Source of the DNA: a virus
IMG/VR virus record: IMGVR_UViG_3300015262_000017
Coordinates: 1-40,170 of that record
Reading direction: 5' to 3' (one strand)
Length of the DNA: 40,170 nucleotides
The notes below the pieces were generated by a model that was not told where the DNA came from, ran no database searches, and saw nothing but the letters and a program-made list of their open reading frames with translations. How positions within the stretch are numbered: the first letter of the stretch is position 1; each line of letters begins with the position of its first letter. Of this stretch, positions 1 through 40,170 are shown one piece after another. Both the position numbers and the translations under genes were made by a program.

Positions 1-546
1 AATGAATACCTCAAAAGCAATTTCGTTCGCGATGTAGTCCGGCCCGCAGATGGGCACCGCCACACCTTGCAGGCGGTATGCGGTGGCCGTCAGAATCACA
101 ACACGAAGATTCGGATTGATGGCCTTGCAATCGGCGATGAACTTCCGATATCGGCCTTCATCTTTCAGCGCAACGCGGTGCCCTTCATCAATCAAAAGCA
201 GATCGAACTTTCCAAGCTCATGTGCGCGGCTCGCCACGCTCTGGATCTGCATCACGAGGATCTTGTCGAACCGATCGCGCCGACGCAGCCCGGCCGCGTA
301 AATGCCCATCGGAGCATCCGGCCACACCGCGCGCAGCTTTTCGCTGTTCTGCTTAACCAGTTTGCCGACGTGCGCAATGATGCCGACGCGCCCCTGCCAG
401 TTCTCGACCGCTTCCCGCGCCAGCGCAGCCATCAACGGCGACTTTCCGGCGCCGGTGGGCAGCACCAGGGCGGGGTTGCCGGGGCGGTTCCTAAGAAACG
501 ACCAGCAAGCCTCCAAGGCCTCGCGCTGATACGGCCGCAGCTCCAT
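1..546 (-). CDS. DEAD/DEAH-like superfamily 2 helicase, N-terminal part (cut by window edge)
   Basis: ATP-dependent helicase of the type III restriction/DEAD superfamily, probably acting in phage DNA replication or recombination. The 182 visible residues begin MELRPYQREAL (Q motif-like). Walker A is LPTGAGKS at about 29-36. The Walker B variant is LLLIDEGH, so DEGH rather than DEAH/DECH, and LTAT is motif III. The C-terminal RecA-like domain would lie beyond base 1. The ATG at 546-544 overlaps the upstream gene's TGA by one base. It is the last visible gene of the leftward operon. The helicase call is firm; the exact role is inferred. Confidence 0.85.
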   Translation of the reverse strand, partial: MELRPYQREALEACWSFLRNRPGNPALVLPTGAGKSPLMAALAREAVENWQGRVGIIAHVGKLVKQNSEKLRAVWPDAPMGIYAAGLRRRDRFDKILVMQIQSVASRAHELGKFDLLLIDEGHRVALKDEGRYRKFIADCKAINPNLRVVILTATAYRLQGVAVPICGPDYIANEIAFEVFI

Positions 547-854
547 CACGCCGCCCGCCTCTGACTAATCACCCGATGCCGATGCCCGCGCCCGCCGGTA
601 ATGCCGCGCTCTTGCATCGAAACGAACAGGTCGTCGGTAATCTGCAACCACAACTCGACCGATGACCTGGCCGTATACACGCCGACCATGTCGTCAGGAA
701 TCGCGTGCGCCACCGCCTCGACCGTCACGAAGCCGTCAGGCGACAGGCACACGGCCTGCGGCGTCTTGACGTGGCACACGATGCCCGCAGCGCGCTCGGC
801 GCAATCGCTGACCGTCGCAAAGCCGATGCGGCCACATTGTGTTTCGTTGCTCAT
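546..854 (-). CDS. hypothetical phage protein, 102 aa
   Basis: Not recognised. It is a soluble-looking protein starting MSNETQCGRIG, with two cysteines near residues 18 and 27 and a basic C-terminus. It sits between the exonuclease and the helicase. Its start overlaps the exonuclease stop by 4 bases (ATGA) and its stop overlaps the helicase ATG by 1 base, so translation is probably coupled. The position suggests an accessory to phage DNA metabolism, but nothing in the sequence proves this. Confidence 0.75.
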   Translation of the reverse strand: MSNETQCGRIGFATVSDCAERAAGIVCHVKTPQAVCLSPDGFVTVEAVAHAIPDDMVGVYTARSSVELWLQITDDLFVSMQERGITGGRGHRHRVISQRRAA

Positions 855-1963
855 GCCGCAAGCTCCTGGTGTTGCACAAACCGCCCCGCAAACGCGAGCC
901 GGACCTTGTTCAATTCCTCGTCCCTGATTTCAGCGGGCGACGCCGCCGCCAACTCCTTCGATTCGAAGCTCAAGACACCGCGCGGCCCGTTGCGAAACAC
1001 GAAGCCATCAGCGGCCGTGTACTCGACCCAGCCTTCATCGGCCGATGCGTCGGTTGCCTCGCCCCACCGCTTCAGTAGCGCCGGGATGTACAGGTGCCCA
1101 TCGCAGCCCTTGCGCTGCGCATCCAGCGGAATATCCGCGCCGTACTTCGCGCAGGACCAGCGGCCGTCGCCGTCTTTTTCGGGCGTGGCGTGCAGGCAGG
1201 TGCGGCAGGACATTGCGGGGAGGGCGGTGGTGTGGCATTGCGCGTTCATCGCGCAGCCTTTGCACTTCCAGAACGCCGGATCGTCGGAAATCTTCGCCAG
1301 CGGCTCGGGCGAGAAGATCACTCGCTCGGCTTTCGCTTTCAGGCGCTCGGCTTCGGCGTCGTCGGCATTGGTGCGCACACTGGTGATCGGCATGCGACCG
1401 CCAGGCGATGTGCATGTCAGGTAGTGCCGCTCCATCGCGCCGTAGTGCATGTAGAGGATTGCTTGCGCGTGGTACGTGCCGTTCCACTGCTTGAGCGCGT
1501 TCTTTTCGCCGTGCTTTTCTTTCAGTTTGGCGAGCTCGGCCGGGCCTTTCTCGCTAGCCTTGTTCTCCCACATGTGCCACGCCTTCGGCGCCTGCAGGAT
1601 GCCGCGAATGGCGCCGTCGATGTGGCCGCGGAAGTGGCCGCCGAGATCCTTGAATCCGAACTGCTCGCCGGTGGACGGATCGACCGTGTAAAGCTCGACG
1701 CCCGGCACCATGCGCAGACGCGCGGCCATCAAGTCCTCGGTGCGGTGGCCGTCCTCGAAGTTCATCAGCGACTTCGCATCGAAGCCACCGCCGGACGGGC
1801 CGCACCAGCGGAAGTTGCGCCATAGGAACGCCTCGCAATCCATGCCGATGGCCGACATGCCGAGATAGGCGCGCGGCTTCTGCATGTTGTTGACGTTCTG
1901 CACCGCGGCGCTGATCGCGTCGAGCGTCGGATCGTTCGCGGCTTGTGCGGGCAACATGACCAT
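851..1963 (-). CDS. PD-(D/E)XK nuclease-like exonuclease with Cys cluster
   Basis: 370 aa, probably the exonuclease of the phage recombination module. The nuclease signature is seen as HIDG (D116) and WENKAS (E133, K135), the RecB/Cas4/lambda-exo arrangement. A Cys-rich segment follows at C234, C237, C243, C253 and C256. It resembles the Cys clusters that bind Fe-S or zinc in Cas4/AddB-like nucleases, but the metal is inferred. It lies downstream of the Sak4-like ATPase and its DUF669 partner in the same operon, the expected company for single-strand annealing recombination. The ATG is preceded by a GAGAG stretch. Confidence 0.8.
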   Translation of the reverse strand: MVMLPAQAANDPTLDAISAAVQNVNNMQKPRAYLGMSAIGMDCEAFLWRNFRWCGPSGGGFDAKSLMNFEDGHRTEDLMAARLRMVPGVELYTVDPSTGEQFGFKDLGGHFRGHIDGAIRGILQAPKAWHMWENKASEKGPAELAKLKEKHGEKNALKQWNGTYHAQAILYMHYGAMERHYLTCTSPGGRMPITSVRTNADDAEAERLKAKAERVIFSPEPLAKISDDPAFWKCKGCAMNAQCHTTALPAMSCRTCLHATPEKDGDGRWSCAKYGADIPLDAQRKGCDGHLYIPALLKRWGEATDASADEGWVEYTAADGFVFRNGPRGVLSFESKELAAASPAEIRDEELNKVRLAFAGRFVQHQELAA

Positions 1964-1983
1964 GACGTCTCTCGAAAGGTTGC

Positions 1984-2012
1984 GGCGGGCTACTGAGGGG
2001 TAGCAGCCCGCC
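1984..2012 (-). other. strong intercistronic hairpin without T-tract
   Basis: The 140-base gap between the DUF669 gene and the exonuclease gene holds an 8-bp perfect stem, GGCGGGCT/AGCCCGCC, with a 13-base loop. It can extend with a small bulge through TAC/GTA. No U-run follows on either strand, so it is not a classical terminator. It may be an RNA stability, processing or attenuation element that lowers expression of the downstream exonuclease and helicase. The rest of the gap shows no gene. Confidence 0.4.
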
Positions 2013-2103
2013 TTGTGGATTGGTGCCGGTGTTGGGTCTAGGCGGCCGGCAAAGCCAAGGAGTCGCGCTTCCGTGCGCTGGTGCCCAACTCACGCCATGA
2101 AAC

Positions 2104-2583
2104 TTAGGCGGCCTTGGCGGCCCACGGCGGCGGCTCTTTGGCCGCGTCGGTGTTGGCGGCCGTGGTGTTCGTGGCCTGCACCGGCACGTTGCCGGAAGGC
2201 TTGTACGCCTTGATCTCGTTGCTGTCGGCGTAGCCTTCGCGCTTGGACACCTCGACGCGAATCAGCATCGGCTTGTAGTGCAGCTCCTGCGTATCGCGGA
2301 TCTGCAACTTGCCGGCCGCGTGGCAGATGGCGGACAGGTCGCGCTGTGCGATCTCGACCGCTTTCACGTTGGGGTTGTCCAGGTTCAGACGTGCCCACAC
2401 GCGGCGGCTCTTGAACTCGCCTTCCATGACTTCGAAGGTCAGTTCGGCGTACTGGCCGTTTCCGTTCTTCGTCGGCTTCATGTCGCTGTCGACGATCTGC
2501 GCCAGGTATTCGTCGGCCGGGATTGGCGAGAAATCCTCGCGGGGTGCGACGGTGGTCGCGTCGAAACTTCCGATCTGTGCCAT
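2104..2583 (-). CDS. DUF669 family protein, probable ssDNA-binding partner of the recombinase
   Basis: 159 aa. The body contains DFSPIPADEYLAQIVDS, then LTFEVMEGEFKSRRVW and ARLNLDNPN, the pattern of phage DUF669 proteins. The Ala/Pro-rich acidic-poor tail ends PPPWAAKAA. DUF669 proteins usually accompany a phage RecA-like AAA ATPase and are thought to act as single-strand DNA-binding partners; that function is inference here. I chose the ATG at 2583 (MAQIGSF) with GAGG about 10 bases upstream. An in-frame ATG further upstream (2664) would add 27 non-conserved-looking basic residues. Confidence 0.75.
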   Translation of the reverse strand: MAQIGSFDATTVAPREDFSPIPADEYLAQIVDSDMKPTKNGNGQYAELTFEVMEGEFKSRRVWARLNLDNPNVKAVEIAQRDLSAICHAAGKLQIRDTQELHYKPMLIRVEVSKREGYADSNEIKAYKPSGNVPVQATNTTAANTDAAKEPPPWAAKAA

Positions 2584-2685
2584 GTTCGTGTGCCTCGTTT
2601 CGGGTTGTGGTGAAAGGTGGTGGGGTTGTGGCCGAAGGGCAGAGCCACGTTTAAGCCGTCGCATCGTCAGGCGACCCCATAGAAC

Positions 2686-3438
2686 TCAGGCCGCAGCCGC
2701 CACAGGCACCATTGCCTGCATCAGCGACGACCACGAAAGGTCGATCGTGTCCGGCATGCCGTAGCGGTTGCCGGCGATGAATGACGGCTTGGCGTTGACG
2801 TGAAGCACGCGGCGGCCGGTGCCGATACCGCGGGCGCGGGTATTGAAGCCGTTGCTTTCCTTCTTGATGGCAACTTCTTCCTGAGCGAAGCCGATGATGT
2901 CGGCCCATTCGATGGCCAGGCCGAGCGGCCCCTTCTGCAGCTTCAGCTCATAGCGGTCGAACGCTTCCACGTCCGGTGCCTCGAACCGCTTAACGGCGCT
3001 GTGCGCGATCAGCACGATCGCCTTGTTGTACTGCGTGCGCAGCTTGTTCAGGGCATCGAAGAACAGCCGCCAATCGGCGTTGGCCTCGATGTAGCCCTTG
3101 CCATAGCCCGGCTGCTCGATGTTCTTCCAGCCGTTGCGGCCGCAGGCATGCGCCCACACCAGCGGTTCGAGCCAGTCGAGCGAGTCGACGACGACGGTGC
3201 CGAAGTCGTTCGGCGCGGTCAGGCTGTCGATCGCCTCCATGACCTGGGCGAAGCTGGTCAGAAGCGGAAACGCGTCGGCCTCGATACCTGAGAGGCCATC
3301 TTCCAGCGGCAGAAAAATCGGCTTGTACGCGCCAGCGGCGAAGGTGGACTTACCGACCTTCTGCGCGCCATGCACCACCACGCGCGGCGGCAGGCTGTTG
3401 CGCTGGGTCTTGCTGATACTTGCGAGGGAAATGCTCAT
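2686..3438 (-). CDS. Sak4-like AAA/RecA-type ATPase
   Basis: 250 aa. Walker A is GAQKVGKST (24-32) and Walker B is TVVVDSLD with D85, typical of phage nucleotide-binding AAA proteins (AAA_24/Sak4). Sak4 proteins are RecA-core single-strand annealing proteins of temperate phages. With DUF669 and an exonuclease downstream, this forms a complete-looking recombination module. The start overlaps the stop of the upstream 71-residue gene by 4 bases (ATGA). The family is clear; the annealing function is inferred from context. Confidence 0.85.
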   Translation of the reverse strand: MSISLASISKTQRNSLPPRVVVHGAQKVGKSTFAAGAYKPIFLPLEDGLSGIEADAFPLLTSFAQVMEAIDSLTAPNDFGTVVVDSLDWLEPLVWAHACGRNGWKNIEQPGYGKGYIEANADWRLFFDALNKLRTQYNKAIVLIAHSAVKRFEAPDVEAFDRYELKLQKGPLGLAIEWADIIGFAQEEVAIKKESNGFNTRARGIGTGRRVLHVNAKPSFIAGNRYGMPDTIDLSWSSLMQAMVPVAAAA

Positions 3439-3650
3439 GGGGTTGGCTCCGGCTGTGTGAGTGAAACTTCGGTTGTGACACCGACGCAGCGCTCAAGGAT
3501 TTCGGGGTATGCGCCGATGGTCGCGGCGCGAATCAAAAGGCCGAAGCCGGCATCGCGCTCGCCGTGAATGGACTTGGCGATGGTTTCCTCGACGCGCTGC
3601 CGTGGGCCGACGTACTCGATAACGCGAAGCACTCGAATCGTGTCTTCCAT
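3435..3650 (-). CDS. small hypothetical phage protein, 71 aa
   Basis: Not recognised. It begins MEDTIRVLRVIEYVGPR and has a hydrophobic-polar alternation suggesting a small soluble fold. ATG at 3650 is preferred because AGGAG lies 8 bases upstream; a GTG one codon earlier is also possible. The start overlaps the TGA of the upstream gene by one base, and the stop overlaps the ATPase start by four. Many phages carry such a protein just upstream of the recombinase ATPase, but no function can be assigned. Confidence 0.7.
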   Translation of the reverse strand: MEDTIRVLRVIEYVGPRQRVEETIAKSIHGERDAGFGLLIRAATIGAYPEILERCVGVTTEVSLTQPEPTP

Positions 3651-3865
3651 CACACATGCTCCTTTGCCAGTTCAGTCATCAGGCGATCGGCATAGGCCAC
3701 CGCCACTTCGGTTATGTCGTCGATGTCAGCCGCGCCGGCGGCGAGCATTCCGTGCATGGCTACGAAAGCAGCGGCCTCGCGCTTGGTCAGGCCGGACGAG
3801 CTGATGGTGTGCTCGGCCAGGGTGATCGGGATGGCGGAGCGGCTGCCGAGTTCAGTGGGGTCCAT
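3650..3865 (-). CDS. small hypothetical phage protein, 71 aa
   Basis: Not recognised. It reads MDPTELGSRSAIPITL and later ELAKEHV. The middle is Ala-rich and helical (EAAAFVAMHGMLAAGAADID). It directly abuts the stop of the 134-residue gene upstream with no gap and is coupled to the next gene by a TGATG overlap. It is a typical early leftward-operon filler gene of unknown role. Confidence 0.7.
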   Translation of the reverse strand: MDPTELGSRSAIPITLAEHTISSSGLTKREAAAFVAMHGMLAAGAADIDDITEVAVAYADRLMTELAKEHV

Positions 3866-4270
3866 TTAGGCGGCCTCCTGCATCTGCACTACCGCCTCGA
3901 TCTTCACGCTCGGCTTCGCCGGCCGCGCTGTGATCGCCTGGGCCAGTGCGGCATAAGCGTCCGGCTCGTTCGACTGCAGGTAGCGCAGCCCCGCCAACAC
4001 GATCGACGGCTTGTAAGTAATCGCCTGCTCGAACAGGGCGGGCGGCACGTTGTCCTTGATAGCGGCGAGCGCTGCCGCGTCAACGGTGCGGTTGAATCCG
4101 TACTCGATGGCTACGCGGTAGGACTCGCCCGACAGCTTGACCGTGCCTTCATCCTGCTTGGGCAGCAGTGCAACCAGTTCAGCGAACGCGGCGTCCTCGG
4201 CTTCCTTCGCGCGCTTGGCGTTCATGCGGGCCAGTGTCAGCACCGCGGCGGCTTCGTCGATGGGGTTCAT
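3866..4270 (-). CDS. hypothetical phage protein, 134 aa
   Basis: The N-terminal half is a charged Ala-rich helix (MNAKRAKEAEDAAFAEL). It is followed by a segment with GTVKLSGESYRVAIEYGFNRTVD and a Leu-rich C-terminus. The layout resembles phage-encoded DUF7173-like proteins found beside recombination genes, but this family name is only a tentative recollection. The ATG overlaps the upstream stop by 4 bases. No catalytic motif is visible. Confidence 0.7.
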   Translation of the reverse strand: MNPIDEAAAVLTLARMNAKRAKEAEDAAFAELVALLPKQDEGTVKLSGESYRVAIEYGFNRTVDAAALAAIKDNVPPALFEQAITYKPSIVLAGLRYLQSNEPDAYAALAQAITARPAKPSVKIEAVVQMQEAA

Positions 4271-4437
4271 GCGGCGGCCTTGGCGAGGCGCCGGGCGCGT
4301 TCGCAGGCCGTCTTTCCGGGGCGCTGCTTGCCTGTCTTACTGAGACAGTTGTGATGCGTGCGAGGCAAGTTTCCCATCGCAGCGCGGTCAGCCGCATTCA
4401 TGAAATCAGCCCGCTGAAAATTGCGCTTCGTATCCAT
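4267..4437 (-). CDS. small basic protein, 56 aa
   Basis: A short ORF, MDTKRNFQRADFMNAADRAAM and onward, ending RRLAKAAA. It is strongly basic with two cysteines (HHNC and KTAC). It has one of the best ribosome sites in the window, GGAAGGAGAGAGG, ending about 4 bases before the ATG. Its stop overlaps the ATG of the next gene (ATGA). The charge suggests nucleic-acid or zinc binding, but it is not recognised. Confidence 0.65.
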   Translation of the reverse strand: MDTKRNFQRADFMNAADRAAMGNLPRTHHNCLSKTGKQRPGKTACERARRLAKAAA

Positions 4438-4453
4438 TTTCCTCTCTCCTTCC

Positions 4454-4549
4454 TTAGATCAGTTTCAGAACCAGCCACACGCACAACGCGGCGCCGGCAT
4501 CAATAAAAAGCAGGAACCTTGCAAACTCTCCCCACTCCGCCCGGCTCAT
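4454..4549 (-). CDS. 31-aa single-span membrane peptide
   Basis: MSRAEWGEFARFL begins a peptide with one hydrophobic segment (LLFIDAGAALCVWLVLKLI) that runs to the C-terminus. The ATG overlaps the TGA of the preceding ORF by 4 bases. It is too small for ordinary gene callers, so support comes only from the overlap chain, the membrane segment and the stop just before the strong ribosome site of the next gene. Possible role: early membrane-active or exclusion peptide (speculative). Confidence 0.45.
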   Translation of the reverse strand: MSRAEWGEFARFLLFIDAGAALCVWLVLKLI

Positions 4550-4707
4550 GACCGATTGCTCACTGTGCAAACGACATAGGTCAATGAGGCAAACGCAAGG
4601 CCGACCCAAAAAGCAGCGGTGTTGTAGCTGGCGCCTAACAAATCCATGGCCAAGCCATACATTCCGCAGGCGAATGAAAACCAGTTCTTCGCAATGAAAG
4701 TCTTCAC
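4546..4707 (-). CDS. 53-aa two-span membrane protein (GTG start)
   Basis: Reading from GTG 4707 gives MKTFIAKNWFSFACGMYGLA, and it ends TYVVCTVSNRS. Two hydrophobic stretches, about residues 8-24 and 31-47, predict a small hairpin membrane protein. The GTG overlaps the stop of the upstream 28-aa ORF (GTGA) and the stop overlaps the next ATG. A longer reading in this frame from GTG 4797 is possible but would add a Cys/Arg-rich segment unlike the rest. Function unknown. Confidence 0.55.
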   Translation of the reverse strand: MKTFIAKNWFSFACGMYGLAMDLLGASYNTAAFWVGLAFASLTYVVCTVSNRS

Positions 4708-4790
4708 GCCGCAGCACTCACAACCGGCGGCGGGGTTTCGTCGTTGGCGGCGCGGCCAGCAACAATGCGAACGATCAGTGGGGTGCTCAT
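4704..4790 (-). CDS. 28-aa coupled mini-ORF
   Basis: It reads MSTPLIVRIVAGRAANDE, then PPPVVSAAA. It is retained because it is linked by 4-base overlaps on both sides (ATGA with the 88-residue gene upstream, GTGA with the membrane protein downstream). It may serve mainly to carry ribosomes between the two larger genes. There is no recognisable domain and support is weak. Confidence 0.35.
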   Translation of the reverse strand: MSTPLIVRIVAGRAANDETPPPVVSAAA

Positions 4791-5053
4791 GCGGCACGCT
4801 CCATCGTCAGCGCCACGACGCGCGCTTCGATCTCGGGCATGTGCTTTTCGATGCACTCGGACACCGCGCGAACAACGTCGTCCTCGCTGGCATTGCCTGC
4901 CGCGTCGCCGATCTCGATCTCGAACGGAAGCCGCAGCAGTTGCGCCCAGCGGTCGTCCGCCTCGCGCAGTGCTTCACGCAGGCGGTTGATCGTCGTGCTG
5001 ACCGGAGTCGCGAAGGGCGAGAGCGCTTGGGCCATGATGGGATGCACGCTCAT
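4787..5053 (-). CDS. hypothetical phage protein, 88 aa
   Basis: It starts MSVHPIMAQALSPF; the ATG at 5053 is favoured because it overlaps the upstream stop (ATGA). The rest is helical with alternating charge (TINRLREALREADDRWAQLL), so it is probably a coiled or all-alpha protein. There is no known motif. It is an early leftward-operon gene. Confidence 0.65.
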   Translation of the reverse strand: MSVHPIMAQALSPFATPVSTTINRLREALREADDRWAQLLRLPFEIEIGDAAGNASEDDVVRAVSECIEKHMPEIEARVVALTMERAA

Positions 5054-5301
5054 GGCGAGATCCCCATGAAGGCGCGAACCAGCGACGCAACAGCCCACCC
5101 GAACACGAACCAAGCCGCCAGCGCCGCCGCAGCCCATGCCAACATCGCAGGCAATGGCGAATCGCTATCCTCTTCCGGCTCGGCGCAGAAGTTCACCGGC
5201 TCCGGCCGGATGTCCAGCCGCTTCGCGTGGCTGCGAAACTCGCTGCGGGCCGTGCGCTCGGTGCGCAGGTCTTGGATCTGCTGGTAGCGGGCGGCGGTCA
5301 T
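5050..5301 (-). CDS. single-pass membrane protein, 83 aa
   Basis: The N-terminal half is hydrophilic and basic (YQQIQDLRTERTARSEFRSH). It is followed by an acidic linker (AEPEEDSDS) and one long hydrophobic segment, about residues 54-78 (AMLAWAAAALAAWFVFGWAV). This predicts a tail-anchored inner-membrane protein with its N-terminus in the cytoplasm. It is coupled at both ends by 4-base overlaps. Function unknown. Confidence 0.65.
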   Translation of the reverse strand: MTAARYQQIQDLRTERTARSEFRSHAKRLDIRPEPVNFCAEPEEDSDSPLPAMLAWAAAALAAWFVFGWAVASLVRAFMGISP

Positions 5302-5537
5302 GACGCGCTCCGGATGTTGGCGAGGGCGGCAGTTCCTTTGGCGTACATCTCGGCAGCCGTTTCACGCGACACCATCGCGCAAGTGTTGCCGCACACAGAC
5401 GTGTAGAAGGAGAGCGCCTCGACCAAATCGGTCACGGCGTCGCGGACTTCTGCAAGCTGGTCGGCAATGAAGCCGGGAACATGCTCACAAGCAATTTCGC
5501 GGTCCAGAACCGCAAACACATCCACCGGCCCGCTCAC
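5298..5537 (-). CDS. hypothetical phage protein, 79 aa (GTG start)
   Basis: It starts at GTG 5537, overlapping the stop of the first gene of the operon (GTGA). The sequence begins MSGPVDVFAVLDREIACEHV. Three cysteines are present, two of them in CGNTC. The protein is mostly helical. It is not recognised; similar short proteins are common in the early leftward operon of temperate phages. Confidence 0.6.
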   Translation of the reverse strand: MSGPVDVFAVLDREIACEHVPGFIADQLAEVRDAVTDLVEALSFYTSVCGNTCAMVSRETAAEMYAKGTAALANIRSAS

Positions 5538-5638
5538 AGCGCACCGCCAGCGATCAGCACGCCAACCAGGATGGCCAGCAAGGCGGCGATGGTCGCCAAG
5601 CCCTGCGGGGTGAAGAACGAACCCTTGCCGTTATCCAT
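5534..5638 (-). CDS. 34-aa membrane peptide, first gene of the leftward operon
   Basis: It begins MDNGKGSFFTPQGLATIAAL; a single hydrophobic segment fills residues 14-34. GGGAG lies 6 bases before the ATG. It is the first ORF after the strong leftward promoter at 5680-5708, so it should be among the earliest and most abundant products. Its role is unknown; a membrane function such as exclusion or membrane tuning would be speculation. Confidence 0.6.
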   Translation of the reverse strand: MDNGKGSFFTPQGLATIAALLAILVGVLIAGGAL

Positions 5639-5679
5639 CTCACTCTCCCATCGCCAGCCCCTCGGGCGGCGTGGGATGA

Positions 5680-5708
5680 ACTATGCACTTCGCGTAAATA
5701 GCTGTCAA
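5680..5708 (-). promoter_or_regulatory. leftward early promoter (PL-like)
   Basis: On the minus strand there is a perfect -35 TTGACA (5708-5703), a 17-base spacer and -10 CATAGT (5685-5680). Transcription should start near 5673 and run through the small genes to the recombination module. Two repressor operators overlap it: one covers the spacer and -10, the other the -35. Confidence 0.8.
5682..5696 (-). promoter_or_regulatory. operator copy A (PL spacer/-10)
   Basis: Minus strand TACGCGAAGTGCATA. The half-sites TACGC and GCRTA flank a 5-base centre, giving an imperfect 15-bp dyad. It is the same motif as copies B, C and D. It sits on the PL -10, so binding should block RNA polymerase. Confidence 0.7.
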
Positions 5709-5721
5709 CGCATTTCGCGTA
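5707..5721 (-). promoter_or_regulatory. operator copy B (PL -35)
   Basis: Minus strand TACGCGAAATGCGTT, 25 bp centre-to-centre from copy A. It overlaps the PL -35 box by two bases. It matches the shared consensus TACGCGAANNGCATA at most positions. Confidence 0.65.
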
Positions 5722-5792
5722 GTTGCCGCAAGAAATATATGCGGAGCGCGTAGGCCGTTTAAGAAACGTTCAGTTTGCCAAACGGCAGGCAC

Positions 5793-5815
5793 AAAAAAGC
5801 CCGCTTGTGCGGGCT
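5793..5815 (-). terminator. rho-independent terminator of the repressor operon
   Basis: On the minus strand, AGCCCGC - ACAA - GCGGGCT is followed by six T in total (7-bp perfect stem, 4-base loop). It lies just after the stop of the exported-protein gene and before PL. It therefore ends the leftward repressor transcript and separates it from the PL operon. Confidence 0.85.
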
Positions 5816-5840
5816 CGACGTGTGCGGCTGTGGGGTTAAC

Positions 5841-6218
5841 TCACCCAGCAGGGCACTTTGTCGCCTCTGCGATCGCGTTTTGCCGCTGGTTGAAGTGTGC
5901 GATGTTCTGCGCGATGACGCCTTGCACGTCCTTCTGTCCGCGCACCCACGGCTCAAGCGCCAGCTCGATCTGATAGCTGCCGTCACCGACCGGTGTTTTG
6001 GTCACCGTGCCCGTCTGGCGGCTCGCGCTATTGCTTACGTAAGTCTCAAGCAACGCATCCGTGGCGATGCGCAACCGCATGCCGCTTGCGTTCTCCACGT
6101 CCTTGGTGGCCTGCGCCCACATCGCGCTGCATTGCGCCTGGCAGCGGCAGACAGGCGCGGCCTCCTGGCCGAACGCTACCGCCGGCACCAGTGCCGCCAA
6201 CATCCATAGCTTGTTCAT
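5841..6218 (-). CDS. exported protein co-transcribed with the repressor
   Basis: 125 aa. It begins MNKLWMLAALVPAVAFGQEA, a clear Sec signal peptide with likely cleavage after AFG (residue 17). The mature part has C24, C26 and C30 near its start and C122 near its end, so disulfides in the periplasm are plausible. No family is recognised. Its ATG overlaps the repressor stop by 4 bases, so it is translated from the lysogenic transcript, the position that rexAB holds in lambda. This suggests lysogenic conversion or superinfection exclusion; that is inference. Confidence 0.75.
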   Translation of the reverse strand: MNKLWMLAALVPAVAFGQEAAPVCRCQAQCSAMWAQATKDVENASGMRLRIATDALLETYVSNSASRQTGTVTKTPVGDGSYQIELALEPWVRGQKDVQGVIAQNIAHFNQRQNAIAEATKCPAG

Positions 6219-6550
6219 CGCTTTCCCCCCATAGAAGTCACCATCGCCAGAATCGCTTGTTGCTGCTCTGCCGATAAACCCTTCATTGCCCGTGCTGTCG
6301 CCGCTGGCACGGGATCCTCGACCAGCTCGACCTCGTTGCCCCTCATGGACTGCACATCCGTCTGCAGCACGTCCATCAACGCCATCAACTCATCCACCTT
6401 CCACCTCTCCCCTCGACTGCCGTTGAACCATCCGGCCACCGTCGAATAAGCAACAGCCATGCCACGACGGTTTAGCTCAGCGGTAACGGCCTGGACGCTC
6501 ATCCCCAGCCTGTCTCGCTGTGCCGTGAGATTGTCGGAGAACTTGCTCAT
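6215..6550 (-). CDS. phage repressor, XRE/CI-like HTH (short form)
   Basis: 111 aa. The N-terminal helix-turn-helix spans about residues 4-60 (AQRDRLGMSVQAVTAELNRR and STVAGWFNG). The C-terminal part contains LSAEQQQAILAMVTSM. There is no LexA/CI-type serine peptidase domain, so inactivation must differ from classical RecA-driven self-cleavage. I chose ATG 6550; a longer in-frame reading to 6682 would cross the operators and the Cro start. It is divergent from the Cro-like gene, as expected for the immunity repressor. Confidence 0.8.
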   Translation of the reverse strand: MSKFSDNLTAQRDRLGMSVQAVTAELNRRGMAVAYSTVAGWFNGSRGERWKVDELMALMDVLQTDVQSMRGNEVELVEDPVPAATARAMKGLSAEQQQAILAMVTSMGGKR

Positions 6551-6609
6551 AGTGTGAGACACCGCGCGGCGCCTTGCTTTGTGGGTGGAGCGGAGGGTAC
6601 GGGGCGGGC

Positions 6610-6638
6610 TTGCATTGGTGTTACGCGAATCGCATACT
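6610..6638 (+). promoter_or_regulatory. rightward early promoter (PR-like)
   Basis: -35 TTGCAT (6610-6615), a 17-base spacer and -10 CATACT (6633-6638). The core boxes are weaker than PL, but spacing and operator position are identical to PL: TTACGCGAA starts at the same place in both spacers. The predicted start is near 6645, about 25 bases before the Cro-like ATG. Confidence 0.7.
6622..6636 (+). promoter_or_regulatory. operator copy C (PR spacer/-10)
   Basis: TACGCGAATCGCATA, the same 15-bp motif as PL copy A and in the same register relative to the promoter boxes. Confidence 0.7.
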
Positions 6639-6645
6639 CGCCCAT

Positions 6646-6660
6646 AACGCGAAACGCATA
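6646..6660 (+). promoter_or_regulatory. operator copy D (PR start site)
   Basis: AACGCGAAACGCATA, centred 24 bp downstream of copy C. It lies across the predicted transcription start, between PR and the Cro-like ATG. Confidence 0.65.
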
Positions 6661-6668
6661 GGCTAGAC

Positions 6669-6902
6669 ATGGATCCGCGCACCTACTTCGAAAACTACGT
6701 GGCAAAGCACGACGGCCAGGCGGCTGCCGCGCGGCACCTCGGCATCCCGTACCAGACGATCGCCGCCGTGTGCAGCGGTCAACGCGGCATCGGCCACAAG
6801 CTCGCGCAACGCATGGTCGAAGCGGATCCCTCGCTCGACGCCAGCGTGCTCGTGTGGGTGCGTCCGCTGCGTGACGCGGCAGAGAAACAGAAAGCAGCTT
6901 GA
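6669..6902 (+). CDS. Cro-like / YdaS-type HTH regulator
   Basis: 77 aa. An HTH is seen in GQAAAARHLGIPYQTIAAVCSGQRGIGHKLAQRM, about residues 15-50, the layout of YdaS/Cro-type phage regulators. It is divergent from the repressor and the first gene after PR, the genetic position of cro. It should bind the same TACGCGAA operators and turn off the repressor and the early promoters. The ATG at 6669 lacks a strong Shine-Dalgarno sequence. Confidence 0.8.
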   Translation: MDPRTYFENYVAKHDGQAAAARHLGIPYQTIAAVCSGQRGIGHKLAQRMVEADPSLDASVLVWVRPLRDAAEKQKAA

Positions 6903-6910
6903 TTGCATGG

Positions 6911-6939
6911 GCCTGCCTGAAAGGGGTGGGCTTTTATTT
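6911..6939 (+). terminator. weak tR1-like terminator
   Basis: GCCTGCC - TGAAAGG - GGTGGGC followed by TTTTATTT: a 7-bp stem with two G-T pairs and a T-rich tail. It lies between the Cro-like and CII-like genes, exactly where lambda has tR1, so it may limit early rightward transcription. It is energetically modest. Confidence 0.45.
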
Positions 6940-6985
6940 GGCCTCAAGCATGACCTTCCACGCTATTCCATTCAGGGGGAATACG

Positions 6986-7396
6986 TTGAACAACGAACTG
7001 GAACTACTCGTGAAACGACCATTGCAAGCCGTACCCGAGACTGATTGGAAGTGGCGCAGCGAGGGAGCCGCGATCACTTCGATGATCGCCCGTAGTGGCC
7101 TGCAGGAAAAGACTGTAGCCATCGAATGCGGCATCGACGCCAGCACGTTGGCGAAGGTGAAGCAGGGCACCGCGCGGCCATCTGAGGAACACCTCAACGC
7201 GATGATGGACGCCACCGGCTCCGAGGCGTGGCTCTATTACTGGCTGATCAAGCGCGGCTATGACCCGCGCAGCTTGCGCCGGTTTGAATCCGAAATTGAG
7301 CAGAAGAACCGGGAACTGACCGAACGCCTTGCTCAGCTTGAGGCTGAGCGCGAGGTGGAGTTGCGCCTGTTCCGCCAACTGAGGGCAACAGCATGA
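6986..7396 (+). CDS. CII-like HTH transcription regulator (TTG start)
   Basis: 136 aa from TTG 6986, chosen because AGGGGGA lies 5 bases upstream. The frame is open back to 6899 with no better ribosome site. The HTH region is about 40-75 (LQEKTVAIECGIDASTLAKV then KQGTARPSEEHLNAM). The C-terminal third is a charged coiled coil (EIEQKNRELTERLAQLEAER) suited to oligomerisation. It is the second gene of the PR operon, the position of cII. Its role in the lysogeny decision is inferred. Confidence 0.65.
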   Translation: MNNELELLVKRPLQAVPETDWKWRSEGAAITSMIARSGLQEKTVAIECGIDASTLAKVKQGTARPSEEHLNAMMDATGSEAWLYYWLIKRGYDPRSLRRFESEIEQKNRELTERLAQLEAEREVELRLFRQLRATA

Positions 7397-7686
7397 ACGC
7401 CAAAGCCAAGATTCCGCCGCCCGTCATCGTCAGCAAAGACCTGACCGCCTACCGCCTTACCAAGAAGCATCAAGCCGTTCTGAAGCGCTGGGACGACATG
7501 AAGGCGTATCTGGCGCTAGCCAACAAGGCGCCTGAAGTCGTGCGCCTGAGTCTTGCTGACTACGCCGATATCAACGCCGCAATTTCCAACCAGTCGGACG
7601 GTAAGCGAAGCCTTGCGGACGTTCGCTACAAGGGCGTTCCGGTGCTGTCGATATCCGCATCTCCACAGATGCAGGCATTCGGATGA
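7393..7686 (+). CDS. hypothetical phage protein, 97 aa
   Basis: Not recognised. It begins MNAKAKIPPPVIVSKDLTAY, has a basic N-terminal half (RLTKKHQAVLKRW), and ends with a beta-like stretch (YKGVPVLSISASPQMQAFG). Both ends are joined to neighbours by 4-base overlaps. It is an early rightward operon gene; the charge suggests nucleic-acid contact but nothing more can be said. Confidence 0.65.
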   Translation: MNAKAKIPPPVIVSKDLTAYRLTKKHQAVLKRWDDMKAYLALANKAPEVVRLSLADYADINAAISNQSDGKRSLADVRYKGVPVLSISASPQMQAFG

Positions 7687-7898
7687 AATTCCATATCAGC
7701 AGTCCCGTGCACCTGGACGGCGAGATTGGCGTGCGCAGCGTCGTAGCGTGCCGCGTCAGCATCTCCGGCGCAGGTGGTTTCGACTACCGCCTGTTGCCTC
7801 CCACTGATGGCTGGGTTCATGGCTCGCGCCTAAAGACCGCCAAAGGCTATGGCGGAAACGCAGATGACGGCGAGAACCCGTTTCCGGAGGCCGCATGA
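7683..7898 (+). CDS. hypothetical phage protein, 71 aa
   Basis: It begins MKFHISSPVHLDGEIGVRSV. The first half predicts beta strands, and the C-terminal tail is glycine/acid rich (GYGGNADDGENPFPEAA). There is no known motif. It is coupled at both ends to neighbouring small genes by 4-base overlaps. Confidence 0.6.
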   Translation: MKFHISSPVHLDGEIGVRSVVACRVSISGAGGFDYRLLPPTDGWVHGSRLKTAKGYGGNADDGENPFPEAA

Positions 7899-8038
7899 AC
7901 ATCCACGACCACGGCGAGAACGATCCGCTGGAGTTCACCTTGGGCAGTTGGGCGCCGGTTGCCGCGGTGGTGAGGCGGGAGCTGGAAGAGCAAACGGGGC
8001 GGGTGCTCACGCAACTGCCGGACAACAGCAATGGATGA
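7895..8038 (+). CDS. small acidic hypothetical protein, 47 aa
   Basis: It begins MNIHDHGENDPLEFTLGSWA and ends LTQLPDNSNG. The ATG overlaps the preceding stop (ATGA), and its last bases overlap the start of the zinc-finger gene by 8. A helical core (VVRRELEEQTGRVL) is visible. It is kept because it fills the only gap in a gapless operon with matching codon use. Confidence 0.5.
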   Translation: MNIHDHGENDPLEFTLGSWAPVAAVVRRELEEQTGRVLTQLPDNSNG

Positions 8039-8225
8039 CCTCGACCGCGCCTCCGAAATCGAACAACTAGAGCGCGCCGCCGCACTCTCGCGCCACGCGG
8101 CCCGCCCGCAACCCGTGCTGCTGTGTGAAGCGTGTGAGGAAGTTCCTGCACACGTCACCACGTCGGGCACGCATTGGCGTTTCTGCGTTCCTTGTTCGGA
8201 AGAGTTTTTGCGGGGTGGGGTGTGA
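8031..8225 (+). CDS. TraR/DksA-type C4 zinc-finger protein
   Basis: 64 aa. The N-terminal acidic helix (MDDLDRASEIEQLERAAAL) is followed by a four-Cys finger, CEAC about 17 residues before CVPC. This is the compact layout of phage and plasmid TraR/DksA-like proteins, which bind the secondary channel of RNA polymerase and shift promoter use. It is shorter than DksA because it lacks the long coiled coil. It probably helps redirect host transcription early in infection. Confidence 0.75.
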   Translation: MDDLDRASEIEQLERAAALSRHAARPQPVLLCEACEEVPAHVTTSGTHWRFCVPCSEEFLRGGV

Positions 8226-8854
8226 ACATCATCGTTGCAGGCGAAGAGTCTGGCGTTACCCGCGATGCGTTCGCCGCGCTAGGCCACAACGCCTGGTCAT
8301 GCGACCTGAAGCCCTCGCGCTCGCCTGGTGGTCAGCACTGGCAGGGCAGTTGGCATGACGTGTACTGGCCCAGCTTTGACCTTGCCGTGATGCATCCTGA
8401 GTGCACGCACCTTGCCGTCAGTGGCGCCAAGCACTTCGCGGCGAAACGCGCGGATGGCAGGCAGCAGGCCGCGATTGCCGAGTTCATGTATCTGGCGAAT
8501 GCGCCGGCCTATGCTTCATGCGTCGAACAGCCCGTCGGCATCATGTCCACGCTATACCGCAAGCCGGATCAGATCGTGCAGCCGTGGATGTTCGGTCGCT
8601 GGGAGTCCAAGGCAACCTGTTACTGGCTGAAGAATCTGCCGCGCCTATCGGTGCTGTACCGCACGGTAGACGAGGCGCGCGAAGCGCTTGGTTTGCCTGC
8701 TGACGCAAAGCCAGAGCAGAAGGTGTGGAAGGCAGCGCCGACAAAAGACCCCGAGGTTCGCAGGGCTATCCGCTCCGAATCATTCCCCGAGATTGCCGCC
8801 GCGATGGCGATGCAGTGGGGCGGTCAGGTCGAGCGCTTGGCGGTGGCCGCATGA
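8222..8854 (+). CDS. DNA cytosine-5 methyltransferase-like protein (compact)
   Basis: 210 aa from GTG 8222 (GTGA overlap with the zinc-finger stop). IIVAGEESGVTRDAF resembles motif I, though the usual FxGxG is altered. SCDLKPS may be motif II. HPECTHLAVSG resembles the motif IV PC loop with C61 as candidate nucleophile, and VEQP is in the place of the ENV motif. The protein is much shorter than usual C5-methyltransferases and shows no target-recognition domain. It could be a minimal methylase that masks phage DNA, or a catalytically changed relative. No partner nuclease is adjacent. Its last 31 bases overlap an opposite-strand gene. Confidence 0.6.
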   Translation: MNIIVAGEESGVTRDAFAALGHNAWSCDLKPSRSPGGQHWQGSWHDVYWPSFDLAVMHPECTHLAVSGAKHFAAKRADGRQQAAIAEFMYLANAPAYASCVEQPVGIMSTLYRKPDQIVQPWMFGRWESKATCYWLKNLPRLSVLYRTVDEAREALGLPADAKPEQKVWKAAPTKDPEVRRAIRSESFPEIAAAMAMQWGGQVERLAVAA

Positions 8855-9012
8855 ACCAGCGCAGCAGTAACCGCCGCCGTCACGCCGCCGTGCTTATCGA
8901 CCAGCTTGTCGAGGGCCGCAATAGCCGCAGGATCGCGCAACACAACGGCGATCTGGCGGCCACGGGCAACGCTGGCGGCTTGGCGCTCGGCGCCGGTCTT
9001 GGGTTTGGTCAC
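8824..9012 (-). CDS. ribbon-helix-helix DNA-binding protein, 62 aa
   Basis: From GTG 9012 (GTGA overlap with its upstream partner). The sequence MTKPKTGAERQAASVARGRQ leads into a predicted strand (IAVVLRDP) and two helices (AAIAALDKLVDKHGG and TAAVTAALVHAA), the MetJ/Arc pattern. It is transcribed against the surrounding operon and tail-to-tail with the methyltransferase, overlapping it by 31 bases. It probably represses its own promoter through the nearby perfect palindrome (inference). Confidence 0.65.
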   Translation of the reverse strand: MTKPKTGAERQAASVARGRQIAVVLRDPAAIAALDKLVDKHGGVTAAVTAALVHAATAKRST

Positions 9013-9281
9013 AGAACGCCGCCAGCCGCAAAGCGCGCCAGCGCCTCCACTGCCTGCCATCCCGGCATCGGACCAGCCAGCACGACCACATCATTGGAGC
9101 GCCCCTTGCGAGGGATGGACTGGACGATGGTGAACTGCCCGTCCTTGACGCGCGTGGCGATGTGCGGGTCGCGCTTCCGCGCCGCTAGCGTGGTGAGGAC
9201 GATGGTCGGCGTCGCTGGGTTGGCGATGGCCCGAGCGTTCGCGGCTTCGATTGCCGCTCTGTATTCGGTTTCGTTGCTCAT
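9009..9281 (-). CDS. hypothetical protein of the reversed cassette, 90 aa
   Basis: It begins MSNETEYRAAIEAANARAIA, then has TIVLTTLAARKRDPHIATRV and a C-terminal VVVLAGPMPGWQAVEALARF. It looks like a small alpha/beta protein and is not recognised. GGAG lies 7 bases before the ATG. It is the first gene of a two-gene minus-strand cassette with its own promoter, followed by the ribbon-helix-helix gene. Toxin-antitoxin, exclusion or regulator roles are open. Confidence 0.65.
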   Translation of the reverse strand: MSNETEYRAAIEAANARAIANPATPTIVLTTLAARKRDPHIATRVKDGQFTIVQSIPRKGRSNDVVVLAGPMPGWQAVEALARFAAGGVL

Positions 9282-9320
9282 CTCGCATCTCCGCAGCGGG
9301 CCAATCCCGCCGATGTGTGA

Positions 9321-9349
9321 ATCCTATATTGTCACTAGTGACGTGTCAA
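9321..9349 (-). promoter_or_regulatory. promoter of the reversed cassette
   Basis: On the minus strand, -35 TTGACA (9349-9344) is perfect, the spacer is 17 bases and -10 is TAGGAT (9326-9321). It drives the two minus-strand genes against the direction of the PR operon. The spacer holds a perfect palindrome. Confidence 0.75.
9331..9342. promoter_or_regulatory. perfect 12-bp palindromic operator
   Basis: GTCACTAGTGAC is identical on both strands and lies inside the spacer of the reversed cassette promoter, so a bound dimer would block transcription. The ribbon-helix-helix protein encoded by the cassette is the natural candidate ligand. Confidence 0.6.
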
Positions 9350-9371
9350 CACCTTTCGCACGGATCGCCGC

Positions 9372-9845
9372 ATGAGCGCCATCCCCGCGCCCCTGGACAA
9401 GCTGCGCGACGCTTGCGTGCCGTTCACGCTTGAAGAGCTTGCAGCTACGAAATTCACCAGCGATGGCGATTACCGCCGCGGGTACTCACATGGCTATCAG
9501 GACGCCATGCGGGACATGCGAGACATCATGCTCCGTCGCGGATACAGCCGGCCGAGAGAGGCGTGGAACATCCTGGCCCGCTTCTATGACCTGGTGATCT
9601 TGCCGTGGCGATCGTCTGACTTGAAGCGCTTGATTGATCCGCCTCGCATGGCGCTTCCTGATTCGTGGCTCACCGTGCGCAAGCGCGTATTCGAGCGAGA
9701 CGGAAATGCCTGCGTTCAATGCGGCAACGTCGACGGACTCGAGTGCGATCACATCCGCGAAGTCCGCCGAGGTGGCAGGCCTGAAATGGACAACCTGCGC
9801 ACGCTGTGCGGAGCCTGTCACCGCGCGCGCAAAGGTGAAGCATGA
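9372..9845 (+). CDS. HNH endonuclease family protein
   Basis: 157 aa. The C-terminal HNH domain (about 98-150) shows CVQC (C114, C117), CDHIREV (D126, H127), N141 and CGACH (C146, C149), a complete zinc-stabilised HNH. The N-terminal 90 residues are unlike a known domain and include a Tyr/Arg/Asp-rich helix (RRGYSHGYQDAMRDMRDI). It is coupled to the primase-helicase by a 4-base overlap, so a replication or recombination role is more likely than free homing, but homing cannot be excluded. Confidence 0.8.
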   Translation: MSAIPAPLDKLRDACVPFTLEELAATKFTSDGDYRRGYSHGYQDAMRDMRDIMLRRGYSRPREAWNILARFYDLVILPWRSSDLKRLIDPPRMALPDSWLTVRKRVFERDGNACVQCGNVDGLECDHIREVRRGGRPEMDNLRTLCGACHRARKGEA

Positions 9846-12055
9846 CCCTAGACCACGCCCTCCGCTACGCCAGCATGGGCTGGGCCGTGCTGCCGCTGCA
9901 CGCCATGAAGGCCGGCAACTGCACCTGCGGCAAAGCGGACTGCAAGAGCCCGGGCAAGCATCCGATCAATGACCTGGTGCCGCATGGCGTGCACGATGCC
10001 AGCAAGGACGCGGCCCGCATCACCGAATGGTTTACCCGGGTGCCGCACGCGAACGTCGGCATCGCCACCGGTGCGCCCTCGGGCTTCGACGCCCTGGACG
10101 TGGATCCGCGCAATGGTGGTGATGACACCCTGGCCGACATCGAGCGCAAACAGGGCAAGTTGCCCGATACCGCGCTCGCGCTGACCGGCGGCGGTGGCTA
10201 TCACTACCTGTTCAAGCACGACGGCAGCCGCTTGCGCTCGCCCGGGCGCGGCATCGACGTCAAGTCGACTGGCGGTTACATCGTGGTCGAGCCGTCGAAC
10301 CATTCCACCGGCGGCACCTACGCATGGGAAGGCAGCGCCGACCCGACCGAAGGCTATGCAATCGCCGACGCGCCGGCCTGGTTGCACCTGCCCGCTGTCG
10401 CGAAAGCGCAGGCCGTTTCCGGCACCGGCTACCTGGACCCGCAGCGCATCGCTGACCTGCAGGCCGCACTTGGGGCCCTGGACGCATCTGACTACGCGCA
10501 GTGGATCGCCGTCGGTCAGGCGTTGCATTCGACCGAGGCGCCGCAGGCGTTCGAGCTGTGGGATGCATGGAGCCAGACGGCGCCGAATTACGACAACAGC
10601 ACATCGGCCAAGTGGAAAACGTTCAGGGCCAATGGACCGTTGCACGTCGAGAGCATCTTCACCTGGGCGCATGACGCCGGATGGTCGGGCGATGCTCCCC
10701 GGGTTGCTGCGCCGGCAAGCAACGTCATCGCCTTCATGCAGGCCGATTCCGCTACGCCGTCTCACCTCCTGCGACTGCCCGGGGTACTGGGGGCGGTGGT
10801 CGACCTGTACAACCGAACCGCGCCCAAGCCACAACCGCAGTTCGCCGTGCAAGCCGCGCTTGCCCTGGGTGCCGTGGTGCTTGGCCGGCGCTACAAGACC
10901 ACGCGCGAGAACTGGTCGCCGCTGTACCTGGTCAACGTGGGCAAGTCGGCCACCGGCAAGGAACACCCGCGCACCATCATTGAAGCCTGCCTTGACGCGG
11001 CGCAGCTTGGTCACCTGATCGGCCCGGCCGGTTACACGTCCGACTCGGCGGTGTTCTCGGCGCTTTATCACCAGCCGGCACACATCACGATCATTGACGA
11101 GCTCGGCGACCTGTTGGGAAACGCGCAGGCACAGGGCAATTTCCACAAGCGCCAGGCCGTGACCGAGCTGGTCAAGTGCTGGGGGCTTCCGCACGGCACG
11201 TTGCGCCCGCAAGGCTATTCGACCATGAGTCTGACGGCCGTACAGCGCTCCGAGGCGACCGCGCGACTGATCCAGCGCCCATCCCTATCCATGCTCGGCA
11301 TGACCACGCCCAAGACGTTCTATGGCGCCCTGACCGAGCAGAGCATCGAGGGCGGCTTCCTGAACCGCCTGCTGATCGTCGAGAGTCACATCGGCCGGCA
11401 GCTATCCCGTGTCGCGGATCCGCTAGACGTGCCCGATAGCATCATCGAGTGGTGCCGGGCCGCCCGGGCTGGCCAGCAAGGCAACCTGACCGGCCTGGAC
11501 CTGGCCGCGGATCAAGTTCCCGTGCCCCGGGTAATCGACTTCCTGCCCGAAGCCCGGGCCGCGTTCCGTGCCTATGAGTCGGCCTGTCTGAAGTCGATGG
11601 ACCAGCTTGAGCCCGAAGGTCTGGCGGAAATGGAGGGGCGCAGCCTGGAAAAGGCGTTGCGCATTGCCATGTCCCTGGCCGTTTCAGACAACGTGACGAC
11701 GCCGTTCATCCGCCTTGAGCACGCCGAGTGGGCGATCGCCTACGTGACGCACTACACGGCGCAGACGATCGAGGCGGTGCGCAAGCACATGCACGGCAGC
11801 CAGTTTGCGCAGTGGCGGGCGGCCGTTCTGGAAATCATCCAGAAGCGTGGGCCGCGTGGCCAGACCGAGCGCGACCTGGCGAAATCCTCGCGGATGTACG
11901 CCGGCATGGAACCGCGGATCCGCAAAGCCGTCATGGACAGTCTGAAGTCTGACGGCCTGGTCGAGTTCGTCGACATGGGCGGTGGATATGGCGGAAGGGG
12001 AAAGCGTCGACTTGCCTGGATTGCACTGCAGCCGGAGCAAGACGATGCGGCTTGA
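9842..12055 (+). CDS. prim-pol primase/polymerase fused to helicase-type ATPase
   Basis: 737 aa replication protein. The prim-pol domain is at about 1-165, with catalytic DVD (86-88), H121 in GGGGYHYLF and D139 in GIDVKS. A PriCT-2-like linker spans about 202-275. The ATPase domain has GKSATGK (367-373) and Walker B ITIIDE (415-420). The C-terminal part resembles YfjI/DUF3987-type helicases and ends in a basic winged-helix-like segment (about 650-735). It should make primers and unwind at the adjacent iteron-like origin (12056-12321). It is the main replication initiator candidate. Confidence 0.85.
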   Translation: MTLDHALRYASMGWAVLPLHAMKAGNCTCGKADCKSPGKHPINDLVPHGVHDASKDAARITEWFTRVPHANVGIATGAPSGFDALDVDPRNGGDDTLADIERKQGKLPDTALALTGGGGYHYLFKHDGSRLRSPGRGIDVKSTGGYIVVEPSNHSTGGTYAWEGSADPTEGYAIADAPAWLHLPAVAKAQAVSGTGYLDPQRIADLQAALGALDASDYAQWIAVGQALHSTEAPQAFELWDAWSQTAPNYDNSTSAKWKTFRANGPLHVESIFTWAHDAGWSGDAPRVAAPASNVIAFMQADSATPSHLLRLPGVLGAVVDLYNRTAPKPQPQFAVQAALALGAVVLGRRYKTTRENWSPLYLVNVGKSATGKEHPRTIIEACLDAAQLGHLIGPAGYTSDSAVFSALYHQPAHITIIDELGDLLGNAQAQGNFHKRQAVTELVKCWGLPHGTLRPQGYSTMSLTAVQRSEATARLIQRPSLSMLGMTTPKTFYGALTEQSIEGGFLNRLLIVESHIGRQLSRVADPLDVPDSIIEWCRAARAGQQGNLTGLDLAADQVPVPRVIDFLPEARAAFRAYESACLKSMDQLEPEGLAEMEGRSLEKALRIAMSLAVSDNVTTPFIRLEHAEWAIAYVTHYTAQTIEAVRKHMHGSQFAQWRAAVLEIIQKRGPRGQTERDLAKSSRMYAGMEPRIRKAVMDSLKSDGLVEFVDMGGGYGGRGKRRLAWIALQPEQDDAA

Positions 12056-12321
12056 TTGGTTATCGCCGACAAAGTCGCCGCACCCTTTGTACCCGGCTAT
12101 AACCGTTGGGAGAGTAGGGCTTGAGGCTGATCGCCGACAAAATTCCGTAAAGGATTATTTTTCCCGAAAGAGGGGCTATACGTGAAGAATCTCTATATAA
12201 AGAATATATATATATATTGTAGTCAATCAAGCTCTAGCCCTAGTGCTGCAACGGTTTTAATCGCCGCATCGCATGTACCCAATTTGTCGGCGGTGATTCT
12301 CCCTGCTGTGAGGGTCAGCCG
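12056..12321. other. probable replication origin region (iterons plus AT-rich tract)
   Basis: No gene is seen. It contains two direct copies of ATCGCCGACAAA (12062-12073 and 12130-12141) and an inverted 10-base copy (12283-12292). There is also an inverted pair AACCGTTG (12101-12108) / CAACGGTT (12249-12256). An almost pure A/T stretch runs from about 12191 to 12220, in an otherwise GC-rich genome. Iterons flanking an AT-rich melting region directly after the primase-helicase gene are typical of phage origins. Function is inferred from architecture only. Confidence 0.6.
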
Positions 12322-12717
12322 ATGACCGGGTGTCCGCTCGAGGACCTTGAGCAGGAGCTGGTGATCCGCTGGTCGATCGGTCAGGCCGACACCTGGCCCG
12401 AGCTGGCGTTGCTTTATCACCCGGCGAACGGCGGCAAGCGGAGCAAGCGCGAGGCGGCCAAGTTCAAGCGGATGGGCGTCAAACCCGGCGTGCCGGATCT
12501 GCACCTGCCGATCGCCCGCGGTGGTTTCCACGGCCTGTACGTCGAAATGAAGCGCATGGACGGCGGGCGGGTGTCGAGCGAGCAGAAGGTATGGCTGGCC
12601 GCACTGCACGCGGCTGGGCATTGCGTGGCGGTGTGTGAGGGGCATGAGCAGGCCATTGCCGTGCTGCGTGATTACTTGGCGGCCGATGGCTGCGAACAGA
12701 TGGGGGAAGCGGCGTGA
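12322..12717 (+). CDS. VRR-NUC domain nuclease
   Basis: 131 aa, the length of a stand-alone VRR-NUC. GVPDLHLP (D59) and LYVEMK (E75, K77) form the PD-(D/E)XK core, preceded by the typical Gly/Lys-rich run (HPANGGKRSKREAAKFKRMG). The family cuts branched DNA such as Holliday junctions and is frequent in phage replication modules. It follows the origin and is coupled to the next gene by GTGA. Confidence 0.85.
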   Translation: MTGCPLEDLEQELVIRWSIGQADTWPELALLYHPANGGKRSKREAAKFKRMGVKPGVPDLHLPIARGGFHGLYVEMKRMDGGRVSSEQKVWLAALHAAGHCVAVCEGHEQAIAVLRDYLAADGCEQMGEAA

Positions 12718-12929
12718 GCAAGGTTTCGTTTCGATGCACGATTCACGACGTAGACGTTTCCATCGAATGGCGTCAAGAGAAGCCAGAGAACGCCTACGCC
12801 GCATGCCCTTTGTGCGCCACAGAAGATGCCGCAAGGTTCAGGACTGAGGCTCGCACGCTGCGCATTCAGCGCGACGCCATGTTGCAAATGATCGACCTCG
12901 CCAAAAGCCTGCAGGAGCTTTCCGCATGA
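12714..12929 (+). CDS. small Cys/His zinc-binding-like protein, 71 aa (GTG start)
   Basis: MSKVSFRCTIHDVDVSIEW begins the protein; C8/H11 and the CPLC pair (C31, C34) could form a zinc ribbon. The C-terminal half is a charged helix (RTEARTLRIQRDAMLQMIDL). There is no recognised family. Its GTG overlaps the VRR-NUC stop and its stop overlaps the next ATG. Confidence 0.6.
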   Translation: MSKVSFRCTIHDVDVSIEWRQEKPENAYAACPLCATEDAARFRTEARTLRIQRDAMLQMIDLAKSLQELSA

Positions 12930-13405
12930 CGACTTTCGAACCCCGCAGCCGCCCGACCTTCCGCGAGCGCGTGCTCGCCCTGGCCGGTCATGGCACGTTC
13001 CGCGAGCCGGCGAGCGGCAGCAGCGAACAGCGGCAGATCCCGACCGATCACCTCATCGCCGCGGCCCTGAGCTTTGGCCGGCGCAACCCGCGCGACATCG
13101 GGCCGGACATCGCCATCGACATGGCGACCGGCCGCCCGGGGCACTACCTGCGGGTGTGCGAGTGGGCTGGGCGCGCTGTGGCGGGCGACAGAGGGGCGCC
13201 GGCACGTCGGGCTAAGCCCTGGGCTGCCCACATCGCCGTGGCGGCGTACAACGCGCTCGTTCGCGGTTACGCTGTTCCCGCTGCACCCGATGGCTGCCGC
13301 GATGACGATTGGGCCGAGCTAGTGCTGTTCGCGTGCCTGTTGCTGGAATACGCGGCCGAGGATGCGCTAGCGTTGGCGGGGCGTAGGCATCGGAGGGTGG
13401 CGTGA
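12926..13405 (+). CDS. hypothetical protein, possible late regulator, 159 aa
   Basis: Not recognised. It begins MTTFEPRSRPTFRERVLALA and contains two rather hydrophobic helical stretches (AKPWAAHIAVAAYNALVRGY and WAELVLFACLLLEYAAEDAL) with a basic C-terminus. By position, at the end of the early DNA genes and just before a small membrane gene and a terminator, it sits where antitermination Q-type proteins are found. No sequence motif confirms that. Confidence 0.6.
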   Translation: MTTFEPRSRPTFRERVLALAGHGTFREPASGSSEQRQIPTDHLIAAALSFGRRNPRDIGPDIAIDMATGRPGHYLRVCEWAGRAVAGDRGAPARRAKPWAAHIAVAAYNALVRGYAVPAAPDGCRDDDWAELVLFACLLLEYAAEDALALAGRRHRRVA

Positions 13406-13566
13406 TGAAAAGGGTACTTGGTGCCGTGCTCTTTGGGGTTCCTGTGCTCGCTCTCGTCGCTGCGTCTGCGTACGTCAATGGGCTATGGGTTACTGTGTTC
13501 ATCTGGACAACGGCGATTGTCCTGACTGCTATGATCGCGACCGGCATCAAGCTGCTCGTCGACTGA
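13405..13566 (+). CDS. 53-aa two-span membrane protein
   Basis: It begins MKRVLGAVLFGVPVLALVAA and ends TGIKLLVD. Two hydrophobic segments (about 4-22 and 28-50) are separated by a short turn with Asn-Gly. The ATG overlaps the upstream TGA by one base (TGATG). It lies away from the main lysis genes, so holin or antiholin activity is possible but unproven. Confidence 0.6.
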   Translation: MKRVLGAVLFGVPVLALVAASAYVNGLWVTVFIWTTAIVLTAMIATGIKLLVD

Positions 13567-13782
13567 CTTGACTTCATCCCGCACCCTGCCATCCTTGCCC
13601 ATGATGCGATAGTTTTGTTTTATGCGCCGGGCGTGATCCCGGTCATGCAGCACAGGTTCCGTATGGTTCGCTAGCTGCACCTGTTTTGAGCCCGGCCTAG
13701 CGCCGGGCTTTTCTTTTGAGCCGGCCGACGCCAAGGCGCCGCAGCAGCCGCAAGGCTCGCCGGACTTATTCGAGACCACGAC
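13567..13782. other. intergenic region with repeated element and terminator
   Basis: 216 bases without a gene having a start codon. It holds a copy of the TTGACTTCATCC element (13568-13617), a small hairpin CCGGG/CCCGG (13627-13642) and the rightward terminator at 13689-13717. From about 13718 a stretch reads like the C-terminus of a protein in frame with a TGA that overlaps the next ATG, but it has no usable start. It is the probable late-control boundary between the early and late halves. Confidence 0.5.
13689..13717 (+). terminator. rho-independent terminator
   Basis: AGCCCGGC - CTAGC - GCCGGGCT with a TTTTCTTTT tail: an 8-bp perfect stem and a T-rich run. It ends the early rightward operon. 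If a Q-like antiterminator exists, this is where it would act. Confidence 0.85.
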
Positions 13783-14217
13783 ATGAGCGCACTTCCCAGT
13801 GAGGCGGCTGCACGCGTCGAGTATCCGATGGCCGATGGCCTGCTGTTCTATTTCCCTGCCGCGCTGGCCTGGGTATCGCGTTGCAGCAAGGTCGGCAACG
13901 ACCAGCATAATCCAGGCGAGAAGCTTCATTGGGCGATGGACAAGTCGACCGACCACGCGAACAAGATCATCCGCCACCTGTTGGAAGTCGGCACCGATGA
14001 CGCCGACGGCATCCCGCATTCGGTGAAGGTCGCATGGCGTGCGCTGGCACTGGCGCAAGAGGATCTGATGGCGCGCAAGGGTGCGCCGATGCCGCGGAAT
14101 GGGCGGATGGGCGCGGTGAAGTCGTTCGACGCGATGGACTTCGTGCGCATGGCTTGCACTGGACGCCAACCACCCAACTGCGACTTCGCCCGCGACGACC
14201 AGGCGAGCGGGCTGTGA
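13783..14217 (+). CDS. DUF5664 / dATP-dGTP diphosphohydrolase-like protein
   Basis: 144 aa. The core resembles the phage dATP/dGTP diphosphohydrolase N-terminal family (DUF5664): YFPAALAWVSRCSKVGNDQH, then HWAMDKSTDHANKIIRHLLE, then a helix with AWRALALAQEDL. The histidine and acidic residues in NDQHNPGEKLHWAMDKSTDH are the likely metal or phosphate contacts. In some phages such enzymes clear dATP/dGTP, in a few for aminoadenine genomes; no PurZ is visible here, so general nucleotide control is more likely. Confidence 0.65.
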   Translation: MSALPSEAAARVEYPMADGLLFYFPAALAWVSRCSKVGNDQHNPGEKLHWAMDKSTDHANKIIRHLLEVGTDDADGIPHSVKVAWRALALAQEDLMARKGAPMPRNGRMGAVKSFDAMDFVRMACTGRQPPNCDFARDDQASGL

Positions 14218-15311
14218 TCTGTCCGAAGTGCGGCGCAGAGGGCGCAACGCGTAACGGGAATGGGCGCGGCCGCTGCTTGGCATCCGGCAGCATCCATACC
14301 TTCACGCTTCCGCCCGCCTCACTGACCCAGCCCGACAACCTGCCCGACGGCGTCAAGCTGCGCGGTACGTCAACGCTGACCGACATCCGCACCGGTGAGA
14401 CGGTGCTGCAGTGGGTCAAGACGACGGCGGACGACGCCAAGCGCGAAGCGGCGATCCTCGCCAGCATCAAGGCCCTCGCCGAGAGCATCAAGCCAGTCAA
14501 GGCGCAGCGCGCACCGGCGCGCACCGTCGATGACCTGGCGAATCTGTACGTCGTCACCGACTACCACCTGGGCATGCTGAGCTGGCCCGAGGAAACCGGC
14601 GACGATTGGAACCTGGACATTGCCGAGAACATGCTGGTCGATTGGTTCGGCGCGGCGATCGCGCAGAGCCCGGATGCTGAGCTCGGCATCTTCTGCCAGT
14701 TGGGCGACTTCCTGCACTTCGATGGCCTGGACGCGGTGACGCCGGCCAGCAAGCATCTGCTGGACGCCGACACGCGGTTCCAGAAGATCGTGCGTGTGGC
14801 CATCCGCGCCATTCGCCGGGTGATCGGGATGCTGCTGGCCAAGCATGCGCGGGTGATCGTGATCATGGCCGAAGGCAACCACGACACGGCGTCAAGTATC
14901 TGGCTGCGCGAGCTGCTGGCGGCGCTGTATGCCGACGAGCCGCGCATCACGGTCGACGTGAACCCGGATCCGTACTACTGCGTAGAGCATGGCAAGACGG
15001 CGCTGTTCTTCCACCACGGCCACAAGCACAAGATGGCCGGCATCGACGCGGTGTTTGCGGCGAAGTTCCGCGAGGTGTTCGGCCGGACCAAGTACGCCTT
15101 CGCGCACATGGGTCACCTGCATCACATCGACGTGAAAGAGACGAGCCTCATGGTTGTCGAGCAGCACCGAACGCTGGCCGCCAAGGATGCCTATGCGTCG
15201 CGCGGCGGCTGGATGAGCGATCGCGACGCACAGGTGATCACGTACAGCAAGGAATGGGGCAAGGTCGGGAGCGTGGTGGTCAGTGCGCGCATGTTGGAGA
15301 AGGCCGCGTGA
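14214..15311 (+). CDS. calcineurin-like metallophosphoesterase with N-terminal zinc ribbon
   Basis: 365 aa from GTG 14214 (GTGA overlap). The N-terminus MICPKCGAEGATRN with a later C21 resembles a zinc ribbon. Metallophosphoesterase motifs are in order: VTDYHLG (D116, H118), QLGDFLHF (D165), AEGNHD (N222, H223, D224), HHGHKH (267-272) and HMGHLHH (300-304). Substrates in this family include nucleic acids and nucleotides. A role in phage DNA processing or in removing signalling nucleotides is possible; the sequence does not decide. Confidence 0.85.
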   Translation: MICPKCGAEGATRNGNGRGRCLASGSIHTFTLPPASLTQPDNLPDGVKLRGTSTLTDIRTGETVLQWVKTTADDAKREAAILASIKALAESIKPVKAQRAPARTVDDLANLYVVTDYHLGMLSWPEETGDDWNLDIAENMLVDWFGAAIAQSPDAELGIFCQLGDFLHFDGLDAVTPASKHLLDADTRFQKIVRVAIRAIRRVIGMLLAKHARVIVIMAEGNHDTASSIWLRELLAALYADEPRITVDVNPDPYYCVEHGKTALFFHHGHKHKMAGIDAVFAAKFREVFGRTKYAFAHMGHLHHIDVKETSLMVVEQHRTLAAKDAYASRGGWMSDRDAQVITYSKEWGKVGSVVVSARMLEKAA

Positions 15312-15679
15312 AGCAACCACCGAAGGTGCGGATGCGCTCCGCCGATCCGCTGCAGGACTACTACCGCGACAGGGATGGAAATCGTTACTGCGTCGCGCGG
15401 TTGCTAGATGACACGAAAGACCTTCCCGTGTTCGACTTGCCCGTTGCCGCGCTAGACCTGTCGTCGATGATTTGGGACGACTGCAACATGTTCGCGCTGG
15501 CGTTCCACGTCAAGAAGTGCGTGGACGCTGATCTACGCTATCCGATCCTGTTGGACTGGAACGGCGGTGTTGCGGACGGCAGGCACCGAATCATCAAGGC
15601 GATCATGGACGGCAAGCGCACGATCAAGGCGCGGCGCATGTATTGGAAGCCTGATCCCGACTCGAAGGCCGAACAGTGA
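15308..15679 (+). CDS. ParB/Srx-fold-like phage protein
   Basis: 123 aa from GTG 15308. The core LLDWNGGVADGRHRIIKAIM followed by TIKARRM resembles the DGRHR signature of ParB-N/sulfiredoxin-like domains, which can bind nucleotides or cut DNA. The N-terminal part has DYYRDRDGNRYCVARLLD. It is coupled on both sides by 4-base overlaps to the phosphoesterase and the HExxH protein. The family call rests mainly on the DGRHR block. Confidence 0.55.
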   Translation: MKQPPKVRMRSADPLQDYYRDRDGNRYCVARLLDDTKDLPVFDLPVAALDLSSMIWDDCNMFALAFHVKKCVDADLRYPILLDWNGGVADGRHRIIKAIMDGKRTIKARRMYWKPDPDSKAEQ

Positions 15680-16263
15680 CCACCGACCAGATCGTCGCCG
15701 AGATCACGCGGCGTGCTTGGAGCTTTGGCGTCTCTGTGTTGTTGGCGCCTGGAGACAGCGTTCCTTTCGATGACGGTTTGCGGTGTGCCGGCTACTTCAG
15801 TGGCGACGACACGCAGCCAATGCTGGTCGTGGCCAAGGGCTCAAGTCGTTGGCTCGGCACGCTTCTGCACGAATACAGCCACCTGACGCAGTGGGCCGAG
15901 GGCGCGCCGGTGTGGAAAGCTAGTGAGAATGTCCAATGGCCGGCATGGATAGCCGGCAAGAAAGTGCGCGGAGTGCGGAAACACCTCGCAAACTCCCGCG
16001 AGCTTGAGGCTGATTGCGAACGGCGCGCGGTTCGGTTGATGCGTGAGCTGGATGCGCCAATCGACATCGAGCAGTACATACGCGGCGCCAATGCTTACGT
16101 GCACTTTTACAACATCGTCGCAGAGAAGCGGCGCTGGTGTTCGCCAGAGCGTAGGCCATACGACATGCCCAGCGTGCTCGCTGCGGCCAATCCGACACTG
16201 GACAGTGATTACTCCAAGACGCCGAAGGCACTACGCGCGGCGCTGATGGAGTGCGTCCAGTGA
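15676..16263 (+). CDS. HExxH zinc metallopeptidase-like protein
   Basis: 195 aa from GTG 15676. LLHEYSHLTQW carries the HExxH motif (H65, E66, H69), and RELEADCERRAV (E109-E111) supplies a plausible third zinc ligand, as in ImmA/IrrE-type peptidases. There is no signal peptide or membrane span, so it is cytoplasmic. ImmA-like enzymes cleave phage or mobile-element repressors; here it could act on a repressor or a host factor. It sits just before lysis. Confidence 0.65.
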   Translation: MTTDQIVAEITRRAWSFGVSVLLAPGDSVPFDDGLRCAGYFSGDDTQPMLVVAKGSSRWLGTLLHEYSHLTQWAEGAPVWKASENVQWPAWIAGKKVRGVRKHLANSRELEADCERRAVRLMRELDAPIDIEQYIRGANAYVHFYNIVAEKRRWCSPERRPYDMPSVLAAANPTLDSDYSKTPKALRAALMECVQ

Positions 16264-16307
16264 CCATCACCCAACCGCGGCGCAAGCCCGCACGCAAGGG
16301 CTAAGCC

Positions 16308-16511
16308 ATGCGCGACGACATCGGACAATTCCGACACTTCGACAACTTCAACGGCGCGGTTGCGCTCTCTTTCTTCGGGGCGACTGTGGCCGGCTGGTCT
16401 ATCAATGAATGGGCCGCGCTCGCCGCGCTGTCGTACTCCCTGCTGCTCATCGCGCAAAAGGTCTGGCAGTTCGTGCGCTGGCTGAAGCCCAAGCCGCCCG
16501 CGCTGCCATGA
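16308..16511 (+). CDS. holin
   Basis: 67 aa. MRDDIGQFRHFDNFNGAVAL leads into two hydrophobic spans (about 17-30 and 34-50), and the tail is short and basic (FVRWLKPKPPALP). The stop overlaps the lysozyme ATG by 4 bases. Size, topology and position define a small holin or pinholin that triggers lysis. A 14-codon GTG-started ORF (16260-16304) in the gap upstream is too short to call. Confidence 0.8.
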   Translation: MRDDIGQFRHFDNFNGAVALSFFGATVAGWSINEWAALAALSYSLLLIAQKVWQFVRWLKPKPPALP

Positions 16512-16978
16512 ATGGCAAGCAGACCGCGAGCGGCGCGAGCGTGATGGGCCTGGTTGTACTGATGGCGGCGTGGTTCATCCAGCCGGCAGAGAACACGGTG
16601 CCGGTGGCGTATCGCGACGTGGCGCAAGTGGTAACTGCGTGCACCGGACACACCGAGCCCGGCCTGAAGGTCGGCGTCGACTACAGCGCGAGCTGCGCCA
16701 AGTGGCTGGCCAGCGACATCGGCAAGGCCGCGACCGGCGTGCAGGCATGCGTGCATGCGCCGATGCGATCGTATGAGTGGGCGGCCTACACGTCGCTCGC
16801 GTTCAACATCGGCGTGCCGGCGTTCTGCCGATCGAGCATTGCGCGCAAGGCGAACGCAGGCGACACCGCGGGCGCATGCGCCGCTATCGAACTCTACGTG
16901 TACGCGGGCGGTAAGCGCGTGCAAGGGCTGGCCAACCGTCGTGCGGGTGAGCGCGCGCTTTGTGAGGGCAGGACGTGA
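16508..16978 (+). CDS. endolysin, GH24 lysozyme with SAR-type N-terminus
   Basis: 156 aa muramidase. The N-terminal hydrophobic segment (about 10-24, ASVMGLVVLMAAWFI) is a signal-arrest-release anchor candidate rather than a cleaved signal. The catalytic E-8-D-5-T spacing is exact: E28, D37, T43, followed by CTGHT. The Cys-rich body suits disulfide control of activation in the periplasm. A SAR endolysin needs only a pinholin-type holin, consistent with the upstream gene. Confidence 0.85.
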   Translation: MNGKQTASGASVMGLVVLMAAWFIQPAENTVPVAYRDVAQVVTACTGHTEPGLKVGVDYSASCAKWLASDIGKAATGVQACVHAPMRSYEWAAYTSLAFNIGVPAFCRSSIARKANAGDTAGACAAIELYVYAGGKRVQGLANRRAGERALCEGRT

Positions 16979-17190
16979 AGATTCGCTTCAATAAATCGTT
17001 CGCACACTTCAATCCTGATCTTCACCCACTGCATGGGCCGCAAATATGGCCGTGGTGGAGGATCGTTTCCTTTGGGCCTGTCCCATTGGCCGTTTATGCG
17101 CCTAGCACTGCCTACCGACTGTGGGTGTACACACGCTGGGGCTCCTGTTACTTCGAAGTGTTTTTTGATCGCCGCGGTGCCACGCCATGA
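16975..17190 (+). CDS. hypothetical protein in lysis cassette, 71 aa (GTG start)
   Basis: MKIRFNKSFAHFNPDLHPLH leads into an aromatic, weakly hydrophobic region (WPWWRIVSFGPVPLAVYAP) and then WVYTRWGSCYFEVFFDRR. It is unusually rich in Trp, Phe and Tyr and may associate with the membrane. It is coupled to the lysozyme stop and to the next mini-ORF by 4-base overlaps. Not recognised. Confidence 0.55.
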   Translation: MKIRFNKSFAHFNPDLHPLHGPQIWPWWRIVSFGPVPLAVYAPSTAYRLWVYTRWGSCYFEVFFDRRGATP

Positions 17191-17279
17191 CCGCCATCAA
17201 GGTTCTGCTCGTCCTCGCCGCGCTCGCCTTCGGCCTCTATGTCGCCTGCTCTGGCAGCGGCCCGGACGCGCCGGCATGA
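17187..17279 (+). CDS. 30-aa membrane peptide in lysis cassette
   Basis: It begins MTAIKVLLVLAALAFGLYVA and is followed by CSGSGPDAPA: a single hydrophobic segment then a Cys, resembling a tiny lipoprotein, though the box before Cys is not canonical. It overlaps both neighbours by 4 bases. It may aid lysis timing; support is the overlap chain and the membrane segment. Confidence 0.45.
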   Translation: MTAIKVLLVLAALAFGLYVACSGSGPDAPA

Positions 17280-17746
17280 CTCGCTATCTGCTGATCGCCC
17301 TGGCCGTGCTGGCGGTCACGGCCGGCATGCTCGCCATGCATTTTCGCGGGGCTGCCGCTATTTCCGCTGCTGGGAGGGTGGCAGCGGAGCAAAGAGCCGA
17401 CGGGCTGGCTGCCGACCTGAAGCAATCCGAGGCCGCGCGCGCTCACGAACACGCCGAGGCGTTGCGCTTCCAAGGCATCGCCGATCAATACGAACAGGAC
17501 AAGACCAATGCTGAAGCCAATGCAAGCAAGCTTGCTGCTGATCTGCGCGCTGAGCGTGTGCGCTTGCGCCCCATCTGGCGTTGTCCGGCCGCCCGTGTGC
17601 CCGGTGTTGCAGCCAGTGCCGGCAAGCCTGATGCAAGCACCGAAGACCGAAGCGAAAGTGCGGCACGAGTTGTTCGAGCCGCCGCAGAAGCCGACGCCCA
17701 AATCCGCGCCCTCCAATCCATCTTGACCGCCGAGCGCAACCCATGA
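17276..17746 (+). CDS. Rz: i-spanin Rz
   Basis: 156 aa. The N-terminal transmembrane anchor (about 4-20, YLLIALAVLAVTAGMLA) is followed by a long Ala/Glu/Arg-rich coiled coil (about 33-105) that would span the periplasm. The gene follows the endolysin and contains a complete Rz1-like gene in another frame, the hallmark of two-component spanins. It helps fuse inner and outer membranes at the end of lysis. Confidence 0.8.
   Translation: MTRYLLIALAVLAVTAGMLAMHFRGAAAISAAGRVAAEQRADGLAADLKQSEAARAHEHAEALRFQGIADQYEQDKTNAEANASKLAADLRAERVRLRPIWRCPAARVPGVAASAGKPDASTEDRSESAARVVRAAAEADAQIRALQSILTAERNP
17508..17726 (+). CDS. Rz1: o-spanin lipoprotein Rz1, nested in Rz
   Basis: 72 aa wholly inside Rz in the +1 frame. 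The signal sequence MLKPMQASLLLICALSVCAC has a lipobox region around ALSVC/AC. The mature part is short and proline-rich (PPVCPVLQPVPASLMQAPK and PPQKPTPKSAPSNPS), typical of Rz1. It would be anchored in the outer membrane and bind the Rz C-terminus. Embedded arrangements like this are well known. Confidence 0.8.
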   Translation: MLKPMQASLLLICALSVCACAPSGVVRPPVCPVLQPVPASLMQAPKTEAKVRHELFEPPQKPTPKSAPSNPS

Positions 17747-17949
17747 TCGAACGCCTGCGCGCTGCCTGGGCCGCCCTCTGTGGCGGCCTTGTGCTTTCCG
17801 GCCACGGCTGGGTGGTGGTGTTCAAGTCCGGCGACGGCACGCACACCGTGCGCTGGGACCACATCAAGACCGACGAGGCCGCGACGCTGCTGTATCAGGC
17901 CGCCGACTCGATGGTCGACCGCATCAACGGGCATTCAACGATTCACTGA
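17743..17949 (+). CDS. hypothetical phage protein, 68 aa
   Basis: It begins MIERLRAAWAALCGGLVLSG, then has beta-like GWVVVFKSGDGTHTVRW, then a helix (DEAATLLYQAADSMVDRINGH). It lies between the spanins and the small terminase. Its ATG overlaps the Rz stop. It is not recognised; it is a compact soluble protein of unknown role. Confidence 0.6.
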   Translation: MIERLRAAWAALCGGLVLSGHGWVVVFKSGDGTHTVRWDHIKTDEAATLLYQAADSMVDRINGHSTIH

Positions 17950-17950
17950 C

Positions 17951-18280
17951 ATGACGACGAAAGACACCGAAAAGCACAAGAACGAAAAGACGTGGGAGCC
18001 CGGCCAGTCCGGCAACCCTGGCGGCCGCTCGCCGCGCGTGGGGCCGAATGGAGAGACTGTGGCGCAGTTGGCGCGGGCGCATACCGAGACGGCGATCAAT
18101 GCGCTGGTCGAGGTGTGCAACGACAAGGCGCACCCGCAGCGCGTTGCCGCCGCCAATGGCCTACTCGACCGCGGCTGGGGCAAGCCGAAAGAATCGGTGG
18201 ACATCGACGCGAACGTGAAAGGCTCCGGCGTGCCGATTATCCAGATCGTGCGCCTGCCTGCAGTCGATGACGCGGATTGA
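17951..18280 (+). CDS. DUF5681 / small terminase subunit-like protein
   Basis: 109 aa. WEPGQSGNPGGRSPRVG is the DUF5681 signature. A helical segment follows (VAQLARAHTETAINALVEVC, then AHPQRVAAANGLLDRGWGKP), close to other small-terminase-like phage proteins. It directly precedes and overlaps the large terminase gene by 14 bases, so it is probably the DNA-recognising packaging subunit. A classical HTH is not obvious. Confidence 0.75.
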   Translation: MTTKDTEKHKNEKTWEPGQSGNPGGRSPRVGPNGETVAQLARAHTETAINALVEVCNDKAHPQRVAAANGLLDRGWGKPKESVDIDANVKGSGVPIIQIVRLPAVDDAD

Positions 18281-19511
18281 ATTAACCGCGCCACAATTCG
18301 ATTTCGTCACCGCCGAGGATCAATTCCCCGCGATGGTTGCCGGCTTCGGTTCTGGCAAGACGCACGCGGCCATCATCCGCGCGCTCGCCAAGAAGCTGCA
18401 GTACCCCGGCCAGAACGTCGCGTACTACCTGCCGACTTACGATCTGGTGCGGCGCATCGGCTTTCCGCGCTTCGCTGAAACGCTCGAAGGCATGGGCGTG
18501 CCGTACAAGACGAACAAGGCGGACGCGGTCATAGCGGTAGAGGGTGCGGGGGAGATCATTTTCCGCACGATGGATACGCCGGAACGCATCATCGGCTATG
18601 AGGTGGCGGACTCGATCGCCGACGAGCTTGATACGCTGAAAGAGGAACAGGCGCGCGACGTCTGGACCAAGATCATTTCCCGCAACCGGCAGAAGAAACC
18701 GGACGGCAGCTTGAACACGGTCGGCGTGGCGACCACGCCCGAGGGCTTCCGGTTCGTGTACGACCGCTGGAAGCGCAACCCGGTCGATGGCTACCGGATC
18801 ATCAAGGCGTCGACCATGTCGAACGCTGCGAACCTGCCGCCCGGCTACATCGACAGCTTGCGCGCGTCGTATCCGTCGAACCTGCTGGCCGCGTACCTGG
18901 ACGGCGAGTTCGTCAACCTGGTGGCCGGTTCGGTCTATGCCGAGTTCGACCGCCACAAGAACGCCAGCACCGAAACGATCCAGCCGGCCGAGGCGTTGCA
19001 TGTCGGCATGGATTTCAACGTCGGCAAGATGAGCGCGGCCGTTCATGTGCTGCGCGGTGACGACCCGCACGCGGTGCTTGAGTACACGCGGGTGATGGAC
19101 ACGCCAGCCATGTGTGCGCTGCTGAACTCGCGGCACGCCGGCCATCCGATCATCGTCTATCCCGATGCGAGCGGGCAGAGCCGCAAGAGCAACAACGCGA
19201 GCGAGTCCGATCTGTCGATCTTGCGGGCGGCCGGGTTCAGCGTGCGAGTCAACGCCACCAACCCGCGCGTCAAGGATCGCGTGTTGTCGGTGTGCGCGAT
19301 GGTCAACAAGGACGGCGCGAGGCGCTACCGCATCAACCCGGAAACCTGCCCCGAACTCGTCGAGAGCTTGGAGAAACAGGCGTACGACAAGAACGGCGAG
19401 CCGGACAAGTCCGGCGGACTCGATCACATCATTGACGCGGCCGGCTACTTCATCGCCTACCGCTACCCGATCCAGCGCCGTATCGCGCTCGTTCAACCGC
19501 TGAGAATCTAA
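18267..19511 (+). CDS. terminase large subunit
   Basis: 414 aa packaging motor. Walker A GFGSGKT (26-32) and Walker B with DE (119-120, ADELD) form the ATPase. The nuclease domain has GMDFNVG (D249), YPDASG (D300) and LDHIIDAAGY (D386, D390) as metal ligands. It threads phage DNA into the prohead and cuts it. All key residues are present. It overlaps the small terminase gene and is followed within 4 bases by the portal gene. Confidence 0.93.
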   Translation: MTRIELTAPQFDFVTAEDQFPAMVAGFGSGKTHAAIIRALAKKLQYPGQNVAYYLPTYDLVRRIGFPRFAETLEGMGVPYKTNKADAVIAVEGAGEIIFRTMDTPERIIGYEVADSIADELDTLKEEQARDVWTKIISRNRQKKPDGSLNTVGVATTPEGFRFVYDRWKRNPVDGYRIIKASTMSNAANLPPGYIDSLRASYPSNLLAAYLDGEFVNLVAGSVYAEFDRHKNASTETIQPAEALHVGMDFNVGKMSAAVHVLRGDDPHAVLEYTRVMDTPAMCALLNSRHAGHPIIVYPDASGQSRKSNNASESDLSILRAAGFSVRVNATNPRVKDRVLSVCAMVNKDGARRYRINPETCPELVESLEKQAYDKNGEPDKSGGLDHIIDAAGYFIAYRYPIQRRIALVQPLRI

Positions 19512-19514
19512 ATC

Positions 19515-20927
19515 ATGGCCCTTGCTGTTCACGAATGCTCGCCGGCAATCTCCGCGCTGGCGATCGAGTGGTGTGTCGCCGAGGCGCTTATGGGCGGAAC
19601 ACCGGCCATGCGACGCGCGGGCAAGGCGCATTTGCCGCAATGGCCGGCGGAAGAGTTGGCCGCGTACAACGCGCGCCTGTCCACGGCGACGCTGTTTCCG
19701 GCGTATCGGCGCACAGTGGGCGTGATGGCAGGCAAGCCGTTCAGCAAGGAGCTGACGCTGTCGGCCGATACGCCGGCCAGCATCCAGACCTGGGCCGAGG
19801 ACATCGACCAGCAGGGCGTCAGCCTGCACGCCTGGGCGGCCGATGCGTTCCACGAGACCGTTGCGTATGGCCTGGATGGCGTGTTGATCGACTACCCAGC
19901 CGTGCCGACGGGCAAGGGCCGAACCGTCGCCCAAGTCGAAGCCAGCGGCGCGCGTCCGTACTTCGTGCACATCAAGCATCACCAGATTCTCGGCTGGCGC
20001 GCGGCCGTACAGGGCGGCAAGATGCGCCTCACGCAATTGCGCATCGTCGAGGCGGTTGAGGAAGAGGACGGCGCGTTCGGCGTAACGTGCGTGCCGCAGG
20101 TGCGCGTACTGTTTCCTGGCGGCTGGCAGACGTGGCGCGAGATCGCCGGCAAGGGCTGGCAGATGTATACCAGCGGCCGTACCACGCTGAGCGACATCCC
20201 GTTCGTGCCTTTCTACGGCCGCCGCGCGGGGTTCATGATCGGCGAGCCGGCGCTGCTCGATCTGGCCTACCTCAACGTCAAGCACTGGCAGAGCCAGAGC
20301 GATCAGGACACGATTTTGCACGCCGCGCGGGTGCCGATTCTCACCATCGCCGGCATCGACGAAATGCCTCAGTTGGCGATTGGCGGGTCCACTGCGATCA
20401 ATCTCGGCAGAAATCCCGACGCCAAGATTCTGTGGGTCGAACACACCGGCGCCGCTATCGAGGCCGGAGCAAAGTCCCTCGCCGCGCTGGAAGAACAGAT
20501 GATCCAGACCGGCGCCGAGTTGCTGGTCAAGAAGCCCGGCCAGCGCACCGCCGCGGAGTCGAACAACGACGCCGAGGGCAACAAGTGCGACCTGCAGCGC
20601 ATGGCCGAAGGGTTCGAGGACGCGCTCGACCAGGCGCTGTGGTTCATGGCGCAATACGCGCGCCTGCCATCCGCCGGCAAGGTGTCGCTGTTCAAGGACT
20701 ACGGCGCGGCCACATTGAGCGATGCCAGCGCGACGCTGGTCAAAGACCTGAACATGGCCGGCATCGTGACGAAGTCGACCGTGATCGAGGAAATGAAGCG
20801 CCGCGGCGTGCTGTCGTCGGACATTGACACCGAGACAGAGATTGCCGCCGCCGAGGCTGAGGGCCCGCCGCTGGGCGGGTTGGGGGTGCCGCCAGAGGTA
20901 GGATCGGCCACGAGCGTGGCGGGCTGA
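19515..20927 (+). CDS. portal protein (DUF4055 type)
   Basis: 470 aa. The pattern AYNARLSTATLFPAYRRTVG, then WAEDIDQQGVSLHAWA, then SDIPFVPFYGRRAG and LDLAYLNVKHWQSQSDQDTI, is that of DUF4055 phage portals. Position between terminase and minor head protein agrees. It would form the dodecameric DNA gate at the prohead vertex. The C-terminal 30 residues are Gly/Pro rich and poorly ordered. Confidence 0.88.
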   Translation: MALAVHECSPAISALAIEWCVAEALMGGTPAMRRAGKAHLPQWPAEELAAYNARLSTATLFPAYRRTVGVMAGKPFSKELTLSADTPASIQTWAEDIDQQGVSLHAWAADAFHETVAYGLDGVLIDYPAVPTGKGRTVAQVEASGARPYFVHIKHHQILGWRAAVQGGKMRLTQLRIVEAVEEEDGAFGVTCVPQVRVLFPGGWQTWREIAGKGWQMYTSGRTTLSDIPFVPFYGRRAGFMIGEPALLDLAYLNVKHWQSQSDQDTILHAARVPILTIAGIDEMPQLAIGGSTAINLGRNPDAKILWVEHTGAAIEAGAKSLAALEEQMIQTGAELLVKKPGQRTAAESNNDAEGNKCDLQRMAEGFEDALDQALWFMAQYARLPSAGKVSLFKDYGAATLSDASATLVKDLNMAGIVTKSTVIEEMKRRGVLSSDIDTETEIAAAEAEGPPLGGLGVPPEVGSATSVAG

Positions 20928-20928
20928 T

Positions 20929-22023
20929 ATGCCAGCCACCGCCAGCGAGCTCCTACAAGATGACGCGATCAACCACGCGCACGACCTGCACCGCTTCAGT
21001 GTGGGTGTGGTGCAGCGGATGATCGCGGTCTTGAACCGGGCCGATGCGTCGCTCATGGCGCAGCTCACCGAGGCGCTGATGCGCCTTGAGCGTGAGAGCT
21101 TCACCGTTGCGCGCCTGGAGGCGGTGCTGGACAGCGTTCGCCGCGTCAACGCGGATGCCTACGCCGCTGTGCTGGACGCGCTACAGCCCGAGATTAAAGG
21201 GCTCGCACGCGTCGAAGCCGCAGCACAAACAAGCGCGTTCAAGGGTGCGATCCCGTCCGTGGTGCAGATCCAGTTTCCGGTTGCCGGGATCAGCGCTGAA
21301 CAGGTCTATGCCGCAGCCCTCTCGCGGCCGTTTCAGGGGCGCTTGCTGAAGGATTGGGCGGCCAACCTGGAACAGAGCCGCCTAGGCATGATCCGCAACA
21401 CCGTGCGCGCCGGCTTCGTCGAGGGCCAGACCACGGCCGAGATCATCCAGAAAGTGCGCGGAACGCGTGCGCTCAAGTACGCCGACGGCCTGCTTAACAA
21501 GCCGCGGCACGAGCTGGCTGCCGTGGTACAGACCGCCTTGAGCCATACCGCGCAAACGGCGCGCGCCGTGATGACGGACGCGAACGCCGACCTCATCAAA
21601 GCGACCCGCTGGGTGTCGACGCTGGACACGCGCACCAGCCCGCAGTGCCGCATCCGCGACGGCCTGACCTACACGCCGCACGACCACAAGCCGATCGGGC
21701 ACAAGATCCCGTGGGGCGATGGGCCGGGGCGGCTGCATTTCAATTGCCGGTCGGTGAGCGTGCCGGTTTTGAAGTCATGGAGGGAGCTTGGAATCCACAT
21801 CGACGACATGACGCCGGGCACGCGCGCGAGCATGGACGGTCAGGTTCCGGCCGACCTTACGTACAAGGAGTGGTTCGCCAAGCAGAGCGCAGCCCGGCAG
21901 GAGGAAATCCTCGGGCCGGCGCGCTATGCGCTGATGCAGAAGGGCAAGGTGTCACTGGACTCGTTCTACAACGACCGCGGCCGCTGGTTGAGCCTGGCGG
22001 AGCTGGAAAAGCGGTTGCCTTGA
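20929..22023 (+). CDS. minor head protein (Mu gpF / SPP1 gp7-like)
   Basis: 364 aa. The C-terminal third shows the conserved block RWVSTLDTRTSPQCRIRDGL, then HKIPWGDGPGRLHFNCRS, with the Cys/His residues of the phage Mu F-like domain. The N-terminal two-thirds are helical. Such proteins sit near the portal and may be injected or assist genome release. It follows the portal by one base. Confidence 0.88.
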   Translation: MPATASELLQDDAINHAHDLHRFSVGVVQRMIAVLNRADASLMAQLTEALMRLERESFTVARLEAVLDSVRRVNADAYAAVLDALQPEIKGLARVEAAAQTSAFKGAIPSVVQIQFPVAGISAEQVYAAALSRPFQGRLLKDWAANLEQSRLGMIRNTVRAGFVEGQTTAEIIQKVRGTRALKYADGLLNKPRHELAAVVQTALSHTAQTARAVMTDANADLIKATRWVSTLDTRTSPQCRIRDGLTYTPHDHKPIGHKIPWGDGPGRLHFNCRSVSVPVLKSWRELGIHIDDMTPGTRASMDGQVPADLTYKEWFAKQSAARQEEILGPARYALMQKGKVSLDSFYNDRGRWLSLAELEKRLP

Positions 22024-22055
22024 CTTCATCCGCCGACCTGTAATCATTCCCCAAG
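22020..22055 (+). repeat. second copy of the TTGACTTCATCC element
   Basis: TTGACTTCATCC followed by GC, CCTG, ATC, TT, CCCA and GATG spacing matches the copy at 13568 onward. The similarity runs into the first codons of the next gene. It fills the gap between the minor head gene and the zinc-ribbon gene. It could be a regulatory or leader element; no convincing -10 box is seen. Confidence 0.5.
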
Positions 22056-22265
22056 ATGGCGAAGTTTCGCGTGATAGATGGCACCCCTGCACCGGATACG
22101 CCGGGCGAGCGGGTGCGCAAGCGGACAGTAGCCAGCCGGGCAATCTACAAGCCGTCCTGCAGCAGTTGTGGCGGCCATGAGTACGTCACGGCACGCCACG
22201 GCAACACGCGAAGCAAGCTCTGCATCATCTGCCTGACTCAAGGCAGGCGACGCGAAATGACATAG
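22056..22265 (+). CDS. small zinc-ribbon-like protein, 69 aa
   Basis: It begins MAKFRVIDGTPAPDTPGERV. CSSC and CIIC pairs (about residues 35-38 and 56-59) would form a zinc ribbon. It is basic throughout, with a tail RRREMT. It is not recognised beyond this and is followed by a terminator, so it ends the transcription block that starts with the terminase. Confidence 0.6.
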   Translation: MAKFRVIDGTPAPDTPGERVRKRTVASRAIYKPSCSSCGGHEYVTARHGNTRSKLCIICLTQGRRREMT

Positions 22266-22296
22266 CCAGGCGCGCCGCGCCAGCAGCAATCAACCA

Positions 22297-22320
22297 AGCC
22301 ACCCCACGGGTGGCTTTTTC
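22297..22320 (+). terminator. rho-independent terminator
   Basis: AGCCACCC - CAC - GGGTGGCT followed by TTTTTC: an 8-bp stem, short loop and T-run. It separates the packaging genes from the scaffold and capsid genes, possibly setting a stronger separate transcript for capsid. Confidence 0.8.
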
Positions 22321-22361
22321 TTTGGGCCATGCCCACCCATACAGCCCGAGGGGCCACACCC

Positions 22362-23000
22362 GTGAGCGAAGAAACCAATCTGAACAGCCAGGAAGTCAAG
22401 GACGCCATTGCCGCCGCCGTTGCGGAAGCCGTGGACGGTCTCAAGACGAAGAACACCGAATTGCTCGGCAAGCTCAAGAAGGCGCAGCAGGGTCAGCAGA
22501 TCGACCCAGCAGACCTCGCGGCCGTCGAGCAGGAACGTGACGCGCTGAAGGCGCAACTGGCCGATGCCAACAAGGCAGCCAAGAAGCTGGCCACCGAAGC
22601 CGAAGCCGCTGCGAAGCGTGCCGAAGCGGCGGAAGGCGGCATGACGAAGCTGCTTGTCGAGAACGGGCTCAACGACGCACTGGCGAAAGCTGGCGTGACC
22701 AATCCCGTTCACCAGAAGGCGGCCAAAGCCATGCTGGCGACTCAGGTTCAGATCGCAGACGACAACGGCGCCAAGGTGCCAAAGGTCGGCGAGAAGGCGC
22801 TCGCGGAGTTCATCACCGAATGGGCTGGCAGTGACGAAGGAAAGCACTTCGTCACTGCACCCGACACGGCTGGCGGAGGCGCGCATAACAACAGCGGCGC
22901 ACCCGTCATCACCGGCAACAAATCCAGCATGTCACCGCAGGCCAAGGCCGATTTCATCGGCAAGCATGGCGCGGAGGCGTACTCCAACCTCCCCGATTAA
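22362..23000 (+). CDS. scaffolding-like protein (coiled coil)
   Basis: 212 aa from GTG 22362 (GAGGGG 8 bases upstream, better than the in-frame ATG at 22329 inside the terminator tail). There is a long charged coiled coil at about 5-95, then a mixed region, and a C-terminus with MSPQAKADFIGKHGAEAYSN. Position just before the major capsid gene and the shape fit a scaffold, though a fused head protease was not seen. Confidence 0.7.
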   Translation: MSEETNLNSQEVKDAIAAAVAEAVDGLKTKNTELLGKLKKAQQGQQIDPADLAAVEQERDALKAQLADANKAAKKLATEAEAAAKRAEAAEGGMTKLLVENGLNDALAKAGVTNPVHQKAAKAMLATQVQIADDNGAKVPKVGEKALAEFITEWAGSDEGKHFVTAPDTAGGGAHNNSGAPVITGNKSSMSPQAKADFIGKHGAEAYSNLPD

Positions 23001-23009
23001 GGAAACATC

Positions 23010-23999
23010 ATGGCCGTCACTCTCCCGACCGACACCAAGTTCCGCGACCCGTTCTTCCAGAGCGGCTATGCGGAAACCATCGTCCAGAACATCAACGCCT
23101 TCAACGCCGCGAGCGCTGGCGGCATCGTCATGCGGACCAACCGCAAGATCGGCGATTTCGACTACTCGGCGTTCTTCCTGAACACCTCGGGCCTCGTGTC
23201 CCGCCAGGATCAGACGTCCGTGGCCGGCGCCACCAGCCTGAAGCTGTCGCAGGCCGAAATCGCCCGCGTCAAGCTGAATCGCAAGATCGGCCCGGTGGAC
23301 TGGACCCGCTCCGCGTTCCTGAAGCCCGGTCTGGACATGAACGCCTTCCGCGTTGTGGCCGGCAATCAGTCCGCCGCGGCCAGCACACAGGAGATGCTGT
23401 CGAGCGGCCTGTCGGCTGCGGTGGCGGCTCTGAAGAACCAGGCCACCAACACCCTGACCGTGGCCACCAGCGGCACGCTGGACACCGGCAGTCTGATCGA
23501 CGGCCTGGCCAAGTACGGCGACGCGGCTTCCCGCATCGCGGTGTGGGTCATGCACTCGAAGGCGTACTACAACCTCGTGAAGGAACAGGCGCTGACCTCG
23601 AAGATCGAGGGCATCGCGAACTTCAACGTGCAGACCGGCACGCCGGTCACGCTGAATCGCCCGGTGCTGGTCACCGACGACCCGGCGCTGCTGGTGGCCT
23701 CGGGTAGCGGCTCGACCGCGACCGTCGACTACTTCACCCTCGGCCTGACCGCCGACTCGATCCTGCTGGAAGACAGCGAGGAAGAATACGTCTCGTTCCA
23801 GGAGATTCTCGGCAACGAGCAGATCATGGTTCGGATGCAGGGCGAGTACGCGTACAACCTGGGCCTGAAGGGCTTCACCTGGGACGTGGCCAACGGCGCG
23901 AAGAACCCGACCGCCAGCGCCATCGCCACCGCCTCGAACTGGGACAAGGTTGCGACCTCGTTCAAGGATCTCGGCGGCGTAGTCATCCAGTCCAAGTAA
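23010..23999 (+). CDS. major capsid protein
   Basis: 329 aa with AAGGAAA 7 bases before the ATG. The sequence MAVTLPTDTKFRDPFFQSGY onward, with VWVMHSKAYYNLVKEQALTS and the C-terminal part NEQIMVRMQGEYAYNLGLKG, fits the HK97-fold major capsid proteins of siphoviruses. It shows the strongest codon bias by eye. It forms the icosahedral shell; it follows the scaffold and precedes connector genes. Confidence 0.88.
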   Translation: MAVTLPTDTKFRDPFFQSGYAETIVQNINAFNAASAGGIVMRTNRKIGDFDYSAFFLNTSGLVSRQDQTSVAGATSLKLSQAEIARVKLNRKIGPVDWTRSAFLKPGLDMNAFRVVAGNQSAAASTQEMLSSGLSAAVAALKNQATNTLTVATSGTLDTGSLIDGLAKYGDAASRIAVWVMHSKAYYNLVKEQALTSKIEGIANFNVQTGTPVTLNRPVLVTDDPALLVASGSGSTATVDYFTLGLTADSILLEDSEEEYVSFQEILGNEQIMVRMQGEYAYNLGLKGFTWDVANGAKNPTASAIATASNWDKVATSFKDLGGVVIQSK

Positions 24000-24754
24000 T
24001 GAAGGTCGCGCTGTACGGCACCGACTGGGCGAATCCCGAGCTTGCCGCCTTCGGGCGGGGAGCGGAGGCAAGCGGCCACGGTGTCGTGTGGCGCAACCCG
24101 CATTACTGGCGAGACGATGAGGCCGAGCGATTCGGCCTCGTTGTTCTGTCAGGGCTGCATGCGAAACACTCGGACATCCTGCGCGTCTACGGTGCGCAGG
24201 GCGTTCCGGTGCTGGTACTCGACGCGGGCTACATGCGCCGTGACCTGGGGTACTGGCAGGTATCACTCGGAGGCCTGAACCGGCCGCCATCCTTTTCTTG
24301 TGAGTCCGATCGCTTCGATGCGCTCGGGCTGACGATCAAGTCCGCCGGCGGCAACCCGAAAGGGTATCGCCTGATTGCTGGGCAACTGCCGCGCGATGCG
24401 TCGCACGGACTGAGCGAGGCCGAATACGAGGCATGGCTGCACGCGCAGACGGGGCGGTTGCGTAGGCACCCCCTGCTGGCCGTCGTGCCGCCCCTTACTG
24501 ACGATCTAGCCGGTGCGAAGTGCGTGCACACGTACTGCAGCACGACCGGCCTTGATGCGCTGATCGCGGGCGTTCCGGCCACGGCCGAGGCGCCCGAGCG
24601 CGCGTGCTGGGGCGAACTGAGCGGCGCCAAGCTGCCGACCCTGGCCGCGCGGCGCGCACTGTGTAACCGGCTGGCCTATGGCCAGTGGACTCTCGACGAA
24701 ATGCAATCCGGCGAAGCGCCGGCCTTTGTGATGGAGCATCTATGGCACTGGTGA
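23999..24754 (+). CDS. glycosyltransferase-like (GT-B / capsule-synthesis-type) protein
   Basis: 251 aa. The N-terminal MKVALYGTDWANPELAAFGR and VLVLDAGYMRRDLGYWQVSL suggest a Rossmann-like half. The C-terminal CSTTGLDALIAGVPATAEAP resembles the nucleotide-sugar-side motif of capsule-type GT-B enzymes (S/T-G-LDAL-AGVP). It has no signal peptide. It sits between capsid and head-tail connector genes and is translated with them. It may decorate a virion protein or surface sugar; the assignment is by motif similarity only. Confidence 0.5.
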   Translation: MKVALYGTDWANPELAAFGRGAEASGHGVVWRNPHYWRDDEAERFGLVVLSGLHAKHSDILRVYGAQGVPVLVLDAGYMRRDLGYWQVSLGGLNRPPSFSCESDRFDALGLTIKSAGGNPKGYRLIAGQLPRDASHGLSEAEYEAWLHAQTGRLRRHPLLAVVPPLTDDLAGAKCVHTYCSTTGLDALIAGVPATAEAPERACWGELSGAKLPTLAARRALCNRLAYGQWTLDEMQSGEAPAFVMEHLWHW

Positions 24755-25230
24755 TCGAAGACGGCTCCGGTGTCGCTGATGCCGAGGCGTACATCTCCGT
24801 CGCTGACGCTGACGCGTACTTCGCGGCGCGCGGTGGCGTGGCGTGGGCGGCTCTGGACATGGCGGCTAAAGAGCAGGCTCTGCGGCGTGCGACCGATTAC
24901 CTCGAAGCGGCCTATGCCTGGCGCGGCGAACGCGCAACGTCCACGCAGGCACTGAGCTGGCCGCGTGCGTGCGTCGTAGTCGATGGCGTAACGATCGCGT
25001 CGGATTCGGTGCCGCTGGCCATCCAGCGCGCCAATGCCGAACTGGCCGTGCGCGCATCGGCGGGCGATCTGGCGGCCGACCAGGCTGCGCAGGTAAAACA
25101 GGAAACCGTCGGACCTATCACCGTCGTCTATGCCGACGGCGCACGCCAGAGCGTGCGGTATGCAGCGGTCGATGCGCTGGTGGCCGCGTATGTGCGCGGC
25201 GGCGGGCAGATTCCGGTGGTGCGGGCGTGA
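24742..25230 (+). CDS. head-tail connector protein (DnaT-like annotation class)
   Basis: 162 aa. YISVADADAYFAARGGVAWA, then KEQALRRATDYLEAAYAWRG, then LSWPRACVVVDG, is the pattern of the phage head-tail connector group often labelled DnaT-like ssDNA-binding. The helical N-terminal half is usual for gp6-type adaptors. The ATG at 24742 overlaps the previous gene by 13 bases. It should join the portal to the tail. Confidence 0.75.
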   Translation: MALVIEDGSGVADAEAYISVADADAYFAARGGVAWAALDMAAKEQALRRATDYLEAAYAWRGERATSTQALSWPRACVVVDGVTIASDSVPLAIQRANAELAVRASAGDLAADQAAQVKQETVGPITVVYADGARQSVRYAAVDALVAAYVRGGGQIPVVRA

Positions 25231-25406
25231 ACGACATTCGGTTCGTGCCGACGGCCCCTGGTCGCGGTGAGCTCTACATCAACGGCCACAAAGTGCAGGA
25301 CGTGCTGAGTGTTGAGCCGAATCTTTTCGAGACCGATTCGATCGCTACGGTAACGATCGTTTTGGCAGTGACAAGCTTCGTGTTCGCGCCGGCCCCCAAG
25401 CCATGA
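25227..25406 (+). CDS. small hypothetical phage protein, 59 aa
   Basis: From GTG 25227 (GTGA overlap). It reads MNDIRFVPTAPGRGELYING, then a hydrophobic C-terminal stretch (ATVTIVLAVTSFVFAPAPKP). It is a common unassigned gene type between connector and closure genes. It may be a small structural or assembly peptide. Confidence 0.55.
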   Translation: MNDIRFVPTAPGRGELYINGHKVQDVLSVEPNLFETDSIATVTIVLAVTSFVFAPAPKP

Positions 25407-25543
25407 CAACCAACGTAATTCGCACCGGCGTGAGCGCACTTCTACCGCGGCCGCCAGCGCCAGATGACGGATGGGAGTGGATTCCGGTCATCGTGGACGG
25501 AGAGTGGCGCTACTTGCGCGGCTCCAAGAAGCGCACCCCATGA
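25403..25543 (+). CDS. small hypothetical phage protein, 46 aa
   Basis: MTTNVIRTGVSALLPRPPAP is followed by DDGWEWIPVIVDGEWRYLRG and a basic end (SKKRTP). Trp-rich and compact. It overlaps both neighbours by 4 bases (ATGA). No known family; it lies in the head completion block. Confidence 0.5.
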   Translation: MTTNVIRTGVSALLPRPPAPDDGWEWIPVIVDGEWRYLRGSKKRTP

Positions 25544-25899
25544 CCACCTTCAACTACCCCGCCACCGCCGCAACAGCCACCAAGCTGCTGCAACGCTTCG
25601 GCGCGGCCTGCACGATCAATCGGTCAATGGAGGGCGCATACGATCCAGCGACCGGCGAGACCATCCCGACGTTCGACGTGCTCCCCACCATCGCCGCCGT
25701 GTTCGCCTACGCGCAGAAGTACATCGACGGCACGTTGATCCTGCAGGGCGACAAGCAGGCGTATTGCGCGCCGGCCGTGGCTCCGGTGCAGGGCGACCAG
25801 TTCGACTGGCAGGGTGTGACCTACACCGTGATCGCCGTCAAGCCAACAAGCCCGGCCGGCGTTCCGGTGTTGTTCGAGGCGCAGATACGTGGCCAGTAA
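25540..25899 (+). CDS. head closure / minor tail-type protein, 119 aa
   Basis: It starts MTTFNYPATAATATKLLQRF, then FGAACTINRSMEGAYDPATG. The middle (FAYAQKYIDGTLILQGDKQA) and end (VTYTVIAVKPTSPAGVPVLF) give the small beta-barrel pattern of phage head-closure or stopper proteins. Position between connector and neck genes agrees. The family call is by context and size. Confidence 0.65.
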   Translation: MTTFNYPATAATATKLLQRFGAACTINRSMEGAYDPATGETIPTFDVLPTIAAVFAYAQKYIDGTLILQGDKQAYCAPAVAPVQGDQFDWQGVTYTVIAVKPTSPAGVPVLFEAQIRGQ

Positions 25900-26350
25900 C
25901 GGCGAGACGTTCGCCGCCTCGCTTGCGGTCTTCGCCAAGAAGGCGCCTGAGCAGGTTCGCGTCGTGGTGCGCAAGGCATCTATCGACCTGCTCACCGCGA
26001 CGGTCATGCGCACGCCGGTCGGCAATCCCGACCTCTGGAAGTCCAAGCCGCCGAAAGGCTATGTGGGCGGGCGGCTGCGCGCCAACTGGAACGTGTCGCT
26101 GGTATCGCCGGACACGAGCACCACCGACGCCATCGACAAAGACGGCGACCCGACCATTGAGCGCGGATCGGCAGCCATTGGCGAGGCGGACGGCATCAAG
26201 GACATCTGGATCATGAACAGCTTGCCCTACGCGATCCCGGTCGAGTACGGCCACTCAAAAAAGCAAGCGCCGGCCGGCATGGTGCGCGTGTCGGTCGCCG
26301 AGTTTCAGGCGTTCGTCGATCAAGCCGCAGCGAGCCTCGCCAGTGAGTAA
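25889..26350 (+). CDS. HK97 gp10-like neck / tail completion protein
   Basis: 153 aa from GTG 25889 (11-base overlap). There is a helix near the N-terminus (VVVRKASIDLLTATVMRTPV). The signature PVGNPDLWKSKPPKGYVGGR then LRANWNVS, with SLPYAIPVEYGHSKKQAPAG, is that of HK97 gp10-family proteins. They complete the neck or connect the tail. Confidence 0.78.
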   Translation: MASNGETFAASLAVFAKKAPEQVRVVVRKASIDLLTATVMRTPVGNPDLWKSKPPKGYVGGRLRANWNVSLVSPDTSTTDAIDKDGDPTIERGSAAIGEADGIKDIWIMNSLPYAIPVEYGHSKKQAPAGMVRVSVAEFQAFVDQAAASLASE

Positions 26351-26756
26351 CAAGCTCTGCCGCAAGGCCATCGAGTCGCGCCTCGCTACGTGGGCCGCCG
26401 CGCGCGTGCCGGCGCTTCCGGTCGCTTGGGAGAACGTGCCATTCACGCAGCCGACGAGCGCGTACCTGCGCGCGTTCCTGCTTCCAGCAACCACGACCGG
26501 CATCGACCTTGCTGGCGCGGGGCGCACGTACCGCGGCGTGTATCAGGTCAGCGTCGTGGCGCCGCTCAATGCTGGCCCAGGCGCCGCCGAGGGTATCGCC
26601 GATGAACTGGCGGCTCTGTTCCCGCTCAATACGCGCCTGTCGGTCACCGGCCTGACGCTGCAAGTAGTCACCCCCGTCACTGCCGCGCAAGGCGCGCAGG
26701 ACGCCACGAACTTCACCGTGCCGGTTTCGTTCCAGTACCGCGCCGACACGATCTAA
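26343..26756 (+). CDS. tail terminator-like protein (DUF4128 type)
   Basis: 137 aa from GTG 26343. RKAIESRLATWAAARVPALP, then VAWENVPFTQPTSAYLRAFL, and the later TYRGVYQVSVVAP, GPGAAEGIADELAALF and NFTVPVSFQYRADTI, match the tail-terminator (lambda gpU-like/DUF4128) shape. It caps the tail tube. The overlap with the previous gene is 8 bases, and a terminator follows 24 bases after the stop. Confidence 0.75.
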   Translation: MSNKLCRKAIESRLATWAAARVPALPVAWENVPFTQPTSAYLRAFLLPATTTGIDLAGAGRTYRGVYQVSVVAPLNAGPGAAEGIADELAALFPLNTRLSVTGLTLQVVTPVTAAQGAQDATNFTVPVSFQYRADTI

Positions 26757-26779
26757 CCCGCGCACCAGCGCAGAAGCCC

Positions 26780-26802
26780 AGCCCCGCAAGGGGCTTTTTT
26801 TA
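26780..26802 (+). terminator. rho-independent terminator
   Basis: AGCCCC - GCAA - GGGGCT followed by TTTTTTTT-like tail: a 6-bp stem, tetraloop and strong T-run. It separates the head completion genes from the tail tube gene. No new promoter was recognised downstream. Confidence 0.8.
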
Positions 26803-26835
26803 TGCCCGCTCGCCGGGCGTCACAGAGGTCACACC

Positions 26836-27480
26836 ATGTCCGTACAACTCCCCAACGGCGCGCTGGTCGCAATCGCAAGCGGCTACGGCTCCCCGATCGC
26901 TGTCACCGCGCTCACCAATGACGACCCGGCGTCCGCCACCTCGGCAACGCAGGCGTTCACCGCCGGTGACATCCTGGAAGTGACCAGCGGCTGGTCGCGC
27001 CTGACGAACAAGGCCGTGCGCGTTGGCGCAAGCCCGACCACGACCAGCTTCGACATGGAAGGCATCGATACCTCGCTGACCAGCATCTATCCGGCCGGCG
27101 GCGGCGCGGGGTCGGTGCGCAAGGTGTCGGGCTTCACCCAGCTCTCGCAGATCCTGTCGAGCACCACGAACGGCGGCGACCAGCAGTTCCTGGAATACCA
27201 GTTCCTGGAGTCGGATTCGCAGAAGCGCATCCCGACGTTCAAGAACGCCGCGGGCCTGACCTTCAGCGTGGCGGATGATCCGACCCAGCCAGGGTACATC
27301 CTGGCCGCATCGGCGAACGATGACCGCCTGCCGCGCGTGGTGAGCATCACCCTGCCGGGCGGCTCGGTGCTGTACTACAACGCGTACATCAGCCTCAACA
27401 AAACCCCGAGCCTGACGGTCAACGAACTGATGGCCGTCGAAGTCACCCTGTCGCTGCTGGCTGAGCCGGTGCGCTACTGA
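26836..27480 (+). CDS. major tail tube protein
   Basis: 214 aa. It begins MSVQLPNGALVAIASGYGSP and shows beta-rich segments (TLPGGSVLYYNAYISLNKTP and NELMAVEVTLSLLAEPVRY) of the siphovirus tail tube family. AGAGGTC precedes the ATG. It assembles around the tape measure protein. The gene stop overlaps the chaperone ATG by one base. Confidence 0.82.
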   Translation: MSVQLPNGALVAIASGYGSPIAVTALTNDDPASATSATQAFTAGDILEVTSGWSRLTNKAVRVGASPTTTSFDMEGIDTSLTSIYPAGGGAGSVRKVSGFTQLSQILSSTTNGGDQQFLEYQFLESDSQKRIPTFKNAAGLTFSVADDPTQPGYILAASANDDRLPRVVSITLPGGSVLYYNAYISLNKTPSLTVNELMAVEVTLSLLAEPVRY

Positions 27481-27791
27481 TGGCGAAGATCAAGCTCGAC
27501 GCCGATCCGACGTTTAGCTGTGACGTCGGCATCCCGGTGCCAGGGAACGGCACCCAGCTGGTCAAGTTCACCTTCAAGCACCGTACGCGCACCGAGGTGA
27601 ACGCGTGGGGCCAAGAGGTGAAGGACGCTGACGACCTGGCGGCCGTGAAGGGCTGCGTGGTCGGCTGGGAACTGGACGATGCGTTCACCGACGAGAACAT
27701 CGTCAAGCTCTGCGACAACTACGCAGGCGCCGGCTTCGCGATCATCACGGCGTACTTCGAAGAACTGCGCGGAGCACGCGCAAAAAACTGA
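27480..27791 (+). CDS. tail assembly chaperone (gpG-like)
   Basis: 103 aa. MAKIKLDADPTFSCDVGIPV, then VKFTFKHRTRTEVNAWG and DDAFTDENIVKLCDNYAGAG. It is placed between tail tube and tape measure as in lambda gpG. The last codons GCA AAA AAC precede TGA and form an A AAA AAC slippery site. It binds the tape measure during assembly. Confidence 0.82.
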   Translation: MAKIKLDADPTFSCDVGIPVPGNGTQLVKFTFKHRTRTEVNAWGQEVKDADDLAAVKGCVVGWELDDAFTDENIVKLCDNYAGAGFAIITAYFEELRGARAKN

Positions 27792-28096
27792 AAGCGGCAG
27801 CGAGGGCGCTATACGAGGAAGGCCCGACCGAGGCGGAGTTGTCTCGGTACGGTCTGATCCTCGCCGACCTCGGCGACACTGCCGTCCCCATCTGGCCCGA
27901 CAACCTCCCGGCCGTCAACGTGTTGATTGCCGTTTCCACGCAATGGCGCGTCGGCGCGAACGGCGCAACGGGGCTCGACTACAACGTCCTCCCCGCCGTT
28001 TTCAAACTGCTGCAAATCCCTGAATCCGAATGGCCGGACACCTTCGAGTGTCTGCGCATCCTTGAGTCCGAAGCCATGAAAGTGATGCATCCATGA
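27480..28096 (+). CDS. tail assembly chaperone fusion (gpGT-like) by -1 frameshift, DUF1799 C-terminal part
   Basis: Slipping -1 at A AAA AAC (27782-27788) bypasses the TGA at 27789 and continues as LKAAARALYEEGPTEAEL, then WPDNLPAVNVLIAVSTQWRV and ESEWPDTFECLRILES, a DUF1799 pattern. The fusion would be 205 aa. A GGAG (27771-27774) lies 7 bases upstream of the slippery site and could act as a stimulator. Sense and spacing match lambda G/GT. The downstream part has only a TTG internal start candidate (27839), supporting the frameshift reading. The tape measure ATG overlaps its stop. Confidence 0.8.
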
Positions 28097-30870
28097 CCGA
28101 CATCGCATCGCTCGGCATCAAGGTAACCACTGATGGCGTGGCCGACGCCAGCGCAAAGCTGGACAAGCTGGCCACGAGCGGCGACAAAGCCGCCACCTCG
28201 ACCGGCAACCTCAACAAAGCCTTCAACCAGGCAGGCGGCATCGATAAGCCCGCCAAGGCAGCCGCGCAGGCGTTCAACCAGCAAACCGCCGCGCTCGCCA
28301 AGCTCGCCGGGCAGATCGACCCGACCATTGCCAAGCTCGACAAACTCGACGCGCTGCAAACGCAGCTCGGCAAGTTCAAGAAGTCGGGGATGATCTCGGC
28401 TGACGACTTCACGGCGTTGAACGCAACGCTGGACGCCAGCCGCGCCAAGATCGGCGGCGCGTCAGATGCCGTCCACAAGTTCAGCCTCAACAACTCACTG
28501 GCGCGCCGCGAGCTTGGCTATCTGGCCAAGGATCTCGCAACGGGCAACTATGGCCGTTTCCAGCAGTCCGCGCTGACCCTGGCGAACGCGTCGGGCGTGA
28601 TGCAGCTTGCCTTCACCGCCATGGGCGCGGCGGTGCTTGGCGCCGTGGCCGCGGTTGCCCTGTTCGCCGTCGGCGCCTTCAAGGGCGCGGCAGAATCCGA
28701 AGAACTGCGCAAGAGCGTCATCGCCACCGGCGGCGCGGCCGGTATCACTGGCGCGGCGTTCCGCAGCATCTCGCAAGACATCGGCAGCGCGACAGGCTCG
28801 TATTCCGACGCCGCCAAAGCGATCGCGGTGTTTTCCACCTCGACGAAAGTCGCCGGCGTGGACGTCGAGGCGCTGGGTACGGCCGCGGTCAACATGGCCA
28901 AGGTCACCGGGGTCAGTGTCGAGAAAGCGGCCGACGCCATCCTCTCGCTGAGCAAGGATCCGGCGAACGCCGTTGCCGAGCTCAACGAGAAATACAACTT
29001 CCTCACCTCGGCGCAATACGCCTACATCAAAGCGCTTGAGGACTCGGGGCAGAGCGAGCGCGCGTCCGCCGTCGCGCAGGGCATCGCCGCACAGGCGTTC
29101 GCCGATCGCGCGAAAGACGTCGACGACGGCGCCGGCGTAATCATTCGCGCGGCGCACGCCGTGGGCAGCGCATGGGATTCGGCGTGGGATTCGATCAAGG
29201 GCATCGGCGCGACCAAAGGGCTTGGCGATCAAGTCAAGGACGTACAGGCCAAGATCGCCTCGCTCACCGGCGGCGCGTTCATGCCGAACGGGCAATTTCA
29301 GCAGGGCGCCGACGACAACGATCCCCGCGTCAAGGCGCTGCAGGCACAGCTCGACAATCTGCGCGGGCAACAGGCAGCCGCAGGCTTCAAGGCCACCGAC
29401 GACGCCAAAGCGGCCCTCGCCAACCAGCAGTCCATCGCCGCGCAGAAGCGGCTGAGCGCGTTTGATCCTCCTGATGTAAAGCTCATCAACACGATCAAGA
29501 AGGCCAACGTCGACCGGCTTGCCGCGCTTTATGGCGTCGTTGATCCCGAGCAAAAGAAAGCCATCGAGGCGCAGTTTACAAGGCAGGTTCAGGACGCGAA
29601 TTATGCCTACCAAACGGCAATACATCGGGGCGTAAAGGCGCCAAAGAAGCCAAAGGCCGACCCTTTCAACAGCCTGAATGGGCTGGTTGAATCTGCGCAG
29701 CTATTCGACAACGGCGTCGGCGGTAACAAGGCGGAAAACGAGCAAGTAAAGAAAATCACCGCCCTAGCTTCCGCCGGCGCCAAGCTGATCGCCAGCGGGC
29801 ACGACGTCGCGAAGGTTCAGGCGCAAGTCGCCAAGGGCGTCGAGGCGCTGAACGAGGGCTATGCGAAGCAGGCGAAGATCCTCGCCGCCGAGAACGCCAC
29901 CGCCATTCAGCAGTACCAGGCATCGCTCGACAAGCAGAATCAGGCGCTGCAGCGGTCGATCGATTCGCAGATCGCCAGCATCAGCTTGGGCGCCAAGGAA
30001 GCGCAACAGCAACAGCAGATCAACGCCCTGTACGAAAAGAACGCGCAGGCGCTGACCGATTTGCAGTTGCGCCGCGATGCCGTGAAAGCGAAGGGCGGAG
30101 ACACAGCCGTTCTCGACGCCGACATCGTGGCGCTGAAAAGGAACATCGACCAGCAGGTCAAGATCGTCACCGACGGCTTTGTCGCCATCGATGCGGCCGA
30201 ATCCAACGGGATGAACGGCGTACACCGCGCGATCCAGAATTTCATGGATCAGCAAAAGGACGTTGCCGGGCAGATGGAGGCGCTCACCACGCAATTCATC
30301 GGCGGGTTCGGCGATGCGTTCGCGAGCTTCGTATCGGGCGCCGAGTCGGCCAAGAAGGCGTTCGGGTCGCTGATCGATTCGATGTACCAGTCGGCTCTGA
30401 AGTTCGTCGCGAACAAGGCGATACAGGGGTTTTTGGATTCGTTCAAGTCCACAGGTGGCGGATCGGCCAGTTCCACGCCGGGCAGCAGCGCGGGCGGCTG
30501 GGGAAGCATCTTCAGCAACATCGTCAACGCCTTCGCGTCTTCGAAGAGCGCCAAAGGCAACGTCTTCACCTCGCCAAGCCTATCCGCCTACTCGGGCCAG
30601 GTCGTCAGTAAGCCGACCATGTTCGCCTTCGCCCACGGCGCGGGGCTCATGGGCGAGGCAGGACCCGAGGCGATCCTGCCGCTGCGCCGTACGCCGGCCG
30701 GAAAGCTCGGCGTCGAAGTATCCGGCGGCAGCACCGGCGCCGGCCCGCGCGGCGCTGTGTCGGTCAACCAGACCATTGTGGTGCAGGGAACGATCAACCG
30801 CCGCACCGCCTCGCAAATCGCGCAGGAAAGCGCCCGCACCCAGCGCATCGCACAGACGAGGAACGCATGA
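28093..30870 (+). CDS. tape measure protein
   Basis: 925 aa, the largest gene. N-terminal ASLGIKVTTDGVADASAKLD is typical of tape measures. It has hydrophobic patches near 180-205 (TAMGAAVLGAVAAVALFAVG). It ends with the lambda-type C-terminal domain (GGFGDAFASFVSGAESAKKA, MYQSALKFVANKAIQGFLDS) and the closing motif GLMGEAGPEAILPLRR. It sets tail length and is ejected on infection. No lysozyme insertion is seen. It overlaps neighbours by 4 bases. Confidence 0.9.
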   Translation: MTDIASLGIKVTTDGVADASAKLDKLATSGDKAATSTGNLNKAFNQAGGIDKPAKAAAQAFNQQTAALAKLAGQIDPTIAKLDKLDALQTQLGKFKKSGMISADDFTALNATLDASRAKIGGASDAVHKFSLNNSLARRELGYLAKDLATGNYGRFQQSALTLANASGVMQLAFTAMGAAVLGAVAAVALFAVGAFKGAAESEELRKSVIATGGAAGITGAAFRSISQDIGSATGSYSDAAKAIAVFSTSTKVAGVDVEALGTAAVNMAKVTGVSVEKAADAILSLSKDPANAVAELNEKYNFLTSAQYAYIKALEDSGQSERASAVAQGIAAQAFADRAKDVDDGAGVIIRAAHAVGSAWDSAWDSIKGIGATKGLGDQVKDVQAKIASLTGGAFMPNGQFQQGADDNDPRVKALQAQLDNLRGQQAAAGFKATDDAKAALANQQSIAAQKRLSAFDPPDVKLINTIKKANVDRLAALYGVVDPEQKKAIEAQFTRQVQDANYAYQTAIHRGVKAPKKPKADPFNSLNGLVESAQLFDNGVGGNKAENEQVKKITALASAGAKLIASGHDVAKVQAQVAKGVEALNEGYAKQAKILAAENATAIQQYQASLDKQNQALQRSIDSQIASISLGAKEAQQQQQINALYEKNAQALTDLQLRRDAVKAKGGDTAVLDADIVALKRNIDQQVKIVTDGFVAIDAAESNGMNGVHRAIQNFMDQQKDVAGQMEALTTQFIGGFGDAFASFVSGAESAKKAFGSLIDSMYQSALKFVANKAIQGFLDSFKSTGGGSASSTPGSSAGGWGSIFSNIVNAFASSKSAKGNVFTSPSLSAYSGQVVSKPTMFAFAHGAGLMGEAGPEAILPLRRTPAGKLGVEVSGGSTGAGPRGAVSVNQTIVVQGTINRRTASQIAQESARTQRIAQTRNA

Positions 30871-31466
30871 CCACTGGATTCATTGACCAGCGCATGTCCG
30901 TGCGCGTCGCCTCGGGGTTCGTCGGCGGCCCTGAGTGGAGCACGAACATTCAGACGCTCGGCAGCGGCCGCGAGTCGCGCAACAAGCAATGGCAGTACCC
31001 GAAACACCACTACACCGCCAACGTGGGCGCATTCACCGCGGACGACATCCAAGAGCTGCGCTCGATCTTCTACGTGTGCGCCGGCCAGTGGGGCGCGTTC
31101 CGGTTCCAGGACCCGGTCGACTTCAGCGCAGAGGGCGAGTTCATCGCGGTGGAGGCTGGGACAAAAACGCCCGCGCAGCTCACCAAGACGTACACGTTCG
31201 GGCTGCAGCAGGCAGTGCGGAAGATCCAGGCGCCAGTGGCAGGCAGCGTTTTGATGTTCGACAGCGACGGCACGACAGCTATTGCCGGGACGTGTGACTA
31301 CGCCACCGGGCTGTTTACGCCCACAGCGAACTGGCCGCACGCCACCGCCGCGTGGTCGGGCAAGTTCGATGTGTGGGTGCGCTTCATGTCCGATTACGGC
31401 TCGTTCACCGCGATCCGCCCCGAGCTACTTACGGCCGATATTGAACTGCTTGAGGTAAGCGTCTGA
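30867..31466 (+). CDS. DUF2460 distal tail protein
   Basis: 199 aa. The pattern GFIDQRMSVRVASGFVGGPE, then YTANVGAFTADDIQELRSIF, then QWGAFRFQDPVDFS and later FDVWVRFMSDYGSFT, is that of DUF2460 (RcGTA g12-like distal tail protein). It connects the tail tube to the baseplate-like tip and follows the tape measure, as in gene transfer agents and many siphoviruses. Confidence 0.85.
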   Translation: MTTGFIDQRMSVRVASGFVGGPEWSTNIQTLGSGRESRNKQWQYPKHHYTANVGAFTADDIQELRSIFYVCAGQWGAFRFQDPVDFSAEGEFIAVEAGTKTPAQLTKTYTFGLQQAVRKIQAPVAGSVLMFDSDGTTAIAGTCDYATGLFTPTANWPHATAAWSGKFDVWVRFMSDYGSFTAIRPELLTADIELLEVSV

Positions 31467-32593
31467 TGCGCGCGATCTCCGATGCCCTGGCGGCACACCT
31501 AAAAGGCTCGTCCACCAACGTCTGCTACCTGCTCAAGATCATGCCGAAGCGGCAGGGCGTGGCGACGTTCGGGCTGTGCACGCTTGACTCTGACGTGACC
31601 TATGACGACGGCACGGGAGCGACCACGTACCGGGCGAAGCGCGGCTACACGTCGTTCGACCTCGACACGCGCTCCGATATGAGCGTCGACAACACCGAGG
31701 CGTCTGGATTGATCGCCGAGTTCCCCGCCGACGGCGTGACTTCCGACGGCATCGCGCATGGCGACTATGACGGTGCGCGATTCGTGCAGTACCTCGTGAA
31801 CTACGAGGACTTGAGCATGGGGCACGTCATCCTCAATTCCGGCCAGGTCGGCCAGATCAAGATGATCGACGACCTGCTGTGCAAGATCGAGCTGCGCTCG
31901 CTGACGCAGATACTGAAGCAAAACTCCATTGTCGAACTGACCTCGATTACCTGCCGCGCGCAGTTTGGCGATGCGCGATGCAAGTTGCCGCTTGTGTGGC
32001 GGACTGGCGTGGTTGGAACAGTAGGAGACGAGTCCGATCGCGTATTCACCGCGGACGGATCGATAGGGTTTCTGTACCCCGTGACCGCAGGGAACTTGGG
32101 AGTCGGCGACGACACACGCACAGTGTTCTTCCTGGTCGATAACGCCGAAGTGGGAGTGTTCACCGGTTATACGATCTCCGAAGTTCGCGTCGATGGCATG
32201 GCGACAACCGACTTCACCGATAACGGCGATGGGTCGATCACGATGGATACGCCTCCTGCACTGGCGGCGCCTGTCGTGTGGGACGGCATTGCATCCTTTC
32301 CCGCACCGGCCACTGACGGCTTCTTCGTTCCCGGCGTCGTTGAGTGGCTGACGGGTGCCAACACCGGTCGGCAGAACGAGATCGAGGAATACGTCGCGGC
32401 CACGCGGCAGATTACGCTCGTCATCCCGACGTATCAGACCATCGCGCCCGGCGACACGTTCCGCATTCGACGCGACTGCGACAAGTCGAAGGCGATGTGC
32501 ATCTCGTATCTGAACCTGTTGAACATGCGAGCCGAGCCGGAGCTGCCTCGCGCGGATGGTTCGGACATCCAATCCCCCACAAAGACGGGCTGA
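31466..32593 (+). CDS. DUF2163 / BR0599-type tail protein
   Basis: 375 aa. The N-terminal DUF2163 part (SDALAAHLKGSSTNVCYLLK, YTSFDLDTRSDMSVDNTEAS) leads to the CRAQFGDARCKL block. The C-terminal segment has VVEWLTGANTGRQNEIEEYV and SKAMCISYLNLLNMRAEPEL. Relative to the usual length it carries an extra beta-rich stretch (about 185-275, with VFTADGSIGFLYPV and VRVDGMATTDFTDNGDGSI). It matches RcGTA g13 and likely forms the tail hub with the neighbours. Confidence 0.82.
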   Translation: MRAISDALAAHLKGSSTNVCYLLKIMPKRQGVATFGLCTLDSDVTYDDGTGATTYRAKRGYTSFDLDTRSDMSVDNTEASGLIAEFPADGVTSDGIAHGDYDGARFVQYLVNYEDLSMGHVILNSGQVGQIKMIDDLLCKIELRSLTQILKQNSIVELTSITCRAQFGDARCKLPLVWRTGVVGTVGDESDRVFTADGSIGFLYPVTAGNLGVGDDTRTVFFLVDNAEVGVFTGYTISEVRVDGMATTDFTDNGDGSITMDTPPALAAPVVWDGIASFPAPATDGFFVPGVVEWLTGANTGRQNEIEEYVAATRQITLVIPTYQTIAPGDTFRIRRDCDKSKAMCISYLNLLNMRAEPELPRADGSDIQSPTKTG

Positions 32594-32595
32594 CC

Positions 32596-33042
32596 ATGCG
32601 CGCTATCGGTCCACCACTGAGCGCCTCGGAAACAGCCGCGTTCATCGCGGAGGCGCGCACCTACGTCACGGACGGTGTTCGCTTCCGCCACCAAGGGCGC
32701 TCGCGTCGTGGCGTCGATTGCGCTGGCCTGCTTCTGGCAAGCATGGCGGCCATTGGGCGCCCCATTACTGACCTCGCCGCCTATGGCCGCGAGCCGCTGG
32801 GCGGCGGGCTGCGCGGCATGCTTGTCGCCAACTTGGGCGAGCCCGTACCCAAGGACGAAATGCGGCCCGGTGACGTGGTGCTCATGCGCTTTCGCGGCGA
32901 GCCAACGCACGTCGGCATGCTTGGCGATTACGTGCACGGCGGATGCTCGCTGATCCATGCATACGCCATGATGAAAAAGGTCGTCGAACACCGCATCGAC
33001 GAGGAATGGGACGGCTACATCATTGAGGTATTCCGTCCTTGA
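32596..33042 (+). CDS. NlpC/P60 family tail peptidase
   Basis: 148 aa. The catalytic Cys is in GVDCAGLL (C42), the His in PTHVGML (H105), and LIHAYAM (H121) supplies a further polar residue, as in NlpC/P60 enzymes. It is the RcGTA g14 equivalent, cutting peptidoglycan peptides or processing the tail tip. The ATG at 32596 lies 3 bases after the upstream stop; the frame is open earlier but that part is a shadow. Confidence 0.85.
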   Translation: MRAIGPPLSASETAAFIAEARTYVTDGVRFRHQGRSRRGVDCAGLLLASMAAIGRPITDLAAYGREPLGGGLRGMLVANLGEPVPKDEMRPGDVVLMRFRGEPTHVGMLGDYVHGGCSLIHAYAMMKKVVEHRIDEEWDGYIIEVFRP

Positions 33043-35549
33043 GCGGTCAACAGATAGGCACAGTCGTCGGCGGCATTATTGGCGCGTACTTTGGTGGCCC
33101 AGCGGGCGCGCAGCTCGGCATGGCCATCGGTGGATTCATTGGTGGCGCGGTCGATCCGACGCACATCAACGGCCCCAAGATCGGCGACGGCCAGCAGCAG
33201 ACGGCCACTGATGGCGCGGTGATCGCGTGGGTGCAGGGCTCGGCGATGATCGCCGGCACGATCTGCCACGTCGGGCCTAGGCGCCAGATAAGGCACAAGG
33301 ACAACGGCAAGGGCGGCCCGGTCACCGTGACCTTCACCGCCGTCCAGAGCTTCGCCATCCTCGTCTGTGAGTCGAGCGAGATTCGGGGTAGCACGATTAG
33401 CCAGATATTGATGGTTCTGCAGGATGGCAAACTCGTCTATGACGTGCGACCCGGCTCGGAGATGCTGGAAGATTCGTACAAGTGGAAAGCGAACGTCGAC
33501 TTTCTCTATGGCGGCGAAGATCAACTTCCGCATCCAACGCTTGAGGCAATCACCGGAGTCGGCAACACGCCCGCTTATCGCGGGAGCTGCCTCGCGGTGT
33601 TCAAGAACTTTGACGTGAGCCAGGCAGGCGATCGCATCCCCACGTTTCAGTTCGTCGTGTCTAGCTCAGGTCATCCAGCGCTTAACATCCCATACGACGA
33701 CCCGAGTTGGCTATATTCATTTTCCACATCGCCAACCAACGATTTTTCTGCGCTTGGTTACGACGACTCGGCATGGCCGAATGGTAAAGGCGGGTTCGGC
33801 GCACAGGGAGGCGGCCCCGCTGCTGTCGGACAAGTCGTGCATACGGTACAGCCGGCCCCTAACGTAGGCGACTGTATGTGGCTGCGACGGCACATCAATG
33901 CAACGCCAGGCGTCGAAGTGGATATTCTCGCGTACCGAGATAACACAGCGAAGCTGTGGTGGAACGGTGAGTTGTTTTTGGACGAGGCGGACGGCCCGCT
34001 TTCCTACGGCCATTCCACCGTTACGATCCCTGGCATCAAGGTGCGCGCGGTCAATGAGATAGCGTATCGCATCTACGAGGGGGGCACCGCGCCACCTGCT
34101 AATTACTCCTATGCATCGCTTCAAGTGAGTCAAGAGGGCGCTGATGAGGGAACCACAACTCTCGCGCAAATTATCTCAAAAGTCGCGCAGCGTGGCGGTC
34201 TCGACCCCTCCGACATAGACACGTCAGCGGTGACCGGGATAGACGTCGCCGGGTATCCCATCGCCCGCCAGGCGATCGCCGCAGATTGCCTGCTTCCATT
34301 GCTTCAGGCTCATTTTGCTTTCGCATCAGAATACGACGCGAAGCTGCATTTTAACTTCTACGGAGACGACGCAGACGTCATTATTGACCGCGCCGACCTG
34401 ATCGAAGGCAACGACGCGAACGATGGCGCGATCACCAGCAATCTTCGCAACCAGACGACCGAGTTTCCACGCCGCATTGTTGGCGCGTACATGGACCCGG
34501 CGCAGAACTACACAGTGGTCAATGTTGCTGCAGAACGCCAGGCGACCGACGTTATCGCCATCGGCGATCAGGCGTTTCAGATCCCAGTCGTCATGACGGC
34601 GAACGATGCCGCGCAGGCGGTCAACAAGGCTCTGAAGGTGGCCTATGCGACGCTCGAAGGAACGCTGGAATACTCCACGCCGTTCGCGGGCTCAGGCGTC
34701 TATATTTCGCTTGTGTCTGGCGCGCCGTTGCAGTTCCAGGGCAAGCGATACGTTCTCGACGAGCTTATCCTCGGCAACGGGACATTGAAGCTGACGACGC
34801 GCTATGACCGGCAGAGCGCTTACACGTCGAACGTGCAAGCGATCATCGGCAACGCGCCAACGCCGCCGGCATCGCCGTATTCGGGGCCGACCACGCTCTA
34901 CCCGATGAACCTACCTGCCCAACGGCCTCAGGATAGCGTTGGCGTCTACATCATCGCAGCCAGTACCGAGGGGTTGGATAGTTGGCGCGGCTGCAACGTG
35001 CAGGCGTCATACGATGGCATGGAGACATGGCAGAACGCGCTACAGATCAACATGGAAGGAACGATCGGAACCGTTGCGCTCGACGAGCCTTCCGGCGGCG
35101 AGCCGCTGACGGTAGACGTGATCAAGTACGACCTAGACAACGCGACGCCCGCCCAGCTTACCGCTCTCGCCAACGCCTTCGCGATCATTTCATCCGACGA
35201 CGTGACGCAGCTGGGACAGTTCAGCACGGCCACAGAGACGGCCACTGACAAGCAGTACGACCTGACGGGCATTGCTCGTCCGCTCGGTGGCACAGCGGCA
35301 TTTGCGGCGTCTGCAGGCGACCGGTTCACGCTCATGGATGCGGCGTATTTTCTCCCCATTGATCCAAGCTTCGCCGGCCGAACGCTCTATTTTCGCGGCG
35401 TCGGATTCGGCGAGATCGCGGAAGATGCCGAGATATTTTCGCTTGTCTATACCGCGCTCCTGCCGGTCACTGGCCAGCAACTCAACAGCGAAGCCGGCAT
35501 AGCCTTCCAGACGGAAGATGGATTCCAACTACTCAATTCGGAGACGTAA
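33039..35549 (+). CDS. tail tip protein (gpJ/RcGTA g15-like) with inserted jelly-roll-like domain
   Basis: 836 aa from TTG 33039 (TTGA overlap). The N-terminus is a Gly/Ala-rich segment (GTVVGGIIGAYFGGPAGAQL) typical of J-like tail proteins. The middle and C-terminal parts include IISKVAQRGGLDPSDIDTSA and PIARQAIAADCLLPLLQAHF. Residues about 212-368 differ: YDDSAWPNGKGGFG, MWLRRHINAT and VDILAYRDNTAKLWWNGELF read like a galactose-binding or CBM-like beta sandwich. The protein contacts the host surface and carries the fibres. The insertion is inferred from pattern. Confidence 0.82.
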   Translation: MSGQQIGTVVGGIIGAYFGGPAGAQLGMAIGGFIGGAVDPTHINGPKIGDGQQQTATDGAVIAWVQGSAMIAGTICHVGPRRQIRHKDNGKGGPVTVTFTAVQSFAILVCESSEIRGSTISQILMVLQDGKLVYDVRPGSEMLEDSYKWKANVDFLYGGEDQLPHPTLEAITGVGNTPAYRGSCLAVFKNFDVSQAGDRIPTFQFVVSSSGHPALNIPYDDPSWLYSFSTSPTNDFSALGYDDSAWPNGKGGFGAQGGGPAAVGQVVHTVQPAPNVGDCMWLRRHINATPGVEVDILAYRDNTAKLWWNGELFLDEADGPLSYGHSTVTIPGIKVRAVNEIAYRIYEGGTAPPANYSYASLQVSQEGADEGTTTLAQIISKVAQRGGLDPSDIDTSAVTGIDVAGYPIARQAIAADCLLPLLQAHFAFASEYDAKLHFNFYGDDADVIIDRADLIEGNDANDGAITSNLRNQTTEFPRRIVGAYMDPAQNYTVVNVAAERQATDVIAIGDQAFQIPVVMTANDAAQAVNKALKVAYATLEGTLEYSTPFAGSGVYISLVSGAPLQFQGKRYVLDELILGNGTLKLTTRYDRQSAYTSNVQAIIGNAPTPPASPYSGPTTLYPMNLPAQRPQDSVGVYIIAASTEGLDSWRGCNVQASYDGMETWQNALQINMEGTIGTVALDEPSGGEPLTVDVIKYDLDNATPAQLTALANAFAIISSDDVTQLGQFSTATETATDKQYDLTGIARPLGGTAAFAASAGDRFTLMDAAYFLPIDPSFAGRTLYFRGVGFGEIAEDAEIFSLVYTALLPVTGQQLNSEAGIAFQTEDGFQLLNSET

Positions 35550-35551
35550 GC

Positions 35552-36028
35552 ATGGCCGTTAAGTTCTCAGGGCTCACCGCCGCATCTGCACTCGACGGCA
35601 CTGAGGTTGTTGCTGTGTCGCAAGTCGTCTCGACGGTGCTAACCAGCGTAAAGACCACGCTATCAGCGGTATTTACTTACCTGCGGACCACGCTCGGCGT
35701 GTGGTCCGCAACGCAGTCTGTCACGCCGTTCGCGCTCACGTCGGGAACGACCGTCTCGATAGACGCCAGCAAGTCGAACAACTTCAAGCTGACGATGACG
35801 GGCGCGTGCAAGCTGGCCAATCCTACGAATCTCACCGAAGGTATGGTGCTCAACTTTGCCATCGACCAGGACGCAACAGGCGGCCGGGCGTTGACCTTCG
35901 ACACGTTGTTCAAGTGGCCGGGCGGCACTGCGCCGGCGTGGGTGACCACGGTATCGGCCAAGAATTTCTTCAGCGCCTACTATGACGGCACGGTCTTGCG
36001 CTGTAATGGCGCGGTTGGGTACGCCTGA
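35552..36028 (+). CDS. tail fibre-associated protein, 158 aa
   Basis: MAVKFSGLTAASALDGTEVV then AVSQVVSTVLTSVKTTLSAV is the start shared by many phage fibre or appendage proteins. A repetitive, Thr/Ser-rich beta region follows, ending YYDGTVLRCNGAVGYA. Two bases separate it from the tail-tip stop and one base overlaps the next gene. It probably links the tail tip to the SPRY fibre. Confidence 0.7.
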   Translation: MAVKFSGLTAASALDGTEVVAVSQVVSTVLTSVKTTLSAVFTYLRTTLGVWSATQSVTPFALTSGTTVSIDASKSNNFKLTMTGACKLANPTNLTEGMVLNFAIDQDATGGRALTFDTLFKWPGGTAPAWVTTVSAKNFFSAYYDGTVLRCNGAVGYA

Positions 36029-36927
36029 TGTTTGCCATGGGGCCGGGGTTTTTCCAGCAGGCAGGCAGCAGCTATGCGACTTTGGCGCTTACGGGCGCAT
36101 TCTCTTCATCAACGGTCGGTGTGGCGTATTCATCCAGCATCCCAATTACGGGCGGTCTTGAGCCGTACTCGCTGACCGGCGGCACGGGCATCGCCTCGGG
36201 CTCGCTCGATAGCGGATTCGCGCTGTCGATCACAGGCACCACGGGGGCGCGATTCCTGACGCTTACGTGCGCCTCGCCAGCCACCGCCGACACGATGAGC
36301 TTCACGGCGTCGATCGATTCAACGGATGCGCAGACGGCAACGAGTCCGCAGAGCGTCGTAGTGTCGGTGGCGACAACGTGGAACCCGCTAGACAAGGCTT
36401 CGCTGATCGTGTTGAGCAGCGGGAATCTCGTTGCAGGTCGCACTGGCGCCGACACCTACCAGTCGGCACGCGCCACAGCATCGAGATCGTCAGGTAAAAA
36501 TTACTTCGAGGCTGTCGTTGGCGCAGGTACATCGAGCAGTATGATGATTGGCATAGCCACTGCATCCGCCAACATCGGAAGTTACGTCGGCAGTGATGCT
36601 AGCGGGTGGGGATACAACGCAAGCAACGGCGGCCGCTATTTCTCGGGCTCGCTCACTGGCGGCTATGCCACTTACAGCCCTGGCGATGTCATAGGCGTGG
36701 CATACGACGCAGTCTCTGGCAAGGTATGGTTCGCCAAGAACAATGTGTGGCAAGGTGGTGGCGATCCGGCGCTCGGCACTGCAGAAGCTATGGGCCTGAG
36801 TAGTGGATCGGCCGTGTTCCCGATGTGCTCCATCTTGGAGGGAAGTTCGGGACAGACATGGCTTGGGCGATTCAGAGCGGCAGACCTCACCTATTCGCCG
36901 CCGACTGGCTTCTCTCCGTGGGGGTGA
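36028..36927 (+). CDS. tail fibre with Ig-like and SPRY-like domains
   Basis: 299 aa. Residues about 15-115 form an Ig-like Ser/Thr-rich region (GVAYSSSIPITGGLEPYSLT). Residues about 118-297 resemble a SPRY/B30.2 fold: NYFEAVVGAG, MMIGIATAS, DASGWGYNASNGGRYFSG, SPGDVIGVAYDAVSGKVWFA and a final LTYSPPTGFSPWG. It is the last structural gene before the attachment region, the usual place for the receptor-binding protein, where recombination changes host range. Confidence 0.75.
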   Translation: MFAMGPGFFQQAGSSYATLALTGAFSSSTVGVAYSSSIPITGGLEPYSLTGGTGIASGSLDSGFALSITGTTGARFLTLTCASPATADTMSFTASIDSTDAQTATSPQSVVVSVATTWNPLDKASLIVLSSGNLVAGRTGADTYQSARATASRSSGKNYFEAVVGAGTSSSMMIGIATASANIGSYVGSDASGWGYNASNGGRYFSGSLTGGYATYSPGDVIGVAYDAVSGKVWFAKNNVWQGGGDPALGTAEAMGLSSGSAVFPMCSILEGSSGQTWLGRFRAADLTYSPPTGFSPWG

Positions 36928-37121
36928 TTGGACGACTCCTGGCGAAACTAGGCCGACGACGCCCCTGTGCGTGCCAGTTGATGACCGGGGCTTTGCTGTC
37001 TAACAGATCATGATCGGCCACGAAGGAATGCGGCTTCCCAGCCATCGGAACGCGAAAGTGTTAGACGGGCGTCATGTAGCGATTTGCTACTAAAATCAGG
37101 CACGTTTGACAGGTTGCGCCA
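36928..37121. other. intergenic left arm of the attachment region
   Basis: No gene supported. It carries two copies of the GTCTAAC repeat (36997-37005 direct, 37059-37067 inverted) and a small GTAGC/GCTAC hairpin around 37076-37090. Its base composition is less GC-rich than the coding flanks. It leads directly into the tRNA-like segment. Confidence 0.5.
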
Positions 37122-37171
37122 CTTGACTGTTAATCAGGGGGTCGCTGGTTCGAGTCCAGCTTCGGGCGCCA
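37122..37171 (+). other. 3' half of tRNA-Asn(GTT): probable attachment core
   Basis: From the anticodon stem onward: stem CTTGA (37122-37126), loop CTGTTAA with anticodon GTT, stem TCAGG, variable GGGTC, T-stem GCTGG/CCAGC with loop TTCGAGT, acceptor half TTCGGGC, discriminator G and CCA (37169-37171). The D-arm and 5' acceptor half are missing; the upstream bases do not pair. Phages that integrate into tRNA genes carry just such a 3' piece as the attP identity block. The integrase is about 570 bases away. Confidence 0.8.
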
Positions 37172-37179
37172 TATACGGC

Positions 37180-37212
37180 AAGGGTTGCGAGAGATTGCAG
37201 CCCTTTCTTTTT
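37180..37212 (+). terminator. terminator after the tRNA-Asn segment
   Basis: AAGGGTTGC - 8-base loop - GCAGCCCTT followed by TCTTTTT: a 9-bp stem with one G-T pair. It closes the tail-fibre transcript and would also terminate the host tRNA-Asn transcript after integration. Confidence 0.7.
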
Positions 37213-37264
37213 GTCTAACGTTTTGCTGTTTGTCTACGTTTTGCCGTGGTGGGTTCGCGTTTGG

Positions 37265-37273
37265 TGGTATGAT
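37265..37273 (+). promoter_or_regulatory. extended -10 promoter for the HNH gene
   Basis: TGGTATGAT is an extended -10 (TGN plus TATGAT). No good -35 is at the proper distance. The start site near 37280 coincides with a GTCTAACA copy (37281-37288), which could act as an operator. The ATG is at 37302 with AGGGCGA upstream. Confidence 0.5.
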
Positions 37274-37301
37274 AGACGCGGTCTAACAACAGGGCGAAAC
37301 G

Positions 37302-37757
37302 ATGACTTCTGAGCGCGCACAAAGCCATTTGCCGAAGTGTCTCTTCTTGAAGCACGGGCAGTATTTTTATGTTCGGCGCTTGGATGGAAAACTTACGTGG
37401 CTCCCGTTCGGGAGGGATGAAGCCGAAGCCATTGCAAACGCAAACAGCATGAACGCCATGCGTGTTGCCAAGCGCGTTGAGGCGCTCGGCAGGTTCCGTG
37501 ATGCAAATGTAAAACTGCGCGAGCTTATCTATGCGCGTGACAGCTATACATGCGTTTACTGCGGCGCTAAGGATGACTTGGTCATCGACCACGTTTTGCC
37601 ATTTGCGAAGGGTGGAAGCACTCACCACAACAACCTTGTCACCGCGTGCGCGCCATGCAATATGACGAAGGGTGACCGGGACGTGCGCGAGTTCATTTGC
37701 GACCTAAAGGGCATGGCATCAATGATGATTGAGGCGGCTATCCACGCTTCGGCTTGA
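37302..37757 (+). CDS. HNH endonuclease with integrase-type arm-binding N-terminal domain
   Basis: 151 aa. Residues 10-45 (LPKCLFLKHGQYFYVRRLDG, KLTWLPFGRDEAEAI) align with the first 39 residues of the neighbouring integrase (LPQRMHYKHGAYYYV, GKVKWLRL, EAL) and resemble the lambda Int arm-binding domain. The C-terminal HNH has CVYC (C84, C87), IDHVLP (D96, H97), N110/N111 and CAPCN (C116, C119). It has its own promoter and its end overlaps the integrase by 20 bases in convergent orientation. Possible homing nuclease or att-site cofactor. Confidence 0.82.
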   Translation: MTSERAQSHLPKCLFLKHGQYFYVRRLDGKLTWLPFGRDEAEAIANANSMNAMRVAKRVEALGRFRDANVKLRELIYARDSYTCVYCGAKDDLVIDHVLPFAKGGSTHHNNLVTACAPCNMTKGDRDVREFICDLKGMASMMIEAAIHASA

Positions 37758-38712
37758 AGCCACGCGGCTCGATCGGCTGCACAGCGACCAGTTTTGCCCG
37801 GTAATGCTTGCGCGTGATCTTGCTGTCAGAGTGGCCGAGTAGCGCCTGGGCGTGGTCGGTATCGTCCGCGTCGCTGCCGGCCTTCCGGCGTAGATCGTGG
37901 AAGGTGATAGCCCCCAGCCCTGCGCGGAGCTTCACGCGCCGCCATGACGCCTTGAAGCCGCTTGACGTGTACGCATCGCCGGTCTGCGACAGGAACACCG
38001 GCACCGACCCGATCCGCATGCCCGCTGCCGCCTTCCAGATCGCGCGCAGTTCGTCTGACCATGCGGTCAGGTGATCCTTTCCGGTCTTGCTGTCGGTGTA
38101 CGCGATCCCGGCATCCGTCGCTGCGGTGAGCTGCAATTCCAGAATGTCCTTCTGCCGCATGCCTGTAAGGTAGGCGAAGCGGACAAGCAGCTTCATGCGA
38201 TGCCCTGCGGCTGCGATCAGGGCTGCTAGCTCGCCGTCCTCGACGTACCGCTTACCCACGCCCTCGGCGTTGCGGAACTGCATCTCGGCGGCTGGATTCG
38301 CGCCGTCGAAGATCCCGGCTTTTGTCAGGTGTGCATACACCGCCGACAGCAGTGCCCTCTCGCGATTCCCCGATACATTTCCCCGCTTCACCACGTAGCT
38401 GTAGACGTGCGCTTTGCGAAGCTCCGTCACCAGCATATGGCCGAACACCGGCAGCAACTGCTTCGTGTTTTCCTCATACCCGGCCAGCGTGGCGGGCTTG
38501 AGCCTAGATGCTGACACGGCAAGGTAGTGCGCGACAGCCTGCGCGACCGTCCACGCCTGCGACGGCTTTCCTCCTTCAAGCTCGGCCCATTTGCGCAACG
38601 CCTCGCCATACTCGCCAGATAGGCGCAGCCACTTCACCTTGCCTGCGATCCGGCTTACGTAGTAGTACGCGCCGTGCTTGTAGTGCATACGCTGTGGCAG
38701 CTTGAGCTTCAT
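37738..38712 (-). CDS. int: tyrosine site-specific integrase
   Basis: 324 aa. The N-terminal arm-binding-like domain (about 5-40) is followed by a core-binding region (about 50-135). The catalytic domain has R186 (TGMRQKD), K209 (SKTGK), H272 and R275 (HDLRR), H294 (LGHSD) and nucleophile Y304 (RKHY). All tyrosine-recombinase residues are present. It inserts and excises the phage at the tRNA-Asn site. It is transcribed leftward, toward att, after the early genes. Confidence 0.93.
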   Translation of the reverse strand: MKLKLPQRMHYKHGAYYYVSRIAGKVKWLRLSGEYGEALRKWAELEGGKPSQAWTVAQAVAHYLAVSASRLKPATLAGYEENTKQLLPVFGHMLVTELRKAHVYSYVVKRGNVSGNRERALLSAVYAHLTKAGIFDGANPAAEMQFRNAEGVGKRYVEDGELAALIAAAGHRMKLLVRFAYLTGMRQKDILELQLTAATDAGIAYTDSKTGKDHLTAWSDELRAIWKAAAGMRIGSVPVFLSQTGDAYTSSGFKASWRRVKLRAGLGAITFHDLRRKAGSDADDTDHAQALLGHSDSKITRKHYRAKLVAVQPIEPRGFKPKRG

Positions 38713-38921
38713 GCGGCTTTGATCGCGGTCCAGTCGGGCTCGGCGGCTTTCTTGTCGGCTCGCTCTTTGTACTTCAGGGCGGCACTACGCTCAACCAGTG
38801 GGCGCCCGGCATAGTTGGGAGTGAAGGGCACACCCATCGCAGCCAGGCGCTTGCACTGCGTCGTGCGGCGCTTGGCGTCAGTCAGTTCGGAAACCTCTTC
38901 AGGGGTAAGCCACGGGCTCAC
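38709..38921 (-). CDS. DUF4224-like protein, probable excisionase-position gene (GTG start)
   Basis: 70 aa. MSPWLTPEEVSELTDAKRRT, then QCKRLAAMGVPFTPNYAGRP, then LVERSAALKYK, is the DUF4224 pattern: a small winged-helix-like DNA-binding protein usually encoded just upstream of phage integrases. Its stop overlaps the integrase start (ATGA). Excision directionality is inferred from size and place. Confidence 0.75.
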   Translation of the reverse strand: MSPWLTPEEVSELTDAKRRTTQCKRLAAMGVPFTPNYAGRPLVERSAALKYKERADKKAAEPDWTAIKAA

Positions 38922-39247
38922 TCTGCCTTCTCCGGTGTGCTTGGCGGTGGCGGGAGTGGTTGCCAGTGGGTTGGCGTGTAAATACTGTCGGGTTCTCCGC
39001 GCGTTTCAGTGACCCAGCCATCGCGGCTACAGTTCATGGCGACACAGATGCCCATGCGCTTGGTTGGGCCGACAAGAACCCATTCATCCCTCGGCGCACT
39101 CTCAATCGGCAACCAGCAATTGGCTTTGCGCAGGTCGTCAATGACGTCGATCACGTCCTGTTCGTTAACGCCGTAGTCGCATAGATGACCTCCGACTCCG
39201 TATGCCTTCAAGTCGAGCAGCGCTTGCCTGATCCGATCTACGTCCAT
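38918..39247 (-). CDS. DUF551-like phage protein, 109 aa
   Basis: It begins MDVDRIRQALLDLKAYGVGG. The C-terminal half (CWLPIESAPRDEWVLVGP, GWVTETRGEPDSIYTPTHWQ, PLPPPP) is the DUF551 signature, common in temperate phages and of unknown function. ATG 39247 is preferred because GGAGG lies about 7 bases upstream; a GTG one codon earlier is possible. Confidence 0.75.
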   Translation of the reverse strand: MDVDRIRQALLDLKAYGVGGHLCDYGVNEQDVIDVIDDLRKANCWLPIESAPRDEWVLVGPTKRMGICVAMNCSRDGWVTETRGEPDSIYTPTHWQPLPPPPSTPEKAE

Positions 39248-39492
39248 CACTCCACCTCCCCGCTATCGAAGCCCCACGAGCGCATGAGGCTGTCGGCATC
39301 CTTCATTATCTCTCGCATGATTTCGCTGCCACTCCTTGACGCAACAGCCTCAGGTCCAAGCCCCCACAGGCCATCCATCGCCTGCATCAGCGCGTGGGCT
39401 GCGGCGGCGTCATGGTCGATATCCGCCCCGTCACGCGACTCGGCAAAACGCTTGCCATTACCCGCGTCGATCATCGTCGTTTTAAGCTTCAT
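39247..39492 (-). CDS. hypothetical phage protein, 81 aa
   Basis: MKLKTTMIDAGNGKRFAESR, then an acidic helical part (GADIDHDAAAAHALMQAMDG) and EIMREIMKDADSLMRSWGF. No family. It is tied to neighbours by overlap on both sides. Early leftward operon. Confidence 0.6.
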   Translation of the reverse strand: MKLKTTMIDAGNGKRFAESRDGADIDHDAAAAHALMQAMDGLWGLGPEAVASRSGSEIMREIMKDADSLMRSWGFDSGEVE

Positions 39493-39671
39493 CGCCGGCT
39501 CCTTGCAGGCTGCGGCTTTGTGATGACGATCTTGTATGGGCCGGCTTCAGGGAAAGCCGTTGTATACATCTTGTGCGACATTAGCGCGCGATTGTGACCA
39601 AGCATCTTGAAGTGCACGGCAACGCCTTTCGCGTTCACCACGTCATAGAACAGCGTCTCAGACTGCTTCAT
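39489..39671 (-). CDS. small hypothetical phage protein, 60 aa
   Basis: It begins MKQSETLFYDVVNAKGVAVH and ends KIVITKPQPARSRR. Basic and compact, with predicted strands. AAGGAG lies about 7 bases before the ATG. It overlaps the preceding gene by 14 bases. Not recognised. Confidence 0.6.
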   Translation of the reverse strand: MKQSETLFYDVVNAKGVAVHFKMLGHNRALMSHKMYTTAFPEAGPYKIVITKPQPARSRR

Positions 39672-39984
39672 CGCAGGCTCCTTTCAAGTGCTCATTGATC
39701 CTGCGAACGATTGCTCCGCCACCCTTGACGCCGTAATCGCTCATGCAGTTCGCTACCGTTTCGCGCACGTCAATCAGCAACGCATTCGCCTTCTCCAACT
39801 CCGTCGTCACGTCGTGCAGCCTGATAACCATGCCGTCGTAACCCTCGGCGATTTCGGTCAGGCGGTGGAGTTCGGCGCGGAGGGTGTTGATGGCGTCATG
39901 CGTGTTTTTGCTTGTTGCAAGCCACTCAAGACGCGCCAATGCCTCAGCGACTTGTGACGGCATGGCTGTCTGTTTAGCAATCAT
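39658..39984 (-). CDS. hypothetical coiled-coil phage protein, 108 aa
   Basis: ATG 39984 gives MIAKQTAMPSQVAEALARLE and a long heptad-like helix (RAELHRLTEIAEGYDGMVIR, LHDVTTELEKANALLIDVRE), then MSDYGVKGGGAIVRRINEHL. An upstream in-frame start at 40092 would run through the preceding gene and is not favoured. It may oligomerise; function unknown. Confidence 0.6.
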   Translation of the reverse strand: MIAKQTAMPSQVAEALARLEWLATSKNTHDAINTLRAELHRLTEIAEGYDGMVIRLHDVTTELEKANALLIDVRETVANCMSDYGVKGGGAIVRRINEHLKGACDEAV

Positions 39985-40153
39985 CGTCAGGGTCCTCGGG
40001 ATCAGCTTCGCTCCATCCGTAGTTGCAATAGTTCCCGAATACGTCGGCAGCTTCTGCAGCAATATCTTCGTCTGATGCATCGTCATCGACATCGAAAAAC
40101 TCGACGTAAGGGCCGCCTGTTGGCGTCTCGATATCTACGCGGATTCTTTTCAC
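39974..40153 (-). CDS. small acidic protein, 59 aa (GTG start; DUF7167-like?)
   Basis: Read directly from the sequence: MKRIRVDIETPTGGPYVEFF, then DVDDDASDEDIAAEAADVFG and an acidic end (ADPEDPDDDC). GGGGAG is 8 bases upstream of GTG 40153. It resembles small phage proteins of the DUF7167 kind (strand, then DDASDEDI helix), a tentative link. It is the first complete gene at the right window edge and is transcribed leftward. Confidence 0.6.
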   Translation of the reverse strand: MKRIRVDIETPTGGPYVEFFDVDDDASDEDIAAEAADVFGNYCNYGWSEADPEDPDDDC

Positions 40154-40170
40154 TTCCCATTCTCCCCAAT

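Follow-up and report, generated by a model that had tools for sequence, protein, structure and literature searches.

The gene at positions 37302-37757 of the window (an IMG/VR virus record analysed over its whole length of 40,170 bases) is predicted to encode an intact HNH nuclease whose N-terminal part is an integrase-type arm-binding domain. The gene appears to be a foreign insert, lodged between the 3' end of the integrase gene and an arm site of the phage attachment region, and on balance we read its product as a free-standing homing-type nuclease aimed by the arm-binding domain. A parallel fusion of the same domain with a second nuclease type, found in a group of prophages, hints that attachment sites are the target of a little-known nuclease class, selfish or weaponised.

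The HNH protein and its two domains

The genes and domains concerned are listed below.

37302-37757 (+): HNH nuclease gene with N-terminal arm-binding domain; ORF of 151 amino acids with ATG start, Pfam HNH_5/HNH, structure models
37329-37451 (+): lambda-Int-type arm-binding domain, beta-beta-beta-alpha, codons 10-50; identity to Int, pLDDT, PDB match 2wcc
37551-37694 (+): HNH nuclease domain, codons 84-131; Pfam, conserved in a 41%-identical homologue
37738-38712 (-): tyrosine integrase (Int); Pfam Phage_integrase; its final codons overlap the HNH stop tail-to-tail and differ from those of a close relative, L040
38578-38700 (-): Int arm-binding domain, codons 5-45; alignment to the HNH protein, Int model
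38709-38921 (-): DUF4224 small protein upstream of int; Pfam DUF4224, E 1e-12; position of an excisionase or regulator

The HNH ORF and the Int gene are convergent and their tails overlap by 20 bases. Residues 84-131 match Pfam HNH_5/HNH (E 3e-11, exceeding the curated cut-off), and the zinc CxxC pairs, D96-H97, N111 and N120 of an HNH nuclease are all present, in keeping with the complete HNH domain of the original prediction. Matches in PADLOC and NCBIfam were confined to this domain and, where cut-offs are given, fell below the family cut-offs; Pfam found no tyrosine integrase catalytic domain (PF00589) in the protein. The C-terminal half of the structure model matches Endo VII/HNH folds (Z 5.4); parts of this half (residues 98-110 and from 128 onward) are modelled with low confidence, so the HNH call rests on the Pfam match. 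A second, unrelated HNH gene lies at 9372-9845 (+) of the window, immediately upstream of a primase-polymerase-like gene, and is without an arm-binding domain.

The N-terminal domain had been proposed to align, over residues 10-45, with residues 5-39 of Int, and this holds: 15 of 35 positions are identical (43%, pairwise E 2e-8) between Int residues 5-39 and residues 10-44 of the HNH protein. No family in Pfam or PHROGs covers the domain by itself. The AlphaFold models, which make the comparison of N-terminal domains that had been called for, place strands at residues 14-17, 20-27 and 30-37 and a helix from residue 40 in the HNH protein (pLDDT 94-97 over residues 11-50), and strands at 9-12, 15-22 and 25-32 and a helix at 35-45 in Int; topology and strand lengths are identical, with a constant shift of five residues, so that the two domains share one predicted fold, and the failure to superpose that would have counted against the proposal is not seen. 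The top PDB match of the HNH model by Foldseek is 2wcc, the lambda Int N-terminal domain on P'2 arm DNA (probability 1.00, 2.3 A over 55 columns); this result is specific, even though the alignment behind the model included rows of integrase N-terminal domains, which favours that fold. The five best VIA rows are lambda Int throughout, with Z of 7.5-6.5, values below 8 that are modest, and the sequence match backs the assignment; Z is lower for P4-like arm-binding domains (4.8). We conclude that residues 10-50 form a predicted lambda-Int-type arm-binding domain.

Phages commonly carry HNH genes, and HNH homing enzymes with AP2-type three-strand domains are known (PMC10448857). The gene might thus be an ordinary phage HNH gene with a generic three-strand DNA-binding domain, parked by int since att ends tolerate cargo, and a tree of N-terminal domains that does not pair the HNH protein's domain with its neighbour's would agree with this. 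We consider this very unlikely. Sequence and fold are specifically lambda-Int-like and not AP2-like (Z 4.5 for AP2), the domain used alone matched integrases only across 50,697 phage records, and both known homologues of the window type, as well as all six loci of the prophage group described below, have the nuclease between int and the arm sites.

The same tree (42 columns, mostly unresolved) bears on where the domain came from. The HNH domain is not sister to that of the neighbouring Int, so its capture is probably old; recent copying from that integrase finds no support in the tree, and the earlier suggestion of an especially close kinship with the neighbouring Int was not supported by this poorly resolved tree. 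Nor was the proposal of an extended -10 promoter of the gene's own confirmed, since a strict sigma-70 scan gave no match and the candidate TGGTATGAT is recognisable by eye only.

The attachment region and the inserted cassette

The elements of attP upstream of the HNH gene, and the inserted cassette, are as follows.

36998-37004 (+): arm-type site GTCTAAC, P arm; repeat scan, kept in L040
37060-37066 (-): arm-type site GTCTAAC, P arm, inverted; repeat scan
37124-37171 (+): attP core, 48 bp, 3' part of tRNA-Asn; identical in L040, chromosomal tRNA-Asn match, Rfam tRNA 28.1 bits
37180-37214 (+): terminator-like hairpin in the interval between core and P' arm; similar sequence in L040
37213-37219 (+): arm-type site GTCTAAC, P' arm, first of a tandem pair with 19-bp spacing; kept in L040
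37232-37238 (+): GTCTACG, an altered form of the arm-type site at the insert's left junction; L040 reads GTCTAAC here
37237-37763 (no strand): inserted cassette of about 527 bp; replaces 7 bp of L040, low GC
37281-37287 (+): arm-type site GTCTAAC within the insert; ends 14 bp upstream of the HNH ATG

The core has two mismatches to complete chromosomal tRNA-Asn(GTT) genes, and its Rfam score is slightly below the cut-off. All four copies of GTCTAAC in the 40-kb record fall within 36998-37287, a number reached in none of 2000 local shuffles. To the left of the core lie a direct and an inverted site, and to its right a tandem pair with 19-bp spacing, an arrangement characteristic of arm-type sites; from these sequence features we conclude that the region around the tRNA-Asn core is a real attP. 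Both an attP adjoining the HNH gene and a repeat copy at the predicted start had been foreseen, and the clustered sites, including the copy 14 bp before the ATG, bear this out. Lambda-type integrases bind arm-type sites; by analogy with this established biology, Int would bind the GTCTAAC sites. The hairpin at 37180-37214 has a T run and could terminate the host tRNA transcript after integration.

Comparison with the HNH-less relative L040 delimits the insert. The L040 integrase is 96% identical to Int (95% by tblastn), and its locus has the same core and the same arm-site layout. The HNH gene is missing there, and the stop codon of the integrase falls within the first P' arm site. The cassette begins inside the second P' arm site and ends in the last int codons, which are rewritten relative to L040 (PIEPQSVRHKPKR to PIEPRGFKPKRG). 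It has 54% GC against 63% for the genome, which puts it among the lowest 0.9% of sequence windows. The HNH gene is also missing from the related integrase loci L041, L042, L044, L045 and L059; because related loci are mostly HNH-less, insertion is a simpler direction than loss. The integrases of the window and L040 differ at 88 silent positions across 310 codons, so the insertion is probably not a recent event, and its direction is deduced by parsimony. Taken together, composition and junctions identify the HNH gene as a probable foreign insert between the int 3' end and an arm site. Presence/absence polymorphism at a defined insertion site is seen both for the window against L040 and among the prophage loci described below.

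The arm motif extends beyond this pair. TGTCTAA/TTRGACA occurs downstream of int in L040, L042, L045, L059 and L070, mostly as two tandem copies with a spacing of about 20 bp, and recurs across the integrase family irrespective of whether the host site is a tRNA or mutS.

Recurrence of the arrangement in other phages and prophages

When 2.9 million viral contigs were scanned with an unbiased pattern, one further true match emerged, L005 (IMGVR_UViG_3300038492_000133), bringing the carriers of the window type found to two. Its HNH protein is a full-length homologue with 41% identity and retains every zinc and catalytic residue. The gene begins right after the int stop, on int's strand, and ends at attP, whose core is the 3' half of a tRNA-Lys (tRNA type read by eye); the orientation of int relative to the HNH gene is opposite in the window and L005. 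Arm-like GTCTACAC sites flank the core, including a 19-bp tandem pair with one mismatch in each site; the second site of this pair sits in the last HNH codons, and the HNH start carries an additional one-mismatch copy of GTCTACAC. Among ORFs of at least 100 amino acids, the only other items that the two records share are int and a match, at domain level, to the second HNH gene of the window. The int/attP slot is therefore kept between window and L005 while orientation and tRNA differ, and the proposed link to the attachment site, which homologues lying mostly far from integrases would have undone, is upheld by a full-length homologue between int and attP. In both phages a DUF4224 small protein, likely an excisionase or regulator, is encoded directly upstream of int (window 38709-38921; L005 8689-8946). 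The L005 integrase (7797-8708, -) has no LGH box near its C-terminus and no PF00589 match and so looks decayed, next to an intact HNH neighbour.

Other searches for the architecture were negative within their reach. An initial viral scan with the HNH protein alone gave no matches, and pattern scans with two other gap settings gave chance matches or none; L004, L006, L007 and L036, retrieved by pattern scans, were rejected as chance matches. Across 84,980 species genomes, a pattern that requires Lys=AAG and C-x-Y-C, and is thus not exhaustive, retrieved 16 stretches, none of which encodes the architecture. There was no full-length match to the window type or to group B (described next) in 369 genomes of L020's class, and none to group B in 348 genomes of one family, these being searches without a positive control. 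Searches of open-licence papers gave no description of a fusion of this N-terminal domain to a nuclease, and no annotated phage record with it was found.

The second nuclease type, which we call group B, came from a survey of 80 related integrase loci, six of which hold an ORF that has the same N-terminal domain and starts exactly at the int stop. All are prophage loci, and the ORFs lie directly after int in prophages that integrate at mutS:

L065, 1574-2164: group B1 nuclease ORF
L066, 1433-2023: group B1 nuclease ORF
L088, 3957-4547: group B1 nuclease ORF
L079, L098 and L104, 3973-4506 in each: group B2 nuclease ORFs

Their C-terminal part matches PHROG 3322 'endonuclease' as well as Endo VII and HNH PHROGs, and Pfam gave nothing significant for it. 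The group B motif has DR in place of the DH of HNH enzymes, which leaves the predicted nuclease activity uncertain. A core from the 5' end of mutS was found within five of the six loci; the distance from int to core is 589-607 bp with the ORF (n=5) and 67-70 bp in mutS loci without it. These empty loci have a site pair such as AGTATTAGACAG (i.e. CTGTCTAATACT), with the same GTCTAA motif, immediately after int. Group B1 keeps a pair of sites at the 3' end of the nuclease gene. Loss of an arm site through the insertion, which the change from GTCTAAC to GTCTACG in the window would fit, was consequently rejected as a general rule. Since group B loci were found via DNA around integrases, nearness to int is partly selected for; this does not apply to the precise placement of the gene, with int on one side and the arm sites on the other.

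Divergence within group B is lower in the nuclease than beside it. The B2 nuclease shows no replacement changes and 14, 26 and 37 silent codon changes (L079/L098/L104), or 0.08-0.21 silent changes per codon; the int gene beside it has 0.29-0.35 (95-117 silent changes, 332 codons). In B1, nuclease windows differ by 0.00-0.02 over most of their length and int windows by up to 0.20, so that int and the downstream DNA diverge more than the near-invariant nuclease. This pattern is what a selected, horizontally moving gene would look like and points to strong purifying selection, although low divergence can also reflect ordinary recombination. Spread between backgrounds exceeding that of the flanking gene is indicated for group B alone, the window type comprising two sequences.

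These loci also allow an assignment of the protein to integration itself to be weighed. It could be an accessory or regulator that competes with or helps Int at the arm sites, sets the direction or timing of integration and may nick attP, with the arm site immediately before the HNH ATG providing feedback. Co-transcription with int is likely in L005 and group B, where the start codon is at or overlaps the int stop, and would suit such a role. We nevertheless regard it as quite unlikely, because nearly all related integrases function without such a gene, its orientation relative to int is reversed between window and L005, the insert has foreign GC, and the presence of differing nuclease types in one slot suggests that cutting matters.

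Proposed homing into attachment regions and comparison with known systems

Under the homing interpretation that we favour, the N-terminal domain would bind, in the attachment region of a phage, an arm site of the TGTCTAA type, after which the HNH domain would cut nearby, at the junction of the int 3' end and P' arm, in an allele without the gene. With the HNH-bearing copy as repair template, in a co-infected cell or when an incoming phage meets a prophage, the cassette could then be copied in, and the carrier may be spared because insertion alters the spacing between arm site and cut site. As the carrier retains intact arm sites, it would have to be shielded from its own nuclease by the nature of the cut site or by regulation. 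Homing is supported by the domain make-up, the position at attP, the empty allele, the foreign composition and the recurrence in an unrelated phage, and further by the group B nuclease DNA, which diverges less than the flanking int and appears to be under strong purifying selection. The original prediction had offered a homing nuclease for tRNA-site att regions: the homing-type part finds clear support in the comparisons, given empty sites, foreign GC and a nuclease less diverged than int, but targeting of tRNA sites has not, as group B sits at mutS and the common factor is the arm sites.

The same chimeric design could also serve as a weapon, kept by the phage to cut attachment regions in rival phages or satellites that share its arm motif. 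The logic is that of Odn (a nuclease with the DNA-binding domain of a mobile element's protein), rivals would carry the motif given that TGTCTAA recurs in many related integrase loci, and the purifying selection seen on the group B nuclease would agree with such a role. A location inside the phage's own attP suits homing better, however, the carrier keeps the same arm motif, and no resistance phenotype is known; we think interference unlikely.

More broadly, unrelated nucleases may have acquired integrase arm-binding domains on more than one occasion, giving an att-directed class that homes into and polices the attachment regions of temperate phages, a generalization to which we give slightly less than an even chance. 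If true, the DNA-binding half of an integrase is reusable as an aiming device for nucleases, the att site becomes a homing target or battleground, and a 150-residue protein together with a 300-bp target would suffice for direct tests of att-site competition and prophage exclusion. For annotators, small nuclease genes between int and attP deserve re-inspection.

Among known systems, the group B proteins resemble F-CphI and other Endo VII-motif homing endonucleases in their Endo VII and HNH profile matches and C-terminal nuclease; those enzymes are intron-associated and an integrase-type domain has not been described for them (PMC6083498). A tested precedent for the logic of the design is Odn of phage ICP1, which shares its DNA-binding domain with the replication initiator of a satellite and cuts where that initiator binds (PMC8263062). 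Like Odn, the window protein is a chimeric nuclease sharing a DNA-binding domain with a mobile element's site-specific DNA-binding protein; Odn has a RepA_N domain and cuts a satellite replication origin, whereas the window protein has an integrase domain, an HNH nuclease and a gene inside attP. As it lacks the T5orf172 nuclease and RepA_N of the Odn type, the likeness is one of logic only. AP2-HNH and IPA-HNH are free-standing phage HNH homing endonucleases with HNH first and AP2 last (PMC10448857). The window protein is like AP2-HNH in having a nuclease with a separate DNA-binding domain (the AP2 domain is likewise a three-stranded sheet), in presence/absence at a fixed site and in insertion between genes. 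Its binding domain is instead N-terminal and of the integrase arm-binding type, and its site is attP; with the domain order reversed, it falls outside the AP2-HNH family of N-terminal HNH and C-terminal AP2. In sequence pattern and predicted fold, residues 1-66 resemble the arm-binding domain of lambda-family Int (PDB 2wcc, 1kjk, 1z1g), here joined to a nuclease and not to a recombinase.
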